From an uncultured Clostridia bacterium (GTDB lineage Bacteria; Bacillota; Clostridia; Oscillospirales; Ruminococcaceae): DNA of 64,000 bases. Both the position numbers and the translations under genes were made by a program. The notes under the pieces are model-generated. The model saw only the letters and a program-made list of their open reading frames with translations. It made no database searches and was not told the origin of the DNA. The stretch is from positions 1-64,000 of the forward strand of contig CANRNN010000001.1 in NCBI GenBank assembly GCA_947632025.1, given 5' to 3'. Positions 1 through 64,000 of the stretch are shown here, one piece after another (the first letter of the stretch is position 1; the number at the start of each line of letters is the position of its first letter).

Positions 1-283
1 CTCTATTTTCACAAAAAGGATGCAAAAATGTTTGATTGGCTGTTACGCAGATTTCCGTCCGCAAAAGGCACTGAATCGTAAAACGGATGTAAAGTTTACT
101 GATAGGAACACAAAAACGCGGTCGGATGAAACGGCGCTTAAAAATCTACGGAACGAGATGAGTATGAAGTACTTAAAATCGCGCTGTCCCAAAGCTAACG
201 TATAAACGATCTTGTCCGTCGGCTCTGCTACCATCGGAACTGCAACACCATCTACTCCTATACTGCCTTATGAACACCAGACG

Positions 284-658
284 TCACCCGGCACACATTT
301 TACACCGCAAGCGAAAATTACACCGCAAAGGCGCACTTTGGGGTTTTCCTCGGCTTTGTATCAAACTCTGCAAGATTATATCACATATAACATCATCGGG
401 CGTGGGCGCAATAAGTTCAACCATCATTTCACGGATATGCTTAGGAGTACGGAACTGTCCGTTCTGCCCTGCCGAATTAAGCTTTCCGAGCATATATTCA
501 TACAGATCGCCCTGCATATCGAGATCGGCTATATCATGTTCATAGAGGTCGTCAAGTCCCGTAATTATTTTCTGCAATATCTGCGGATTGGTTATACCTC
601 CCGCCCAGATGTCCGTCCAGATCTTGTCGATCTTATTTTTTATCACTCCTGTTATCAT
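284..658 (-). pseudogene. hsdM: Type I restriction-modification N6-adenine methylase (HsdM) N-terminal remnant
   Basis: MITGVIKNKIDKIWTDIWAGGITNPQ joined to ILQKIITGLDDLYEHDIADLDMQGDLYEYMLGKLNSAGQNGQFRTPKHIREMMVELIAPTPDDVICD, typical HsdM N-terminal sequence; the frame diverges where PACGTAGFL is expected. ATG at 658 with GGAGG just upstream. Confidence 0.8.
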
Positions 659-704
659 TGATGACCTCCGAATGTTCCGCATAATGTAGAATTAGTTTAG
701 TATA

Positions 705-733
705 ATTATACCATATTTAGAAATAAAAGTCAA
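705..733 (-). promoter_or_regulatory. Sigma-A type promoter for the hsdM remnant
   Basis: Minus strand TTGACT (728-733), 17 bp spacer, TATAAT (705-710). Confidence 0.6.
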
Positions 734-807
734 TAAAAATGTTGAATAATGGTGATTTTGCAATGGGAAAACTCGAAATTTACTTGATATAATTAAACCA
801 CAACACC

Positions 808-836
808 TTGACAAGCCATATTTTATGATGTATAAT
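808..836 (+). promoter_or_regulatory. Consensus sigma-A promoter upstream of the HTH/sigma-like gene
   Basis: TTGACA (808-813), 17 bp, TATAAT (831-836). Confidence 0.75.
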
Positions 837-882
837 GTTTAATAAGCAATTGAAATTTAAGAACGACACAAAAAGGAGAAAA

Positions 883-1689
883 ATGCCAGACCTGTTTAAC
901 GAAAAAGAAATAACTTTGGACAAACTCAGAGAATTTTTCCACGAAAACGACTTCTCAACCATGCCGGTGAAAGACCCGTCCGAGTACAGTGAAGAAGAAC
1001 TCAAGCTATATAAAAAAGTGCTTAAACTCGTTAACTCGGAATGGAAAACGATTTTAAAATCGCTTGGTTTAACTCACCCGCAGGACTGCTATTCAAAGGA
1101 CTTCCCGCCCGAACTTATCCGCGACAGAGTTCAGCGTATCATTGCGGACCAGGTCGTCAAAATCAGCGGTGACGACAGAGTTCTCGGAAATATTTTTGAT
1201 CAATTTATTATCCCAAATCTTGTTGACATAGCAGATGACACGGTAACATCCGATGAAATTGCCGATAAAGCGTTACACAATACCGTCAATGCGCTTATGC
1301 AGACACTGGATATTAAGAGTTTGGCGCAATCCGCAAAAAAGTTCTCGTGTGACGAGGATTTTAATCCGAACAAAGCACTGAATTATCCGAAAATGGATCA
1401 CTATAAAAAATATTACCACACCCGCGCCAAAATCAAGGTTAATTCGCTTGATGAGTTTATTGAAAACGGGAATGACGCTGTCGGTGAAACTAATGTCGAA
1501 TTCACGACAGATATGCGTATGCTTATCAAAAAGTTGATTGCTGAATCTTCGGAACAGGAGCGTGAGATAATATTTTTGCTTTCTCAAGGGTATAATCAAA
1601 GCGAGATTGCAAAAAGGCTCGGCATTTCTCAAAGCACTATTTCAAGAAAAATTTCAAAATTCAAAAAATTCTTATCCGAGAGTGAATAA
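883..1689 (+). CDS. Sigma-70 region 4-like / HTH regulatory protein of mobile element
   Basis: C-terminal SSEQEREIIFLLSQGYNQSEIAKRLGISQSTISRKISKFKKFL helix-turn-helix. Start moved from 835 to ATG 883 (AAAGGAG before it) because 835 lies inside the -10 box. Confidence 0.65.
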   Translation: MPDLFNEKEITLDKLREFFHENDFSTMPVKDPSEYSEEELKLYKKVLKLVNSEWKTILKSLGLTHPQDCYSKDFPPELIRDRVQRIIADQVVKISGDDRVLGNIFDQFIIPNLVDIADDTVTSDEIADKALHNTVNALMQTLDIKSLAQSAKKFSCDEDFNPNKALNYPKMDHYKKYYHTRAKIKVNSLDEFIENGNDAVGETNVEFTTDMRMLIKKLIAESSEQEREIIFLLSQGYNQSEIAKRLGISQSTISRKISKFKKFLSESE

Positions 1690-1725
1690 TTTTGTTTTCT
1701 CGTGTCGGTAAGATTATAGAGGGCA

Positions 1726-1757
1726 ATCCCGTCGTACTTAGGCGGGATTTTGTTTTC
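1726..1757 (+). terminator. Rho-independent terminator/attenuator
   Basis: ATCCCGTC gtactta GGCGGGAT followed by TTTGTTTT. Confidence 0.5.
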
Positions 1758-1783
1758 TAAATTTTATTGACAGGAGGAATTAA

Positions 1784-2995
1784 ATGACAGAAAGGAAAAA
1801 GTTAAATTTGATAAGCAGCGTTGAAATTATGAACACGCCAATGAAAAAACAGCGGTTCACAGTTGACGGGATCATTTATCCCGGGCTGCACATTCTTTCG
1901 GGAGATCCCAAGATAGGCAAATCGTGGATGATGCTCGATATGTGCTTGTCAGTCGCGAAAGGAGAGGATTTCCTCGGCAGAAAAACCGAGCAGGGGCAAG
2001 TCGTGTACATGGCGCTGGAGGACACGTTCGTTAGCTTGCAGTCGCGAATGTATGAACTTACAGATGAACCAAGTGAAAATTTGTTCTTCACTTTGCTTGC
2101 AAACTCTATCGGAAACGGTCTGGAAGATGACTTGAGGGAGTGTAAGAAAATGTTTCCCCAACTGAAGATGATCGTTATTGACACGCTGCAAAAAATCAGA
2201 GAAACTGTTGAAACTAAGTACGGCGCGGATTACCGTGAGCTTTCCGTTCTGAAAAGTATTGCGGATCAGCTTGAAATTGCTGTTGTGCTGGTTCATCACA
2301 ACCGCAAAGCACGCGACTCCAATCCCAACAATCTTATCTCCGGAACGAACGGAATAGCGGGCTGCGCGGACGGACTGCTTGTGTTCACCCGCAGCGGTGA
2401 AAACGCTGAACTCCATATCAGCGGCAGAGGAGCGCCTGCTCTTGAATTAAATCTGAAAAGAAAAAACGCAAAATGGATTTTACTTGATGATCCGCCTGAA
2501 AAGAAGGCGGATATTTTTTCATTCATAATCCATGATTTTATTTGCGAGCGGGAGAATGTCAGCGGAACAGCCTCGGAAATTTGTTCATTGCTTAAAGAAA
2601 AATATCCCGAACAGGATTTTAATTGCAACTGGCTCTACCGTGATTTACTTCAGCATGATGATGAGATACGTTCGCTCGGAATTGATTACGGGAAAGCAAA
2701 AAGTAATGGTATGCGCAGTATTTTTATCCGTTATAATCCCGAAAGGGACAGCAGTGGCGGTAAAATTTTGTATTCGGGAAATGCTGTCTCTGCCGACACT
2801 GAAAGCATTGCAAATGCCGATGATTATTTACACAAGGTTGAATGTGCGAATTTGCCGAGCGAGGAAAATGCCGACTCTGCTGTCCCTGTTGAGATGATGA
2901 GCGGAGATAATTTAATTGCATTTGCAGCGGAATTGATGAGAAATAATCTTGCCAAGCAAGGGATAAACATTCCGGCGTTTAATTCCGAAACGTGA
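1784..2995 (+). CDS. RepA-like AAA family ATPase (RecA/DnaB-type fold)
   Basis: Walker A-like LSGDPKIGKSWMMLDM, VVYMALED, KMIVIDTLQ (Walker B) and VVLVHHNRK; RepA/AAA_25 architecture. Confidence 0.8.
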   Translation: MTERKKLNLISSVEIMNTPMKKQRFTVDGIIYPGLHILSGDPKIGKSWMMLDMCLSVAKGEDFLGRKTEQGQVVYMALEDTFVSLQSRMYELTDEPSENLFFTLLANSIGNGLEDDLRECKKMFPQLKMIVIDTLQKIRETVETKYGADYRELSVLKSIADQLEIAVVLVHHNRKARDSNPNNLISGTNGIAGCADGLLVFTRSGENAELHISGRGAPALELNLKRKNAKWILLDDPPEKKADIFSFIIHDFICERENVSGTASEICSLLKEKYPEQDFNCNWLYRDLLQHDDEIRSLGIDYGKAKSNGMRSIFIRYNPERDSSGGKILYSGNAVSADTESIANADDYLHKVECANLPSEENADSAVPVEMMSGDNLIAFAAELMRNNLAKQGINIPAFNSET

Positions 2996-3019
2996 GGCGA
3001 TTTGTGCGAGGTTTTCAGC

Positions 3020-3214
3020 CGAGTAGAGTAACTACTCGCCTACCGCGATTGAAGCGAAATTTGAGCCGTTTCTGCGCGAATTTAATCGTGCCGTTCACCG
3101 AGCAATTTGCAGGAGAAAAAGCTGATAATTCGGGCAAATATGGGGCTATGAAAATGATGCAAGTTAAAGGGACGGGGTCGTCCCGAATACAGCGGACGGG
3201 CAAAGCCCGCCGCT
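3020..3214. repeat. Cluster of three inverted repeats in non-coding DNA
   Basis: CGAGTAG-agtaa-CTACTCG (3020-3038); GGGACG-gggt-CGTCCC (3169-3184); AGCGGaCGGGC-aaa-GCCCGCCGCT (3191-3214). Confidence 0.6.
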
Positions 3215-3357
3215 ATGCCAAATATTGAAAATGAAAAGAGGGGTTGTAAAATGAACAATTCCGCAAATCAGGGGTTGCAGGAAAAGTTAAGTGTGACAGC
3301 CAAGCCGAATTCATAGGGGTTGCGCATTAAAAAGAACGATACTTCAAGGAGGTATTT

Positions 3358-3618
3358 ATGAGAAAAATAATCGGTTATAAAATTAAAAAAGTAAATGGTC
3401 TTAACAGACCGTTATGCGAGAATATGCACAAGATAAAGAAAATTAAGTTCACCGACCGCGAGATCGGCGGTGTGACATATCGGGTGTGGTCAGCGTTTAC
3501 GGACGAGGTAAATGCTGCCGACAGTCTTGAAAATCTCATGCTAAACAGGCTCGAAAACGACGAAAGCGAGGAGCAATCGGATCAGGAAGAACAGGAGTCT
3601 CCTACCCTTAAAATGTGA
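3358..3618 (+). CDS. TnpW-like small transposon-encoded protein
   Basis: KIKFTDREIGGVTYRVWSAFTDEVNAADSLENLMLNRLEND resembles TnpW-type proteins; lies directly upstream of the serine recombinase. Confidence 0.45.
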   Translation: MRKIIGYKIKKVNGLNRPLCENMHKIKKIKFTDREIGGVTYRVWSAFTDEVNAADSLENLMLNRLENDESEEQSDQEEQESPTLKM

Positions 3619-3656
3619 TTTCCGCAAAAAAATCTTGACGGCAGCGGAAAAAAAGC

Positions 3657-3685
3657 TGGACTTTTGCGGACGGTTGTGGTATACT
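3657..3685 (+). promoter_or_regulatory. Candidate promoter of the serine recombinase gene
   Basis: TGGACT, 17 bp spacer, TATACT, with TGTGG before the -10. Confidence 0.45.
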
Positions 3686-3729
3686 GTCTGTTGCAGGACC
3701 AAGCGATCCGCTGCCGGGAAAGGAGTTAT

Positions 3730-4698
3730 ATGACAAGAAAACAAAATTACAAGGCAGCATTATATTGCAGGCTTTCGGTGGACGACGGTAACTTTGGCGG
3801 AAGCGTGAGTATCGAAACACAAAAAGTTCTGCTGGAGCAATACTGCAAGGACCATTCGATAACGGATTACACATTCTACTGCGACGACGGGTGCAGCGGC
3901 ACTAACTTCGACAGAGACGCCTTCCGGCAAATGTACAAAGATATTCAAAACGGGAAAATCGACCTTGTGGTCGTCAAAGACCTCTCGCGGTTCGGAAGAA
4001 ACTATGTTGAAACGGGAATGTATGTGCGCGAGTTTACAGATAACAACATTCGGTTTATCGCGGCAGACGACAATTACGATTCTCTGGTAAACGGCGACGA
4101 TCTGCTCTTCCCCATAAAGAATGTCGTGAATGAAATGTACGCCCGTGACGTTTCCAAGAAAACGAAAGCGGCGAAAAAAGCCAAAGCCCGCGACGGGCAA
4201 TTCATCGGCTCAAAAGCACCGTTCGGTTACAAAATCGACCCTGCCGACCGTCACCATCTGATAATTGACGAATCTGCCGCACAGGTAGTAAAGCGAATAT
4301 TCAGGCTTGCCGCTGAGGGTATCGGCTACAACAAAATGGCTAAAATGTTCCGCGAGGAAAAGGTACTCACGCCTATCGCCTACTTCAACAAAAACAATCC
4401 CGACTACTTCAAAAGCGATTACTGGCGTAAGGAATTCGACTGGCACGTTACCTCAATACGCGCAATTCTGGACAACGAGGTCTATCTTGGACAGCTTGTA
4501 TACGGCAAACGCCGCAACAAATCCATAAAGAGCAAGGAAAAGGTAAAGAACCCGCGCGAGGAATGGATAGTCGCCGAAAACTGCCACGAGCCTATCATCA
4601 CAAAGGAACTTTGGGACACGGTTCACAGGATATTAAGCGCGAAACACCGCCCCGCAAAAACAGGCGAAATACAGATGTTTACGGGACTGCACTCTTAA
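3730..4698 (+). pseudogene. Large serine recombinase, C-terminally truncated
   Basis: AALYCRLSVDD...SIETQKVLLEQYC...VVKDLSRFGRNYVETGMY...ARDGQFIGSKAPFGY...IRAILDNEVYLGQLVYGKR: catalytic plus recombinase domains. It stops at GEIQMFTGLHS, where a CxxC zinc-ribbon segment is normally expected. Confidence 0.85.
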
Positions 4699-4870
4699 GT
4701 GAATACAAAACCGAACAGACAGAAATCATATCGTGGTTCACCATGGTGTGACCGGCAGTAAGTTCGTCTTTCAGATTCCTGCGTGACGCTTTATTTTCTC
4801 TCAACTTTGGCGATAATTTTTATCAATATACGGCGCAAAGTCTTTAATATATAAAAGCTGCGTGAAACAC

Positions 4871-4899
4871 TTGCAATTTTTATCAAATTATGTTATAAT
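4871..4899 (+). promoter_or_regulatory. Sigma-A type promoter upstream of the DUF554 gene
   Basis: TTGCAA (4871-4876), 17 bp, TATAAT (4894-4899). Confidence 0.55.
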
Positions 4900-4989
4900 A
4901 TAATGTGCTTTTTATCGTGAACAAATCATGAAAGGGTAAATAAAAATACTAAATATGCACGGGAAATCCGGATTTGCGGGAGAGATAAT

Positions 4990-5716
4990 ATGATCGGTCT
5001 GGGAACTTTAATAAACAGCGCGGCTATCGCGGTCGGCGGTGTTTTAGGTCATTTTACGGGAAAACTGTTCCGGCAGGAGCAGCAGGACGCGATAACCAAA
5101 GCCTGCGGCGTAAGCGTGATTTTTATCGCAATAGCAGGCGCAATGCAGGGTATGCTTGCCATAGACGGCGGCGGGATAATCAGCGGGAAATCAATGCTTG
5201 TGACGCTTTGTATCGCGCTGGGTAACAATTATCGGCGAACTTATCGGAATTGAAAAAGGCTTCGAGCGTTTCGGCGAGTGGCTTAAGAAAAAAACAGGGA
5301 ACAGCGGCGACAAGCAGTTTGTGACCGCGTTTGTCACCGCCTCGCTTACCGTGTGCGTTGGGGCAATGACTATCGTGGGCGCAATTCAAGACGGCATTTC
5401 GGGCGACTTTTCAACGCTTGCTGTGAAATCCGTGCTGGACTTCATCATAATAGCCGTTATGACCTCTTCGCTCGGAAAAGGTTGCGCATTTTCGGCAATA
5501 CCCGTGTTCGCTGTTGAGGGTGCAATTACCTTGCTTGCAAGGCTAGTTGCCCCCGTAATGACGGATCTTGCGACGGCGTATTTGTCGCTTATCGGCTCGG
5601 TGTTGATTTTTTGCGTGGGAGTAAATCTTGTTTGGGGGAAAACTATTCGAGTCGCGAATATGCTGCCGTCTGTAATACTTGCCGTAATTGCCGCATATTT
5701 GCCGCTATCGTTTTGA
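4990..5716 (+). pseudogene. DUF554 family membrane protein, interrupted by a +1 frameshift
   Basis: ORF 4990-5253 (MIGLGTLINSAAIAVGGVLGHFTGK...LVTLCIALG) continues in another frame as TIIGELIGIEKGFERFGEWLKKKTG...AAYLPLSF after one extra base near 5224. Confidence 0.85.
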
Positions 5717-5775
5717 TAATCAAAAACTTCGTTCAAACTTTTCACTGATATAATTGTTATGTAAAGGAGATACAT

Positions 5776-6564
5776 ATGGGCAGATTTTCTACAACCTTGA
5801 ATATTAAAAATAATTCCGACCGCGAAAGTTTTTTGAAGTCATTCTATGCGATGGTGAGAAAGCGCGGGTTTGTGCAGTGCAAAGAGGACGAGGGAATTTT
5901 GTCATATGTGCTTGCATTTCAAGTCGGTTGGGTGACGCTCGCGAATGAGGATTACAGGAACGATCCTAAAAAGGCATATGAGGATTCCCGTGAAATTGCA
6001 GCGGCTCTTAAAACAAGCGCGTTTTCCGTTGAGGTTGTTGACAGCGATTTCGCGACATTAACTCTTGACAACGGAGATGCTGTAATTGTCGGGGACGGTT
6101 CGGGATACGGAATTGAAGAACCGACAAGAGGTGAGCGGCAATATTGGGAAAAGCTTCTTGCAGACGGCAAAACATGGGAGCAATTTTCCAAAACAGCGGC
6201 AAAGAACGAGGTATTTGTCGAGGACACATTGTCGGAGTTGGCGGTTATTCTGGTAATTGATCCCTATTACATAGATGCGGATTATGACGAGGTCTTGGAA
6301 AAGGCTGACGAGAATGAGAACATCACGGCGCTTTACTTCAAGAAAGCTGAAGAGAAGGCTAAAGCTATGACGCTAAACGCCGCGATCAAGAAAGTTTTCG
6401 GCGAAGCTCTAGAACCACTTGGATATAAACTAATAAAGAGCAAGTATCCGTATTTTGTGAGAGTTGTACCGGGTGGGGAGATCATTCACGTTATATCCTG
6501 TGAGGAATCGCTGTGTTCATATCCCCGCGCCAGAAAATTTGATATCTTGACATATGATAAATGA
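5776..6564 (+). CDS. Hypothetical protein
   Basis: 262 aa ORF, RBS AAAGGAGATACAT, coding-like composition. Confidence 0.7.
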   Translation: MGRFSTTLNIKNNSDRESFLKSFYAMVRKRGFVQCKEDEGILSYVLAFQVGWVTLANEDYRNDPKKAYEDSREIAAALKTSAFSVEVVDSDFATLTLDNGDAVIVGDGSGYGIEEPTRGERQYWEKLLADGKTWEQFSKTAAKNEVFVEDTLSELAVILVIDPYYIDADYDEVLEKADENENITALYFKKAEEKAKAMTLNAAIKKVFGEALEPLGYKLIKSKYPYFVRVVPGGEIIHVISCEESLCSYPRARKFDILTYDK

Positions 6565-7264
6565 AGAAATGTTCTGCAAGTGGTCGCTCACGCGCGAAGA
6601 GCTTGCCGAGTTTTATAAAAGCGAGCGCGAAAGAACGCAGTTTCCGTGGCTTGACGAAATGCGCTCTCTTATTCGCGAAAAATACGGCGCGAGAGTTATG
6701 ACGATCCTTTATAGGTTCGCGTTTAATACGCATTGGTTCAAGTTCTGCGTATATTCTTACGAGGACATGAAAAAGCTTCCTATGGACATAAACTCCCCCA
6801 AAAAACCTAAAACCAACGACGCGGAAATAAGCGTCCTTATCAAGGAAAATCTGCACCCGAAAAAGTACGAAAAAACAAATTTCAGTGTTATTTCGTTTGT
6901 GGACTGTGCGCAGGTTTACCTTTTTGAACAAATCTGGGCAGTAAGAAAACAAATCGAAAATGAATTTGCTTTCTTGAAGCCGTATAGGGTATCTGTTCCC
7001 GCACGCGGTGTGACGGTCTTTATTTTTGATACAAAAGAAGAAGCTCGGAAATTCGCGCAGAATGCCGTTCTCCGCGCCGAAATAAAGAAGCGTATTTTCG
7101 AGCTTGTAAAGCCGTTTGACGATTACGGGATATTAAAAGATCCCGAAAAAATTGAGATAATGGCGGATTATCGCGAATTCTATGAAGCTATAAGCGGTGC
7201 GCATTATCACGAATGGATAGAAGACATAAATCCCGCCCAATATGAAAAATCGCTTTTTGACTAA
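6554..7264 (+). CDS. Hypothetical protein (possible continuation of the preceding ORF)
   Basis: 236 aa ORF overlapping the previous ORF by 11 nt in another frame. Confidence 0.65.
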   Translation: MINEEMFCKWSLTREELAEFYKSERERTQFPWLDEMRSLIREKYGARVMTILYRFAFNTHWFKFCVYSYEDMKKLPMDINSPKKPKTNDAEISVLIKENLHPKKYEKTNFSVISFVDCAQVYLFEQIWAVRKQIENEFAFLKPYRVSVPARGVTVFIFDTKEEARKFAQNAVLRAEIKKRIFELVKPFDDYGILKDPEKIEIMADYREFYEAISGAHYHEWIEDINPAQYEKSLFD

Positions 7265-7266
7265 AC

Positions 7267-7302
7267 GAAAAGAGCCGTTCGGAATGAGCGGCTCTTGTTT
7301 TA
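7267..7302 (+). terminator. Rho-independent terminator
   Basis: AAGAGCCGTTC ggaat GAGCGGCTCTT followed by GTTTTATT. Confidence 0.75.
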
Positions 7303-7362
7303 TTACACAACGACAGCGGAATCTCCAACACTTCCGGCAATTTAACGGGCATCGTCTTTTGT

Positions 7363-7710
7363 TCAGTATCGTCTTTGGCTTTTAGGCTTTTGTTGTGCTT
7401 TTTGATCTCTGAGCAGATCGTTGAGGTCGTTTATTACCTCGATAATTCTGTGCTTGATGATTTCCATATTTCTTTGATTGGGAATGTAAATAAAAATTGA
7501 GAACGACGAAAACCAATAGATCCTGATATCATATTCATCATCAACGAATTTGTATTGGTAAAGGAAATCAACAGTTTTCACTTCAAGCTCGTATTTTGCG
7601 GCATAAGCGAAAACAAAATCGTGAAATGGGTCCATATTGCCGATAAATTCCCAGTAATCAATGTCGACTTCAAAAGTATTCGGTTTTCTGCAGGACACCC
7701 ATTGAAACAT
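7363..7710 (-). CDS. Hypothetical protein
   Basis: 115 aa ORF with AAGGAG upstream of ATG on the minus strand. Confidence 0.5.
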   Translation of the reverse strand: MFQWVSCRKPNTFEVDIDYWEFIGNMDPFHDFVFAYAAKYELEVKTVDFLYQYKFVDDEYDIRIYWFSSFSIFIYIPNQRNMEIIKHRIIEVINDLNDLLRDQKAQQKPKSQRRY

Positions 7711-7807
7711 TTCTGAATTCTCCTTAAATACTACTTTACTGATAGAATTATATCATATACGACAAGAAATGTCAAGAAAATTCCCGCAAGTTGCACAAAC
7801 GCAACGT

Positions 7808-7837
7808 AAAATGAAAATCCCGCCCAATAGGGCGGGA
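7808..7837 (-). terminator. Rho-independent terminator of the Mn-catalase gene
   Basis: Minus strand TCCCGCCC tatt GGGCGGGA TTTTCATTTT. Confidence 0.75.
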
Positions 7838-7845
7838 AGCTGTTT

Positions 7846-8532
7846 TTATTGAACGGGACGGTCGTTGTTGAAAGACGGCGGATTCACGTCGGCGTTCGGA
7901 TATGGGCTGTCATGGGGTGACGGCTCGGACATACTGAAATACATCTTTGCGGCTTTTGTTGTTCCGAAATCGCGGTTCGAGCCTGTGTCCTGAACCTTGT
8001 TGAACGCCTCGCGGAACATTGCGTTATGTGCCTCTTCGCGGTTGAGCAGAAAATCTATCGTTTCACGGACTTTTTTATCGTCGATTTGACGATAAAGATA
8101 TTCGTAAACCACTTTTGCACGCTGTTCCGACGCTATATTCGAGAGCAGATCGGCGCAGAGATCTCCCGTTACCGAAACGTAATCGCCTGTCCACGAATAG
8201 CCCGATGCGTTTATCAATCCGGGATTCAGACCCATAAGAACGTGCGTCTGTATCTCGCCGGCGGGTACGCTCTCCGCGTCAACGTCGTGACCGTTCAGAA
8301 GATTTATTGTCTGTGCGACCATTTCCATATGCCCCAGCTCCTCTGCGGCAATGTCAAGGAACAGATCTTTTATCTGCTGGTCTTTTATACGGAAGCTTTG
8401 TGACATATACTGCATAGCTGCCTTAAGCTCGCCGTTTGCTCCGCCGAGCTGTTCCTGCATAAGCGCGGCGTACTGTGGGTTTGGCTTTTCCACTCCGACA
8501 GGGTGAAAGAGCTGTTTTTCGTGTTTGAACAT
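7846..8532 (-). CDS. Manganese catalase family protein (CotJC-like)
   Basis: ELKAAMQYMSQSF, DIAAEELGHMEMVAQTI, NREEAHNAMFREAF: di-Mn ferritin-like motifs. Confidence 0.9.
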   Translation of the reverse strand: MFKHEKQLFHPVGVEKPNPQYAALMQEQLGGANGELKAAMQYMSQSFRIKDQQIKDLFLDIAAEELGHMEMVAQTINLLNGHDVDAESVPAGEIQTHVLMGLNPGLINASGYSWTGDYVSVTGDLCADLLSNIASEQRAKVVYEYLYRQIDDKKVRETIDFLLNREEAHNAMFREAFNKVQDTGSNRDFGTTKAAKMYFSMSEPSPHDSPYPNADVNPPSFNNDRPVQ

Positions 8533-8591
8533 CTTAAAATTCCTCCTTTTGGAATAATATGTCCCTTATAGGAGAAATTTATACGAGAATT

Positions 8592-9506
8592 TCAAATAAT
8601 AGTTCCGCCGTTCGGGTGGAGTATCTGTCCTGTCATATAGCTTGAATCGCAGCTTGCGAGGAATACATAGCTGGGCGAGATTTCACAGGGCTGTCCCGCT
8701 CTCATCATTGGAACGGGTGAGGTTTCACACCCGAATCCTGCGACCTCCTCCGCTGAAAACGACGCAGGAATAAGCGGTGTCCAGATAGGTCCGGGAGCCA
8801 CGGCGTTCACTCGTATACCTTTATCCGCAAGCGACAATGCAAGCGACCTTGTAAGCGCTACTATCGCGCCCTTTGTTGCACTGTAGTCTATCAGATCCTT
8901 ATTTCCGGCAAACGCCGTGACTGACGCTGTATTTATTATAGAACCTCCGCTTTTGAGATAGGGAAGGGCAGCTTGGATAAGGTAGAAAAATGAAAAAACA
9001 TTGTTCCTGAATACAAGCTCCAGCTGGTCATTAGAAATATCGAGAATGCTTCTTCGTACAAATTGAAACGCGTGATTATTTACGAGAATATCAAGGCTTC
9101 CGAATCGGGCAAACGTCGCTTTTACACATTTGCTGCAGAATTCGGGGATTTTCAAATCGCCGCGGAGCAGGATACATTCTCCGCCAAGGTCTTTGATGTG
9201 CTTTGCGGTATCTTCCGCGTCCTTGTCCTCATCATAGTAAACTATGGCTACAGCCGCACCTTCTTTCACGAAATCGTAGGCGACAGCGCGTCCGATACCG
9301 CTGTCGCCTCCAGTTATCAGCGCGACCTTTCCCTCAAGCCTGCGGGCATCAGAATTCCGCTCCGACATCGGCAGCGGCTCCATAACATACTCGAATCCCG
9401 GCTGACGATTTTGGTGTTGAGCGGGTCTGCGGTCTTGGGCGCAGCTGTTTTTTTCGGTAAAATCATAGCCTTTTTCATTTGAGCAATTGCAGTTACATTT
9501 ATACAT
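8592..9506 (-). CDS. SDR family oxidoreductase
   Basis: KVALITGGDSGIGRAVAYDF, DILVNNHAFQ, YSATKGAIVALTRSLA. Confidence 0.92.
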   Translation of the reverse strand: MYKCNCNCSNEKGYDFTEKNSCAQDRRPAQHQNRQPGFEYVMEPLPMSERNSDARRLEGKVALITGGDSGIGRAVAYDFVKEGAAVAIVYYDEDKDAEDTAKHIKDLGGECILLRGDLKIPEFCSKCVKATFARFGSLDILVNNHAFQFVRRSILDISNDQLELVFRNNVFSFFYLIQAALPYLKSGGSIINTASVTAFAGNKDLIDYSATKGAIVALTRSLALSLADKGIRVNAVAPGPIWTPLIPASFSAEEVAGFGCETSPVPMMRAGQPCEISPSYVFLASCDSSYMTGQILHPNGGTII

Positions 9507-9672
9507 AGCAAAACCTCCTCGCGATATTTTATTCTTTATATTTATAAAATTGCAAGTACAGCATTTTTTTCTCTTGTGTGAAATAATAGATCCCGATATT
9601 GAGATAAATTACAAAATTACGCTCGAATAATCGAAAAGTGAAATATTTTTATGAAAAATATGCGGAAATATA

Positions 9673-9701
9673 TTGACAAATACAAAATAATGTGATACAA
9701 T
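9673..9701 (+). promoter_or_regulatory. Sigma-A type promoter of the lysine riboswitch/dap operon
   Basis: TTGACA, 17 bp, TACAAT. Confidence 0.65.
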
Positions 9702-9716
9702 GAAATGTATGAAAAT

Positions 9717-9928
9717 ATGATAGAGGTGCGGGGCTGATAAGTAACGCGTCAGCAGGCACCCGGACGTTGAAGTTTTCCTTAAGATGCGTAGATTTCAGGC
9801 GTATCTGCGGTACTTGCGGACGGGGCGGCTTTTCGGGAAGCGCGGCGTGAAAGGCAGTACCGCCGAGGAGCGCGTATTCCGAGGTGCGTGTTATCCGGTT
9901 GTGCGTCGAACAGGCGTATGACTGTCAT
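9717..9928 (+). ncRNA. Lysine riboswitch (L-box)
   Basis: ATGATAGAGGTGCGG..AAGTAA, AAAGGCAGTACCGCCGAGGAG and terminal ACTGTCAT match L-box core segments; P1 ATGATAG/CTGTCAT pairs; located directly upstream of asd-dapA-dapB. Confidence 0.88.
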
Positions 9929-9979
9929 CGACTTGCTTGATGGAGCGCTATCGCAATATTTAGCCGCACATAAAGCCTG

Positions 9980-10012
9980 ACCGATGATTATGCCTCATCG
10001 GTTTTTTATTTT
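9980..10012 (+). terminator. Riboswitch expression-platform terminator
   Basis: ACCGATGA ttatgcc TCATCGGT TTTTTATTTT. Confidence 0.85.
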
Positions 10013-10042
10013 ACTTAAATCAACAAAAGGAAGGTAAGAACA

Positions 10043-11125
10043 ATGAAACAACAGTACAAGGTCGGAATCATTGGAGCTACGGGAATGGTAGGACAGCGTT
10101 TCGCGACGCTGCTTGAAAATCACCCGTGGTTCAAGGTGACTGCTCTCGCGGCATCACCGCGCTCGGCGGGGAAAACTTACAAGGAGGCAGTGGGCGACAG
10201 GTGGTATATGGATACCCCTATGCCCGCGAATATGGCGGATATCGTCGTGATGGACGCGTCCGCTGATGTTGAGAAGATCGCGTCTATGGTGGACTTCGTG
10301 TTCTGCGCGGTTGATATGAAAAAGGACGAAATTAAGGCTCTTGAGGAAAAATATGCTAAGGCTGAATGCCCTGTGATGTCAAACAACTCCGCTCATCGTT
10401 TTACCCCCGACGTTCCTATGATAATTCCGGAGGTGAACGCGGATCACGCAGAAATAATCAACGCACAGAGAAAACGTCTGGAAACAAAACGCGGATTTAT
10501 TTCAGTAAAGAGCAACTGCTCGATACAAAGCTATGTTCCCGCTCTCTCTCCGCTGAGAAAATTCGGTATAACCGAAATACTTGCGTGTACTTATCAGGCA
10601 ATTTCGGGAGCAGGCAAAACGTTTGAAACTTGGCCCGAAATGGTCGACAACCTTATCCCGTATATCGGCGGTGAGGAGGAAAAGTCCGAGCAGGAGCCGC
10701 TGAAGGTATGGGGTCATATTGAGGGTGACAAGATAGTCAAAGTCGAAAAGCCGTCCATTACAACTCAGTGCCTGCGCGTGCCTGTTTCAAATGGTCACTT
10801 TGCGGCGGTATTCGTAAGATTCGAGAACAAGCCCTCAATCGAAGAGATCAAGAAGATATGGGCAGAGTATTCGGCAGAGCCGCAGGAGCTGAAGCTCCCG
10901 TCTGCACCGAAACAGTTCCTCAACTATTTTGAAGAGGATAATTTCCCTCAGGCTAAACTCCACAGAAATCTTGAGGGAGGTATGGCTATCTCTATCGGAC
11001 GTCTTCGTCCCGATACGCAGTATGATTACAAGTTCGTCTGCCTTTCGCACAATACTCTGCGCGGCGCGGCGGGCGGCGCGGTCGAAATGGCGGAGCTTCT
11101 CGCGGCAAAGGGTTATCTGGACTGA
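10043..11125 (+). CDS. asd: Aspartate-semialdehyde dehydrogenase
   Basis: KVGIIGATGMVGQRFATLL, SNCSIQSYVPALSPL, AISGAGKTFETWP. Confidence 0.95.
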   Translation: MKQQYKVGIIGATGMVGQRFATLLENHPWFKVTALAASPRSAGKTYKEAVGDRWYMDTPMPANMADIVVMDASADVEKIASMVDFVFCAVDMKKDEIKALEEKYAKAECPVMSNNSAHRFTPDVPMIIPEVNADHAEIINAQRKRLETKRGFISVKSNCSIQSYVPALSPLRKFGITEILACTYQAISGAGKTFETWPEMVDNLIPYIGGEEEKSEQEPLKVWGHIEGDKIVKVEKPSITTQCLRVPVSNGHFAAVFVRFENKPSIEEIKKIWAEYSAEPQELKLPSAPKQFLNYFEEDNFPQAKLHRNLEGGMAISIGRLRPDTQYDYKFVCLSHNTLRGAAGGAVEMAELLAAKGYLD

Positions 11126-11152
11126 TAGGTGTTATAACTGTTAGGAGGATTT

Positions 11153-12046
11153 ATGAGCAAGACAATTTTCACGGGCTGCGCGACCGCTATCGCCACCCCT
11201 ATGAACGCTGACGGCAGCATAAATTACGAGGAATTCGGAAAGCTCATTGATTATCAGATAGAAAATTCCATTGACGGAATAGTTATCTGCGGTACTACGG
11301 GCGAATCCGCGACAATGACTGACGAGGAGCATATCGAGGTGCTGCGTTACGGCATAGAGCGCGTAAATCACCGTGTCCCCGTAATCGCGGGCGCGGGCAG
11401 CAATGACACCGCTTATGCTGTTGAGCTTTCAAAGGAAGCCGAGAAACTCGGCGCGGACGCTCTTCTTCAAGTCACTCCATACTATAATAAAGCGTCGCAG
11501 AGAGGGCTTGTAAAGCATTTTTCGACGATAGCTGACGCTGTGAATATACCGAATATTCTTTATAATGTTCCCAGTAGAACAGGCGTGAATATTGCGGCGG
11601 ATACTTATATTGAGCTTTCAAAGCACCCGAATATCACTGCCGTAAAGGAAGCGTCGGGCAATATGGCGACTGTTATGGATATTTCAGCGTATACCGACCT
11701 CGATATTTATTCGGGAAATGACAATGAGGCACTTTGCTGTCTGGCACTCGGAGGAAAGGGACTTATTTCCGTTACTTCAAACGTAGCTCCGAAAGAAAAA
11801 CACGATGAAATAAAACTTTATCTTGAAGGAAAGCACGAAGAAGCTCTGGCTGTACAGAAAAAGCTTTTGGCGCTTGATAAAGCTATGTTTATGGACGTAA
11901 ATCCTATTCCTGTAAAGGAAGCTTTGAATATTATGGGATTCAGGGCAGGGGAGTGCAGGCTTCCGCTGTGTTCAATGACAGACGAAATGAAAGCAAAGCT
12001 GCGTTCTGTTATGGAGCCTCTAGGACTTGTCGGAAAAGTAAAGTAA
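11153..12046 (+). CDS. dapA: 4-hydroxy-tetrahydrodipicolinate synthase
   Basis: GIVICGTTGESATMTDEEH, YNVPSRTGVNI, AVKEASGN. Confidence 0.96.
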   Translation: MSKTIFTGCATAIATPMNADGSINYEEFGKLIDYQIENSIDGIVICGTTGESATMTDEEHIEVLRYGIERVNHRVPVIAGAGSNDTAYAVELSKEAEKLGADALLQVTPYYNKASQRGLVKHFSTIADAVNIPNILYNVPSRTGVNIAADTYIELSKHPNITAVKEASGNMATVMDISAYTDLDIYSGNDNEALCCLALGGKGLISVTSNVAPKEKHDEIKLYLEGKHEEALAVQKKLLALDKAMFMDVNPIPVKEALNIMGFRAGECRLPLCSMTDEMKAKLRSVMEPLGLVGKVK

Positions 12047-12067
12047 CCTTCTGAAAGGAATTGCAAA

Positions 12068-12832
12068 ATGACTAAAATTGCTGTAACAGGCGCGTGCGGA
12101 CGTATGGGACGCGTTATTGCGGGACTTTGCGCCGAGCGTGAGGATTGTGAAATCGTTGCGGGAATCGACAAGCTGGGCGAGAAATATTCCGATTTTCCCG
12201 TATATAAAAGCATTTTCGATATGCCCGAAAAGCCCGATGTTATAATTGATTTTTCGCACCCGTCGGCGCTTGACGACCTGCTTTCATACTGCAAGATGAA
12301 CAGTGTGCCCGTCGTTATCGCGACGACGGGTTATACCGACGATGAGCGTGCGAAGATAAATTCGGCATCGTCGCAGATACCTGTATTCTTTACATTCAAT
12401 ATGTCGCTCGGCATCAATCTTCTTGCGGAGCTTGCCAAAAAAGCCGCACAGGTACTCGGCGGGCAATTCGATATCGAAATCGTTGAGAAGCACCATAACC
12501 AGAAAAAAGACGCTCCTTCGGGAACGGCGATAATGCTTGCGGAGGCAATAAATGCAGAACTCGGCAACAAGGATCACTACGTCTATGACCGTCATTCCGT
12601 AAGAAAGCCCCGCGGTAAGGACGAAATAGGTATGCACTCCGTCCGCGGCGGCACAATAGTCGGAGAACATGATATAATTTTTGCCGGACATGACGAGGTA
12701 ATAACTCTTTCTCACTCTGCACAGTCGAGAGAGGTTTTCGCTGCGGGCGCTGTGAACGCTGCCGTGTTCTTAAGCGGCAAGCCCGCCGGAATGTACGCTA
12801 TGAGCGACCTTATCAAGGAGGATCAATTATGA
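12068..12832 (+). CDS. dapB: 4-hydroxy-tetrahydrodipicolinate reductase
   Basis: IAVTGACGRMGRVIAG, EKHHNQKKDAPSGTA, GEHDIIFAGHDEVITLSHSAQSREVFAAGA. Confidence 0.96.
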   Translation: MTKIAVTGACGRMGRVIAGLCAEREDCEIVAGIDKLGEKYSDFPVYKSIFDMPEKPDVIIDFSHPSALDDLLSYCKMNSVPVVIATTGYTDDERAKINSASSQIPVFFTFNMSLGINLLAELAKKAAQVLGGQFDIEIVEKHHNQKKDAPSGTAIMLAEAINAELGNKDHYVYDRHSVRKPRGKDEIGMHSVRGGTIVGEHDIIFAGHDEVITLSHSAQSREVFAAGAVNAAVFLSGKPAGMYAMSDLIKEDQL

Positions 12833-13275
12833 AGCTTGAAGTTACAGAAAACGTATCTGCCGTTTCGTTCAACAACGTTCCTTTGAATAAGACTGTTATG
12901 GAGGACACGCTGAGAGTTATCGCCGAGGCGGGGATAAATGTTGATATGATCTCTATGACAGCGCCGACTTCCGAAATTTTCAGTTTCGGTTTTACAATGA
13001 ACGATGAGGACACTCCAAAACTCCTTGGCGTTGTAAAAAAACTGCGCGATATGGGCGGAGTTTCTCCGATGATAAACGGCACTAACAGAAAAATCGTTAT
13101 TAAGACGGGTGAGATGACCGAAACCATAGGTTTTGCTGCGAGAGTTTTTGAAATTCTCAATCGCCTTGAAGCAATGATTTTAATGATAACCACAGGTGTG
13201 GACGAAATTTCCGTTCTTATCCGCGACGCAGATGCAGACGCGGTGGTTGCGGCTTTTGAAAAGGAGTTTAAATGA
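12829..13275 (+). CDS. Free-standing tandem ACT-domain protein resembling the aspartokinase C-terminal regulatory domain
   Basis: VIAEAGINVDMISMTAP and GVDEISVLIRDADADAVVAAFEKEF are aspartokinase ACT-like; no kinase domain; overlaps dapB by 4 nt. Confidence 0.85.
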   Translation: MKLEVTENVSAVSFNNVPLNKTVMEDTLRVIAEAGINVDMISMTAPTSEIFSFGFTMNDEDTPKLLGVVKKLRDMGGVSPMINGTNRKIVIKTGEMTETIGFAARVFEILNRLEAMILMITTGVDEISVLIRDADADAVVAAFEKEFK

Positions 13276-14186
13276 ATAACATATTTTTAGCACTTGCGGA
13301 AAGCTCCGCGGAGAGTGCAGTTGAGAGTACGCCAAACATTACTGAAACGGTCGAGGAGCTTGTCAAAAATCCTTCGGGGATAGGCGAGTTTTTCAAGAAT
13401 TTGGGTGCTTCAATACTCGGTGTTATACCGACAATTTTGTTCGCGATACTGGTGCTTATCGTGGGACTTATCGTGTCAAAATTCGCGATTAAGCTGCTGT
13501 CAAAGGGACTGTCCAAGACAAAGCTGGAGGTTACTGTCACAAAATTTACCACGCAAATTGCAAAAATCGCGATTTATGTGCTGCTTATAACCATTGTGCT
13601 GAATATCCTCGGCATTCCGTCGGCGTCTATTGTCGCCGTTATCGGCACGGCGGGCGTGGCAATCGGACTTGCACTGCAAAACTCGCTGTCGAATGTGGCG
13701 GGAGGATTTTTGCTGATGATAACAAAGCCGTTTAAAATAGGCGATTATATCGTATCAAACGGCGTGGAGGGCACGGTGTCGGCAATCTCGATTTTACATA
13801 CAAGACTTGATTCCGTGACAAATCAGGCAATTTTCATTCCGAACGGGCTTGCGATAAATGCAACTATAATCAACAACAGCGGAAACGATACACGCCGTGT
13901 TGATCTTACGTTCTCGATTTCTTATAATGATGATTTCTCGAAAGCGCAGGAAATCATTCTTGACGTATTGAACGCTCACCCGATGGTACTTGATGATGCC
14001 GCGCCGCAGGTGCGTATGCTCGAACACGGAGAGAGCGCGATTGTAATTTGCGCTCGCGCGTGGTGCAGAACCGCCGATTACTGGGACGTTTATTTTGACC
14101 TTAACGAGCAGGTGCGCGAGGCGTTTATCGCAAACGAGATTGAAATTCCGTACAAGCAGATTGATGTTCATGTAAAAGATAACTGA
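13272..14186 (+). CDS. Small-conductance mechanosensitive channel, MscS family
   Basis: GTAGVAIGLALQNSLSNVAGGFLLMITKPFKIGDYI signature. Confidence 0.93.
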   Translation: MNNIFLALAESSAESAVESTPNITETVEELVKNPSGIGEFFKNLGASILGVIPTILFAILVLIVGLIVSKFAIKLLSKGLSKTKLEVTVTKFTTQIAKIAIYVLLITIVLNILGIPSASIVAVIGTAGVAIGLALQNSLSNVAGGFLLMITKPFKIGDYIVSNGVEGTVSAISILHTRLDSVTNQAIFIPNGLAINATIINNSGNDTRRVDLTFSISYNDDFSKAQEIILDVLNAHPMVLDDAAPQVRMLEHGESAIVICARAWCRTADYWDVYFDLNEQVREAFIANEIEIPYKQIDVHVKDN

Positions 14187-14524
14187 TGGGATATTTTATT
14201 ACCGAAGCCGAAAGGAAGGCACTTCATTCGACTTGTTTCCACGAGTTTATGAAGAGCGAATATAACGGCGAATGTTGGCATGAGGATTCACTATTGCTTT
14301 CAGATGACGAATTTTCAAGGCTTGGGCTTTATAAGATATTCAAGAAAGTGATTCCGGATTATGATCCTTATGGTATTGTTTCCGTTATGCGTGAGCAATG
14401 GGAACAGGTGAAAATTCTCGCGGAAAAAGCGGGCGGTGAAATCCTCGAATGTATTTTAGAAGCGGACAAATGGGTAAACGCCTGCTTTGAGGAATTTGAC
14501 AGATTCACGATATGCGGGATATAA
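14186..14524 (+). CDS. Hypothetical protein
   Basis: 112 aa ORF overlapping the mscS stop and ending before a terminator. Confidence 0.6.
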   Translation: MGYFITEAERKALHSTCFHEFMKSEYNGECWHEDSLLLSDDEFSRLGLYKIFKKVIPDYDPYGIVSVMREQWEQVKILAEKAGGEILECILEADKWVNACFEEFDRFTICGI

Positions 14525-14526
14525 AA

Positions 14527-14560
14527 CAAAAATCCGAGCTTTGCGGCTCGGATTTTTTAT
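14527..14560. terminator. Bidirectional terminator
   Basis: AATCCGAGC tttgcg GCTCGGATT TTTTAT between convergent genes. Confidence 0.75.
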
Positions 14561-14576
14561 TTGAAACTGAATCAAA

Positions 14577-15794
14577 TCAGCGGATTCCGTACTTCTCGAT
14601 AACAAAGTCCATATCTTTGTCGCCTCTGCCCGATAGGTTAATGAGAATAGAACCTTTGCCCATTTTCTTGCCAAGTTCCATAGCATAAGCAACAGCATGA
14701 GAGCTTTCAATAGCGGGGATTATTCCCTCAAGGCGTGAGAGCTTGAAGAACGCGTCAATTGCCTTTTCGTCGTCGATAACGTCATACTTGACACGTCCGC
14801 AGTCGCGCAGAAAGGCGTGTTCTGGTCCTGAGGAAGGATAATCCAGTCCGCTTGCAACGGAATAAACCGGTGCGGGGTCGCCGTTTTCGTCTTTAAGCAT
14901 TATCGAATTGAAGCCGTGCATAATTCCTTCCGAGCCGTAGTTAAGGCTTGCAGCGTGATCTCCGAGCTTATTTCCGCGACCGAGAGGTTCAACTCCGTAA
15001 ATTTCAACAGGATCGTTCAAGAATCCGGAAAAAATTCCCATAGCGTTTGAACCGCCGCCGACACAAGCAACTACTGCATCGGGAAGCTCGCCTGTCATTT
15101 CGAGGAACTGTTCACGGGCTTCAATTCCGACTATACTCTGAAAATCACGAACCATCATTGGGAACGGGTGAGGACCTACTACGGAACCGATACAATAAAT
15201 CGTGTTCTTGTAATCTTTAAGGTAAGCTGCGAAAGCTGCGTCTACTGCTTCTTTAAGGGTTTGAAGTCCGTCGGTCACTTCCACGACGTTCGCGCCGAGT
15301 ATCTTCATTCTTGCGACATTCGGAGCTTGTTTTTTTATATCGACAGCGCCCATATAAATATCACATTCAAGACCGAAATAAGCCGCTGCGGTAGCTAAAG
15401 CAACGCCGTGCTGACCTGCGCCGGTTTCGGCGATGATCTTCTTTTTGCCCATATATTTCGCAAGCAGAGCTTCACCCATACAGTGGTTGAGCTTGTGAGC
15501 GCCGGTATGGTTCAGATCCTCACGCTTAACGTACAGTTGAACGTTTCCGATAGTTGAGGAGAGTCTTTCAAGGTAGGAGATAGGTGTAGGTCTGCCTTGG
15601 AACTCGCGGCGAATTCTGCGAAGCTCGCTTATAAACTTGCTGGATTTGCAGATAGTAAAATAAGCTTCTGTGATCTCGTCCATAGCCTTTTTGAGGTCAT
15701 CGGGGACGAATGCTCCGCCGTATTTTCCGAAATATCCGTTTTTGTCGGGATAATTTTTGAGATAGGTGTCGAATTCGATATCGCTGTATTTCAT
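14577..15794 (-). CDS. trpB: Tryptophan synthase beta chain
   Basis: [63 protein letters not shown]; start MKYSDIEF. Confidence 0.95.
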
Positions 15795-15980
15795 ATTTTT
15801 CCTCCAAAATAAATATTCAAATAAATTATACCACATATTTCATCTTTTGTCAACACATTTTTCCGTTTTAGCGGCAGTTTGTTTTGTCGAAGAACAATGA
15901 ATAATTTTCTCGAAATAACAAACAATACCGTCAAGCAGGCGTGTTCTGCTTTAAGAGAAATAACTTGGAGGAATTTATAT

Positions 15981-16526
15981 ATGAAAGCAACGGGAATAGT
16001 CCGTAGAATAGATGATTTGGGAAGAATTGTAATTCCGAAGGAGATTCGCCGTACAATGAGAATAAGAGAAGGCGACCCGCTTGAAATTTACACCAGCCCC
16101 GAAGGCGAGGTAATTTTTAAGAAATACTCTCCCGTTGGGGAAATAAGCAACACTGCTTCGCAGTATGTTGACGTTTTGTCGAAAGTCGGCGGCTGTCCTG
16201 CGGTAATATGCGACCGCGATCACGTTATCGCGGTTTCCGGAATGAGTAAGAAAGAGGTCATAGAGCGTCGTGTTTCCGGTTCTCTTGAGGATCTTATCGA
16301 GCAAAGGAAATCTTATGTTCTAAAAAGCGGTGAGGATAAGCGTCTGAATCCTATTGAGGGTGTGGACAGATATGCTGTGGCGTGTTCGCCTATTCTGGCT
16401 TCCGGTGATGTAAACGGCGCGGTTATTATGCTCAGTCCCGACAGCGGCAGCGATTCTGCAACAGCAGAGCAGTCCGCGCTTGTTCAGGCAGCGGCTCTTT
16501 ATTTCGGAAAACAGATGGAAGAATGA
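15981..16526 (+). CDS. spoVT: Stage V sporulation protein T (AbrB-type regulator)
   Basis: MKATGIVRRIDDLGRIVIPKEIRRTMRIREGDPLEIYTSPEGEVIFKKYSP followed by a GAF-like domain; RBS TTGGAGG. Confidence 0.93.
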   Translation: MKATGIVRRIDDLGRIVIPKEIRRTMRIREGDPLEIYTSPEGEVIFKKYSPVGEISNTASQYVDVLSKVGGCPAVICDRDHVIAVSGMSKKEVIERRVSGSLEDLIEQRKSYVLKSGEDKRLNPIEGVDRYAVACSPILASGDVNGAVIMLSPDSGSDSATAEQSALVQAAALYFGKQMEE

Positions 16527-16546
16527 TCCCGTTATGAAAGAAAAGC

Positions 16547-16594
16547 TCAACGGCTTCTCGGCAGCCTTAAAGGTTTGCCGACAAGCCGTTTTCG
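16547..16594. terminator. Bidirectional terminator
   Basis: AACGGCTTcTCGGCA...TGCCGAcAAGCCGTT TTCGG. Confidence 0.7.
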
Positions 16595-16618
16595 GTTATT
16601 TTAGAGCGATGAAATGTG

Positions 16619-17938
16619 TTACATAATTTGGTTTAGTTTTTCTGCCGAAATGATGACGTTATCTGTCGAATTCTTCTCCAAACTTCTGAACCAGAATATT
16701 AAATTCCCGTCCGAAAGAGCGTTTAGCTCCGTTGCTCTGTCCAGCTTATCTTTGGGCATCTCAAAAACGACCGAGCTTGTCTTTCCTGTTTTCGCGTCAA
16801 GTCTGTAGAGTGTACATTCGTTGTCTGTGTGTTCAAAGTAATAAATAAATGATCCCACGATCTCATAATCTGTGATCTCGCTTGACAATTCGGCTTCAAC
16901 AGTATAATCATTGTCATCTAATTTCAGTAAATACTTCGTGCCGTAGTAAGAATCCACAAACAAGAAATAGTTCTCCGAAATGCAGAGCGAACGAATGAAG
17001 GAGCATTCTTCCGGGAAGTTTTTAAGCTCGTAGGATTCAGCAATGTTAAAGTTGCTGTCAAAGATGTTGATGTAATAAGACGTTATTCCCGCTTCATCTC
17101 TTGTTTCCAGCCCGTAAACCGTGCCGTTATACGCGCTGAATTCCATATTGCCGCTGATGGCAGCGCTTGAAGTAAATTTCAGCTCGCCGTTATCATCAAT
17201 CTCGGCGAAGATGAGGTTATTGACCCGTTTTCCTTCAATTTCCTGACAATTATGCAGAATCATAGAATTTTCGCTTGTTTTGATAATTTTCATCAATGAA
17301 GAATTGTCGTCAACATTTAATGGAACAGTATTTAGCTCTCCGTCCTCGCTGTCAATTATAAAAAGCTCGTGTCCGTTTGGTGTGGAATAAGGAGCGATGT
17401 AATATCTGCCGCCGAGTGTTATTTCGTCCAATCCGTAATTCCAATCGGGAGTTTCTATGGGTATTTCGTTTCCGCTGCTGTCAAAAAGCCGATAGCGGCA
17501 GTCATCGTCCATTATAATATAATTCCCGTTTTTGAATACATCAAGAATACCGTACCTTATAACGTCAGCTGTTTCCAGCTTATTTTCAACTATTTCATCA
17601 AGCTCAATTCTTGTCGTGCGGGATTCGTCGTGGTCCGGTTGGTTGGAGATAATTTCATTGAAAGAAGAATTTTCATTTTGGCTGTCGGAGGGGGAGAGGG
17701 TTACGCCGCTTGTTCCATGTGACGCGGGAAGTAAACCGCCCAAATGTGATGTTACACCCGACCCGATTATCAGCGTCAGGCATGCCGCGCCTGCAAGAGC
17801 TGCTCCCGCAACAGGCAGAAATGAGATCTTCGCAGAACGTTTTGCACGCTTTTCAAGCTTTTCGTTGGCTTCTTCTACGAATGTTTCGTCAATGTTTCCG
17901 AAGAACTCAGCAATGTCGTATTTTTCATATTTTTTCAA
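16619..17938 (-). CDS. Membrane-anchored protein, putative anti-sigma partner
   Basis: Short N-terminal cytosolic segment, one TM helix (FLPVAGAALAGAACLTLIIGSG), long extracytoplasmic beta-rich domain; overlaps the ECF sigma gene by 4 nt. Confidence 0.65.
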   Translation of the reverse strand: MKKYEKYDIAEFFGNIDETFVEEANEKLEKRAKRSAKISFLPVAGAALAGAACLTLIIGSGVTSHLGGLLPASHGTSGVTLSPSDSQNENSSFNEIISNQPDHDESRTTRIELDEIVENKLETADVIRYGILDVFKNGNYIIMDDDCRYRLFDSSGNEIPIETPDWNYGLDEITLGGRYYIAPYSTPNGHELFIIDSEDGELNTVPLNVDDNSSLMKIIKTSENSMILHNCQEIEGKRVNNLIFAEIDDNGELKFTSSAAISGNMEFSAYNGTVYGLETRDEAGITSYYINIFDSNFNIAESYELKNFPEECSFIRSLCISENYFLFVDSYYGTKYLLKLDDNDYTVEAELSSEITDYEIVGSFIYYFEHTDNECTLYRLDAKTGKTSSVVFEMPKDKLDRATELNALSDGNLIFWFRSLEKNSTDNVIISAEKLNQIM

Positions 17939-18492
17939 TTCAATACACCCTTTCTTTCTAAATAGTCAAGCAACTTTTTTCGTTCGCGTTTGATTATGTT
18001 GTAAACGCTTGATTCGGAAATGTTGAGCGCTTGGGAAATTTCTCCGACACCGCAGCAGTGCCAGAATCTCATCACAAGCACAAGACGTTTTTTCTTCGGC
18101 AGTCCCGCGAGAAACTGATTTACCGCGCTGAGGGTTTCGTGACGCAAAGCCGTTTCTTCAACGGAATATTCCGATTGAAGGTCGTAAATCTCGTCGATAG
18201 AGTCGGCGTTTTCTCCATTCCCGCGTTTGAGCGTGGAGAGGTTTCGCAGCTTGTCAATGGCGAGGTTGCGCACTACCTTTGTGAAATATGCCCGTAGGTG
18301 AGCGGGACGCTGCGGCGGGATAGTTTCCCACATTTTCAGCAGAGCATCGTTCACGCACTCTTCTGCGGTCAGACGGTCGGAAACTATGTTCGCGGCAATT
18401 GTTTCGCACAGCGCCCCAAACCTTTTCTGCACTTCGGAGATCGCTCTTTCGTCACGCGCAAAGAACATTTCAACTATTTCCTTATCATCCAT
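17935..18492 (-). CDS. ECF-type RNA polymerase sigma factor
   Basis: ECVNDALLKMWETIPP...LRAYFTKVVRNLAIDKLR (region 2) and GEISQALNISESSVYNIIKRERKKL (region 4). Confidence 0.9.
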   Translation of the reverse strand: MDDKEIVEMFFARDERAISEVQKRFGALCETIAANIVSDRLTAEECVNDALLKMWETIPPQRPAHLRAYFTKVVRNLAIDKLRNLSTLKRGNGENADSIDEIYDLQSEYSVEETALRHETLSAVNQFLAGLPKKKRLVLVMRFWHCCGVGEISQALNISESSVYNIIKRERKKLLDYLERKGVLN

Positions 18493-18621
18493 TTCTTCAC
18501 CTCCTGTAATGAAAGACGTAGTTTGCGCATCGTTTCGGTCAGATGTTATCCAAATAATTATACAATAAATTGATATTTCTGTCAATCAGGCAATTTTTAC
18601 TTTGAAAATAAAATAAAACAC

Positions 18622-18650
18622 TTGACAATCGTATTTTTGTGTGATATAAT
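18622..18650 (+). promoter_or_regulatory. Consensus sigma-A promoter
   Basis: TTGACA, 17 bp, TATAAT. Confidence 0.75.
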
Positions 18651-18709
18651 TTAAATATCTATAAGGTTTTTATACATATACATATATAAAAAATATTTGG
18701 GGAATAGAA

Positions 18710-20278
18710 ATGAAACACAATTTTATATGTATACTGTCGCTCGTGACGGCGATCTGTATGCTTGGAGGATGCTCTCAGGGGGGAGTGCCGAATTCCTTCA
18801 ATATTGTGGACACGTCAAACGCGTCTATTCAGAATTCGTCAAGACCCGCAAACAGTTCAGCAAGCTTATATCCAAGCTTTTCCGAAAGCGTTTTTTCACA
18901 GTCACAAAATAGTTTTTTCCCGCCAAGCGAAAGTACTTTGGCGGGTGGGAGTTCTGTTACTTCTTTGTCGGTATCTTCATCGAAAAACACAGAAGCTTCG
19001 TCAGCAGAATCGGTACATAGCTTCTCGAATTCATTGACGTCTTCGGAGAGATCTTCAAGTCTTGAAAGCTCGTCCGCCTCTTCAAAAAATCCTGAAAGCT
19101 CTGTTTATTCCGTATCGGAGAGTTCCTCGGAGGAAAAATCGTCCTCGTCGTCGGATACACCTCCCAAGACCGAAGATCCGCATATCGGTACAAATTCTTA
19201 CAAAGCGCTTAACTATAAGGAAGTCAAGGGCGTATGGATCTCCTACATTGAAATATCGGAAATGGCAAGCTCGTCGGCAAGCGTGTTCAGAAAGTCAATA
19301 GGCGCGGTCTATGATAACTGCAAGGAATTGGGGATAAATACGGTCTACGTTCACGCACGCTCTCACGGAGATGCTTATTACAGCTCCGAACTTTTCCCGT
19401 ACACGAAGTATGTTTCGGGAGGATTCGACGCTCTGGAAATTATGGTCGAGGAGGCTCACAAGCGTGGACTTTCGTTCCAGGCGTGGATAAATCCGCTTAG
19501 AGTATGCTCCGCATCGGACACATCACGCGAGAACGGCTATCCGATAGGAAACTGGCTCGGCGGCGGTACAAGAGCGGTCAAGGTCGGGAGCTATTATTAT
19601 CTGAATCCCGCATATGATGAGGTCATAAAGCTTATTGCGGACGGAGCAGCGGAGATCACGGCAAATTACGATGTCGACGGGCTTCATATTGACGATTATT
19701 TTTATCCGACAACAGACGCATCTTTCGACAGCGCGGCTTTCAAAGAAAGCGGATATTCTACAATATCGGATTTCCGTTTCGCAAACTGCGACAAAATGGT
19801 GAGCACTTTGTATAAAGCGGTAAAATCAGCAAATCCGAGTGCGGTTTTCGGCGTTAGCTGTCAGGGAAGCATTGAAAACAACTACAGCTCGATGTACGCA
19901 GACGTTAAGAAATGGTGCGCAGGCAACGGTTATCTGGATTACATAATGCCGCAGATATATTACGGTTTCAATAATTCGGTTCAGCCGTTTGAGAAATGCG
20001 TAAAGAGATGGGACGAGCTGGCAGCTTCGGGAAACATTCCGCTTATCGTGGGACTTTCGGTATCCAAGATAGGTCTGGAGGACACATGGGCGGGAGCCGG
20101 AAAAAGTGAATGGATAACCGATTCGGATATCCTGCGGCGGCAGTTCCTTGAATCCTGCGAGCAGCAGTATTACGGCGGGGTCTGCCTTTACAGCTACAGA
20201 AGCATATTCAGTCCCGAAAGTTCAGTCAAATCACAAGTCGAAGATGAAATCACGGCACTTAAAGCAGTAATGAATTGA
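18710..20278 (+). CDS. Lipoprotein with GHL10/DUF187-type glycoside hydrolase-like domain
   Basis: Lipobox LGGCS, long Ser-rich linker, then VKGVWISYIEI...HARSHGDAYYSSELFPYTKYVSG...GLHIDDYFYPT...YIMPQIYYGF. Confidence 0.9.
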   Translation: MKHNFICILSLVTAICMLGGCSQGGVPNSFNIVDTSNASIQNSSRPANSSASLYPSFSESVFSQSQNSFFPPSESTLAGGSSVTSLSVSSSKNTEASSAESVHSFSNSLTSSERSSSLESSSASSKNPESSVYSVSESSSEEKSSSSSDTPPKTEDPHIGTNSYKALNYKEVKGVWISYIEISEMASSSASVFRKSIGAVYDNCKELGINTVYVHARSHGDAYYSSELFPYTKYVSGGFDALEIMVEEAHKRGLSFQAWINPLRVCSASDTSRENGYPIGNWLGGGTRAVKVGSYYYLNPAYDEVIKLIADGAAEITANYDVDGLHIDDYFYPTTDASFDSAAFKESGYSTISDFRFANCDKMVSTLYKAVKSANPSAVFGVSCQGSIENNYSSMYADVKKWCAGNGYLDYIMPQIYYGFNNSVQPFEKCVKRWDELAASGNIPLIVGLSVSKIGLEDTWAGAGKSEWITDSDILRRQFLESCEQQYYGGVCLYSYRSIFSPESSVKSQVEDEITALKAVMN

Positions 20279-20311
20279 TCCTAACAGAATTTTAAAATGG
20301 GGAATTTAGTT

Positions 20312-23248
20312 ATGAAACACAGAATTTTAAGGGGAATCATATCGGGTGTTCTGGCGGCATCAATGCTTGCAGGAACGGCATTTTCGGAGAATAGTGTACA
20401 GACATCGGATACGGCGGCTTCGGAGGAATCTGCGTCTGACGACGCTTATGTTCTTCCTAAAGCCGAAAATATGATATTTCTTCAGAATGATATGAGGGGA
20501 GTTTTTATAACTCCCGAAACGGACTTCAAATCTGACGGTTCGGACGCAGATGTTGCTATGGGGGAGATTTCGGGCTTCGGAATGAATGCCGCGATAATAA
20601 ATTCCGTGTCCGAATCGGAAAAATTCTACGATTTGGATCTCAGTTCACAGAACGGACTGAATAAGGCTATCGACGCGGCTCACGAGGCGGGGCTTTCGGC
20701 TTACATAACCCTTGACGCGAACGCACTTCTGGAGGACGTTATTGAAAACGGCGGAGGAATAAAGGAGGGATTCTCGGCAGCGGCTCATAAATTCGCTATG
20801 AAATACGGCTGCGAGGGAATTATCCTCACGGATTTCTATACTTCCGACAATGCGGATATGTATGCGGAATATCTGCGTTCCGGTTCGGGAATAGGATATA
20901 AAAACTGGCTGTATGAAATAAATCAGTGCCTGCTGCGCACGGTAAGCGAGGCTGTTCACGGAACAAACAACATAACCGCCGTCGGTATATTGATCGAGGA
21001 TATGTGGGCAAATTCATCAACAAATAAAGAAGGCTCCGATACCTCGGATACCTTTCAGTCCCTTTACGACGGTTTTTGCGACACAAAAAAATATATTGAG
21101 CAGAAATATGCGGACTTTGTAATGGTCAAGGCATACGGCTCTACCGAAAACACGACTTTAAATTTCAAGAACGTTGTAACATGGTGGAAGGAGCTATGCG
21201 CCGAAAACGATGTTAAAACATATGTCTGCCACCTCAATGAAAGAATCGGGAACCGTGCCGGCTGGAATGAGGATCAGCTGCTGCGTCAGCTTACCGTTAT
21301 GAAAGACATGGGAGGACTTGGCGGCAGCGCTTTCAATTCGTTTGCATCGCTTAAAGAAAATCCTCTCAACAGCACGGACAGCCTGCTTAAATATTTCAAC
21401 GATCAGATAAACACAGATACTTTGTTTGAGGATCTGGAAATGATCTCTCCGACGCAGCTTAATTTTGTCACTTATGATACGACGGTCAAATTTGCGGGAA
21501 CCTTTGACGAGAATTTCGACGTTTATTTCAACGGAAGCAAAATAACGCTTAACGAAGTGGGCAATTTCTATATTCCGAAAGATTTGAACGTCGGAAAAAA
21601 TACATTCGTCATCGAACACAAGGGCAAAAAGTACACATATAATATCGAGCGCCGTGTCGATGTTATGAAGTCAATAGAGCCTACCTCAGACCTTAACGTC
21701 GAAGGCGGTACGTCAATTACTCTCAAGGCAGTGTGCTACAAGGGCTCCAAGGTTTCGGCATCGGTAAATGGAAAGATCGTCGCGCTTACGGAAAAAACGG
21801 TTTCCGATACCCTTGACCCGAACGGCTCTTATTCAGAATTTATCGGAACGTATACTACTCCCGACGGAATTATCGGAAAGGAACAGGCTCTCGGTCATAT
21901 CAGCTTTTATGCTAATTTTATGGGAATGGAAGAGTATATGACGGGCGGCAGCGTTACCGTTGAAGCAAAGCCCGAACCTCCGAAAACCGATTTCAATCCC
22001 GAAATAATCGACCAGTCCACGGTCGGAACAGGCGAAGTGGTAGGTACTATCGACCCAATCGTTTCTGATACCGAAACGATTGAATATATCAAAGTCCTTA
22101 ACAATTACTCTCTTACTTTCGACCCGAATATGACGGGTAACGCACCGTCGCCTGTATTCAGCGAGATGCCTGCGGGAACGCTTGATTACTACAAATCGAC
22201 CGTCGGGAACTATCTTGTTTCCACATCGGGAAAACGCTACAGAATGAGCGATGTCAAGACCTTTACCGATACGGGACTGGGTATCAACGCTCTTAAAGTA
22301 AATTCTGCAGGAAATATGAGCGGCAAGAGCTTTATCAAGATGTCGCTCGATTATAAGGTAAGCTTCAACGTAACAACGGACGCGGCGCTCTTTTCGGGAA
22401 TTGCCGGACCGTTCTATGTGAAGAATTTTAACGCGCATCACATTTATATTACTTTCGACAACATAACTTCCGTAACCAAAATGCCCGATTTGTCGTCATG
22501 CGCTCTGTTCAGCAGTGGTGAGTGGGAAATTGTTACCGAGAACGGTGTTCCAAAGTTCAGGCTTGTCCTCACGCTTCGTCAGGCAGGAATTTACAGCGGT
22601 GTTGCGGCGTATTATGACAGCAACAACGAGCTTACGTTCGCATTCAACGTGCCTACTCCGTCGCTTGCTGGGAAAGTCATTGTTATAGACCCCGGACATG
22701 GATATACGGGTGCATCCGTGTTTGACGTGGGAGCGGTCGGCGAAGTGACTGAGCAGTCGATAAACTGTGCTGTTTCCAAGAAGCTTGAAAGCGTTCTTAC
22801 ACAAATGGGAGCGACCGTTTACAGACTTCCGACAGAAACGACAACATATGTCACCGTTGAACGCCAGTTTAAGGGAAGAGAATATGACGCAGATATGTTT
22901 ATTTCGCTGCACTGCAACAGCACCGATGAAAATCCTAAAGCACACGGAGTAGAGGCTTACTACTTCACACCGTTTTCTCAGCCTCTTGCGGCGGCGATAA
23001 CCAATAATCTTTCAGCATTTTTTGATTCGGCATATGCAGACGGTACTGTAAGTTCACGGGGAGAAAAGTATGACTATTTCTGGGTGACTACGGAGCAGAG
23101 TTTCCCGTCAGTGCTTGTCGAAATGGGCTTCGTTTCAAATCCGACAGAGTGCCTTATGATGGTGAATGAGGATAATCAGACCAAAATGGCGGAGGCTATA
23201 GCCAACGGCGTAAAGGAATATTTCATGAGAAGTTCACTCAGCAATTAA
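20312..23248 (+). CDS. Secreted fusion: GHL10-like TIM-barrel domain, middle region, N-acetylmuramoyl-L-alanine amidase (Amidase_3)
   Basis: Signal peptide MKHRILRGIISGVLAASMLAGTAFS; N-terminal DMRGVFITPETDF...GCEGIILTDFYTSD; C-terminal VIVIDPGHGYTG, GEVTEQSIN, FISLHCNS, VLVEMGFVSNP. Confidence 0.9.
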   Translation: MKHRILRGIISGVLAASMLAGTAFSENSVQTSDTAASEESASDDAYVLPKAENMIFLQNDMRGVFITPETDFKSDGSDADVAMGEISGFGMNAAIINSVSESEKFYDLDLSSQNGLNKAIDAAHEAGLSAYITLDANALLEDVIENGGGIKEGFSAAAHKFAMKYGCEGIILTDFYTSDNADMYAEYLRSGSGIGYKNWLYEINQCLLRTVSEAVHGTNNITAVGILIEDMWANSSTNKEGSDTSDTFQSLYDGFCDTKKYIEQKYADFVMVKAYGSTENTTLNFKNVVTWWKELCAENDVKTYVCHLNERIGNRAGWNEDQLLRQLTVMKDMGGLGGSAFNSFASLKENPLNSTDSLLKYFNDQINTDTLFEDLEMISPTQLNFVTYDTTVKFAGTFDENFDVYFNGSKITLNEVGNFYIPKDLNVGKNTFVIEHKGKKYTYNIERRVDVMKSIEPTSDLNVEGGTSITLKAVCYKGSKVSASVNGKIVALTEKTVSDTLDPNGSYSEFIGTYTTPDGIIGKEQALGHISFYANFMGMEEYMTGGSVTVEAKPEPPKTDFNPEIIDQSTVGTGEVVGTIDPIVSDTETIEYIKVLNNYSLTFDPNMTGNAPSPVFSEMPAGTLDYYKSTVGNYLVSTSGKRYRMSDVKTFTDTGLGINALKVNSAGNMSGKSFIKMSLDYKVSFNVTTDAALFSGIAGPFYVKNFNAHHIYITFDNITSVTKMPDLSSCALFSSGEWEIVTENGVPKFRLVLTLRQAGIYSGVAAYYDSNNELTFAFNVPTPSLAGKVIVIDPGHGYTGASVFDVGAVGEVTEQSINCAVSKKLESVLTQMGATVYRLPTETTTYVTVERQFKGREYDADMFISLHCNSTDENPKAHGVEAYYFTPFSQPLAAAITNNLSAFFDSAYADGTVSSRGEKYDYFWVTTEQSFPSVLVEMGFVSNPTECLMMVNEDNQTKMAEAIANGVKEYFMRSSLSN

Positions 23249-23257
23249 ACAAAAAAT

Positions 23258-23292
23258 AAAAGGCGAACCACAACAAAAGGTTCGCCTTTTAT
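23258..23292. terminator. Bidirectional terminator
   Basis: AAAAGGCGAACC...GGTTCGCCTTTT. Confidence 0.8.
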
Positions 23293-23305
23293 ATGTATTA
23301 ACAAC

Positions 23306-24445
23306 TCAGATATAACGCTGTATTTCCGTTTCTTTGCCGTTTTCTATGTAGATCCGCGGGACGCGCATCCCGATAGCACAGAGAAGCTCGTAGTTTATCG
23401 TACCGATTTTGTCGGCAGCGCGTTCTATTGAACATTCCATAGACGGATCTCCGGAGTAAATTGTCACAACGTCGCCGATTTTTATGTCGGGAATATCGGT
23501 CACGTCTATAAGCGTCTGATCCATACAGATCCTGCCGCAGATAGGGGCATATCTCCCGTTGACAAAAACGCTCCATCCGCCCGAAAGCCGCCTGTTGAAT
23601 CCGTCGGCATAACCGCAAGCCACAAGAGCCAAGCGTGTTTTACGTTTAGCCGTAAACGTTCTTCCGTAGCTTACTGTTGTGCCCTCGTCTATCGTTTTAA
23701 GTTGATTTACAACGGTTTTGAAGTTGAAGATCGGTTTTATCCCGTTCGGAATTGGGAAACACAAGTCGGGACGCTGACCGTACATCACTATCCCCGCACG
23801 GACAAAATCCCCCTCATAGTCGCCATGATAAATAATACCGCCGCTGTTCTGAGAATGAGTTTTCAAGCCGCGTTTTTTGCACATATCGAGCAGTTTTTTC
23901 TGCTGGAGATCCGTATATTCAATGTCAGAACTGTCAAGACTGTCAGCAACGGCAAAATGTGTATAACCCGCAAGGCAGTCAAGTCCCTTTTGCGAGAGAA
24001 TAAAGTCGAGCTGTTCTTCAGTGTTTATCCCGACACGGCTCATTCCCGTATCTATCTTAATGTGAACTGGAACTCTCACATTTCTTTGTACGGCAAGCTC
24101 CGAGAGCCTTTCGGCGTATTCTGTATCACCTACTGTGAATATGTAATCCCTGCCGAGATTTTCAAATATAAGCGGAATATCGCAGTATCCGAAAATAAGT
24201 ATCTTCCCCTCAATACCTCCTAAGGTGAGTCTTTGCGCCTCCCAAAGATTTGAAACCGCGAAATGCTTCACGCCTGCCTTGTTAAGCGCCTTGGCGCATT
24301 GAACGTCCCCGTGACCGTAGGCGTTTGCCTTGACCACCGCGATTATTTCCTTTCCCTTAGCAAGCTCGCGTATTTTCGTGATATTTCCCTTCAAAGCGTC
24401 AAGATCTATTTCAGCCCATGTTCTCCAGTAAAAATTATTCATCAC
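23306..24445 (-). CDS. alr: Alanine racemase
   Basis: IIAVVKANAYGHGDVQCAKAL (PLP lysine), IDTGMSRVGI, GRICMDQTLIDVT. Confidence 0.95.
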   Translation of the reverse strand: MMNNFYWRTWAEIDLDALKGNITKIRELAKGKEIIAVVKANAYGHGDVQCAKALNKAGVKHFAVSNLWEAQRLTLGGIEGKILIFGYCDIPLIFENLGRDYIFTVGDTEYAERLSELAVQRNVRVPVHIKIDTGMSRVGINTEEQLDFILSQKGLDCLAGYTHFAVADSLDSSDIEYTDLQQKKLLDMCKKRGLKTHSQNSGGIIYHGDYEGDFVRAGIVMYGQRPDLCFPIPNGIKPIFNFKTVVNQLKTIDEGTTVSYGRTFTAKRKTRLALVACGYADGFNRRLSGGWSVFVNGRYAPICGRICMDQTLIDVTDIPDIKIGDVVTIYSGDPSMECSIERAADKIGTINYELLCAIGMRVPRIYIENGKETEIQRYI

Positions 24446-24459
24446 TTTACCTCTGTATC

Positions 24460-24488
24460 TTGAAATTTCGGAAAAAATGTGTTATACT
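24460..24488 (+). promoter_or_regulatory. Sigma-A type promoter
   Basis: TTGAAA, 17 bp, TATACT. Confidence 0.5.
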
Positions 24489-24589
24489 ATATATAGCGTG
24501 ATCTATCACACTTTTAAATTATATTACAATCAACAAAAAAAATCAATAGCTTTTGAAAATATTGTTAAATTTCAGAAAAGAGGAAGTTT

Positions 24590-25477
24590 ATGGCAGTCCG
24601 CAGAAGAAGCAACTGGTATATATATTTTATAGCGTTCGGGATAGCGCTCGTTTTCGCACTCGCGGCGATATTCGCGTTCAGATGGTATCTTTTCCCTGAG
24701 GACAGCGACCCTGTCGGACTTGACAAAACGGGCGAACTTACAGACGACTTCCGACCGACAGCCGAGCATAATTTTATTATGCTTACAATGCTTTCCGATA
24801 AGGAGTCGGATTCTCCCGACCTTTATATCCTTGTTGAATATGAAGCCGTAAGCAGCCGTCTGACATTTATTCCGCTTCCCGTGGGGATAAGTATGAAATC
24901 GGAGGGCAGAACTCTGCCGAATGTTTATGCCGCACAAGGAGCGAAAAAAGTCACGCAGGTCGTTTCCGACGAACTGGGCGTTCCGTGCAGCGCGTACGTT
25001 AAAATGGACCGTGAGGGCTTCAGCGAGATAGTGTCCGCTTTCGGGAGCTTGACGTTTGAGGTTCCGAAAACTTTGATAATCACGGACGGAAGCGATGTTG
25101 AAACTGTAAACGCAGGTGAGCAGAAGCTCGGAGATATAACGATGTTCCGAATGATGATGTTTGCGGATTACGAGGAGGGAAATTCTTACAGATATAATGT
25201 TATAGGTTCAATGCTTTCGGAATTTATAAACCAGAATTTCCGAAAGCTCGAAAGTCGTGTGCTTGATATGTTCTATCGAATGCTCACGGAAAAGACTGAC
25301 ACCGATATTACAGAGGAGTTTTACAAAGAGCATAAGGCAGCACTTCTGAATTCTGTTGAATATGCGTCGTCACCCGCGGAATATTATATTCCTTACGGCG
25401 AAATGAGTGATGACGGCGGATTCGTGATCTCGGAGAATTCGATCACAACAATTAAACAAAAGGCGGGACTCGCCTGA
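24590..25477 (+). CDS. Divergent LytR-CpsA-Psr (LCP)-like membrane protein
   Basis: N-terminal TM; NFIMLTML...LYILVEYEAVSSRLTFIPLPVG...CSAYVKMDREGFSEIVSAFGSLTFEVP matches LCP layout without the usual SIPRD arginine. Confidence 0.6.
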   Translation: MAVRRRSNWYIYFIAFGIALVFALAAIFAFRWYLFPEDSDPVGLDKTGELTDDFRPTAEHNFIMLTMLSDKESDSPDLYILVEYEAVSSRLTFIPLPVGISMKSEGRTLPNVYAAQGAKKVTQVVSDELGVPCSAYVKMDREGFSEIVSAFGSLTFEVPKTLIITDGSDVETVNAGEQKLGDITMFRMMMFADYEEGNSYRYNVIGSMLSEFINQNFRKLESRVLDMFYRMLTEKTDTDITEEFYKEHKAALLNSVEYASSPAEYYIPYGEMSDDGGFVISENSITTIKQKAGLA

Positions 25478-25492
25478 TTCTTGGAGGAAATT

Positions 25493-26110
25493 ATGGACGA
25501 AAAAATTCAGAGAACACTTGAAAATCTTGAAAAAAACCGTATGAAGCCTTATTTTGTCGAAAACCGCGAGGAGCTTTACGACATTATCCGAGGATTGGTT
25601 AAAAATGACAAGCTCATTACAGCGGGCGGCTCTATGACGCTTAAGGAAAGCGGTGTTACGGAGCTCCTTATGAAAGAGTTTGGTGACGCTTACCTCGACC
25701 GCTCGGCTGGCAAGACAAAAGAAGAAGTTGACGAAATAATGCGAAAGGCGTTCGTTTCGGATTCGTTTTTCGCTAGCTCCAATGCCATTACCGAAAACGG
25801 CGAGCTTTACAATGTCGACGGAAACGGAAACCGCGTTTCGGCAATGATATACGGTCCGAAACAGGTGGTTATTGTTGCGGGAGTGAATAAGATAGTCAAA
25901 GACCTTGAGGAGGCAAAGCTGCGTGTTGAGAAGATAGCCGCTCCAAAGAATACGGTGCGTCTTAGCTGCGAAACTCCCTGCGCAAAAACGGGGGAATGTA
26001 TGCACTGTAATGCTCCGGCAAGGATATGCTGTTCGTATGTTACGCTTGCACACCAGCGCGTCCCCGACAGGATAAAGGTGATAATCGTAAACGAAAATCT
26101 CGGATATTGA
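25493..26110 (+). CDS. LUD-domain (LutC/YkgG-like) protein
   Basis: LITAGGSMTLKESGVTELL, FFASSNAITENGELYNVDGNGNRVSAMIYGPKQVVIVAGVNKIV, C-terminal Cys cluster CETPCAKTGECMHCNAPARICC. Confidence 0.9.
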   Translation: MDEKIQRTLENLEKNRMKPYFVENREELYDIIRGLVKNDKLITAGGSMTLKESGVTELLMKEFGDAYLDRSAGKTKEEVDEIMRKAFVSDSFFASSNAITENGELYNVDGNGNRVSAMIYGPKQVVIVAGVNKIVKDLEEAKLRVEKIAAPKNTVRLSCETPCAKTGECMHCNAPARICCSYVTLAHQRVPDRIKVIIVNENLGY

Positions 26111-26126
26111 TTTCGGGAGGTGTTTT

Positions 26127-27092
26127 ATGGCATTATACATAGGCGTTGACGTCGGCGGAACGAATATAGCGTGCGGGGCTGTAAACGGGAACTGCGAGAT
26201 AGTAGCCCGCTCTAAGGTCAAGACCAATCCGAACGGTAACGGCGGGATACCGCGCTATGAAGATGTTGTCGGTCAGATTAGAACGGCTGTAGAGCTTTGT
26301 TGTGAAGCAGCGGGGATAGCTCCAAATCAAGCGGCTTCCATAGGCATAGGCTGTCCGGGGATATGCAACAGCGACACGGGACTTGTGGAATTCGCTAGCA
26401 ATCTCAATTTTGTAAACGCTCCGTTGCGTCCCGATATTGAGAAAACGTTCGGGATACCCGTATACCTTGAAAATGACGCAAATGCGGCGGCTTTCGGGGA
26501 ATTTAGCGCAGGCGCGGCGAAAGGCGCGAAAAACGCCGTGATTATCACCCTCGGGACGGGAGTGGGAGCGGGAATTATCATCGACGGGAAAATTTACCGC
26601 GGCTCGAATTACGCGGGCGGTGAGATAGGTCACACGGTAATTGAAGTTGACGGAGAACCTTGCTCCTGCGGCAGACGCGGCTGCTTTGAAGCATATTCTT
26701 CGGCGACGGGGCTTGCAAGAATGACAAAACGCGCCGCCGATGAACACCCAGAATCCATTCTCAAAGATGTTATAAAAGAAGAGGGCAAAGTAAGCGCACG
26801 CACTGCGTATACTGCAATGAAGCGTGGTGACGAGATAGGAAAAGCGCTTACAGAGCGTTATGTGAAATATCTCGCGTGCGGCATAGCGAACGTTATAAAC
26901 ACGTTCCAGCCCGATATTCTCTGTATCGGCGGGGGAGTGTGCAACGAGGGCAACACGCTGATGGTACCCCTGCGCAAAGCCGTATGGGAGCAGATATATT
27001 CAAGAAATTCCGCGAAAACGACTGAGCTTTCGGTTTGTTCTCTCGGAAACGACGCCGGTATAATCGGGGCGGCAATGCTTTTTAAAAGCTGA
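26127..27092 (+). CDS. ROK family glucokinase/sugar kinase
   Basis: YIGVDVGGTNIACG, LGTGVGAGIIIDG, GHTVIEVDGEPCSCGRRGCFEAYSS. Confidence 0.93.
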   Translation: MALYIGVDVGGTNIACGAVNGNCEIVARSKVKTNPNGNGGIPRYEDVVGQIRTAVELCCEAAGIAPNQAASIGIGCPGICNSDTGLVEFASNLNFVNAPLRPDIEKTFGIPVYLENDANAAAFGEFSAGAAKGAKNAVIITLGTGVGAGIIIDGKIYRGSNYAGGEIGHTVIEVDGEPCSCGRRGCFEAYSSATGLARMTKRAADEHPESILKDVIKEEGKVSARTAYTAMKRGDEIGKALTERYVKYLACGIANVINTFQPDILCIGGGVCNEGNTLMVPLRKAVWEQIYSRNSAKTTELSVCSLGNDAGIIGAAMLFKS

Positions 27093-27141
27093 CAACGATT
27101 AGTTGTCGAAATAAATAAATTTAGGAAGGTATGATAACAAT

Positions 27142-28795
27142 GAGATCGGATTTGATCAAAGAGGGAGTAGAAAAAACCCCTCACAGAGCTGTTTTGAAGT
27201 CGCTGGGCGTAATTGACAGCGAGATGAACAAGCCGTTTATCGCGGTGGTATGCGCGGCTTCGGACTATGTTCCGGGGCATCAGCATCTGCACGAAATTTC
27301 GCGCTATGTCAAGGACGGCATAAGAAACGCGGGCGGCGTGCCGTTTGAGTTCTTTACTATCGGCGTATGCGACGGTCTTGCAATGAACCATAAAGGTATG
27401 AGGTATTCTCTCGCGTCGCGTGAGCTTATCGCGGACAGCATTGAAGTAATGCTTATGGCGCACCCGCTCGACGGAGTTGTGTTTATCCCGAACTGCGATA
27501 AAATCGTTCCCGGAATGGTTATGGCGGCGGCAAGAATGAATCTCCCGTCTATCTTCGTAAGCGGCGGTCCTATGAATCCCGGCTGCGTTCAGGGCAAGAG
27601 AGTGGGATATTCCGAGATTTACGAGGCTATTGGGCAGTACACAAACGGCGAAATTGGCGACGATGTTATAAGAGATTACGAGAACAACGCGTGTCCGACC
27701 TGCGGTTCGTGTTCGGGAATGTATACCGCAAACTCCATGAACTGCCTTACCGAGGCGGTAGGTCTTGCTCTCCCGACGGCGGGAACGGAACCTGCGGTAA
27801 ATTCTGCGCGTCGTCGTCTGGCGAAAGAGTCGGGCGAACGCGTTGTAGAGCTTGTAAAGCAGAATATTCGTCCGCTTGATATACTTACCAAGAAAAATAT
27901 GGAAAATGCTCTTGCGACGGATATGGCTATCGGCGCGTCGTCCAACACAGTTTTGCACTTGCTGGCAATTGCTCACGAGGCGGGAGTTGACATTAAACTC
28001 TCGGATATCGACAATATGAGCAGAAAAACTCCCCAGCTTGCAAAGCTCAACCCTGCAAGCAGCGTTTTTATTACCGATCTCAATGACGTGGGCGGTATCC
28101 AGACGGTTATAAAGGAATTGGCTAAGGGTGGTCACATAAATGAGGATGTTCTGACCGTAAGCGGCACACAGAAAGAGCGTATCGCAGCGGCAAGGGACGC
28201 TGACGGCGTGATTGTTCACACCTGTGCAGAACCTATCCGCAAGGACGGTGGTATTGCCATTTTGTCGGGAAACCTCGCGGAGAACGGCTCTGTTGTAAAG
28301 CAGGGAGCAGTAAAGCCCGAAATGATGGATTTCACGGGAACAGCAAGAGTTTTCGACGGTGAACAGCTCGCCTGCGACGCTATTCTCGGCGGGTCTATCA
28401 AGGCGGGAGATGTTGTTGTTATCCGTTATGAAGGACCGAAGGGCGGTCCTGGAATGCCCGAAATGCTCGCTCCGACGGCGGCTATCGTCGGAAAAGGTCT
28501 TGACGGAAGCGTGGCTCTCATAACCGACGGGCGTTTCAGCGGCGCGTCGAGAGGTGCAGCGGTAGGTCATGTTTCGCCGGAAGCGGCGGAGGGCGGTCTT
28601 ATCGCGTTTGTCGAGGACGGAGATAAGATTCACATTGATATTCCGAACCGCAAGATAACGCTTCTCGTGGACGACGCGGTTATTGCCGAGCGTAAAAAGA
28701 AGGGTATAAATCCTCCCAAGCAGCTTGACGGATACCTTAAGCGCTACGCAAAAATGGTAACATCTTCCAATACGGGAGCTGTATTTTCCGATTAA
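27142..28795 (+). CDS. ilvD: Dihydroxy-acid dehydratase
   Basis: [59 protein letters not shown]. Confidence 0.96.
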
Positions 28796-28799
28796 AAAA

Positions 28800-28828
28800 C
28801 AAGAGGGCGGTTTTTCCGCCCTCTTTAC
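28800..28828 (+). terminator. Rho-independent terminator
   Basis: AGAGGGCGG TTTTT CCGCCCTCT TT. Confidence 0.75.
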
Positions 28829-28862
28829 TTCTATAATTCTGATTATGGGAATATAATTCCGT

Positions 28863-29387
28863 ATGATAGAATTAAAATTAAGAAAAACGGTCGTTGAACT
28901 GAGATTTTCTTTCTTTGCGGTCGTGGCTTTGTTTTTGTTTTTGAAAAGTTATCTGTTCGGGATAGCTGCGCTTGCGGCATGCGGTATTCACGAGCTTGCA
29001 CATCTCGCAATAATGACGATATTCGGAATAAGCGCTGACAGGATCACATTTTACGGCGCGGGAATATGTATTTCTTCAAAGGAAACGGAATACGCAAAAA
29101 CCGGAGTGCGGGCGCTTATTCTTTTGGCAGGAGTTTTGGCAAACTTCGCGGCAGCGGTTTTTTTGCATATTGTCGGAAACGACGCGGCAAGTGCTGTCAA
29201 TCTGCTTACCGGAATATTAAATCTGCTTCCGATCGGAGAACTTGACGGCGCACAGCTTCTTAAACTCGCTGTGATAAAGATCTGCCGTCCCGAAAATGTG
29301 GACAAGACAGTCCTCCTTTTCGGAATATTCACATTAGCTGCAGTCACCATATTCATAACCGTTTTTGCCGTTCATTTTTTCCTTTGA
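28863..29387 (+). CDS. M50 site-2 protease family protein (SpoIVFB-like)
   Basis: HELAHLAIM zinc motif, LLPIGELDGAQLL second motif, multiple TM segments. Confidence 0.8.
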   Translation: MIELKLRKTVVELRFSFFAVVALFLFLKSYLFGIAALAACGIHELAHLAIMTIFGISADRITFYGAGICISSKETEYAKTGVRALILLAGVLANFAAAVFLHIVGNDAASAVNLLTGILNLLPIGELDGAQLLKLAVIKICRPENVDKTVLLFGIFTLAAVTIFITVFAVHFFL

Positions 29388-29428
29388 AATCGCCGAAAAG
29401 AAAAAATATACAAATTCTTCGGATTTGC

Positions 29429-29457
29429 TTGACAATTTCCGAGAAATGTTGTATAAT
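29429..29457 (+). promoter_or_regulatory. Consensus sigma-A promoter
   Basis: TTGACA, 17 bp, TATAAT. Confidence 0.75.
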
Positions 29458-29510
29458 AAAAGTAACGGAGTTTTTCCGTGAAAACTGTAACTTTTTTAAG
29501 GAGATTGCTT

Positions 29511-30182
29511 ATGAGATACGAAATCAAAGGCGAGCCGCTGCCCGTGCTGCTCGTAAACCTTGATGCAAACGAAAGTGTGCTGTGTCAAAAGGGCGCGATG
29601 TCATGGATGACGCCGAATATGAAAATGCAGACAGGCACAGGCGGTATCGGCAAGGCGTTCAGCAAAATGTTTTCCGGCGAGTCTATGTTCCAGAATACAT
29701 ATATTTCCGAGGGCGGTCCGGGTATGATAGCGTTCGCTTCAAACGTTCCGGGGTCTATCCTTCCTTTCGATATCAGCAAGGGTGATATGATCGTTCAGAA
29801 AGGCGGTTATCTCGCGTCCGAGCCGGGAGTTGAGTTCTCTATCGCGTTCCAGAAAAAAATCGGAGCCGGTTTCTTCGGCGGCGAGGGCTTCATTATGCAG
29901 CGTATGCACGGAAACGGTATGGCATTCGTTGAGATCGACGGCTATGTTGTTGAATACGATCTTCAGCCGGGTCAGCAGATGGTGATTGATACGGGCTATC
30001 TCGCAGCAATGAGCGGAACGGTAACAATGGATATCCAGACTGTCAAGGGCGTCGGCAATGTCCTCTTCGGCGGAGAGGGTCTGTTTAATACCGTGGTCAC
30101 GGGTCCCGGAAAGATCTATCTCCAAACAATGCCGATAAGCAATCTTGCGGGAGCTGTCGCTTCTGTTATTCCGAGAAATTAA
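29511..30182 (+). CDS. AIM24 family protein
   Basis: YEIKGEPLPVLLVNLDANESVLCQKGAMSWM...GEGLFNTVVTGPGKIYLQTMP. Confidence 0.9.
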   Translation: MRYEIKGEPLPVLLVNLDANESVLCQKGAMSWMTPNMKMQTGTGGIGKAFSKMFSGESMFQNTYISEGGPGMIAFASNVPGSILPFDISKGDMIVQKGGYLASEPGVEFSIAFQKKIGAGFFGGEGFIMQRMHGNGMAFVEIDGYVVEYDLQPGQQMVIDTGYLAAMSGTVTMDIQTVKGVGNVLFGGEGLFNTVVTGPGKIYLQTMPISNLAGAVASVIPRN

Positions 30183-30227
30183 CAGTCATTTGATGGCGTA
30201 AAATTATTTTATACGGAGGTCAGAAAT

Positions 30228-31649
30228 ATGAACATTTTATATGCGGCAAGTGAAGCGCTTCCATTTGCGGCAAGCGGCGGACTCGCCGATGTTGCCGGTT
30301 CTCTGCCGAAGGCACTGGTACAGGCAGGGCACGATGCGCGTGTGGTAATGCCTTATTACGTTAATACCATTAAACCTGAGCATAAGGAAAAAATGCGTTT
30401 TATCACGAATTTTACCGTTCCTGTTGGCTGGAGAAGCCAGTACTGCGGAGTTTTTTCACAGGAGGTAAACGGCGTTACCTATTATTTTATAGATAACGAG
30501 TATTATTTCAAGCGTGACAACGGTCTTTACGGATATTACGATGACGCGGAAAGATATGTTTTCTTCAGCCGCGCTGTGCTTGAGATGCTGCGCCACATTG
30601 ACTTCCACCCGCAGATAATCAATTCCAATGACTGGCAGTGCGCTTTGATCCCCGTATATCATCATCTTTTCTATAAAAATCAATGGGGCTTCGGCGATAT
30701 CAAGAATGTATTCACTATCCATAATATCGGTTATCAGGGACAGTATGGTCTTGATTTGGTTAAGGATATTGTCGGAATACCTCCCCAAAATGTGAATATT
30801 CTTGAATATGACCGCGACCTTAACTTTATGAAAGGCGCTATTGAAGTAGCGGACAAGGTTACGACCGTGTCTCCGACTTATGCAAAGGAAATTCTCGATC
30901 CGTGGTATTCTCACGGGCTTGACAGAATACTCCGCAACAAGCAATATAAGACCTGCGGATTCCTTAACGGAATAGATATTGATTTGTATAATCCGGAAAC
31001 CGACAACACGATCGCCGCAAAGTTCAGTTCCAAGAACCATAAGGGCAAAATGGCGTGCAAATCCGCGATTTTCGAGGAAATGGGAATGCCGCAGTACGAT
31101 ATTCCGCTTATCGCGATGATTTCCAGATTCGCAGACCATAAGGGATTCGACCTTGTAAAGTACGTCTTTGACGAGATAATCGCTACTGACGTTCAGATGG
31201 TTATACTGGGTTCGGGCGAAAGAATGTACGAGGATTTCTTCCAGGAAATGCACTGGCGTTATCCCGATAAGGTAGGATTCTATCGCGGATATAATCCTCA
31301 GCTTGCAAAGAAGCTTTATGCAGGCGCGGATATGTTCCTTATGCCGTCGAAGAGCGAGCCATGTGGTCTTGCACAGATGATAGCGGCGAGATACGGCACA
31401 GTTCCGATCGTTCGTGCGACAGGCGGCTTGAAGGACAGCATAATCGACGCAGGCGACAACGGTATCGGATTCACGTTCCAGAGCTATAACGCACACGATA
31501 TGCTTGAAGCTATCCGCCGTGCAAAGGGCTGCTACGACAACAAGTCGGAGTGGACAAAGCTTATGACGCGTGCAATGAAAGCGGATTTCAGCTGGGCGGC
31601 TTCCGCAAAACTTTACATCGGCTTGTACAAGGAACTTGTAGGAGAGTAA
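30228..31649 (+). CDS. glgA: Glycogen synthase (ADP-glucose)
   Basis: NILYAASEALPFAASGGLADVAGSLPKAL, FTIHNIGYQG, MPSKSEPCGLAQMIAARYGTVPIVRATGGLKDS. Confidence 0.95.
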   Translation: MNILYAASEALPFAASGGLADVAGSLPKALVQAGHDARVVMPYYVNTIKPEHKEKMRFITNFTVPVGWRSQYCGVFSQEVNGVTYYFIDNEYYFKRDNGLYGYYDDAERYVFFSRAVLEMLRHIDFHPQIINSNDWQCALIPVYHHLFYKNQWGFGDIKNVFTIHNIGYQGQYGLDLVKDIVGIPPQNVNILEYDRDLNFMKGAIEVADKVTTVSPTYAKEILDPWYSHGLDRILRNKQYKTCGFLNGIDIDLYNPETDNTIAAKFSSKNHKGKMACKSAIFEEMGMPQYDIPLIAMISRFADHKGFDLVKYVFDEIIATDVQMVILGSGERMYEDFFQEMHWRYPDKVGFYRGYNPQLAKKLYAGADMFLMPSKSEPCGLAQMIAARYGTVPIVRATGGLKDSIIDAGDNGIGFTFQSYNAHDMLEAIRRAKGCYDNKSEWTKLMTRAMKADFSWAASAKLYIGLYKELVGE

Positions 31650-31661
31650 TGTGATAAGCTT

Positions 31662-31692
31662 TACGGCGGAGTTTTTCTCCGCCGTATTTTGC
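31662..31692 (+). terminator. Rho-independent terminator
   Basis: TACGGCGGAG TTTTT CTCCGCCGTA TTTT, perfect 10-bp stem. Confidence 0.75.
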
Positions 31693-31829
31693 GGGGTATA
31701 GACCTGCGCCTTTTACCGGCAGAGGGACTTTGTTTTGAAGGTCGTTTTCTGTACGGAGGCAAGGTTGAATTTTGTCAAATTAAGTTAAAGTGTAAAAAAT
31801 TGGTAATTTATGAAAAGAGGGTAACAAAT

Positions 31830-32258
31830 ATGAAAAAGAGCCTTAATTACGCGCTTTGTTATGCGGCTCTGGCAATGGTAGGAGGAGTTTTCTACCGCGA
31901 GTTTACGAGAGTAAACGCATTTGACGGGACAACGGCTCTTGGAAAGGTACATACACATTTCTTTATGCTCGGAATGGTGATGTATCTCATTATAACGCTG
32001 TTTGCACGGAATTATGATTTGTACAGCGAGAAAATGTTCAAGGCATTCCGAGCAGTATACAATATCGGAGTTCCCATAACGGGAATTATGCTTGGAGTAC
32101 GCGGAGTTTTTGAGGTCCTTGGAACAGAGCTTTCAAAGGGAGCTTCTGCCGCGATCTCAGGTATCGCGGGCTTAGGACATATCTTAACGGGAGTGGGACT
32201 TGTGTTGTTGATACTTACACTCAAAAAATGCGCGGCAAAGTCAGAAATCACATCTTGA
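31830..32258 (+). CDS. DUF2871 family membrane protein
   Basis: MKKSLNYALCYAALAMVGGVFYREFTRVNAFDGTTALGKVHTHFFMLGMVMYL. Confidence 0.8.
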   Translation: MKKSLNYALCYAALAMVGGVFYREFTRVNAFDGTTALGKVHTHFFMLGMVMYLIITLFARNYDLYSEKMFKAFRAVYNIGVPITGIMLGVRGVFEVLGTELSKGASAAISGIAGLGHILTGVGLVLLILTLKKCAAKSEITS

Positions 32259-32279
32259 AAAGTTTTTTTCAAATTGCCC

Positions 32280-32308
32280 TTGCAAAATAATGCCAAATGT
32301 GGTATAAT
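32280..32308 (+). promoter_or_regulatory. Sigma-A type promoter of hom
   Basis: TTGCAA, 17 bp, TATAAT. Confidence 0.6.
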
Positions 32309-32350
32309 AAATAAGATAGGTATATCTTCACATGGAAAGGATGTTAATTT

Positions 32351-33592
32351 ATGGCAAAGATCGCCGTGCTGGGCTATGGTGTTGTAGGCTCAGGCACAGT
32401 CGAGGTTTTCTATAAAAATAAAGAAAATCTTGAAAAAAAAGCGGGAGAACCGTTGGATATAAAATATATTCTGGACGTGAGGGATTTTCCCGACAGTCCG
32501 TATTCCGATAAATTCGTAAAGGATTTTGACGTTATACTCAATGACCCTGAAGTAAGCGTTGTCAGCGAGGTCATCGGGGGTATCAAGCCCGCGTATGATT
32601 TCGTGAAATCTTCGCTTGAGGCGGGAAAAAGCGTCGTAACGTCAAATAAAGAGCTTGTCGCTTCAAAAGGCGCAGAGCTTTTGAAAATTGCCAAGGAGAA
32701 AAATGTCAACTTCTTCTTTGAAGCAAGCGTAGGCGGCGGGATACCGATAATCAGACCTATACACACCTGTCTTGAAGCAAATCAGATAGATGATATAGCG
32801 GGTATCCTCAACGGAACGACGAATTTCATTCTGACAAAAATGATACGCGACGGAATGGGCTTTGATGAGGCTTTGAAAATCGCACAGGAGTTGGGCTACG
32901 CAGAGAGAAATCCGACCGCAGACGTTGAGGGCATAGATGCTTGCAGAAAGATATGTATTTTAGCGTCACTGGTTTTCGGGAAACACGTTTATCCCGACAG
33001 TGTCCATACCGAGGGTATTACAAAAGTGACGCTCGAAGATGTGGAATACATTGACAGCTATGATTCCAAAATCAAGCTCATAGGCTGCGCTCAAAGACAC
33101 GGGGACGAGATACTTATCGGAGTTTTTCCGGCGGTTATCCGAAATGAAAGTCAGCTTGCGGGAGTAAGCGACGTTTTCAACGCAATTCTTGTACACGGTG
33201 ACGCAACGGGCGACGTAGTGTTCTACGGAAAGGGCGCCGGCAAGTTGCCTACGGCAAGCGCCGTCGTTTCCGATATCGTTTCCGCAGTAAAACACAGAGG
33301 CACAAGCCGTTCGCTTACATGGAACGATTCCGACCAGTCGTTTGTTCGTCCGTTTGACGAGTTTGTCTGTGCAAATTATATCCGCGTATCCTCGAATGAC
33401 GTAAAAACCGCGAAAAACACGGTCGTAAAGCTGTTCGGAGAAAAGACAGAATTTCTATCATCAAAAAAACAGCCGGAGAATGAGTTGGCGTTTATTACCG
33501 AAGCAAGATCCGAAAAGGAAATCAAGGAGCTTTGCGGGAAGCTTTCGGCGGACGCGTCGGTTCTCGGCAGGATCCGCGTTCTCGATTATTGA
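32351..33592 (+). CDS. hom: Homoserine dehydrogenase
   Basis: IAVLGYGVVGSGTVEV, VTSNKELVASKG, GILNGTTNFILTKM; C-terminal ACT-like region. Confidence 0.95.
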   Translation: MAKIAVLGYGVVGSGTVEVFYKNKENLEKKAGEPLDIKYILDVRDFPDSPYSDKFVKDFDVILNDPEVSVVSEVIGGIKPAYDFVKSSLEAGKSVVTSNKELVASKGAELLKIAKEKNVNFFFEASVGGGIPIIRPIHTCLEANQIDDIAGILNGTTNFILTKMIRDGMGFDEALKIAQELGYAERNPTADVEGIDACRKICILASLVFGKHVYPDSVHTEGITKVTLEDVEYIDSYDSKIKLIGCAQRHGDEILIGVFPAVIRNESQLAGVSDVFNAILVHGDATGDVVFYGKGAGKLPTASAVVSDIVSAVKHRGTSRSLTWNDSDQSFVRPFDEFVCANYIRVSSNDVKTAKNTVVKLFGEKTEFLSSKKQPENELAFITEARSEKEIKELCGKLSADASVLGRIRVLDY

Positions 33593-33613
33593 TAAAAATT
33601 GCGGAGGGTAATT

Positions 33614-34339
33614 ATGAGCGAGTTTGAAGCCCCTAAGTACAAAAGAGTATTGTTGAAGCTGAGTGGCGAAGCCCTTGCGGGCAGTAAGGAAACAGGACTG
33701 GATTTTCCGACTGTTGAGAAAATATGCACAAGCATAAAAAAGACTGCTGACGCGGGCGCTCAGATAGGAATCGTCGTCGGCGGAGGAAATTTCTGGAGAG
33801 GACGTTCCTCCAAAAGTGCTGACCGCGCAAGAGCCGACCATATCGGAATGTTAGCTACAACAATGAATGCTCTTGCGGTCGCTGATGTCCTTGAGAGCTT
33901 AGGGTGCGTTGTGCGCGTTCAGACCGCGATAACCATGCAGCAGGTCGCCGAGCCTTTTATACTTGGAAAAGCACTGCGTCATCTTGAAAAGGGAAGAGTC
34001 GTTATTTTCGGCTGCGGCACAGGAAATCCGTTCTTTTCAACCGACAGTGCTGCTTCTTTAAGAGCAGCCGAGCTTAAAGCCGATATTCTTTTGAAGGCGA
34101 CAATGGTCGACGGTATATATGACAAAGACCCGAAAAAATTCCCCGACGCAGTGAAGTATGATGTAATAACACATCACGATATCCTTGTTAAGCGTCTGCA
34201 GGTCATGGATAGCGCTGCCGCGGCGATATGTACGGAAAATAATATTCCTATAATCGTGTTCAACCTTGATAATCCCGACAATATTTACGATGCCGTAATG
34301 GGCAAGAACGTCGGAACGCTTGTTACCAAGCACATATAA
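33614..34339 (+). CDS. pyrH: UMP kinase
   Basis: YKRVLLKLSGEALAG, GIVVGGGNFWRGR, DGIYDKDPKKFPDA. Confidence 0.96.
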   Translation: MSEFEAPKYKRVLLKLSGEALAGSKETGLDFPTVEKICTSIKKTADAGAQIGIVVGGGNFWRGRSSKSADRARADHIGMLATTMNALAVADVLESLGCVVRVQTAITMQQVAEPFILGKALRHLEKGRVVIFGCGTGNPFFSTDSAASLRAAELKADILLKATMVDGIYDKDPKKFPDAVKYDVITHHDILVKRLQVMDSAAAAICTENNIPIIVFNLDNPDNIYDAVMGKNVGTLVTKHI

Positions 34340-34360
34340 TCATTTTTCGGAGGGAAAAGT

Positions 34361-34915
34361 ATGAAAGAAGTTATCGAAAATACCAAGGAAAGAATGAAGA
34401 AGTGCATAACGGCGCTTGAAAGCGAACTCGGCTCTATCCGTGCGGGCAGAGCTAATCCCACTGTTCTCGACAGGATAACAGTTGAGTATTACGGTACGCC
34501 TACGCCTATAAATCAGATGGCGTCCGTGTCGGTCGCGGAGGCGAGGATCCTTGTTGTTCAGCCGTATGACGCTTCGCAGCTGAAGGCTATAGAGAAAGCT
34601 ATTCAGGCGTCGGATCTTGGAATAAATCCTACAAACGACGGAAGAGTGCTTCGCATAGCGTTTCCTCAGCTAACGGAGGACAGAAGAAAGGAACTTTGCA
34701 AGCAGGTAAGCAAGACCTGTGAGGAAAGTAAGGTCGCCGTTAGAAATGTTCGCCGTGACGGTATGGATAAGATAAAGGCTAAGAAGAAAGCTAACGAGAT
34801 TACTGAGGACGACGTTAAGGAAGCCGAAAAGGATATTCAGAAGATCACCGATAAATTTATCGAGGAAGTCGACAAGATCGGTGAAGCAAAGAATAAGGAA
34901 ATAATGTCTATCTGA
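34361..34915 (+). CDS. frr: Ribosome recycling factor
   Basis: SIRAGRANPTVLDRITVEYYGTPTPINQMASVSVAEARILVVQPYD. Confidence 0.97.
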   Translation: MKEVIENTKERMKKCITALESELGSIRAGRANPTVLDRITVEYYGTPTPINQMASVSVAEARILVVQPYDASQLKAIEKAIQASDLGINPTNDGRVLRIAFPQLTEDRRKELCKQVSKTCEESKVAVRNVRRDGMDKIKAKKKANEITEDDVKEAEKDIQKITDKFIEEVDKIGEAKNKEIMSI

Positions 34916-35619
34916 TGGAAAATCCCATTATTCCGAAGCATATCGGATTCATTATGGACGGAAACGGGCGCTGGGCAAAAAAACGTGGAATGCCGCGGAA
35001 TTTCGGTCACAGTCAAGGTGCTTCCGTCTTTAAGAAAACAATAAACTGGTGCAGAGAGCTGGGCGTTGAATGTGCAACGTTCTACGCGTTTTCAACCGAG
35101 AACTGGAAGCGTCCTGAGGACGAGGTCCGCGGAATAATGAATCTCCTGCGGCAGTATATCAAAGATATTCGCGAGTTTGCGGACGAGGATATATGTATAA
35201 TTATCCTTGGGGATATTTCCGCGTTCGACGAGGATATACGCGTCGAGCTTGAGGACATAATGCAGACATCAAAGGATAATAAGGGATTTATAGTAGGGAT
35301 CGCGCTGAATTACGGGGGCAGGGCAGAGCTTACCCGTGCAGCAAAAATGCTCTGTGAGGAATGTCTGAGGGGTAAAATTTCTCCGAATGACGTGACAGAG
35401 GAGCTTGTTGAAAAATATCTCTACACAAACAAAATGCCGCCGCTTGACCTTGTAATAAGACCGAGCGGGGAACAGCGTTTGTCGAATTTCCTTATCTGGC
35501 AGGCAGCGTATTCCGAATTTGTGTTTATGGATACGTTGTGGCCTGATTTTACAAAGAAAGACCTTGAACGTGCTATCGCAGAGTTCAGCGGAAGAAACCG
35601 CAGATTCGGAGGAGTTTAG
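34915..35619 (+). CDS. uppS: Isoprenyl (undecaprenyl) diphosphate synthase
   Basis: HIGFIMDGNGRWAKKRGMPRNFGH, RPSGEQRLSNFLIWQAAYSEF. Confidence 0.96.
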   Translation: MENPIIPKHIGFIMDGNGRWAKKRGMPRNFGHSQGASVFKKTINWCRELGVECATFYAFSTENWKRPEDEVRGIMNLLRQYIKDIREFADEDICIIILGDISAFDEDIRVELEDIMQTSKDNKGFIVGIALNYGGRAELTRAAKMLCEECLRGKISPNDVTEELVEKYLYTNKMPPLDLVIRPSGEQRLSNFLIWQAAYSEFVFMDTLWPDFTKKDLERAIAEFSGRNRRFGGV

Positions 35620-35639
35620 TTCATAGGAAAGGCAGAATT

Positions 35640-36494
35640 ATGCTGAAGAGAATTGTGTCGGCGTTTATTGGAATACTTGTCGGCGTCGCGGTATTGATTT
35701 TTGATAATAAAATTCTTTATACGGGCGTGTTGACTGTTTTCGGAACGCTGGGAGTGTGGGAGCTTATCCACGCTGTAAAGTGCAGTGAACATAAGGTGCT
35801 TTGTTGGTTTTGCGTGGTTTTTTCGGCGGTCGTGCCGACGCTTCTTAATCTCTCGTCGGAATTCCGATTTAAGAGGGGCATAATTGTTTTTGCGTATCTT
35901 GCTTTTATTTTCTCGCTGCTTCTTATAATGCTTTTCGACCATAAGAGGATCAGACTTGAAAGCATTTGTATGTGCGGAAGCGCTGCTATAGTAATTCCCG
36001 CGTCGCTCAGTTGTATCGTGTACGTCAGATATATGCCGTGGTACGCGGAGGGAGGATATCTTCCCGGAGTGTTTATGATAGTATACCTGCTGTTCTGCGC
36101 TTGGTTCGGAGATTCGGGAGCGTATTTTGTTGGGACTTTTCTCGGAAAACACAAGCTTTGTCCCGAAATCAGCCCAAAGAAAACAGTTGAGGGCTTGATA
36201 GGCGGCATACTTACGGTGGGAGTTGTCGTGGCTATACAGTGTCTTGTGTATAATCTGATACTTCCAAGCACAATGAAAATGAATTACGCAGTGCTTATTC
36301 CGGTCGGAATGTGTGCGTCGGTCGCGGGAGTACTCGGCGACCTTACCGCTTCGGTAATAAAGCGGCAATACGATGTAAAGGACTTCGGAAACTTGATGCC
36401 CGGTCACGGCGGAGTACTTGACAGATTTGACAGCGTATTGTTTGTTGCGCCGTTTATGTTTGCGGTATACAGTTTTATATCTCCTTTAATGTAA
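35640..36494 (+). CDS. cdsA: Phosphatidate cytidylyltransferase
   Basis: FGDSGAYFVGTFLGKHKLCPEISPKKTVEG, DLTASVIKRQYDVKDFGNLMPGHGGVLDRFDS. Confidence 0.95.
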   Translation: MLKRIVSAFIGILVGVAVLIFDNKILYTGVLTVFGTLGVWELIHAVKCSEHKVLCWFCVVFSAVVPTLLNLSSEFRFKRGIIVFAYLAFIFSLLLIMLFDHKRIRLESICMCGSAAIVIPASLSCIVYVRYMPWYAEGGYLPGVFMIVYLLFCAWFGDSGAYFVGTFLGKHKLCPEISPKKTVEGLIGGILTVGVVVAIQCLVYNLILPSTMKMNYAVLIPVGMCASVAGVLGDLTASVIKRQYDVKDFGNLMPGHGGVLDRFDSVLFVAPFMFAVYSFISPLM

Positions 36495-36576
36495 TAATTC
36501 AAAATTCCCCATTCAAGAATGAATGGGTGATTTTGTTAATAAAGCGGGTGTTTCGGGTTTTTATAGGGGGAATAAT

Positions 36577-37740
36577 ATGGACGATATTGTATTGTTGGGT
36601 TCTACAGGGTCGATAGGCGTTCAGACCTGCGACGTTTGTCGCTCACTAAATATAAAAATTAAGGCGCTTTCGGCAAACAGCAGTACCGCGCTGCTCGAAG
36701 AACAGGCTCGTGAGTTTCAGCCCGAATATGTTGCTGTTTCCGACGTAAAATATTATAAGGAAATAAAAACCAGACTTGCGGATACAAGCGTGAAAATTCT
36801 CGCGGGCGAGGAGGGCTTGAACGAGCTTGCTTCGTTAAAGTGCGGGAGAGTCGTGAACGCTATCGTCGGAATGGCAGGGCTTGTTCCGACCCTCAAAGCT
36901 ATAGAAGCAGGAAACGATGTGGCTCTCGCGAACAAGGAAACTCTCGTGACAGGCGGGTCGCTTGTCATTTCAAAGGCAAAGGAAAAGGGAGTCAGTATCT
37001 ACCCGATAGACAGCGAGCATTCCGCAATTTTTCAGTGCCTGATGGGTGCGGATGAAAATAAAGCTTCCAAAATAATTTTAACAGCGTCGGGAGGTCCTTT
37101 TTTCGGGAAAAAACGCAGTGACCTTGTAAATATCACGAAAGAGCAGGCTCTGAAGCACCCGAACTGGAGTATGGGCGCAAAAATCACGATTGACAGCGCG
37201 ACTTTGATGAACAAGGGTCTGGAGCTTATTGAGGCAGTTAGGCTTTTCGGTGTAAGTCCCGAACAGGTGGAGATAGTTGTCCAGAGGCAAAGCATTATCC
37301 ACTCCGCCGTGGAATTCGAGGACGGTGCGATTATAGCTCAACTGGGAAGCGCCGATATGCGTCTGCCTATACAATTTGCGCTAACTTATCCTAAAAGACT
37401 TCCGTGTCCTGCTAAGAAGCTCTCGCTGTTTGATGTGGGAGAGCTTACATTCGCGCGTGCAGATGAAGATACATTCGTATGTCTTTCAGCAGCAAAAAAA
37501 GCAATAAAGCTTGAAGGAAACGCTCCGTGTATCATAAACTGTGCAAACGAGGCAGCGGTTTCGTTATTCCTGAAAGATAAGATCCGTTTCCTTGAAATCG
37601 GGGAAACAGTTGAGGACGCGCTTTCTCAGGTAAAATTCAAGGCTGCCCCGACGCTTGAGGAGCTGTTGGAAACACGCGCCGAGGCGGAAAGCTTTGTCAG
37701 AAAAAAATTCAATTTGTCGGAGGAAATATGCCTGTTGTAA
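36577..37740 (+). CDS. dxr: 1-deoxy-D-xylulose 5-phosphate reductoisomerase
   Basis: IVLLGSTGSIGVQTCDV, ALANKETLVTGG, PIDSEHSAIFQCL, TLMNKGLELIEA. Confidence 0.96.
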   Translation: MDDIVLLGSTGSIGVQTCDVCRSLNIKIKALSANSSTALLEEQAREFQPEYVAVSDVKYYKEIKTRLADTSVKILAGEEGLNELASLKCGRVVNAIVGMAGLVPTLKAIEAGNDVALANKETLVTGGSLVISKAKEKGVSIYPIDSEHSAIFQCLMGADENKASKIILTASGGPFFGKKRSDLVNITKEQALKHPNWSMGAKITIDSATLMNKGLELIEAVRLFGVSPEQVEIVVQRQSIIHSAVEFEDGAIIAQLGSADMRLPIQFALTYPKRLPCPAKKLSLFDVGELTFARADEDTFVCLSAAKKAIKLEGNAPCIINCANEAAVSLFLKDKIRFLEIGETVEDALSQVKFKAAPTLEELLETRAEAESFVRKKFNLSEEICLL

Positions 37741-38801
37741 TTGCAATAATTGTATTCTGTGCAATCATCTTGCTTCACGAACTTGGTCACTTTGCAGCCG
37801 CTAAGGCATGCGGGATATATGTTAAGGAATTCGCATTCGGAATGGGTCCTGTAATTTTCAGGAAAAAGGGAAAGGAAACGGTCTATGTAATAAGAGCGTT
37901 TCCCATAGGCGGCTCATGCTCTATGGAGGGTGAGGACGGCGGGTATTACGAGGACGATGCTGTCGAACGTGATCCGAGAGCTTTCAATTCAAAGCCTGTC
38001 TGGCAGAGAATGATAGTAATTCTCGCAGGACCTGTTATGAACCTTATACTCGGATATATAGTAACGGTGATCTCTCTTGCCGCGTCGCCTGTTATCGCTT
38101 CCACGACTATCGCCGAATTCCGCGAACAGAGCATTTCAAGCCAATATTTAATGCAAAATGACAAGATCGTAAACGTCGACGGACTGCCGATTTTTTCTTC
38201 AAGTGATATTGTCTACAAGCTCCAGAACAGTGACAGAAAGAATGCCGAGGGAAATCTCGTCTATGATTTTACGGTTATCAGAAACGGCGAGAAAGTTACT
38301 ATTCATGATGTTGAGTTCACAACCACCTCAGGTGAGGACGGAAAAAACGGCGTGTATTTTGATTTTAGAGTATTCAGAATGGAAAAAACTTTCGGAAAAG
38401 TCTTGGCTGAGGGCTGGCGGGAGAGCGTTTCAAACGCACGTCTTATAATTATGACGCTTTTTGATATGATCCGTGGGAAATACGGTCTGAACGACCTTTC
38501 GGGTCCAATCGGAGTGGGGACAGTAATTTCTCAGGCAGTTAAGAAATATACCTTTGCCGATGTTATGGGGATTGTTTCCGTGATTACCATAAATATCGGA
38601 GTGTTCAATCTTCTGCCAATACCGGCTCTTGACGGTGCGAGATTCCTGTTTTTGGTGGTGGAATCTATCCGACGTAAGCCGATAAAGCCGGAAGTGGAAG
38701 GTATGGTTCATTTTGTAGGATTCGCTCTGTTAATGGTGCTGATGCTGGTTGTTACTTTTAACGACATTGTAAAGCTGGTGACTGGAGGACTTAATATTTA
38801 A
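37728..38801 (+). CDS. rseP: RIP metalloprotease RseP (site-2 protease)
   Basis: ILLHELGHFAAAKACGI, PDZ-like middle, NLLPIPALDGARFLFL. Confidence 0.93.
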   Translation: MPVVIAIIVFCAIILLHELGHFAAAKACGIYVKEFAFGMGPVIFRKKGKETVYVIRAFPIGGSCSMEGEDGGYYEDDAVERDPRAFNSKPVWQRMIVILAGPVMNLILGYIVTVISLAASPVIASTTIAEFREQSISSQYLMQNDKIVNVDGLPIFSSSDIVYKLQNSDRKNAEGNLVYDFTVIRNGEKVTIHDVEFTTTSGEDGKNGVYFDFRVFRMEKTFGKVLAEGWRESVSNARLIIMTLFDMIRGKYGLNDLSGPIGVGTVISQAVKKYTFADVMGIVSVITINIGVFNLLPIPALDGARFLFLVVESIRRKPIKPEVEGMVHFVGFALLMVLMLVVTFNDIVKLVTGGLNI

Positions 38802-39853
38802 TGAAAAAAGTCAGGGTCGGAGATCTTATCCTCGGCGGAGGTAAAATTTATGTTCAGTCAATGCTGAATGTTCCTGCGGAGGATATTGCGGGAAGCGTCA
38901 GGCAGGCAAAGGCACTGGAGAACGCGGGGTGCGATATAATCCGTGCCGCAGTGCCGAGGATCGAGGACGCAAAGCTGATTTACGAGCTTAAGAAAAATCT
39001 GTCCGTGCCTGTTGTCGCCGACATTCATTTTGATTATAAAATAGCGCTTGCGTGTGTTGACGCGGGTGTCGACAAGATCCGAATAAATCCCGGAAATATC
39101 GGAAGTCCTGACAGGGTAAAGGCGGTCGCGGACGCTTGTCGTGTTCACGGGATACCGATAAGGATAGGTGTGAATTCCGGATCTCTTGAAAGGGAGTTAC
39201 TTGCAAAATATGGTTCTCCAACTCCAGAAGCGCTTGTTGAGAGTGCTTTGGGTCATGTAAAACTGTTGAATGACTGTGATTTTGACGATATTGTCATAAG
39301 CATAAAATCCTCTGATGTAAAGCGAATGATAGCAGCTTACAGGCTGTTTGCGGAAAAAACGGAATATCCGCTCCATCTTGGAGTTACCGAAGCGGGAACG
39401 GAGCATATGGGACTTATAAAATCTGCTGTCGGGATAGGCTCATTGCTTTGCGACGGGATAGGCGACACTATTCGTGTTTCTTTGACGGCTGATCCCGTAA
39501 AAGAGGTTTACGCTGCGAGAGATATTCTCAAAGCCTGTGGGTTTTCCGAGGGGGCGGAGATCGTTTCCTGCCCGACCTGCGGAAGAACGAAGATCGACCT
39601 TATAAGGCTTGCGAATGAGGTAGAGGAAATGACACGGGATATAAAATTCCCGATTAAAATAGCTGTTATGGGGTGCGTTGTGAACGGTCCGGGAGAAGCT
39701 CGTGAGGCGGATATCGGAATCGCGGGAGGCGCGGGCGAGGGCTTGATTTTTAAAAAGGGAGAGATACTTCGCAAGGTCCCCGAAAATATGCTGTTGCCGG
39801 AACTGAAAAAGGAAATTGAAATATTCGGAAAGGAACTTGAAAATGCGCGTTAA
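38801..39853 (+). CDS. ispG: (E)-4-hydroxy-3-methylbut-2-enyl-diphosphate synthase
   Basis: VQSMLNVPAEDIAGSVRQAKALENAGCDIIRAAVP, SCPTCGRT, VMGCVVNGPGEAREADIGIAGG (Fe-S cysteines). Confidence 0.95.
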   Translation: MKKVRVGDLILGGGKIYVQSMLNVPAEDIAGSVRQAKALENAGCDIIRAAVPRIEDAKLIYELKKNLSVPVVADIHFDYKIALACVDAGVDKIRINPGNIGSPDRVKAVADACRVHGIPIRIGVNSGSLERELLAKYGSPTPEALVESALGHVKLLNDCDFDDIVISIKSSDVKRMIAAYRLFAEKTEYPLHLGVTEAGTEHMGLIKSAVGIGSLLCDGIGDTIRVSLTADPVKEVYAARDILKACGFSEGAEIVSCPTCGRTKIDLIRLANEVEEMTRDIKFPIKIAVMGCVVNGPGEAREADIGIAGGAGEGLIFKKGEILRKVPENMLLPELKKEIEIFGKELENAR

Positions 39854-42800
39854 ACTTAATGAGCTTATAGATTGTTCGGGAATTCCCGAAAAAATATCCG
39901 AAGGAAGACTTCTGAAAATCGTAAGATCTGAAAAAAACAACACATTAAATCTCAATCTCGAACTTGACGAGCTTGTGCCGATGGAAGAGCTGTTTGAGGC
40001 GGGAAGAAAGCTTGCGGAAAAGCTGAGGATTTCCGAGGTCTTTCTGTTCCCAAAATACCACAGCAGTCTTTTCGATGTTGAATATGTTTATGAGATCATT
40101 TATTATTTCAAGAAGCGCAACGTTTCCGTAAACGGATATTTTGACAACGCAGAAATTTCCTCCGATGAAAACTCCATTGAAATAACACTGAAATCAGGTG
40201 GCTTGTCTGTTCTTGAGGGGATAGGTATGGACAAGAAAATATCCGCGTTCGTTAAAGGATTTTTCGACAGAAGTATGACGGTCACGTTTTTTTCAGAAAA
40301 CGAAAAGTCGTTTGATGATGTTATCTCACAGCCGGAAAGTCAACAGGTGGAGATCGTCCGTATCCCCGAAGCTGAACCTGCTCCTGCTACAAAAAAGGGG
40401 GGATATCAGAAAGGCAGCGGAAAACCGCGTTTTATGACAGAGCCGACAGATATTGAATTCGGATTTGATAATCCGCATTTTGCGAAAAGTGGAAAGCTTT
40501 TTTTCGGAAAAGATAATTTTTCCGCGCCGTCGGCAATGTCTGAGGGATTCCGTGAGGAAGATTCCGTGACGGTATGGGGTACTGTTTTTAAGACCGACGA
40601 AAGAATATCAAAGGACGGGAAAACTTTCATTTATACGGCGTACTTTTCCGATAAAACATCTTCTCAGATACTTAAAATAATAACTCAAGCCGCTGAAGCC
40701 GATACTGTCAAGAGTTATATTTCAAACGGAAAGTCGATAATTGTTACGGGAAAATTTGAGGTCGACAGTTTCAGCAAGGAGCTTAATCTGCGACCCATGT
40801 CGATAGCACAGATCGAAACTCTTTCACGTAGGGACGACGCTCCGGAAAAGCGTGTCGAACTTCATTTACATACTAATATGTCGGATATGGACGCTGTAAC
40901 TCCCGCCGCCGATCTTGTAAAGCAGGCGTTTGCATGGGGACATAAGGCTGTGGCAATTACCGACCACGGAAATCTTCAGGCATTTCCCGAAGCTATGAAT
41001 ACTGTTGAGTCTATCCGTAAAAACGGCGGAGAGATGAAAATACTCTACGGTGTGGAAGCTTATTTTGTAAACGACAGCGGAAAGCTCATCACAGGCTGTG
41101 TCGATTATCCCGTGGACGGTGATATTATTGTATTCGATTTAGAAACGACGGGACTTTCTAGTAAGGCGGATCGTATAACCGAAATCGGTGCGGTAAAGCT
41201 GAGAAACCGCAAGGTCGTTGAGGAATTCAGCACCTTTGTGAATCCTGAGAGAAGTATTTCCGCGGAAATAACCAAAATAACAGGCATTACCGATGAAATG
41301 GTGGCAAACGCTCCTCACGAAAAGGAAGCAGTCGAGAAATTTATCGAATTTGCGGGAAACGGCGTTCTTGTCGCACATAACGCGTCGTTTGATACTTCTT
41401 TTATCAGAGCCGTTTGTTCGCGTCAGAAAATTGACTATTCGTTCCATTCGATAGATACCATACCGATTTGCAGGGCAGCGCTTCCAAGAATCAAGAATTA
41501 CAAGCTAGACAATGTCGCTAAGGAATACAAGCTCGGCGACTTTAATCATCACCGCGCTCTCGACGACGCAAAAATGCTGGAGCTTATTTTTCTTAGATTG
41601 CTGGAGGACGCTGAAAAAATCGGTAAACTTGAAAAGCTGGGCGATCTTAACAGGCTTTTCGGAGATGTTGATTACAAGAGCCTTCCGAGTTATCATATGA
41701 TAATTCTTGTTCAGAATCAGACGGGCTTGAAGAATCTCTATAAGCTCGTGTCGCTCTCAAACCTGAATTATTTCTACAAAAAACCGAGGATACCGCTTTC
41801 GGAGCTTAACAAACACCGTGAGGGGCTTATTGTAGGTTCAGCGTGCGAGGCAGGCGAGCTGTACCGTGCTGTTGTCAGCAACAAAACTCAAGAGGAAATT
41901 GAGGAAATAGCAGGAAGATACGATTATCTTGAAATCCAGCCTATCGCTAACAACGAATATATGGTGCGTGAGGGAAAAGTCGCGAACGATAACGAACTGA
42001 AATGTATAAACAAGCAGATAATCGAACTTGCGGACAAGCTCGGAAAACCATGTGTTGCTACCTGCGACGTTCATTTCAAAGATAAGGAGGATTCCGTTTT
42101 CCGCACGATACTCCAAGCGGGACAGGGCTATAAGGACGCGGACAATCAAGCGCCGCTGTTTTTCAGAACAACCGACGAAATGCTTGAGGAATTCAGCTAT
42201 CTTGGAGAGAAAAAAGCCCGTGAGGTCGTAATTACTAACACCAATAAAATAGCGGATATGATAGAAGATATTCGTCCTATACCGAAAGGAACTTTCACGC
42301 CATCGCTTGAAGGAGCGGAGCAGGAGCTTCAGGATCTTTGCTGGAGCAGAGCGCATGCGTGGTATGGCGACGAGCTTCCCGAAATAGTCGAAAGCCGCCT
42401 TAAAAAGGAACTTGACGCAATAATAAAATACGGATTTTCCGTGCTTTATATGATAGCGCAGAAGTTGGTGAAATATTCCGAGGACAATGGGTATCTTGTA
42501 GGTTCAAGAGGGTCTGTAGGATCATCGTTTGTCGCGATAATGTCGGGTATTTCCGAGGTGAATCCGCTCGCGCCGCATTACCGCTGCCCGAAGTGCCGCC
42601 ACAACGAGTTTATAACGGACGGCTCTGTAGGCTCCGGATTCGACCTGCCTCCGAAAAAATGTCCCGACTGCGGCACTGATATGATACGCGACGGACACGA
42701 TATTCCGTTTGAAACGTTTCTCGGCTTCAAGGGCGATAAGGCTCCCGATATCGACCTTAACTTTTCGGGAGAAGTCCAAGGAAAGGTCCACAGATACACA

Positions 42801-44177
42801 GAAGAATTGTTCGGCAAGGATCACGTTTTCAAGGCGGGTACTATCTCCGCTGTTCAGGATAAAACGGCTTACGGTTTTGTAAAAAAGTACTGCGAGGAAC
42901 GCGGGATAACATACAACAACGCCGAAATGGAGCGTCTGGCTATAGGCTGTACAGGAGTAAAACGCACTACCTCACAGCACCCCGGAGGTATGGTCGTCGT
43001 TCCGAACGACCACGAAGTTTACGATTTCACGCCCGTTCAGCACCCCGCCGACAAGACGGAAAGCGATATGATAACGACGCATTTCGACTTTCATTCGCTC
43101 CACGATACTATTCTTAAGCTTGACGAGCTTGGTCATGATGTTCCTACTATCTACAAACATCTTGAAGATATGACGGGAATAAAGATCGCCGATGTCCCGA
43201 CCACCGACCCCGAAGTTTATAAGCTGTTTACTTCGACCGAACCCATAGGGCTGACTTATGAGCAGATAGGAGTTTACAGCGGCACTTATGGTATTCCCGA
43301 ATTCGGAACGAGCTTTGCAATGCAGATGCTTAAGGACGCTCAACCCAAAACTTTCGCCGACCTGCTTCAGATTTCGGGACTTTCACACGGAACAGACGTA
43401 TGGCTCGGCAACGCAAAAGACCTTATCGAAAACGGTACCTGCACGATTTCCGATGTTATCGGAACGCGTGATAATATTATGGTCTATCTTATGCACAAGG
43501 GTCTGGAGCCGTCCTTAGCGTTCAAGATAATGGAAATAACCCGTAAGGGTAATGCAAAGAAACTGTTTGATGACACAATATATCAGGCATTCAAGGACAA
43601 TAACGTTCCCGATTGGTATGTTGAGAGCTGCAAGAAAATAAAGTATATGTTCCCGAAAGCTCACGCGGCGGCGTATGTTATGGCAGCAGTAAAGCTGGCG
43701 TGGTTCAAGATCTATCGCCCTGCGGAGTTTTACGCGGCGACGCTTATGAAGCACACCGAAAATATGGAAGTCGAAGTGATCATCAAGGGGACTGATGCTG
43801 TAAAGCAGCGCATAGCACAGATAAATTCCATACCGAAAGCATCGGCGAAAGAGGAAGGTATCCTCGAAGCGCTTACTCTTATTTATGAGTGTATGCTGCG
43901 CGGGATCGAGTTTCTGCCAGTTAAAGCTGATAAATCAGCAGCATCCGATTATACCGTCGAGAACGGGAAGATACGCCTGCCGTTTGCGGCTGTACAGGGC
44001 TGTGGTGAAGCTGCGGCTGTCAAACTGAAAGAAGCGATAGATTCGGGAGAGTGCATTTCCGTTGAGGAAATTCAGCAAAAAAGCGGCGTGAACAGCTCCG
44101 TTATCGAAAAGCTAAAGGTTATGGGCGTGTTTGAGGGAATACAGGATTCGGCGCAATATTCGCTTTTTGATATGTGA
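39843..44177 (+). CDS. polC: DNA polymerase III alpha subunit, Gram-positive PolC type
   Basis: PHP domain (VELHLHTNMSDMDAVT), embedded exonuclease (IIVFDLETTGLSSKADRITEIGAVK), PDIDLNFSGEVQGKVHRY. Confidence 0.96.
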   Translation: MRVKLNELIDCSGIPEKISEGRLLKIVRSEKNNTLNLNLELDELVPMEELFEAGRKLAEKLRISEVFLFPKYHSSLFDVEYVYEIIYYFKKRNVSVNGYFDNAEISSDENSIEITLKSGGLSVLEGIGMDKKISAFVKGFFDRSMTVTFFSENEKSFDDVISQPESQQVEIVRIPEAEPAPATKKGGYQKGSGKPRFMTEPTDIEFGFDNPHFAKSGKLFFGKDNFSAPSAMSEGFREEDSVTVWGTVFKTDERISKDGKTFIYTAYFSDKTSSQILKIITQAAEADTVKSYISNGKSIIVTGKFEVDSFSKELNLRPMSIAQIETLSRRDDAPEKRVELHLHTNMSDMDAVTPAADLVKQAFAWGHKAVAITDHGNLQAFPEAMNTVESIRKNGGEMKILYGVEAYFVNDSGKLITGCVDYPVDGDIIVFDLETTGLSSKADRITEIGAVKLRNRKVVEEFSTFVNPERSISAEITKITGITDEMVANAPHEKEAVEKFIEFAGNGVLVAHNASFDTSFIRAVCSRQKIDYSFHSIDTIPICRAALPRIKNYKLDNVAKEYKLGDFNHHRALDDAKMLELIFLRLLEDAEKIGKLEKLGDLNRLFGDVDYKSLPSYHMIILVQNQTGLKNLYKLVSLSNLNYFYKKPRIPLSELNKHREGLIVGSACEAGELYRAVVSNKTQEEIEEIAGRYDYLEIQPIANNEYMVREGKVANDNELKCINKQIIELADKLGKPCVATCDVHFKDKEDSVFRTILQAGQGYKDADNQAPLFFRTTDEMLEEFSYLGEKKAREVVITNTNKIADMIEDIRPIPKGTFTPSLEGAEQELQDLCWSRAHAWYGDELPEIVESRLKKELDAIIKYGFSVLYMIAQKLVKYSEDNGYLVGSRGSVGSSFVAIMSGISEVNPLAPHYRCPKCRHNEFITDGSVGSGFDLPPKKCPDCGTDMIRDGHDIPFETFLGFKGDKAPDIDLNFSGEVQGKVHRYTEELFGKDHVFKAGTISAVQDKTAYGFVKKYCEERGITYNNAEMERLAIGCTGVKRTTSQHPGGMVVVPNDHEVYDFTPVQHPADKTESDMITTHFDFHSLHDTILKLDELGHDVPTIYKHLEDMTGIKIADVPTTDPEVYKLFTSTEPIGLTYEQIGVYSGTYGIPEFGTSFAMQMLKDAQPKTFADLLQISGLSHGTDVWLGNAKDLIENGTCTISDVIGTRDNIMVYLMHKGLEPSLAFKIMEITRKGNAKKLFDDTIYQAFKDNNVPDWYVESCKKIKYMFPKAHAAAYVMAAVKLAWFKIYRPAEFYAATLMKHTENMEVEVIIKGTDAVKQRIAQINSIPKASAKEEGILEALTLIYECMLRGIEFLPVKADKSAASDYTVENGKIRLPFAAVQGCGEAAAVKLKEAIDSGECISVEEIQQKSGVNSSVIEKLKVMGVFEGIQDSAQYSLFDM

Positions 44178-44245
44178 TAATGCTTGAAAAAACGCTTGTA
44201 TGGTTGAATGTTTTTGAGCATTTTGCCGAAAAGAAGGCTCCCGTC

Positions 44246-44274
44246 TTGACAATCTTAAGTAAATATGTTACACT
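44246..44274 (+). promoter_or_regulatory. Sigma-A type promoter of the his operon
   Basis: TTGACA, 17 bp, TACACT. Confidence 0.55.
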
Positions 44275-44339
44275 GTTATAGTGATGTGATAATATGTTAC
44301 CACGTCACCGTACTAAAGTAATTTGAAAGGGAAACCGAT

Positions 44340-45545
44340 TTGAAAAGAAATGATTTATTGACCCCTGAGGGAACAAGGGATATGCTGTTTGAGGAATGCG
44401 CGGCGAAACGCGAGATCTCCGAGCGATTGACAGGATTGTTTGAAAGTTCGGGATATTCCGAGGTGATTACGCCGGGATTGGAGTTTTTCGACGTTTTTAA
44501 CGGCTATGTGCGGGATTTTCCGCAGGAAATGATGTATAAGCTCGTTGACGGAAAAAACAGGCTTATGGTTTTACGTCCCGACAGCACAATGCCTATAGCA
44601 AGACTTGCGGCTACAAGACTGAGAGATGAAGCGCTTCCGTTGAAGCTGTTTTATAATCAGAACATTTATATGGTAAATCCCAAGGACAGCGGACGCGACG
44701 ACGAAATTTCGCAGTGCGGAATTGAGATTTTAGGCGGACAGGGCGACGCTGCGGATTTCGAGGCGCTGGTGCTTGCGGCGAAGTCGCTTGCCGCCTGCGA
44801 CGATGATTACCGTATCGAAATAGGAGATATGGGAATCTTTACGGAGCTTATGGCTGAATATGAGTGCGACCCCAAACTTGCCGTTAATACGCGCAGCTGG
44901 ATAGAAACAAAAAATCTCCCGAAACTCGATGAGGTCTATTCGTCTGATAATATCGCGGAGAGCGACAGGGCTTTTGCCGAGGCGTTCAAGGCACTACCGA
45001 TATTGTTCGGCGGTATTGAGGTGCTTAAAAAGGCTAAGGAGTATCTTCACGGAGAGTTTTTCGATATGAAGCTTGCAAAGCTGGAAAAACTCTGTCGTGA
45101 TTTAAGCGAGGTCATTCCCGAAGAGAAAATTCGCGTCGATCTGGGGCTTTTAAGCAGAAAAAATTACTATACAGGAATAATTTTCCGCGGTTACGTCGAG
45201 GGTTACGGTCAGCCTGCGCTTTCGGGCGGACGGTATGACAGGCTTCTTGGTGATTTCGGCAGAGATGCCGGAGCAGTGGGTTTTGCAGTGAACGTGGAGG
45301 CAGTAGCCCGTGTTCTTCTTCAAAAGGACGGCGAGGTTTTCAAGAAATCGCCCGATGTTATTGTGTGGAGCGAAAATCCCGTTTTGGCGTTAAAACGCTG
45401 CGCCGAGCTTATTGCATCGGGAAACTGCGCGGTAAATTCGGTTCTTGAAAGTGCAGAGCAGACAAGGGAATATGCTAAGGCTCATAGGATAAAACACGTT
45501 GAAATAGCGGAAAATGACGGGAATATAACAAGCGAGGATATGTGA
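44340..45545 (+). CDS. hisZ: ATP phosphoribosyltransferase regulatory subunit
   Basis: TPEGTRDMLFEECAAKREISERL, LRPDSTMPIARLAATRL, GGRYDRLLGDFG; HisRS-like and adjacent to short-form hisG. TTG start. Confidence 0.92.
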   Translation: MKRNDLLTPEGTRDMLFEECAAKREISERLTGLFESSGYSEVITPGLEFFDVFNGYVRDFPQEMMYKLVDGKNRLMVLRPDSTMPIARLAATRLRDEALPLKLFYNQNIYMVNPKDSGRDDEISQCGIEILGGQGDAADFEALVLAAKSLAACDDDYRIEIGDMGIFTELMAEYECDPKLAVNTRSWIETKNLPKLDEVYSSDNIAESDRAFAEAFKALPILFGGIEVLKKAKEYLHGEFFDMKLAKLEKLCRDLSEVIPEEKIRVDLGLLSRKNYYTGIIFRGYVEGYGQPALSGGRYDRLLGDFGRDAGAVGFAVNVEAVARVLLQKDGEVFKKSPDVIVWSENPVLALKRCAELIASGNCAVNSVLESAEQTREYAKAHRIKHVEIAENDGNITSEDM

Positions 45546-45548
45546 GCT

Positions 45549-46184
45549 ATGGAAAACAGAAAACTGCGTATTGCCCTGACAAAAGGGCGTATTGAGGAAA
45601 AAGCGGTAAGCCTGCTCGAAAAAATAGGTTATGACGTTACGGATCTCAGGGAAAAGGGAAGACGGCTTATTTTGTCGATACCGAACGAGGATATTGAAGT
45701 TGTTCTAGCAAAAGCTGCCGACGTTATCACCTATGTTGAACACGGCGTGTGCGATTTGGGAGTTGTCGGCAAGGACACGATTATGGAACACGGCGGGAGA
45801 TTCTACGAAATATCCGATCTTAATTTCGGGAAATGCAGATTTGCGCTTGCCGTAAAGAAAGGCACGGATTTTTTCGCGGGATACGGCGTTAAGACGGTCG
45901 CTACAAAATATCCCAATGTCACAAGAAATTACTTTGAGAAAAAGGGTATCGACGTTGATATCGTAAAAATAGAAGGCTCTGTGGAGTTAGCTCCCCTTGT
46001 GGGGCTTGCGGACGGGATAGTCGATATCGTGGAAACAGGAACCACCCTTAAAGAAAACGGACTGGAGGTTTACGAGGACGTTGCGCCCGTTTCGGCAAGA
46101 CTTATCGTAAATACCGTGAGCATGAAGCTAAAACAGGAACGTGTACAGGAAATAGTAAAACTTATCGAGGAGAATATACAATGA
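45549..46184 (+). CDS. hisG: ATP phosphoribosyltransferase, short form
   Basis: LRIALTKGRIEEKAVSLLEKIGYDV, VADGIVDIVETGTTLKENGL-like motif; 211 aa. Confidence 0.95.
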   Translation: MENRKLRIALTKGRIEEKAVSLLEKIGYDVTDLREKGRRLILSIPNEDIEVVLAKAADVITYVEHGVCDLGVVGKDTIMEHGGRFYEISDLNFGKCRFALAVKKGTDFFAGYGVKTVATKYPNVTRNYFEKKGIDVDIVKIEGSVELAPLVGLADGIVDIVETGTTLKENGLEVYEDVAPVSARLIVNTVSMKLKQERVQEIVKLIEENIQ

Positions 46185-47479
46185 TAAAAATTATCAAGGC
46201 AGACGGCGAGGAAAAGCAGTTTCTTGCCGAGGTCGAAAAGCGCGCGGGCGAGGTGAACGCTCAGGTCGAAGTGACTGTAAAGGAAATTCTCGCAAAGGTA
46301 AAGGCAGAGGGCGACAAGGCGGTTAAAGAGTATACGGCGAAGTTCGACTGCCAAAATCCGCAGTATTACCGTGTTCCCGACGAGGCTATTCAGGACGCTC
46401 TGACCGAGGCTAACGAAAAATCACCCGAATTTGTAAGCGCTATGCTGAACGCGGTCGAAAATATCACCGCGTTCCACACCCGCCAAAAGCGCGAGGGATT
46501 TTGCGTTACCGAGGAAAACGGCGTTATTATGGGACAGCGCGTGCGCGGGCTGGACAAGGTCGGGCTGTATGTTCCGGGCGGCACTGCGGCTTATCCGTCG
46601 TCGGTTTTGATGAACGCCATTCCTGCGAAAATTGCGGGCGTTAAGGAAATAATTATGGTAACTCCGCCGCTTAAAGACGGCACGGCAAACAAGGATATTC
46701 TTGTTGCGGCGGCGCTTTGCGGGGTGGATAAGATCTTCCTTTCGGGAGGAGCACAGGCTGTGGCGGCTCTGGCTTACGGCACGGAGGAAATTCCGCGTGT
46801 TTCAAAAATCGTAGGTCCGGGCAATATATTTGTTGCAACGGCGAAAAAGCTGGTTTATGGCACGGTCGATATTGATATGGTCGCAGGTCCCAGCGAAATT
46901 CTTGTTCTTGCAGACCACACGGGAAATCCGAAGTATCTCGCAGCGGATCTTATGTCACAAGCGGAGCACGACAAGCTCGCTTCGGCAATCATGATAACCA
47001 CCAGTATGGAGCTTGCCGAGAAAACAAAGGCTGAAATAGAACGACAGAGTGCAAACCTTTCCAGAAAAGAATATATTGCCGAATCACTTAAAAATTACGG
47101 CGGGATTATTGTCTGTGATGATATGGAACAAGCCGTTGAGATAGCAAACAGGATAGCTCCGGAACACCTTGAAGTAGCTGCTGAAAATCCTTTTGAATAC
47201 ATCGGAAAGCTTGATAATGTCGGTTCACTGTTTCTGGGGCAGTATTCGCCGGAGCCGCTCGGAGATTATTATGCAGGACCGAATCATGTTCTGCCAACAT
47301 CGGGCACGGCAAGATTCTATTCCCCTCTCGGAGTTGACAGCTTTATCAAGCGTTCGAGCTATATTTATTACACCAAAAATGCATTGCTTGATGCGGCTGA
47401 TGATATAATCACCATAGCTGAACGCGAACAGCTTACGGCACACGCCAATTCGATAAAAGTCCGCAAGGAGGAGCAATAA
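46181..47479 (+). CDS. hisD: Histidinol dehydrogenase
   Basis: VGLYVPGGTAAYPSSVLMNAIPA, GPGNIFVATAKK, DMVAGPSEILVLAD. Confidence 0.96.
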   Translation: MIKIIKADGEEKQFLAEVEKRAGEVNAQVEVTVKEILAKVKAEGDKAVKEYTAKFDCQNPQYYRVPDEAIQDALTEANEKSPEFVSAMLNAVENITAFHTRQKREGFCVTEENGVIMGQRVRGLDKVGLYVPGGTAAYPSSVLMNAIPAKIAGVKEIIMVTPPLKDGTANKDILVAAALCGVDKIFLSGGAQAVAALAYGTEEIPRVSKIVGPGNIFVATAKKLVYGTVDIDMVAGPSEILVLADHTGNPKYLAADLMSQAEHDKLASAIMITTSMELAEKTKAEIERQSANLSRKEYIAESLKNYGGIIVCDDMEQAVEIANRIAPEHLEVAAENPFEYIGKLDNVGSLFLGQYSPEPLGDYYAGPNHVLPTSGTARFYSPLGVDSFIKRSSYIYYTKNALLDAADDIITIAEREQLTAHANSIKVRKEEQ

Positions 47480-48060
47480 TGAACAGGACTGCGCAAATCG
47501 CCAGAAAAACCAAAGAAACCGATATTACAGCCGAACTTTCTCTTGACGGCGGAGAGGTGAAAATAGACACGGGGATAGGCTTTCTCGACCATATGCTGAC
47601 GGCGCTCGGTGTACATGGCGGGTTTGGATTTGTTCTCAGTGCGAAAGGCGATCTTAACGTAGACGGTCATCATACTGCCGAGGATGTGGGAATAGTGCTT
47701 GGTATGGCGTTTAAGGAAGCTCTCGGTGACAAGTCGGGAATTATGCGCTATGGAAGCGCGTTTATCCCCATGGACGAGGCGCTTGCGTTCTGCGCTCTTG
47801 ATATAAGCGCACGTCCGTTTCTGGTGTTCAAGGCGGAATTCTCTAATGAAAGGGTAGGGGAGTTTGACACCTGCCTTACGGAAGAGTTTATGCGGGCGTT
47901 CGCGTACAATGCGGGGATAACTCTGCATTTGCGTGCGGAATACGGCACAAACGACCACCATAAGATAGAAGCGCTTTTCAAGGCGCTGGCTTACGCTTTG
48001 AAAAATGCTGTACGAAAGAATTCGGACGGCTCGGCGGTTTCCACGAAGGGAGTTCTATAA
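47479..48060 (+). CDS. hisB: Imidazoleglycerol-phosphate dehydratase
   Basis: GIGFLDHMLTALGVHGGF, DGHHTAEDVGIVLG, GTNDHHKIEALFKAL. Confidence 0.96.
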   Translation: MNRTAQIARKTKETDITAELSLDGGEVKIDTGIGFLDHMLTALGVHGGFGFVLSAKGDLNVDGHHTAEDVGIVLGMAFKEALGDKSGIMRYGSAFIPMDEALAFCALDISARPFLVFKAEFSNERVGEFDTCLTEEFMRAFAYNAGITLHLRAEYGTNDHHKIEALFKALAYALKNAVRKNSDGSAVSTKGVL

Positions 48061-48657
48061 ATGACAGCAATTATCGACTATGGAGCGGGAAACCTTTTCA
48101 GCGTGAAAAATGCTCTTGATTTTCTCGGCATTGAGAATAAGATCACCGCAGATGCCGAGGATCTGAAAACGGCAGACAGACTTATTCTTCCGGGAGTGGG
48201 AGCGTTTCCCGATGCTATGAGAATGTTAGGCGAAAGCGGACTTGTTGATACGATAAAATCCGAAGCCGCAAAAAAGCCGTTGCTGGGAATTTGTCTGGGA
48301 ATGCAGATGCTGTTTGAAAAAGGCTACGAGTTTGAGGAAACAGAGGGCTTGGGGCTTATTGAGGGCAGCGTAAAGCTGATGACTCCAGAAAATCTTCCGA
48401 TACCGCAGATAGGGTGGAATTCTCTTGAATTCAATGAGCCGTGTAAACTGCTGGAAAACTGCAAAAACGGCGATTATGTGTATTTTGTACATTCCTACGC
48501 GGCTGACTGTCCAAGCAAAAACGTTGCGGCGTATTGTGATTACGGAATGAAAGTGCCCGCTTTGGTCTTTTCGGGGAACGTCTACGGTGCGCAGTTTCAC
48601 CCTGAAAAAAGCGGCGACGTCGGGCTTGGGATTTTAAAGACATTTTGCAATTTGTGA
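48061..48657 (+). CDS. hisH: Imidazole glycerol phosphate synthase, glutaminase subunit
   Basis: IIDYGAGNLFSVKNAL, LLGICLGMQMLFE, YGAQFHPEKSGDVGL. Confidence 0.96.
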   Translation: MTAIIDYGAGNLFSVKNALDFLGIENKITADAEDLKTADRLILPGVGAFPDAMRMLGESGLVDTIKSEAAKKPLLGICLGMQMLFEKGYEFEETEGLGLIEGSVKLMTPENLPIPQIGWNSLEFNEPCKLLENCKNGDYVYFVHSYAADCPSKNVAAYCDYGMKVPALVFSGNVYGAQFHPEKSGDVGLGILKTFCNL

Positions 48658-48791
48658 TTTTAGTGAAGTGTTGCAGCTTTGCAGAAACTCCTCAAAGTTA
48701 TGGCGTAAAAGTTAAATTTTACGCAATTGCAAAAGCCGCTGCTGCGGAAAATCGAGTTTTACGCCGATAAAACAAAATAAGGAGAACAAAA

Positions 48792-49514
48792 ATGGTTATT
48801 TTACCCGCGATAGACATTAAAGACGGGACCTGCGTGCGGCTTTTCAGAGGGGATTATTCCACTGCCGAAAAGGTAGCGGATAACTTTCTTGATACTGCTA
48901 AGTCGTTCGAGGCTGCAGGCGCGGAGTGGATACATATGGTCGACCTAGACGGCGCTAAGGCTGGTCGTCCTGTCAACACGAGGATATACACCGAGGTTGC
49001 CGAAAAGACAGCCTTGAAAGTAGAGCTTGGCGGAGGAATACGCAATATCGGAACGATTTCAGAATATCTGGATATGGGAATCTCCCGTGTTATTTTGGGG
49101 TCAGCGGCTTTGAAAGATCCGGAGCTTGTGAAGGAATCAATCGAGAAATTCGGCGCTGAGAAAATCGTCGTCGGCATAGACGCAAAAAACGGTTTTGTCG
49201 CGACGGAGGGCTGGCTTGAATCTTCAGATGTGAACTATATTGACCTTGCAAACAAGATGATATCGTTCGGGGTAAAGTACTTCATTTTTACGGATATTTC
49301 TAAAGACGGCACTCTTTCGGGTGTGAACGCCGAACAGCTAAGAGCGCTGAAAGACGGGACCTCTGACTGCAATATAATTGCAAGCGGCGGAGTGCGTTCC
49401 ATAGAGGATATAAAGATCTGTAAGGAAATGGGACTTTATGGTGCTATTTGCGGAAAGTCGCTTTATTCGGGAAATCTTGACCTTGCAGAAGCTATCAAGT
49501 TTTCACGGGAGTAA
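48792..49514 (+). CDS. hisA: Phosphoribosylformimino-5-aminoimidazole carboxamide ribotide isomerase
   Basis: [44 protein letters not shown]. Confidence 0.95.
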
Positions 49515-49523
49515 GGAGGAAGT

Positions 49524-50279
49524 ATGCTTGCGAAAAGAATAATCCCTTGCCTTGATGTCAGAAACGGAAAGGTCGTAAAGGGCGTGAATTTTGAGGGCGT
49601 AAAAGATGTTGGCGATCCGGTAGAGCTTGCCGTCGAGTACAACAAGCAGGGCGCGGACGAGATAGTTTTCTATGATATTACCGCGTCCTACGAGGGCAGA
49701 GGGGTAATGCTGGACGTGGTGAGAAACACGGCACGTCAAGTTTTCGTACCGCTTTGCGTGGGCGGTGGAATTTCCTCTGTTGAGGATTTTCGTGATACGC
49801 TGAGAGCTGGAGCGGATAAGGTTTCCGTGAATTCTCAGGCGGTCAAAAATCCAAAGCTTATAAGCGACGCGGCTGAAATTTTCGGCAGTCAGTGCGTCGT
49901 CGTCGGAATTGACGCTAAGCGAAACGGCAAGGGCGGTTATTCCGTGTTTATAAACGGCGGGCGCGTAGATATGAATCTTGATCTGGGTGATTGGGTAAAG
50001 GAGATTTCCGAGCGCGGCGCTGGGGAGATTTGCCTGAACTCGATTGACACCGACGGCGTTCGCGGAGGATTTGACATTGAAATGCTGAATTACGTCTGCG
50101 AGAGGGTGAAAATCCCCGTTATCGCAAGCGGCGGCTGCGGAAAGCTGGAGCATTTCAGCGAGGTTTTCGAGAAAACAAACTCCTCGGCGGCATTGGCGGC
50201 TTCATTGTTCCACTTTAAGGAGCTTACGGTCGGTGAGGTCAAAGAGCATTTAAGGCAGCATAATATTTCAGCAAGATAA
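49524..50279 (+). CDS. hisF: Imidazole glycerol phosphate synthase, cyclase subunit
   Basis: [49 protein letters not shown]-like motif. Confidence 0.96.
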
Positions 50280-50293
50280 GGGAGAGCAGGAAA

Positions 50294-50809
50294 ATGTCAT
50301 CATACAGCGAAAAATTGCATTGTGAGATAATCAAGAAACAGGCGGAAGCCAATTTTCTTAACCTCGAAACGGCTATCAAGACTTACGACAGGAACGCTCT
50401 TATATGCGGCGCTCCTGCTTGGAGATACATTTATCATACTATCCACTGGGCGGACCAATGGTTTTTCAATCCGATGGATTACGAGGAACGCGAATTCCAC
50501 GAAAAGGGAATGGAAGATCCCAACAATCCCTGCACAAAGGAATTCACCGATGAGCAGCTGTTGGAATATCTCATTCTTGTAATGAAGAAATCCGAATTGT
50601 ATCTTGATTCGCTTACAGACGAAATGCTTTACGAAAAGCCCGAAAAATGCGGTTTTATGCGGATAGAGCTGGTTCTTTTGCAGTTCAGACATATTTCTTA
50701 CAACACCGGTCTTATAAACGGGATAACAGCCGAGGAAAAAGGAAAACTCCCGTTGTATATCACGCCGAACACAAAATACCGCCTTGAAAAAGGTCTTTAT
50801 GAGGAATAA
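50294..50809 (+). CDS. DinB-like four-helix-bundle protein
   Basis: AWRYIYHTIHWADQWFF and QFRHISYNTGLINGI, with His residues placed as in DinB-family proteins. Confidence 0.6.
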   Translation: MSSYSEKLHCEIIKKQAEANFLNLETAIKTYDRNALICGAPAWRYIYHTIHWADQWFFNPMDYEEREFHEKGMEDPNNPCTKEFTDEQLLEYLILVMKKSELYLDSLTDEMLYEKPEKCGFMRIELVLLQFRHISYNTGLINGITAEEKGKLPLYITPNTKYRLEKGLYEE

Positions 50810-50820
50810 GGAGGAGATTA

Positions 50821-51584
50821 TGTTTAAAAAACTCTTTTCGAAAGATAAGGAAGAAAATACTGCGGCAAAACAGAGCGAGCATGCGCAAAAACTTATTGAT
50901 TATCTCGGCTGTCCGTGCGAGATTATTCCCGCAGGGACGGAGCTTGATAAAATTATGAATATTTACGACGATTTGTATGCAAAGCGCGAACAGGGCGGCT
51001 TTGTTCCGATGATTTTCGGGCTTGACGGTTTTTTTGAAAGAGATTTTGACGAATGGGAACCTCTTGAGGAATACCAAAATGAGGTTATGTCCGAAGAACC
51101 GACTATCCCCGAAAATTGGTTTCGGCAGAGAATTAAGGAGAACCGCGAATTTTATACCGCCGATGAATGGGAGGAGCGTATCGGCGCGGTGTCGGGCGGC
51201 GATGAAAGCCGCGTTTTCGGCGGACTTATGGACTACAATACTAGGAAATCTGTCGAGTGCGTTATAGCGAAAATCCCCGTTAAAAATCCGTGGGAGGTTT
51301 TCGCGTGGGTGCCGTTCGGCGGCTGGAACGAATGTCCGACAAACGACGAAATTATGTACATTGCGAAGTACTGGTATGAAAAATACGGTGCAATACCCGC
51401 TGTAATGACCCACGATGTGCTTGAATTTGCGGCGCGTCCAGTTAAGGATAAAACTGCTGCTATGGATCTTGCCCTCGAACAGTATGTTTTTTGCAGCGAT
51501 ATTGTCGATCAGGGCTTGAATACTATCGGCGCGCTTGCGGATACGCTTATGAAGTCGTCGGTTTGGTATTTCTGGTGGGATTAA
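50821..51584 (+). CDS. DUF4253 family protein
   Basis: [48 protein letters not shown]. Confidence 0.8.
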
Positions 51585-51593
51585 GGAGATTTA

Positions 51594-51907
51594 TGGATTT
51601 ATCAAAATACTTTAAGAAATCGGAGCTTATCCCCGCGATAGTTCAGGACTATCAGACGGGAGAAGTGCTTATGCTGGCATATATGAACGAGGAGAGCATG
51701 AGAAAAACGCTTGAAACGGGGTATACATGGTTCTGGAGCCGTTCGCGGCAGGAGCTTTGGAACAAAGGCGCGACTTCGGGTCACGTTCAGCGTGTTATCG
51801 AGATTTACGGCGACTGCGACGACGATACTTTGCTTGTTAAGGTCGAACAGACGGGCGCGGCTTGCCATACGGGAAACAGGACGTGCTTTTTTAACAAAAT
51901 AAGGTAA
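51594..51907 (+). CDS. hisI: Phosphoribosyl-AMP cyclohydrolase
   Basis: [56 protein letters not shown]...[27 protein letters not shown]. Confidence 0.96.
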
Positions 51908-51927
51908 TTTGGACAGGAGAAATAACA

Positions 51928-52590
51928 GTGACGAATCTAATAATAATACTGATATCAATTGTTTTTGTGGTATTCATTATTGTTGACATAATACACCTGG
52001 TGAAGTTTGTAACGGCTTCAAAAAGCGAGGGCGTTCTCGTGGTGAAATTTTATGTCAGTAAGTTTACTATCCCGACGCTTGTTATTCTCATTGTTTTAAT
52101 GGCATTTTCTGTTTGGGGGTTCAACAAATCCGATTCCTACAAAAATAAAGCTTCATATCTTGAAGAAATAAATAATTCGGGATCCGAATATATTGAACAA
52201 TACATCAGCATGGCAGAGGCGGACGCAGGCATAACGATAAATGATCCCGAAGTTTATATTCGGAATGAAGTTGAGAAATTAAGAAATTTTGCAGACTCTT
52301 TAACTTTAGTATCTGTTTTTCAATTGCTTGTTGTGATCGGAGGAATTATTAGCGCTTTGAAGAACTTTTATGTGATTACAAACAGTGGTTTAAGAGCAGC
52401 ACGCATGGATGACGCTATCCCTGTTTATGCGGATTACGAGCGTTCCGAAAGAAAATTGATCGTGAAAGCGAAAGATCTGAACGGCAAGGAGCAGAATCTC
52501 TTTACCTTTAGTGCAACACCGAAAAACTTGGCTTCCCTCGGAAAAATTATCCGCTGGGAGGAATACGAAACACAGGAGGAAATACAATGA
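51928..52590 (+). CDS. Membrane protein of unknown function
   Basis: 220 aa with three predicted TM segments, between hisI and hisE. Confidence 0.65.
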   Translation: MTNLIIILISIVFVVFIIVDIIHLVKFVTASKSEGVLVVKFYVSKFTIPTLVILIVLMAFSVWGFNKSDSYKNKASYLEEINNSGSEYIEQYISMAEADAGITINDPEVYIRNEVEKLRNFADSLTLVSVFQLLVVIGGIISALKNFYVITNSGLRAARMDDAIPVYADYERSERKLIVKAKDLNGKEQNLFTFSATPKNLASLGKIIRWEEYETQEEIQ

Positions 52591-52913
52591 GCGAAGCATT
52601 CAAGGAAATGTATGATGTTATCATCAACCGCAGGGCGAATCCACAGGAGGGCTCTTACACATGCTATCTTTTTGACAAGGGGCTTGACAAAATTCTCAAA
52701 AAGTGCGGCGAGGAATGTACCGAAATGGTGATTGCCGCTAAAAACGCCGACAACGACGAGCTTGCAAACGAGATAAACGACCTTTTTTATCACGTTGCGG
52801 TGCTTATGGCAGAACGCGGCGTTACAGTTGAGGAAATCGACAACATAATGCGCGAAAGAGCGAAAAAAATCGGCAACCTCAAGCAGTTCCACACAAGCGA
52901 CCATAATACCTGA
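52587..52913 (+). CDS. hisE: Phosphoribosyl-ATP pyrophosphatase
   Basis: GSYTCYLFDKGLDKILKKCGEECTEMVIAAKNADNDELANEINDLFYHVAVLM. Confidence 0.95.
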   Translation: MSEAFKEMYDVIINRRANPQEGSYTCYLFDKGLDKILKKCGEECTEMVIAAKNADNDELANEINDLFYHVAVLMAERGVTVEEIDNIMRERAKKIGNLKQFHTSDHNT

Positions 52914-52949
52914 TTATGGTGATTTTGTAAAAAATATTTTCAAAATCCC

Positions 52950-52978
52950 TTGAAATTTTGTGGAAAATGTGATATAAT
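52950..52978 (+). promoter_or_regulatory. Sigma-A type promoter of fba
   Basis: TTGAAA, 17 bp, TATAAT. Confidence 0.6.
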
Positions 52979-53027
52979 GTTTTTATGGATTTATATCCTA
53001 AATTTATTTGCGAAGGAGAAATAACTT

Positions 53028-53891
53028 ATGTTGGTTTCCGCTAAAGAAATGCTTACTAAGGCACGCGACGGGAAGTATGCGGTAGGTCAGTTCAACATCA
53101 ATAACCTCGAATGGACAAAATCCATACTGCTGACCGCCGAAGAGCTGAAGTCGCCTGTTATTCTCGGCGTGTCCGAGGGCGCAGGAAAGTACATGGCAGG
53201 GTACAGGACTGTTGTCGGAATGGTAAACGGTATGCTTCAGGAGCTTAAGATCACTGTTCCTGTGGCTCTTCATCTCGATCACGGTACTTTTGAGGGAGCA
53301 AAGGCTTGCATTAACGCGGGCTTCTCGTCAATAATGTTTGACGGCTCTCACTATCCTATTGATGAGAACATCGAAAAGACCAAGATACTTGTAAACGCAT
53401 GCGACGTTCTCGGCATTTCCATTGAGGCGGAGGTCGGCTCTATAGGCGGCGAAGAGGACGGCGTTATCGGTATGGGCGAGTGCGCTGACCCCGACGAGTG
53501 CAAGAGAATTGCTGATTTGGGCGTTACAATGCTTGCCGCGGGTATCGGAAACATTCACGGCAAATATCCTCCCAACTGGAAGGGACTGAGCTTTGAAACT
53601 CTGGAAGCTGTAAAGGCTAAGGTCGGCGATATGCCGCTGGTGCTTCACGGCGGCACGGGAATCCCCGCAGATATGATAAAGAAGGCAATTTCTCTGGGCG
53701 TTGCGAAGATCAACGTAAATACCGAGTGCCAGCTTTCGTTCCAAGCGGCAACAAGAAAATACATCGAAGAGGGCAAAGACCAGCAGGGCAAGGGCTTCGA
53801 CCCCAGAAAACTTCTCGCTCCGGGTGCGGAGGCTATCAAGGCTACCGTCAAGGAGAAAATGGAGCTTTTCGGCTCTGTCGGCAAGGCTTGA
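53028..53891 (+). CDS. fba: Class II fructose-bisphosphate aldolase
   Basis: YAVGQFNINNLEW, ALHLDHGTFEGAKACINAGFSSIMFDGSHYPIDEN, LHGGTGIP. Confidence 0.95.
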   Translation: MLVSAKEMLTKARDGKYAVGQFNINNLEWTKSILLTAEELKSPVILGVSEGAGKYMAGYRTVVGMVNGMLQELKITVPVALHLDHGTFEGAKACINAGFSSIMFDGSHYPIDENIEKTKILVNACDVLGISIEAEVGSIGGEEDGVIGMGECADPDECKRIADLGVTMLAAGIGNIHGKYPPNWKGLSFETLEAVKAKVGDMPLVLHGGTGIPADMIKKAISLGVAKINVNTECQLSFQAATRKYIEEGKDQQGKGFDPRKLLAPGAEAIKATVKEKMELFGSVGKA

Positions 53892-53898
53892 TAAACAA

Positions 53899-53928
53899 GA
53901 GGGCATCGGTTTCGGTGCCCTTTTTTAA
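53899..53928 (+). terminator. Rho-independent terminator
   Basis: GGGCATC ggtttc GGTGCCC TTTTTT. Confidence 0.75.
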
Positions 53929-53932
53929 TGCC

Positions 53933-53961
53933 TTGACAAGGGAAATTTAATATTGTATAAT
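53933..53961 (+). promoter_or_regulatory. Consensus sigma-A promoter
   Basis: TTGACA, 17 bp, TATAAT. Confidence 0.7.
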
Positions 53962-53994
53962 AAAATAAAACATTATTGAGTTTGGGTGGGTGTT

Positions 53995-54225
53995 ATGGAT
54001 CCGATTGATTTGTTGAATTACGGGATAATTTACGGGCTGCCCGCGGTGGCTGCCGTGGTGTTTGTCATAATGCTGGTAAGGTTTTTGAAAACACCTAAGG
54101 ATAACGCCGAGCTTCGCCGAAAATGCGGAATTCCCGCTATAGTGATGGGGATTATCGCGGGCGTGCTGGTAAGCGGTATGATTTTCATTATAGTATTGAC
54201 ACTGCTGGTTATTGCGAATATGTGA
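53995..54225 (+). CDS. Small two-TM membrane protein
   Basis: MDPIDLLNYGIIYGLPAVAAVVFVIMLVRFLKTPKDNAELRRKCGIPAIVMGIIAGVLVSGMIFIIVLTLLVIANM. Confidence 0.65.
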   Translation: MDPIDLLNYGIIYGLPAVAAVVFVIMLVRFLKTPKDNAELRRKCGIPAIVMGIIAGVLVSGMIFIIVLTLLVIANM

Positions 54226-54235
54226 AAGGAAAGTT

Positions 54236-54373
54236 ATGAAAGACAGGATTTTTTACGGTATTCTTATTGCGGTGTGCGTTGTCGGGGCGGCAGTTTCGGC
54301 GGCTTTGGTGATTTATACTTTTCAGCTTTATGAACACGCATCGATAATTTCCTACATCGCGAACGGAGGATAA
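54236..54373 (+). CDS. 45-aa single-TM small protein, below the ORF track cut-off
   Basis: ATG after GAAAGGAAAG; MKDRIFYGILIAVCVVGAAVSAALVIYTFQLYEHASIISYIANGG*; ends 1 nt before the next ATG. Confidence 0.6.
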   Translation: MKDRIFYGILIAVCVVGAAVSAALVIYTFQLYEHASIISYIANGG

Positions 54374-54374
54374 T

Positions 54375-55331
54375 ATGAAGCTCGCAAAACAAATTCTTGC
54401 TATCGTGCTTACGGCGGCAGTGTTCGCGTCGTTTGATATTGCGGTTTATAACGTGGTCACAAAACGCTATATGAACCACAATTCCGAAGCTATGCAGGCA
54501 AAATCGGTGGAGCTTTGCAAGTATCTTCCGTTTGATGAAAATTCGGAAATAGTGAAAATAAATTCATCGTTCAAGCTGAATGAGAAACTGCCTGTTATAG
54601 ACGGCGCTGCGGCTCTTTATCCCGTGTTTTCGGCATTTGTAAACGCGGTTTATCCTAAGGAGAGCGTTCATTTTGACGGGGAGAATTTCACGTCCGACAG
54701 TGCGCTGCATTACACCAACACACGAGGCTCTTACAAGGCGATTGTTGACGGCGACGCGGATTTGATTTTTTGTGCGAAGCCGTCCGAGGAACAGTTAGCT
54801 TACGCGAAAGAAAAGGGCGTGGAGTTGGAACTTATCCCGATAGGACGCGAGGCGTTCGTTTTTATCGTGAATGCTGAAAATCCCGTTAATTCTCTAACTG
54901 AGGAACAGGTGAGAGATATTTATTCGGGGAAAATTCTAAACTGGTCGGAAGTCGGTGGAAAAAACCGCCTTATAAACGCGCTCGAAAGAAACGAGGGTAG
55001 CGGTTCGCAGACGCAGATGCTGTCGTTTATGGGCGGCAGAGAGATAAAACGTAATATTTTTGGCGCTTTAACAGGGAGTGCAATAGGATTTTCGTTCAGA
55101 TATTACGTTGAGGGGATAGTCGGAAATTCAGGCGTTAAAATACTGTCGATAAACGGCGTTTACCCCGATAAAGAACATATAGCAAACGGAGAATATCCGC
55201 TTTCGTCAAATTTTTACGCAGTTTGCCGAAAAAATGACGATAACGAAAACCTGCGCGCTTTTATTGATTGGATCATTTCAGAAGAAGGGCAGAAAATAAT
55301 TGAACAAAGTGAGTATGTTCCGCTAAAATGA
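54375..55331 (+). CDS. PstS-like phosphate-type substrate-binding protein
   Basis: LPVIDGAAALYPVFSAFVNAVYP, DADLIFCAKPSEEQ, LTEEQVRDIYSGKILNWSEVGGKN, ERNEGSGSQTQM. Confidence 0.8.
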   Translation: MKLAKQILAIVLTAAVFASFDIAVYNVVTKRYMNHNSEAMQAKSVELCKYLPFDENSEIVKINSSFKLNEKLPVIDGAAALYPVFSAFVNAVYPKESVHFDGENFTSDSALHYTNTRGSYKAIVDGDADLIFCAKPSEEQLAYAKEKGVELELIPIGREAFVFIVNAENPVNSLTEEQVRDIYSGKILNWSEVGGKNRLINALERNEGSGSQTQMLSFMGGREIKRNIFGALTGSAIGFSFRYYVEGIVGNSGVKILSINGVYPDKEHIANGEYPLSSNFYAVCRKNDDNENLRAFIDWIISEEGQKIIEQSEYVPLK

Positions 55332-55357
55332 AATTTTTCAAAAATAACGGAAAAAAC

Positions 55358-55386
55358 TTGAAAAATTTTGTAGAAAGTGGTATAAT
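55358..55386 (+). promoter_or_regulatory. Sigma-A type promoter of tyrA
   Basis: TTGAAA, 17 bp, TATAAT. Confidence 0.6.
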
Positions 55387-55424
55387 ATCTATAATGACTT
55401 AAATAATTAAGGTGGAATTAAAGA

Positions 55425-56279
55425 ATGAATATCGCGGTCGTTGGTCTGGGTCTTATCGGAGGTTCAATATGTAAAGCTCTTAAGGCTAATACATTTCATC
55501 ACATAATGGGAATTGATACAGATCACGAAACTATAAGAAAAGCTATACAACAAGGAGCTATTGACGAGGAAATTACCGCCGACAGACTCTCGGAGGCTAA
55601 TCTAACAATTATTGCCCTTTATCCTTATGCTATCGTGGAGTTCGTCAAGGAAAACGCTGATAAATTTAAAAAAGGTTCTATCGTGATGGACACCTGCGGC
55701 GTGAAGGGATATATTGTCAGAAGCTGTACACCTGTCCTTGAGGAAAAGGGCGTTATCTTTATCGGTACTCACCCTATGGCGGGAACGGAACATTCCGGCT
55801 TTGACTACGCTACTGCCGATTTGTTTAACAAGGCGAGTTTTATCATTACGCCTGCCGAAAGCACTCCGCAGATAGCTATTGACCTTGTTTCAACGCTTGG
55901 AGCGTGTATGAACTTCGGACAGGTCGTAATTGCCACACCGGAACAGCATGACGCTAATATCGCGTATACCTCGCAGCTGGCACACGTCGTTTCAAACGCG
56001 TATGTTAAAAGTCCGTCGCTGTTGAGAGCCGACGGTTTCTCGGCGGGAAGTTTTCTGGATCTTACAAGGGTAGCGTACCTCAACGAGGATATGTGGTCGA
56101 GCTTGTTTATGTGCAACAAGGAAGCGCTGCTGTTCGAGATAAATTCAATTATAAAATCGCTATCCGAATACCGTGACGCAATGATAAACGACGATACCGA
56201 AACGCTTCGTGTTCTGCTTCGCAACGGTAAAGAGCTTAAAGAAAAGAGTATGGAGTTTTACGGACAGGGGCGAAGATAA
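55425..56279 (+). CDS. tyrA: Prephenate dehydrogenase
   Basis: IAVVGLGLIGGSICKALK, DTCGVKGYIV, GTHPMAGTEHSGFDYA. Confidence 0.92.
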   Translation: MNIAVVGLGLIGGSICKALKANTFHHIMGIDTDHETIRKAIQQGAIDEEITADRLSEANLTIIALYPYAIVEFVKENADKFKKGSIVMDTCGVKGYIVRSCTPVLEEKGVIFIGTHPMAGTEHSGFDYATADLFNKASFIITPAESTPQIAIDLVSTLGACMNFGQVVIATPEQHDANIAYTSQLAHVVSNAYVKSPSLLRADGFSAGSFLDLTRVAYLNEDMWSSLFMCNKEALLFEINSIIKSLSEYRDAMINDDTETLRVLLRNGKELKEKSMEFYGQGRR

Positions 56280-56836
56280 TGTCGGAAAAGAATACTCCCG
56301 GTATAGGCTATGTCGTGTCGCTGTGCGGAATTATGTGCGGTCTGGCTATAGCGCTGATGTTTGTGCTGGGAATGATACCGGCATTTGAGTATATAAGCTC
56401 CGCTACTGCGGGGGTACTTATATGGGTCATACGCGAGGAGCTTGGAGTTAAATACGGTCTTACAAGCTATCTTGCTGTGGGGATATTGGCGCTTCTTATC
56501 ACAATGAATTACGAGGCGGCAATAGTTTTCCTGTTTTTGCTCGGATATTATCCGATACTGCGGGAACATATACAGAAAATAAGGCTTAAATTACTGCGGT
56601 TAGTGGTGAAGCTTACGCTTTATACCGTTGCGGCAGTATCGGCGTATACTGTTCTTATATATGTTTTCGGAATGAAGGAGCTTCTGGAAGATATGGACGA
56701 TTTTGGAAAATACAGCTCCATTATTCTGCTTGCCGCGGGAGCAGGAGCGTTTTTGATGTACGATTTGCTGCTGACGGTTTATATCCCCCTCTATAAAAAG
56801 CTTATAAAGCCAAAAATACGCAAAAGAATGCACTGA
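56279..56836 (+). CDS. Multi-TM membrane protein of unknown function
   Basis: 185 aa, about five hydrophobic segments; overlaps the tyrA stop. Confidence 0.65.
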   Translation: MSEKNTPGIGYVVSLCGIMCGLAIALMFVLGMIPAFEYISSATAGVLIWVIREELGVKYGLTSYLAVGILALLITMNYEAAIVFLFLLGYYPILREHIQKIRLKLLRLVVKLTLYTVAAVSAYTVLIYVFGMKELLEDMDDFGKYSSIILLAAGAGAFLMYDLLLTVYIPLYKKLIKPKIRKRMH

Positions 56837-56847
56837 AGGGACAATTT

Positions 56848-57438
56848 ATGAAAAATTTGCTTATGAGAAGCGGGTGCAAAGTCCCGTTTCCCGAACGGCT
56901 TTTTGAGTGCTACGCTGTGTGTGACGACAGGATAATCGCGAATGTCGGGGCGGATAAACTGGGCGCTATGATGATTCATTTCATAGGTATGCACGACGAA
57001 CCGTTGTTCTTTATTCTGGAGCTTCCCACAAATAAAAATGACGAGCCCGATATTGAACATTCGGTTCACACGGACGTTTATTATATTGACTGGCTTTCTC
57101 AGGCGCAGGCATCAACGGTGCTGGCGCGTGTGGGAGATATTCTGTACAGCGACGGAATTGCGGCGTTCGGGTTTGGGTGTCATGACAGCGGTGAGGAAAT
57201 TTTCTCAATCGAGTACAATTATGTCGTTTTGTTCAGCAAAAATCTCGAAAAATACGAGTTGTTCTTTACCGAGCATGATATCCCGAAAACGGAAAATTTT
57301 GTAAGCGCGTGGGATACCGTATCAGACGAACATCCTGCGGAGAGCTTTGCCATAACGGTTGACGGGAAAATGATTTACGATATTCCCGAAATGTTGAAGG
57401 ATATGGGAATTTACCTCGCGGAACGCCGCGAGAGATAA
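56848..57438 (+). CDS. Hypothetical protein
   Basis: 196 aa ORF between linked genes on the same strand. Confidence 0.65.
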   Translation: MKNLLMRSGCKVPFPERLFECYAVCDDRIIANVGADKLGAMMIHFIGMHDEPLFFILELPTNKNDEPDIEHSVHTDVYYIDWLSQAQASTVLARVGDILYSDGIAAFGFGCHDSGEEIFSIEYNYVVLFSKNLEKYELFFTEHDIPKTENFVSAWDTVSDEHPAESFAITVDGKMIYDIPEMLKDMGIYLAERRER

Positions 57439-57455
57439 AGATAAAGGAGGATTTT

Positions 57456-59252
57456 ATGTCGGAAAGAATACCTGTAAGGGCGGACGTTTCCGCCGAAAAC
57501 AAATGGTCTATCGAGGATATCTACGCTTCCGATGAGCTTTGGGAGAAAGATCTCGTAAAAGCGGCGGAGTATGTGGATAAAATCGAAAATTACCGTGGAA
57601 AACTGCGTGAAAGCGGAAAATCACTGCTTGAATATTTCAGGCTCGATGATGAACTGACGCTGCTGTTCGACAGCCTGATAAATTACGCGCAGCGCAAGGG
57701 CGACGAGGATACGCGAGTCGCGAAATATCAGGATATGTGCGGCAGAATGGAGATGCTTCTTGTGAAGATTTCGGGTGCTTCGGCGTTTGTTGTTCCCGAA
57801 ATTCTTGAAATCTCCGATGAGAGTATGGAGCAATTCTTCAAGGACTGCCCCGAACTTGAACTTTACAGAAAAGCACTCGACAGAATACGTCACAGGCGTG
57901 CGCATATACTTTCCGAAAACGAGGAGCGCTTAATGGCTCTGGCGGGGGAGATGCTCGGAACTCCGGAAACGATCTTCTCTATGTTCAATGACGCGGACCT
58001 GAAATTTCCGGACGCGGTTGACAAGGACGGAAATCTTCATCAGGTAACTCACGAAAGTTATATCCCGCTTGTTCAAAGCCCCGACAGGGTGCTTAGAAAA
58101 TCCGCGTTTGAAGGGCTTTATCACACCTATGAGGGCTTTAAGAACAGCTCCGCGGTAATGCTTTCAGCACAAGTGAAAACGCTTGTGTTCAGTGCGAGAG
58201 CGAGAAAATATCAAAGCACTCTTGAAATGTCGCTCGACCGTAACGAAGTCGATACAAGAGTATATCACAGCCTTATCGAAGCAGTTCATGATAATATGGG
58301 ACTTATGCATAGATATGTAAAGCTGCGAAAAAAAGCTCTGGGGCTTTCGGAGCTTCACGCATATGACCTATATACCCCAATCGTTGACGGCGTGGAGGAC
58401 AATGTTCCTTATGAACAGGCAAAACGCGAAGTGTGCGAGGCTCTAGCTCCTTTGGGAGAGGATTATCTGAAAATCTTCCGTGAGGGGTTGGAGAACGGCT
58501 GGATAGATGTTCTTGAAAACGAGGGAAAGCGCAGCGGAGCGTATTCAGCAGGAGCAAAGGTTCACCCGTTCGTTTTGCTGAATTACAAGAATACGCTTAA
58601 TTGGGAATTTACGCTCGCTCACGAAATGGGTCACGCGATACATTCCTATCTATCCAATAAGAATCAGCCGACGGTGTATTCCGATTATGTGATTTTCGTC
58701 GCGGAGGTCGCTTCCACCTGCAACGAGAGCCTGCTTATGCAGTATCTGCTGAAAAATACGTCGGATAAAAAGCGAAAGGCGTTTCTTGTAAATTATTTTC
58801 TGGAGCAGTTTCGGACTACTCTTTACAGGCAGACAATGTTTGCGGAGTTCGAGCTTATGATTAACGAGAAAGTCGAACGCGGAGAAACACTTACCGCTGA
58901 AAATCTCTGTGAGATGTATCACAAGCTTAATGTCGATTATTACGGCGAAGATCTGATAGTGGACAGCGAGCTTGATATGGAATGGGCAAGAATACCGCAT
59001 TTCTACTATGATTATTATGTTTATCAGTATGCGACGGGCTTTTCCGCTGCAGTAGCTCTTTCAAGGAGAATACTTGACAAGGGCGAAAGTGCCGTTAAGG
59101 ATTACATCGGATTTCTTAGCGGCGGTTGCTCTGCTGACCCTATAACGCTTCTTAGGGGAGCAGGCGTAGATATGACAGGAAAAAATGCAGTAAACGAGGC
59201 ACTGAAGCTTTTCGGGTCACTGCTTGATGAGATGGGAGAATTACTGAAATAA
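57456..59252 (+). CDS. pepF: Oligoendopeptidase F (M3)
   Basis: LAHEMGHAIHSYLS zinc motif, VFVAEVAST-like sequence, PepF N-terminal layout. Confidence 0.95.
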   Translation: MSERIPVRADVSAENKWSIEDIYASDELWEKDLVKAAEYVDKIENYRGKLRESGKSLLEYFRLDDELTLLFDSLINYAQRKGDEDTRVAKYQDMCGRMEMLLVKISGASAFVVPEILEISDESMEQFFKDCPELELYRKALDRIRHRRAHILSENEERLMALAGEMLGTPETIFSMFNDADLKFPDAVDKDGNLHQVTHESYIPLVQSPDRVLRKSAFEGLYHTYEGFKNSSAVMLSAQVKTLVFSARARKYQSTLEMSLDRNEVDTRVYHSLIEAVHDNMGLMHRYVKLRKKALGLSELHAYDLYTPIVDGVEDNVPYEQAKREVCEALAPLGEDYLKIFREGLENGWIDVLENEGKRSGAYSAGAKVHPFVLLNYKNTLNWEFTLAHEMGHAIHSYLSNKNQPTVYSDYVIFVAEVASTCNESLLMQYLLKNTSDKKRKAFLVNYFLEQFRTTLYRQTMFAEFELMINEKVERGETLTAENLCEMYHKLNVDYYGEDLIVDSELDMEWARIPHFYYDYYVYQYATGFSAAVALSRRILDKGESAVKDYIGFLSGGCSADPITLLRGAGVDMTGKNAVNEALKLFGSLLDEMGELLK

Positions 59253-59253
59253 T

Positions 59254-60369
59254 ATGGAATTTAATGATTATAACAGCATCCAATTGTATGATGTATTCAC
59301 AAAATTTGCCAAAGGCAGAAAGTCGCTCACATTACTGATCGACAATGAACGGAATATTTTGTTTTCAAACAACAGAAGAATCATCAAAGAAAACAGGAAA
59401 CTTGATTTAATCGTCAACGAAAATGTTTCTATTAAATTTGAAGATGGACAGATATTCAAAGCAAAGATAAATTCAAAGTTCTACAATTGCAGGGTATACC
59501 GTTTAACCAAAAATTTTCTTTATTGTGAGCTTTTCAACAGTAATGACATAATAAAGCTCTCAAACGGTATGGAGCTGAGAGATGGATTGAACACCGAAAT
59601 AGGTATTATCAATGAAAAGATAAAAAATATTTTGAGAATCTGCAAATCTTCCCTGCATAATGTAAAATTCACAGATAGAAACAGAGTAAATGCCGGCACG
59701 ATCGAAATAATTCATGATATGCTCTCTGATATCGCTGTTTCCTGTGATATTCTTTCTCAATTCTTAAATGACAATACGGTTGAAAATCCTATTATTGTTG
59801 ATCTGAATGAAACCCTAAAGACTTTTTCTATTCTTTGCAATGAATCACTTTGTAATACGAATAAACATATTGAATATATTAAAAACATTGAAAATGGCGA
59901 ATTATTTTATACAACATTGAGATTTGAAAATTTTATATTCATAATAATGAATGCCATTCACAGTGCGCTTTTTCTTTCCGAAACTGAAGTTCCCATTAAT
60001 ATCTTTTTGAGAAAAGAAATAATTGAAGAAAAACAAGTTAATGTTATTGAAATAGATTTTGAAACTTTATACAATTTTTCCGAGGAAGAGCTTGAAAACA
60101 ACACGATTTTTTCTTCGGTCATGGGATTGATAAGAAGTGAAATATCCAAAAAATATCTCACACAGTGCGGCGGCAGTCTTAATATGGAATACAACAAATT
60201 TTGTTCAAAAGCAAAAATCAGGATAATATTTCAGGAATCTGTTATAAACGCCGAAAGGGATAGTAAATATATTTTCAATTGCCCGTCTTATTTTGTTGAC
60301 GAGCTGCATATGCTTTATCCCTTAGAGCTTGCACTTATGGAAATAAAAAACGAAAACGGAAAAAAATAA
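59254..60369 (+). CDS. Putative histidine-kinase-like protein, divergent
   Basis: IIHDMLSDIAVSCDILSQFLND recalls a DHp helix; RFENFIFIIMNAIHSALFLS recalls an N-box; gene appears AT-richer than its neighbours. Confidence 0.4.
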   Translation: MEFNDYNSIQLYDVFTKFAKGRKSLTLLIDNERNILFSNNRRIIKENRKLDLIVNENVSIKFEDGQIFKAKINSKFYNCRVYRLTKNFLYCELFNSNDIIKLSNGMELRDGLNTEIGIINEKIKNILRICKSSLHNVKFTDRNRVNAGTIEIIHDMLSDIAVSCDILSQFLNDNTVENPIIVDLNETLKTFSILCNESLCNTNKHIEYIKNIENGELFYTTLRFENFIFIIMNAIHSALFLSETEVPINIFLRKEIIEEKQVNVIEIDFETLYNFSEEELENNTIFSSVMGLIRSEISKKYLTQCGGSLNMEYNKFCSKAKIRIIFQESVINAERDSKYIFNCPSYFVDELHMLYPLELALMEIKNENGKK

Positions 60370-60435
60370 AATCGCTCTTTACATAACGTTCAACAGGTTT
60401 TCACATTTCTATCATAGTTTTGGTTTATAATTAAA

Positions 60436-60527
60436 TTGTCGGAGAGATCCGACAAGCAATGTTCATAGTTTCCTCTTGCGAATTGGGCGTTCTTTATCAG
60501 AATCTCGTAAAGAACGCCGTTTTTTTA
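60436..60527 (+). ncRNA. Candidate small RNA or structured leader
   Basis: TATAAT at 60426-60431, then TTGTCGGA-GAGA-TCCGACAA hairpin, GCAA..TTTCCTC..TTGC segment and a strong terminator; no ORF. Confidence 0.45.
60486..60527 (+). terminator. Rho-independent terminator
   Basis: GGCGTTCTTTA tcagaatctcg TAAAGAACGCC GTTTTTTT, perfect 11-bp stem. Confidence 0.85.
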
Positions 60528-60578
60528 TCTGTTGTACAATGTAATAAAATTCCGTAATTTTTTGCATCGGAGGTTTTT

Positions 60579-61253
60579 ATGTATAGGATTCTGGTTGTAG
60601 ATGACGAAGAAAATATCCGCGAGGTACTAAAAGAATACGCGGAATTCGAGGGTCATACTGTCGACGAGGCAGCGGACGGTATGCAGGCTATCGAAATGGT
60701 AAAAAAGAACGATTATGACATAATAATTATGGACGTTATGATGCCAAGACTTGACGGATATTCCGCTTGCAAGGAAATCCGCAAGATAAAGCAGATTCCG
60801 GTGCTTATGCTTTCTGCAAGAGGAGAGGAGTACGATAAGCTGTTCGGCTTTGAACTCGGTATCGACGATTATGTTGTAAAGCCGTTCTCTCCGAAAGAGG
60901 TAATGGCAAGAATAAACGCGATAGTAAAGCGCAACGCTCCGCCTGTCGCAGCAACGGTTTCCGAAGTCGAAAAATTCGAGGGTCTGGAGGTAAATTTTAC
61001 ATCACGCGATGTATTTATCGACGGCGAGAAGGTAAATCTTACGCCGAAAGAATACGACCTGCTGTTTTTCTTGGTGAGAAACAAGAACATAGCCCTTACA
61101 AGAAACAAGCTTCTGGAAGAAGTATGGGGGTATGACTTCTTCGGCGACGACAGAACGATTGATACTCATATAAAAATGCTTCGCAATAATTTAGGAAAAT
61201 ACCGTAAATTTATTGTGACACTTCGCGGATTGGGATATAAGTTCGAGGCTTGA
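60579..61253 (+). CDS. OmpR/PhoB family response regulator
   Basis: ILVVDDEENIREVLKEYAEFEGH, DIIIMDVMMPRLDGYSACKEIR, winged-helix LTPKEYDLLFFLVRNKN...DDRTIDTHIKMLRNNLG. Confidence 0.95.
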   Translation: MYRILVVDDEENIREVLKEYAEFEGHTVDEAADGMQAIEMVKKNDYDIIIMDVMMPRLDGYSACKEIRKIKQIPVLMLSARGEEYDKLFGFELGIDDYVVKPFSPKEVMARINAIVKRNAPPVAATVSEVEKFEGLEVNFTSRDVFIDGEKVNLTPKEYDLLFFLVRNKNIALTRNKLLEEVWGYDFFGDDRTIDTHIKMLRNNLGKYRKFIVTLRGLGYKFEA

Positions 61254-61254
61254 T

Positions 61255-62739
61255 ATGAATTTCTTTAGGAGTATTAAGTTCAGAGTCTGGGCGCTGTTTG
61301 AAATAGTCGTAATTGTATTGCTGGCGTTTACTTATATCTTCCTTATAGCGCTTTTTCCTCATTTTTATGAGTGGATGAAAACTTACGAGATAAGCGAAGC
61401 CCTCGTCGATATACGCGAAAACTGGGAAAGTGAAAATATAGGCAGCGTTATCAACGAGCAAGCAATAAGGAAAAAAATGTATGTGGAGATTTATTTTCCT
61501 AATACAGGTTATTCCTATTATGCAAATAAGCTCGGCGGCTCCCTTTCTTTGAACGGTCTGGGAAAAACTCCTATTACAAAGGAAGTAAGAGAATCGGAAA
61601 GGGGACTTATAAAGCGTCGTTTCCGCGACGAAATGGAGGATAATTCCGTACTTCTGGTCGGAAGTTATATCGGCGAGGACAAAAACGATCCGGAAGCGTA
61701 TATTTTCATATGCAACTACCTTGAACCTATCGGAACGACCGTACAGATATTCACACGGCAGTTTATGTTTGTAGGTGTCGTGATGATGGTATTTACAGTG
61801 TTTTTGTCAATGCTCTTTTCTTACGAGATTTCCGCTCCTATAATTAGAATAAACAATTCCGCAAAGGAGCTGCCGCAGGGGAAATTCAACGTAAAGATCG
61901 CAAAGCGTGATTACGGTGAGATAAAACAACTTGCGGGGACGCTTACTTCCGCTTCAAAGGAAATAGCGAAATCGGACGATCTGCGGCGCGAATTGATGTC
62001 GAATATTTCTCATGACCTCCGAACTCCGCTTACTATGATAAAGGCTTACGCCGAAATGATACGCGATATATCGGGCGAAAATCCCGAAAAGCGTGATCGC
62101 CATCTGAAAGTCATAATCGACGAAACCGACAGGCTTTCTTCGCTTGTGAATGATATTCTTGACCTTTCAAAGCTTCAGGCAGGAGTTACCGAAATGCATC
62201 CGGAAACATTCAACTTCTCGGTAAGGCTTTCGGGCGTGATTTCCAGATTCGATATTCTTAAGGAAAACGATGGGATCATAATCAACCTTGAAGCGGATAA
62301 GGATATTATTATCACGGCGGATATAACAAAGCTCGAACAGGTTGTCTATAATCTTATAAACAACGCCGTTATATATGCAGGCGACGACAATACGGTAATT
62401 GTACGCCTGTTCCGCAAGGGCGACGGAAATGTACGCTTTGAGGTCATCGACCACGGAGAGGGTATCTCCGCAGAAAATCTTCCGTATATCTGGGACAGAT
62501 ACTATAAAGTAAGCGAGCGCAACAAAACGCACAAGCGGGCTAAGATGGGCAGCGGAATAGGCTTGTCTATCGTAAAGAGTGTCCTTGAAGGTCATAATTT
62601 TCCATACGGAGCGGACAGCCGCGAGGGAGAAGGAAGCACATTCTGGTTTGAAGCTCCCGAATATCTTGAGGTCAAGACAGAAGCAAAACCCGTTCACGGA
62701 AAGCGTTCGGTTTCCGAAAAAAAGCACGAAACAAAATAA
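61255..62739 (+). CDS. Sensor histidine kinase
   Basis: Two TM segments, HAMP, SNISHDLRTPLTMIKAYAEMIRD, YNLINNAVIYAG, GSGIGLSIVKSVLEGH. Confidence 0.95.
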   Translation: MNFFRSIKFRVWALFEIVVIVLLAFTYIFLIALFPHFYEWMKTYEISEALVDIRENWESENIGSVINEQAIRKKMYVEIYFPNTGYSYYANKLGGSLSLNGLGKTPITKEVRESERGLIKRRFRDEMEDNSVLLVGSYIGEDKNDPEAYIFICNYLEPIGTTVQIFTRQFMFVGVVMMVFTVFLSMLFSYEISAPIIRINNSAKELPQGKFNVKIAKRDYGEIKQLAGTLTSASKEIAKSDDLRRELMSNISHDLRTPLTMIKAYAEMIRDISGENPEKRDRHLKVIIDETDRLSSLVNDILDLSKLQAGVTEMHPETFNFSVRLSGVISRFDILKENDGIIINLEADKDIIITADITKLEQVVYNLINNAVIYAGDDNTVIVRLFRKGDGNVRFEVIDHGEGISAENLPYIWDRYYKVSERNKTHKRAKMGSGIGLSIVKSVLEGHNFPYGADSREGEGSTFWFEAPEYLEVKTEAKPVHGKRSVSEKKHETK

Positions 62740-62742
62740 AAA

Positions 62743-62780
62743 AACACGGCAGAGCAAAATCTGCCGCGTTTTTCGTTTTT
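62743..62780. terminator. Bidirectional terminator
   Basis: AACACGGCAGA gcaaaa TCTGCCGCGTT TTTCGTTTTT. Confidence 0.75.
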
Positions 62781-62792
62781 ATTAAGACAAAA

Positions 62793-63704
62793 TTACTTTT
62801 CGGGAGCCATCAAGCGCACCATAACCGCTTTCTGAGCGTGCAGACGGTTCTCTGCCTCATCGAATATTTCGGCAGCGTGCTGCTCGAAAACCTTTGCAGT
62901 TATTTCTTCCTCACGATGAGCGGGCAAGCAGTGCAATACCATTGCGTCGCCCTTTGCAAGTTTCATAATATCGTCGTTTATCTGGTAGCCCTTGAATGCT
63001 ATCTTGCGTTTTTCAGCTTCGGATTCCTGTCCCATAGAAGCCCACACGTCGGTAAAGAGAACGTCCGCGTCGGCAGCCGCCTCCTTGGGATCTGTGACGA
63101 GTTTGAAATTCTTGTATTCTTTAGCGAATTCGAGTACTTTCGCGTCAGGACGGTAATCTTCAGGGCAGGCAAGTGAAACGTTCATACCGACTTTCAGACA
63201 GCCGACTGTAAGGGAATTCGCCATATTGTTTCCATCGCCGATATAGCACATATTAAGCCCTTCGAGTTTGTTTTTATATTCACGGACGGTTTGCAGATCG
63301 GCTAAAACCTGACACGGGTGACAGAAATCGGTAAGTCCGTTGATTATCGGAATATTGCCGTATTCAGCGAGATTCTCAACCTCACTCTGCTCGAAAGTGC
63401 GGATCATAATTCCGTTGAGGTAACGCGAGAGGACACGAGCCGTATCCTGAACAGGCTCTCCGCGTCCTATCTGAAGTTCCTTTGAGGAGAGAAACAGCGC
63501 GTGACCTCCGAGCTGATACATTCCTGTTTCAAACGAAACACGGGTACGAGTGGACGCTTTCTGGAATATCATTCCGAGCGTCATTCCTTTAAGAATGTTG
63601 TGGGGAATGCCGTGCTTCTGCTCGTATTTGAGCTGATCGGCACGGTTTAAGATGTCGATGATTTCCTCGGTCGAAAGATCGAGAAGTTTTAATAAATGCT
63701 TCAT
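62793..63704 (-). CDS. argF: Ornithine carbamoyltransferase
   Basis: FQKASTRTRVSFETGMYQLGG, DFCHPCQVLADLQTV, VLHCLPAHREEEI. Confidence 0.96.
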   Translation of the reverse strand: MKHLLKLLDLSTEEIIDILNRADQLKYEQKHGIPHNILKGMTLGMIFQKASTRTRVSFETGMYQLGGHALFLSSKELQIGRGEPVQDTARVLSRYLNGIMIRTFEQSEVENLAEYGNIPIINGLTDFCHPCQVLADLQTVREYKNKLEGLNMCYIGDGNNMANSLTVGCLKVGMNVSLACPEDYRPDAKVLEFAKEYKNFKLVTDPKEAAADADVLFTDVWASMGQESEAEKRKIAFKGYQINDDIMKLAKGDAMVLHCLPAHREEEITAKVFEQHAAEIFDEAENRLHAQKAVMVRLMAPEK

Positions 63705-63724
63705 AATTATTTCCTTTCGTATGA

Positions 63725-63985
63725 TTATTTTGTTGTCTGAATAACACAGTAGGTAAACGCGGCAGGGAAGAGGATAATGAGAATATCCCCGAAACTGAAT
63801 CCGCTCTTAAAGCTGAAAAACAGCGACACAAGCGCGAGGACAGTCACACATATTCCCGAAATAAAAGCGGGTTTGCGGGCTTTTTCCTTGTTGAATATCG
63901 TGAGCATCGCTCCGTAAAATCCCATTGCCGCAAACGCGAACGAAGTTAAAAGAAGTCCCAGAAGATTTCCGAGAAAGCCCATCAT
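63725..63985 (-). CDS. Small membrane protein of unknown function
   Basis: 86 aa, three hydrophobic segments; close to the window edge, so the 5' end may extend. Confidence 0.5.
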   Translation of the reverse strand: MMGFLGNLLGLLLTSFAFAAMGFYGAMLTIFNKEKARKPAFISGICVTVLALVSLFFSFKSGFSFGDILIILFPAAFTYCVIQTTK

Positions 63986-64000
63986 ACCGCCGCTTCGGAT

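Follow-up and report, generated by a model that had tools for sequence, protein, structure and literature searches.

A candidate anti-start small RNA in the leader of a response regulator–kinase operon of uncultured Clostridia

In the genome of an uncultured Clostridia bacterium, a gut member of the Oscillospiraceae, a 371-aa gene ends at 60369 and an OmpR-type response regulator (RR) gene begins at 60579. The intergenic DNA carries, at 60388–60526 of the forward strand, a promoter followed by a 5′ hairpin, the exposed core GCAAUGUUCAUAGUUUCCUC and an intrinsic terminator. Positions are those of the window, the whole 64 000-nucleotide stretch of DNA that was analysed. We think it probable, with moderate confidence, that an envelope-stress RR drives from this leader a small RNA (sRNA) directed against translation starts, by a logic like that of CiaR with the csRNAs and of LisRK with LhrC. 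This reading is built on sequence comparison, which gives the conservation of the promoter and operator, the sharing of the operator with htrA and an ABC-transporter operon, the leader position, the covariation of the hairpin and the conservation of the core. Little is known about regulatory sRNAs of uncultured gut Oscillospiraceae, and a literature search on them returned nothing direct; for the present element, a regulator, a regulon and a mechanism can all be predicted, which makes it a concrete candidate.

Architecture of the locus

The features of the locus are as follows.

59254–60369, + strand: fast-evolving 371-aa protein, no Pfam match at E 0.001
60388–60415, + strand: predicted RR operator with three direct half-sites, GTTCAA (60388–60393), TTTCAC (60399–60404) and TATCAT (60410–60415); from sequence and genus conservation
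60426–60431, + strand: −10 box TATAAT; from sequence and the constant distance to TCATA (9 nt) throughout the genus
60436–60455, + strand: 5′ hairpin TTGTCGGA-GAGA-TCCGACAA, 8 bp, arms 60436–60443 and 60448–60455; from sequence, covariation and predicted folds
60456–60475, + strand: core GCAATGTTCATAGTTTCCTC / GCAAUGUUCAUAGUUUCCUC, mostly unpaired, predicted anti-Shine–Dalgarno (anti-SD) and anti-AUG seed; from sequence conservation
60486–60526, + strand: intrinsic terminator GGCGTTCTTT...AAAGAACGCC, hairpin 60486–60518, then G, then T7 at 60520–60526; from sequence and near-invariance
60579–61253, + strand: OmpR/PhoB-type RR, 224 aa, Pfam Response_reg and Trans_reg_C, ribosome-binding site GGAGG at 60569–60573
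61255–62739, + strand: sensor histidine kinase, 494 aa, HisKA and HATPase_c

The TATAAT box, the 8-bp GAGA hairpin and the terminator with T7 are all present as the first-pass annotation described them. The small-RNA architecture that it proposed, a hairpin followed by a pyrimidine-rich seed and a terminator, also holds up at the level of sequence, with the seed among the most conserved parts. Transcription would start at about 60437–60439, giving a predicted RNA of ~90 nt with two stem-loops. Its fold has an energy of −30.5 kcal/mol (z = −3.95), and none of 200 shuffled sequences folds as well. A search with the Rfam 15 covariance models, which had been suggested as a check, returned nothing at gathering score for the RNA and nothing credible below it, the best weak match reaching 17.6 bits where the cut-off is 60. 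The only match in the window lies elsewhere, a lysine riboswitch at 9713–9958 (+ strand, 85.6 bits) upstream of an ORF at 10043. The window also encodes a lone PstS-family-like protein at 54375–55331 (+ strand), whose score against TIGR02136 is 110.9 bits where the cut-off is 206.6.

Orthologs of the RR, 82–91% identical, are found in 39 of the 43 genomes of the genus, and the kinase gene adjoins the RR gene in all homologous loci checked. The RR scores below all NCBIfam cut-offs shown, PhoB included. Proteins of ~360 aa occupy the place of the 371-aa protein in 11 genomes looked at, and genus-wide this place is between pepF and the RR gene. Relatives of the protein seem to have a degenerate HATPase-like C-terminus (GIPIIKRFA), and one of them scores 20.8 bits with HATPase_c, which is short of the cut-off. 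By its position, the 371-aa protein may serve this two-component system as an accessory sensor.

Promoter and predicted operator

TTCACA had been taken for a poor −35 element 5′ of the TATAAT box. It is instead part of the three half-sites, which are spaced 11 bp apart, replace the −35 element and end 10 bp before TATAAT. The pattern across the genus is NTTCAN-N5-TTTCAC-N5-TNTCAT-N10-TATAAT, and with up to three mismatches it is found before the RR gene in 36 genomes of the genus. It had been suggested that the poor −35 might call for an activator or an alternative sigma factor, and the repeats indeed resemble an activator-type operator in its place. Their position and geometry suggest that the RR itself would bind them. 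A reading of the 11-bp repeats as a PhoP/Pho box was rejected, since contig 9 carries a separate pst-phoU-RR-kinase locus and the RR does not reach the PhoB cut-offs.

The operator with its −10 box (up to three mismatches) occurs at one or two additional places in most genomes of the genus, and a reversed control pattern hardly ever turns up in the same search. Operator-like repeats and a −10 box lie at normal spacing directly 5′ of htrA in the seven genomes opened for it, and the same operator lies, again at normal spacing, directly before an ABC-transporter operon in the seven opened for that operon. The domains of both were tested in this genome: the htrA product has Trypsin_2 and PDZ, and the operon consists of an ATPase, an ABC-2 permease, ABC_transp_aux and DUF4340.

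L232 1261–6007, G000 contig 7, − strand: ABC operon, gliding-type arrangement, operator shared with htrA and the RR gene

Since the operator also precedes htrA and the ABC operon, the RR would be of the envelope- or secretion-stress type, and these two transcription units are probably its own regulon. A further repeat-like site, C1:275094, was set aside because it appears to be the palindromic operator of a MarR-like gene.

Sixteen genomes have the RR gene and no exact core, and the promoter is found before the RR gene wherever the contig extends far enough. Because these genomes keep the promoter immediately ahead of the RR gene, the promoter belongs to the RR-kinase operon itself, and the predicted RNA is the operon's terminated 5′ leader. 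A GGCGTTC..GAACGCC terminator follows the promoter in several of them and is not apparent in five, where the promoter would thus feed the RR gene directly. Of the 23 loci with the sRNA, 20 have a gap of 26–68 nt from terminator to RR gene, the remaining three having 119, 141 and 192 nt, and no consistent second promoter was found in this gap among the 23 homologs. From the short gap and the lack of a consistent second promoter we infer that RR mRNA usually arises by readthrough.

Such an arrangement would also suit a leader that acts only in cis, in which the hairpin, core and terminator set the amount of RR-kinase mRNA and the released RNA has no targets. Termination could then be fixed or regulated, or the core could mask the ribosome-binding site of the RR gene. 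The RNA does lie behind the RR promoter and ahead of the RR gene, promoter and terminator occur without the core in several genomes, most homologs leave scant room for a second promoter after the terminator, and the terminator sequence is unusually conserved. However, the five genomes without an apparent terminator still carry the RR gene, and no conserved alternative antiterminator pairing was found; RNAalifold predicts the same helices plus a different weak loop in the core, without covariation. A simple attenuator would also have no need of a 20-nt, near-invariant anti-SD/anti-AUG core that is missing as a unit in other species. We therefore regard regulation in cis alone as unlikely, though well short of negligible, and retain the anti-start sRNA as the preferred reading.

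Distribution and conservation

A DNA similarity search of 61 genomes found the region in 15, which all belong to one genus. The core, with no or one mismatch, occurs once per genome in 23 of the 43 genomes of the genus, and in each of them it immediately precedes the same RR gene; a one-mismatch match in G066 was discarded, as it lies at an unrelated place. The DNA similarity of the region and the recurrence of the core beside the same RR gene across the genus indicate that the element is more than a chance arrangement. In a scan of 84,980 species, other matches to the core are at chance level and often merely the complement of a gene start; in that collection the genus is represented by metagenome assemblies labelled Oscillospiraceae or uncultured Clostridia. 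A covariance model run against 295 genomes of the order gave four matches outside the genus, all unrelated terminators; this model is insensitive, since it also missed G010, which belongs to the genus and carries the RNA. Because the assemblies of many relatives are incomplete metagenome assemblies, the presence of the element in a genome counts for more than its absence. In G003 (L138), a diverged core, GGCATTATTCATGATTTCTTCC, precedes a GGCGTT terminator 5′ of the RR gene, and this is a possible intermediate with another seed.

Three parts of the RNA are conserved in different ways. First, the 5′ stem changes on both sides at four of its eight pairs among the ten closest sequences, with 97% of cells paired; shifting all structure partners in the same ten sequences lowers the pairing to 39–52%. 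A second, divergent clade has a different stem, with changes on both sides at four of 11 pairs. A hairpin is predicted at the 5′ position in 23 of 23 homologs (mean z of −3.2) despite widely differing sequences, although in G006, G005, G007 and G010 it is barely stronger than shuffled sequence. The loop is GAGA, GAAA, GCAA, GTAA or 5 nt long across the homologs; the GNRA cap noted at first is thus right for the GAGA loop here and extends to close relatives only. Second, the core is invariant at almost every base, and pairing within it is poorly supported. The GCAA...UUGC mini-stem that had been drawn around the seed is weak, with 85% of cells paired and no change on both sides. Lastly, the terminator stem keeps nine of nine pairs with almost invariant sequence. 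Covariation had been proposed as a check for both stems; the first shows compensatory changes in either clade, and the terminator is kept by its near-invariant sequence. Thus, the alignments indicate that the 5′ hairpin is maintained by compensatory changes, and the core and terminator by sequence. In G010, G007, G002 and G005 (L051, L053, L054 and L047), the terminator loop is larger by ~50–65 nt and contains a second long hairpin; this clade keeps the outer GGGCG..CGCCC stem.

The position of the terminator 3′ of the 371-aa gene raises the question of whether it simply ends that gene, with the hairpin arising by chance. However, a conserved promoter separates the gene stop from the RNA, the 371-aa gene is strongly variable and the RNA is not, and the hairpin covaries. 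We find this explanation scarcely credible.

The core as a predicted anti-start seed

The reverse complement of the core reads GAGGAAACU-AUG-AACAUUGC (as DNA, GAGGAAACT-ATG-AACATTGC), that is, an SD sequence, 5 nt and a start codon in register. This SD-spacer-ATG arrangement appears in 2% of shuffled cores. Given this rare order, we read the RNA as an anti-translation-start sRNA. The first-pass annotation had suggested an anti-SD seed that could be exposed; the core is indeed mostly unpaired, but the description was incomplete, for the core is also complementary to AUG, with SD and AUG in register.

A real translation start on the minus strand would have the same appearance. The reverse complement of the core has a good SD (GAGG) before ATG AAC ATT GCN... 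and encodes Met-Asn-Ile-Ala in the homologs. However, the frame is not conserved past these four codons, the resulting peptides range from ~11 codons upward, and the length differences in stem 1 are not divisible by three. The promoter, the terminator and the covarying hairpin all indicate the + strand, and we consider a minus-strand ORF very improbable.

To find partners of the seed, we compared the core with mRNAs. In its own genome, at up to three mismatches, there is no fully complementary mRNA site, and the matches with two or three mismatches lie inside genes. Two candidates were rejected: htrA, whose duplex energy is unremarkable (rank 30 of 85 starts), and the start of a MacB-like ABC exporter (contig 11, 20527), which gives ~−22 kcal/mol here and in two near relatives and not in most others. 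A start-site pattern searched genus-wide brought out no prominent conserved target among the matches listed. For the cis-acting alternative, the anti-SD part of the core could touch the ribosome-binding site of the RR gene itself, and this pairing is unremarkable (−17.1 kcal/mol, rank 28 of 85). The seed may fit several loosely matching starts, as proposed for the csRNAs; alternatively, the RNA may act mainly in cis.

Proposed mechanism

Beyond the earlier annotation, the comparison points to a position in the RR-kinase leader, an operator common to htrA and the ABC exporter, and a seed that matches SD and AUG together. From these features we infer that the RNA is transcribed, that the RR binds its promoter, that the RNA acts in trans and what kind of mRNA it would affect. 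The active two-component system would place the RR on the 11-bp direct repeats, and the promoter would fire, as at htrA and the ABC operon. Most transcripts would end at the terminator, yielding a ~90-nt sRNA with a 5′ hairpin, an exposed anti-SD/anti-AUG core and a terminator hairpin, and the remaining transcripts would read through into the RR and kinase genes, which amounts to autoregulation. The sRNA would then pair with some mRNAs at their ribosome-binding sites and start codons, blocking translation. As a tentative extension, plausible yet held with clearly less conviction, the operon may be one whose transcription has to pass through its own sRNA: whenever the RR promoter fires, the product would be either anti-start sRNA or RR-kinase mRNA, the terminator would fix or sense the ratio of repressor to activator, and the sRNA branch would be gained or lost between species as the promoter stays.

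Comparison with known systems

The csRNAs of Streptococcus are defined by a CiaR repeat, NTTAAG-N5-TTTAAG, located 10 bp before the −10 box and by a terminator within 250 bp; they are 51–202 nt long, with two stem-loops in many members, and have an unpaired anti-SD/anti-AUG region (PMC3091779, PMC4507080). The RNA described here shares an OmpR-type RR, direct repeats spaced by 11 bp of which the last half-site ends 10 bp before the −10 box, a regulon that is predicted from the shared operator to include htrA, and a 5′ and a terminator stem-loop on either side of an unpaired stretch with complementarity to SD and AUG. Its terminator, its size and its stem-loops lie within the csRNA description, and the core contains a CAU that would pair with a start codon. 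In contrast, the half-site here is TTCA-based and departs from the CiaR repeat, one copy was found per genome against several csRNAs, and the RNA lies in the leader of the RR operon itself, in Clostridia and not in Streptococcus, with no match in Rfam. Thus, it resembles the csRNAs without being one of them: it would work like a csRNA, as far as can be told from its sequence, and is not classed as one.

Other systems share single aspects. LhrC sRNAs of Listeria have five copies, and their expression depends on LisRK (PMC4132741). Here too, an sRNA is predicted to be tied to an envelope-stress two-component system in a Gram-positive bacterium, as a single leader-encoded copy compared with the five of LhrC. 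The CssRS secretion-stress two-component system controls HtrA-type proteases (PMC6527527, PMC12802291). A link between a two-component system and an HtrA-type protease is likewise predicted here, from the operator. We know of no sRNA in the CssRS system. The pairing of an HtrA-controlling RR with an anti-start sRNA, known in Streptococcus, may have arisen separately in Clostridia and, if so, would be a recurrent design in Gram-positive envelope stress. Lastly, a study of 5′-UTR-derived RNAs in E. coli describes premature termination in leaders, which leaves RNA ends inside 5′ UTRs, and documents regulation (PMC7815308). Premature leader termination is also predicted for the present RNA, which differs from the E. 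coli cases covered there in its genes and phylum and in that the leader belongs to the presumed driving regulator.
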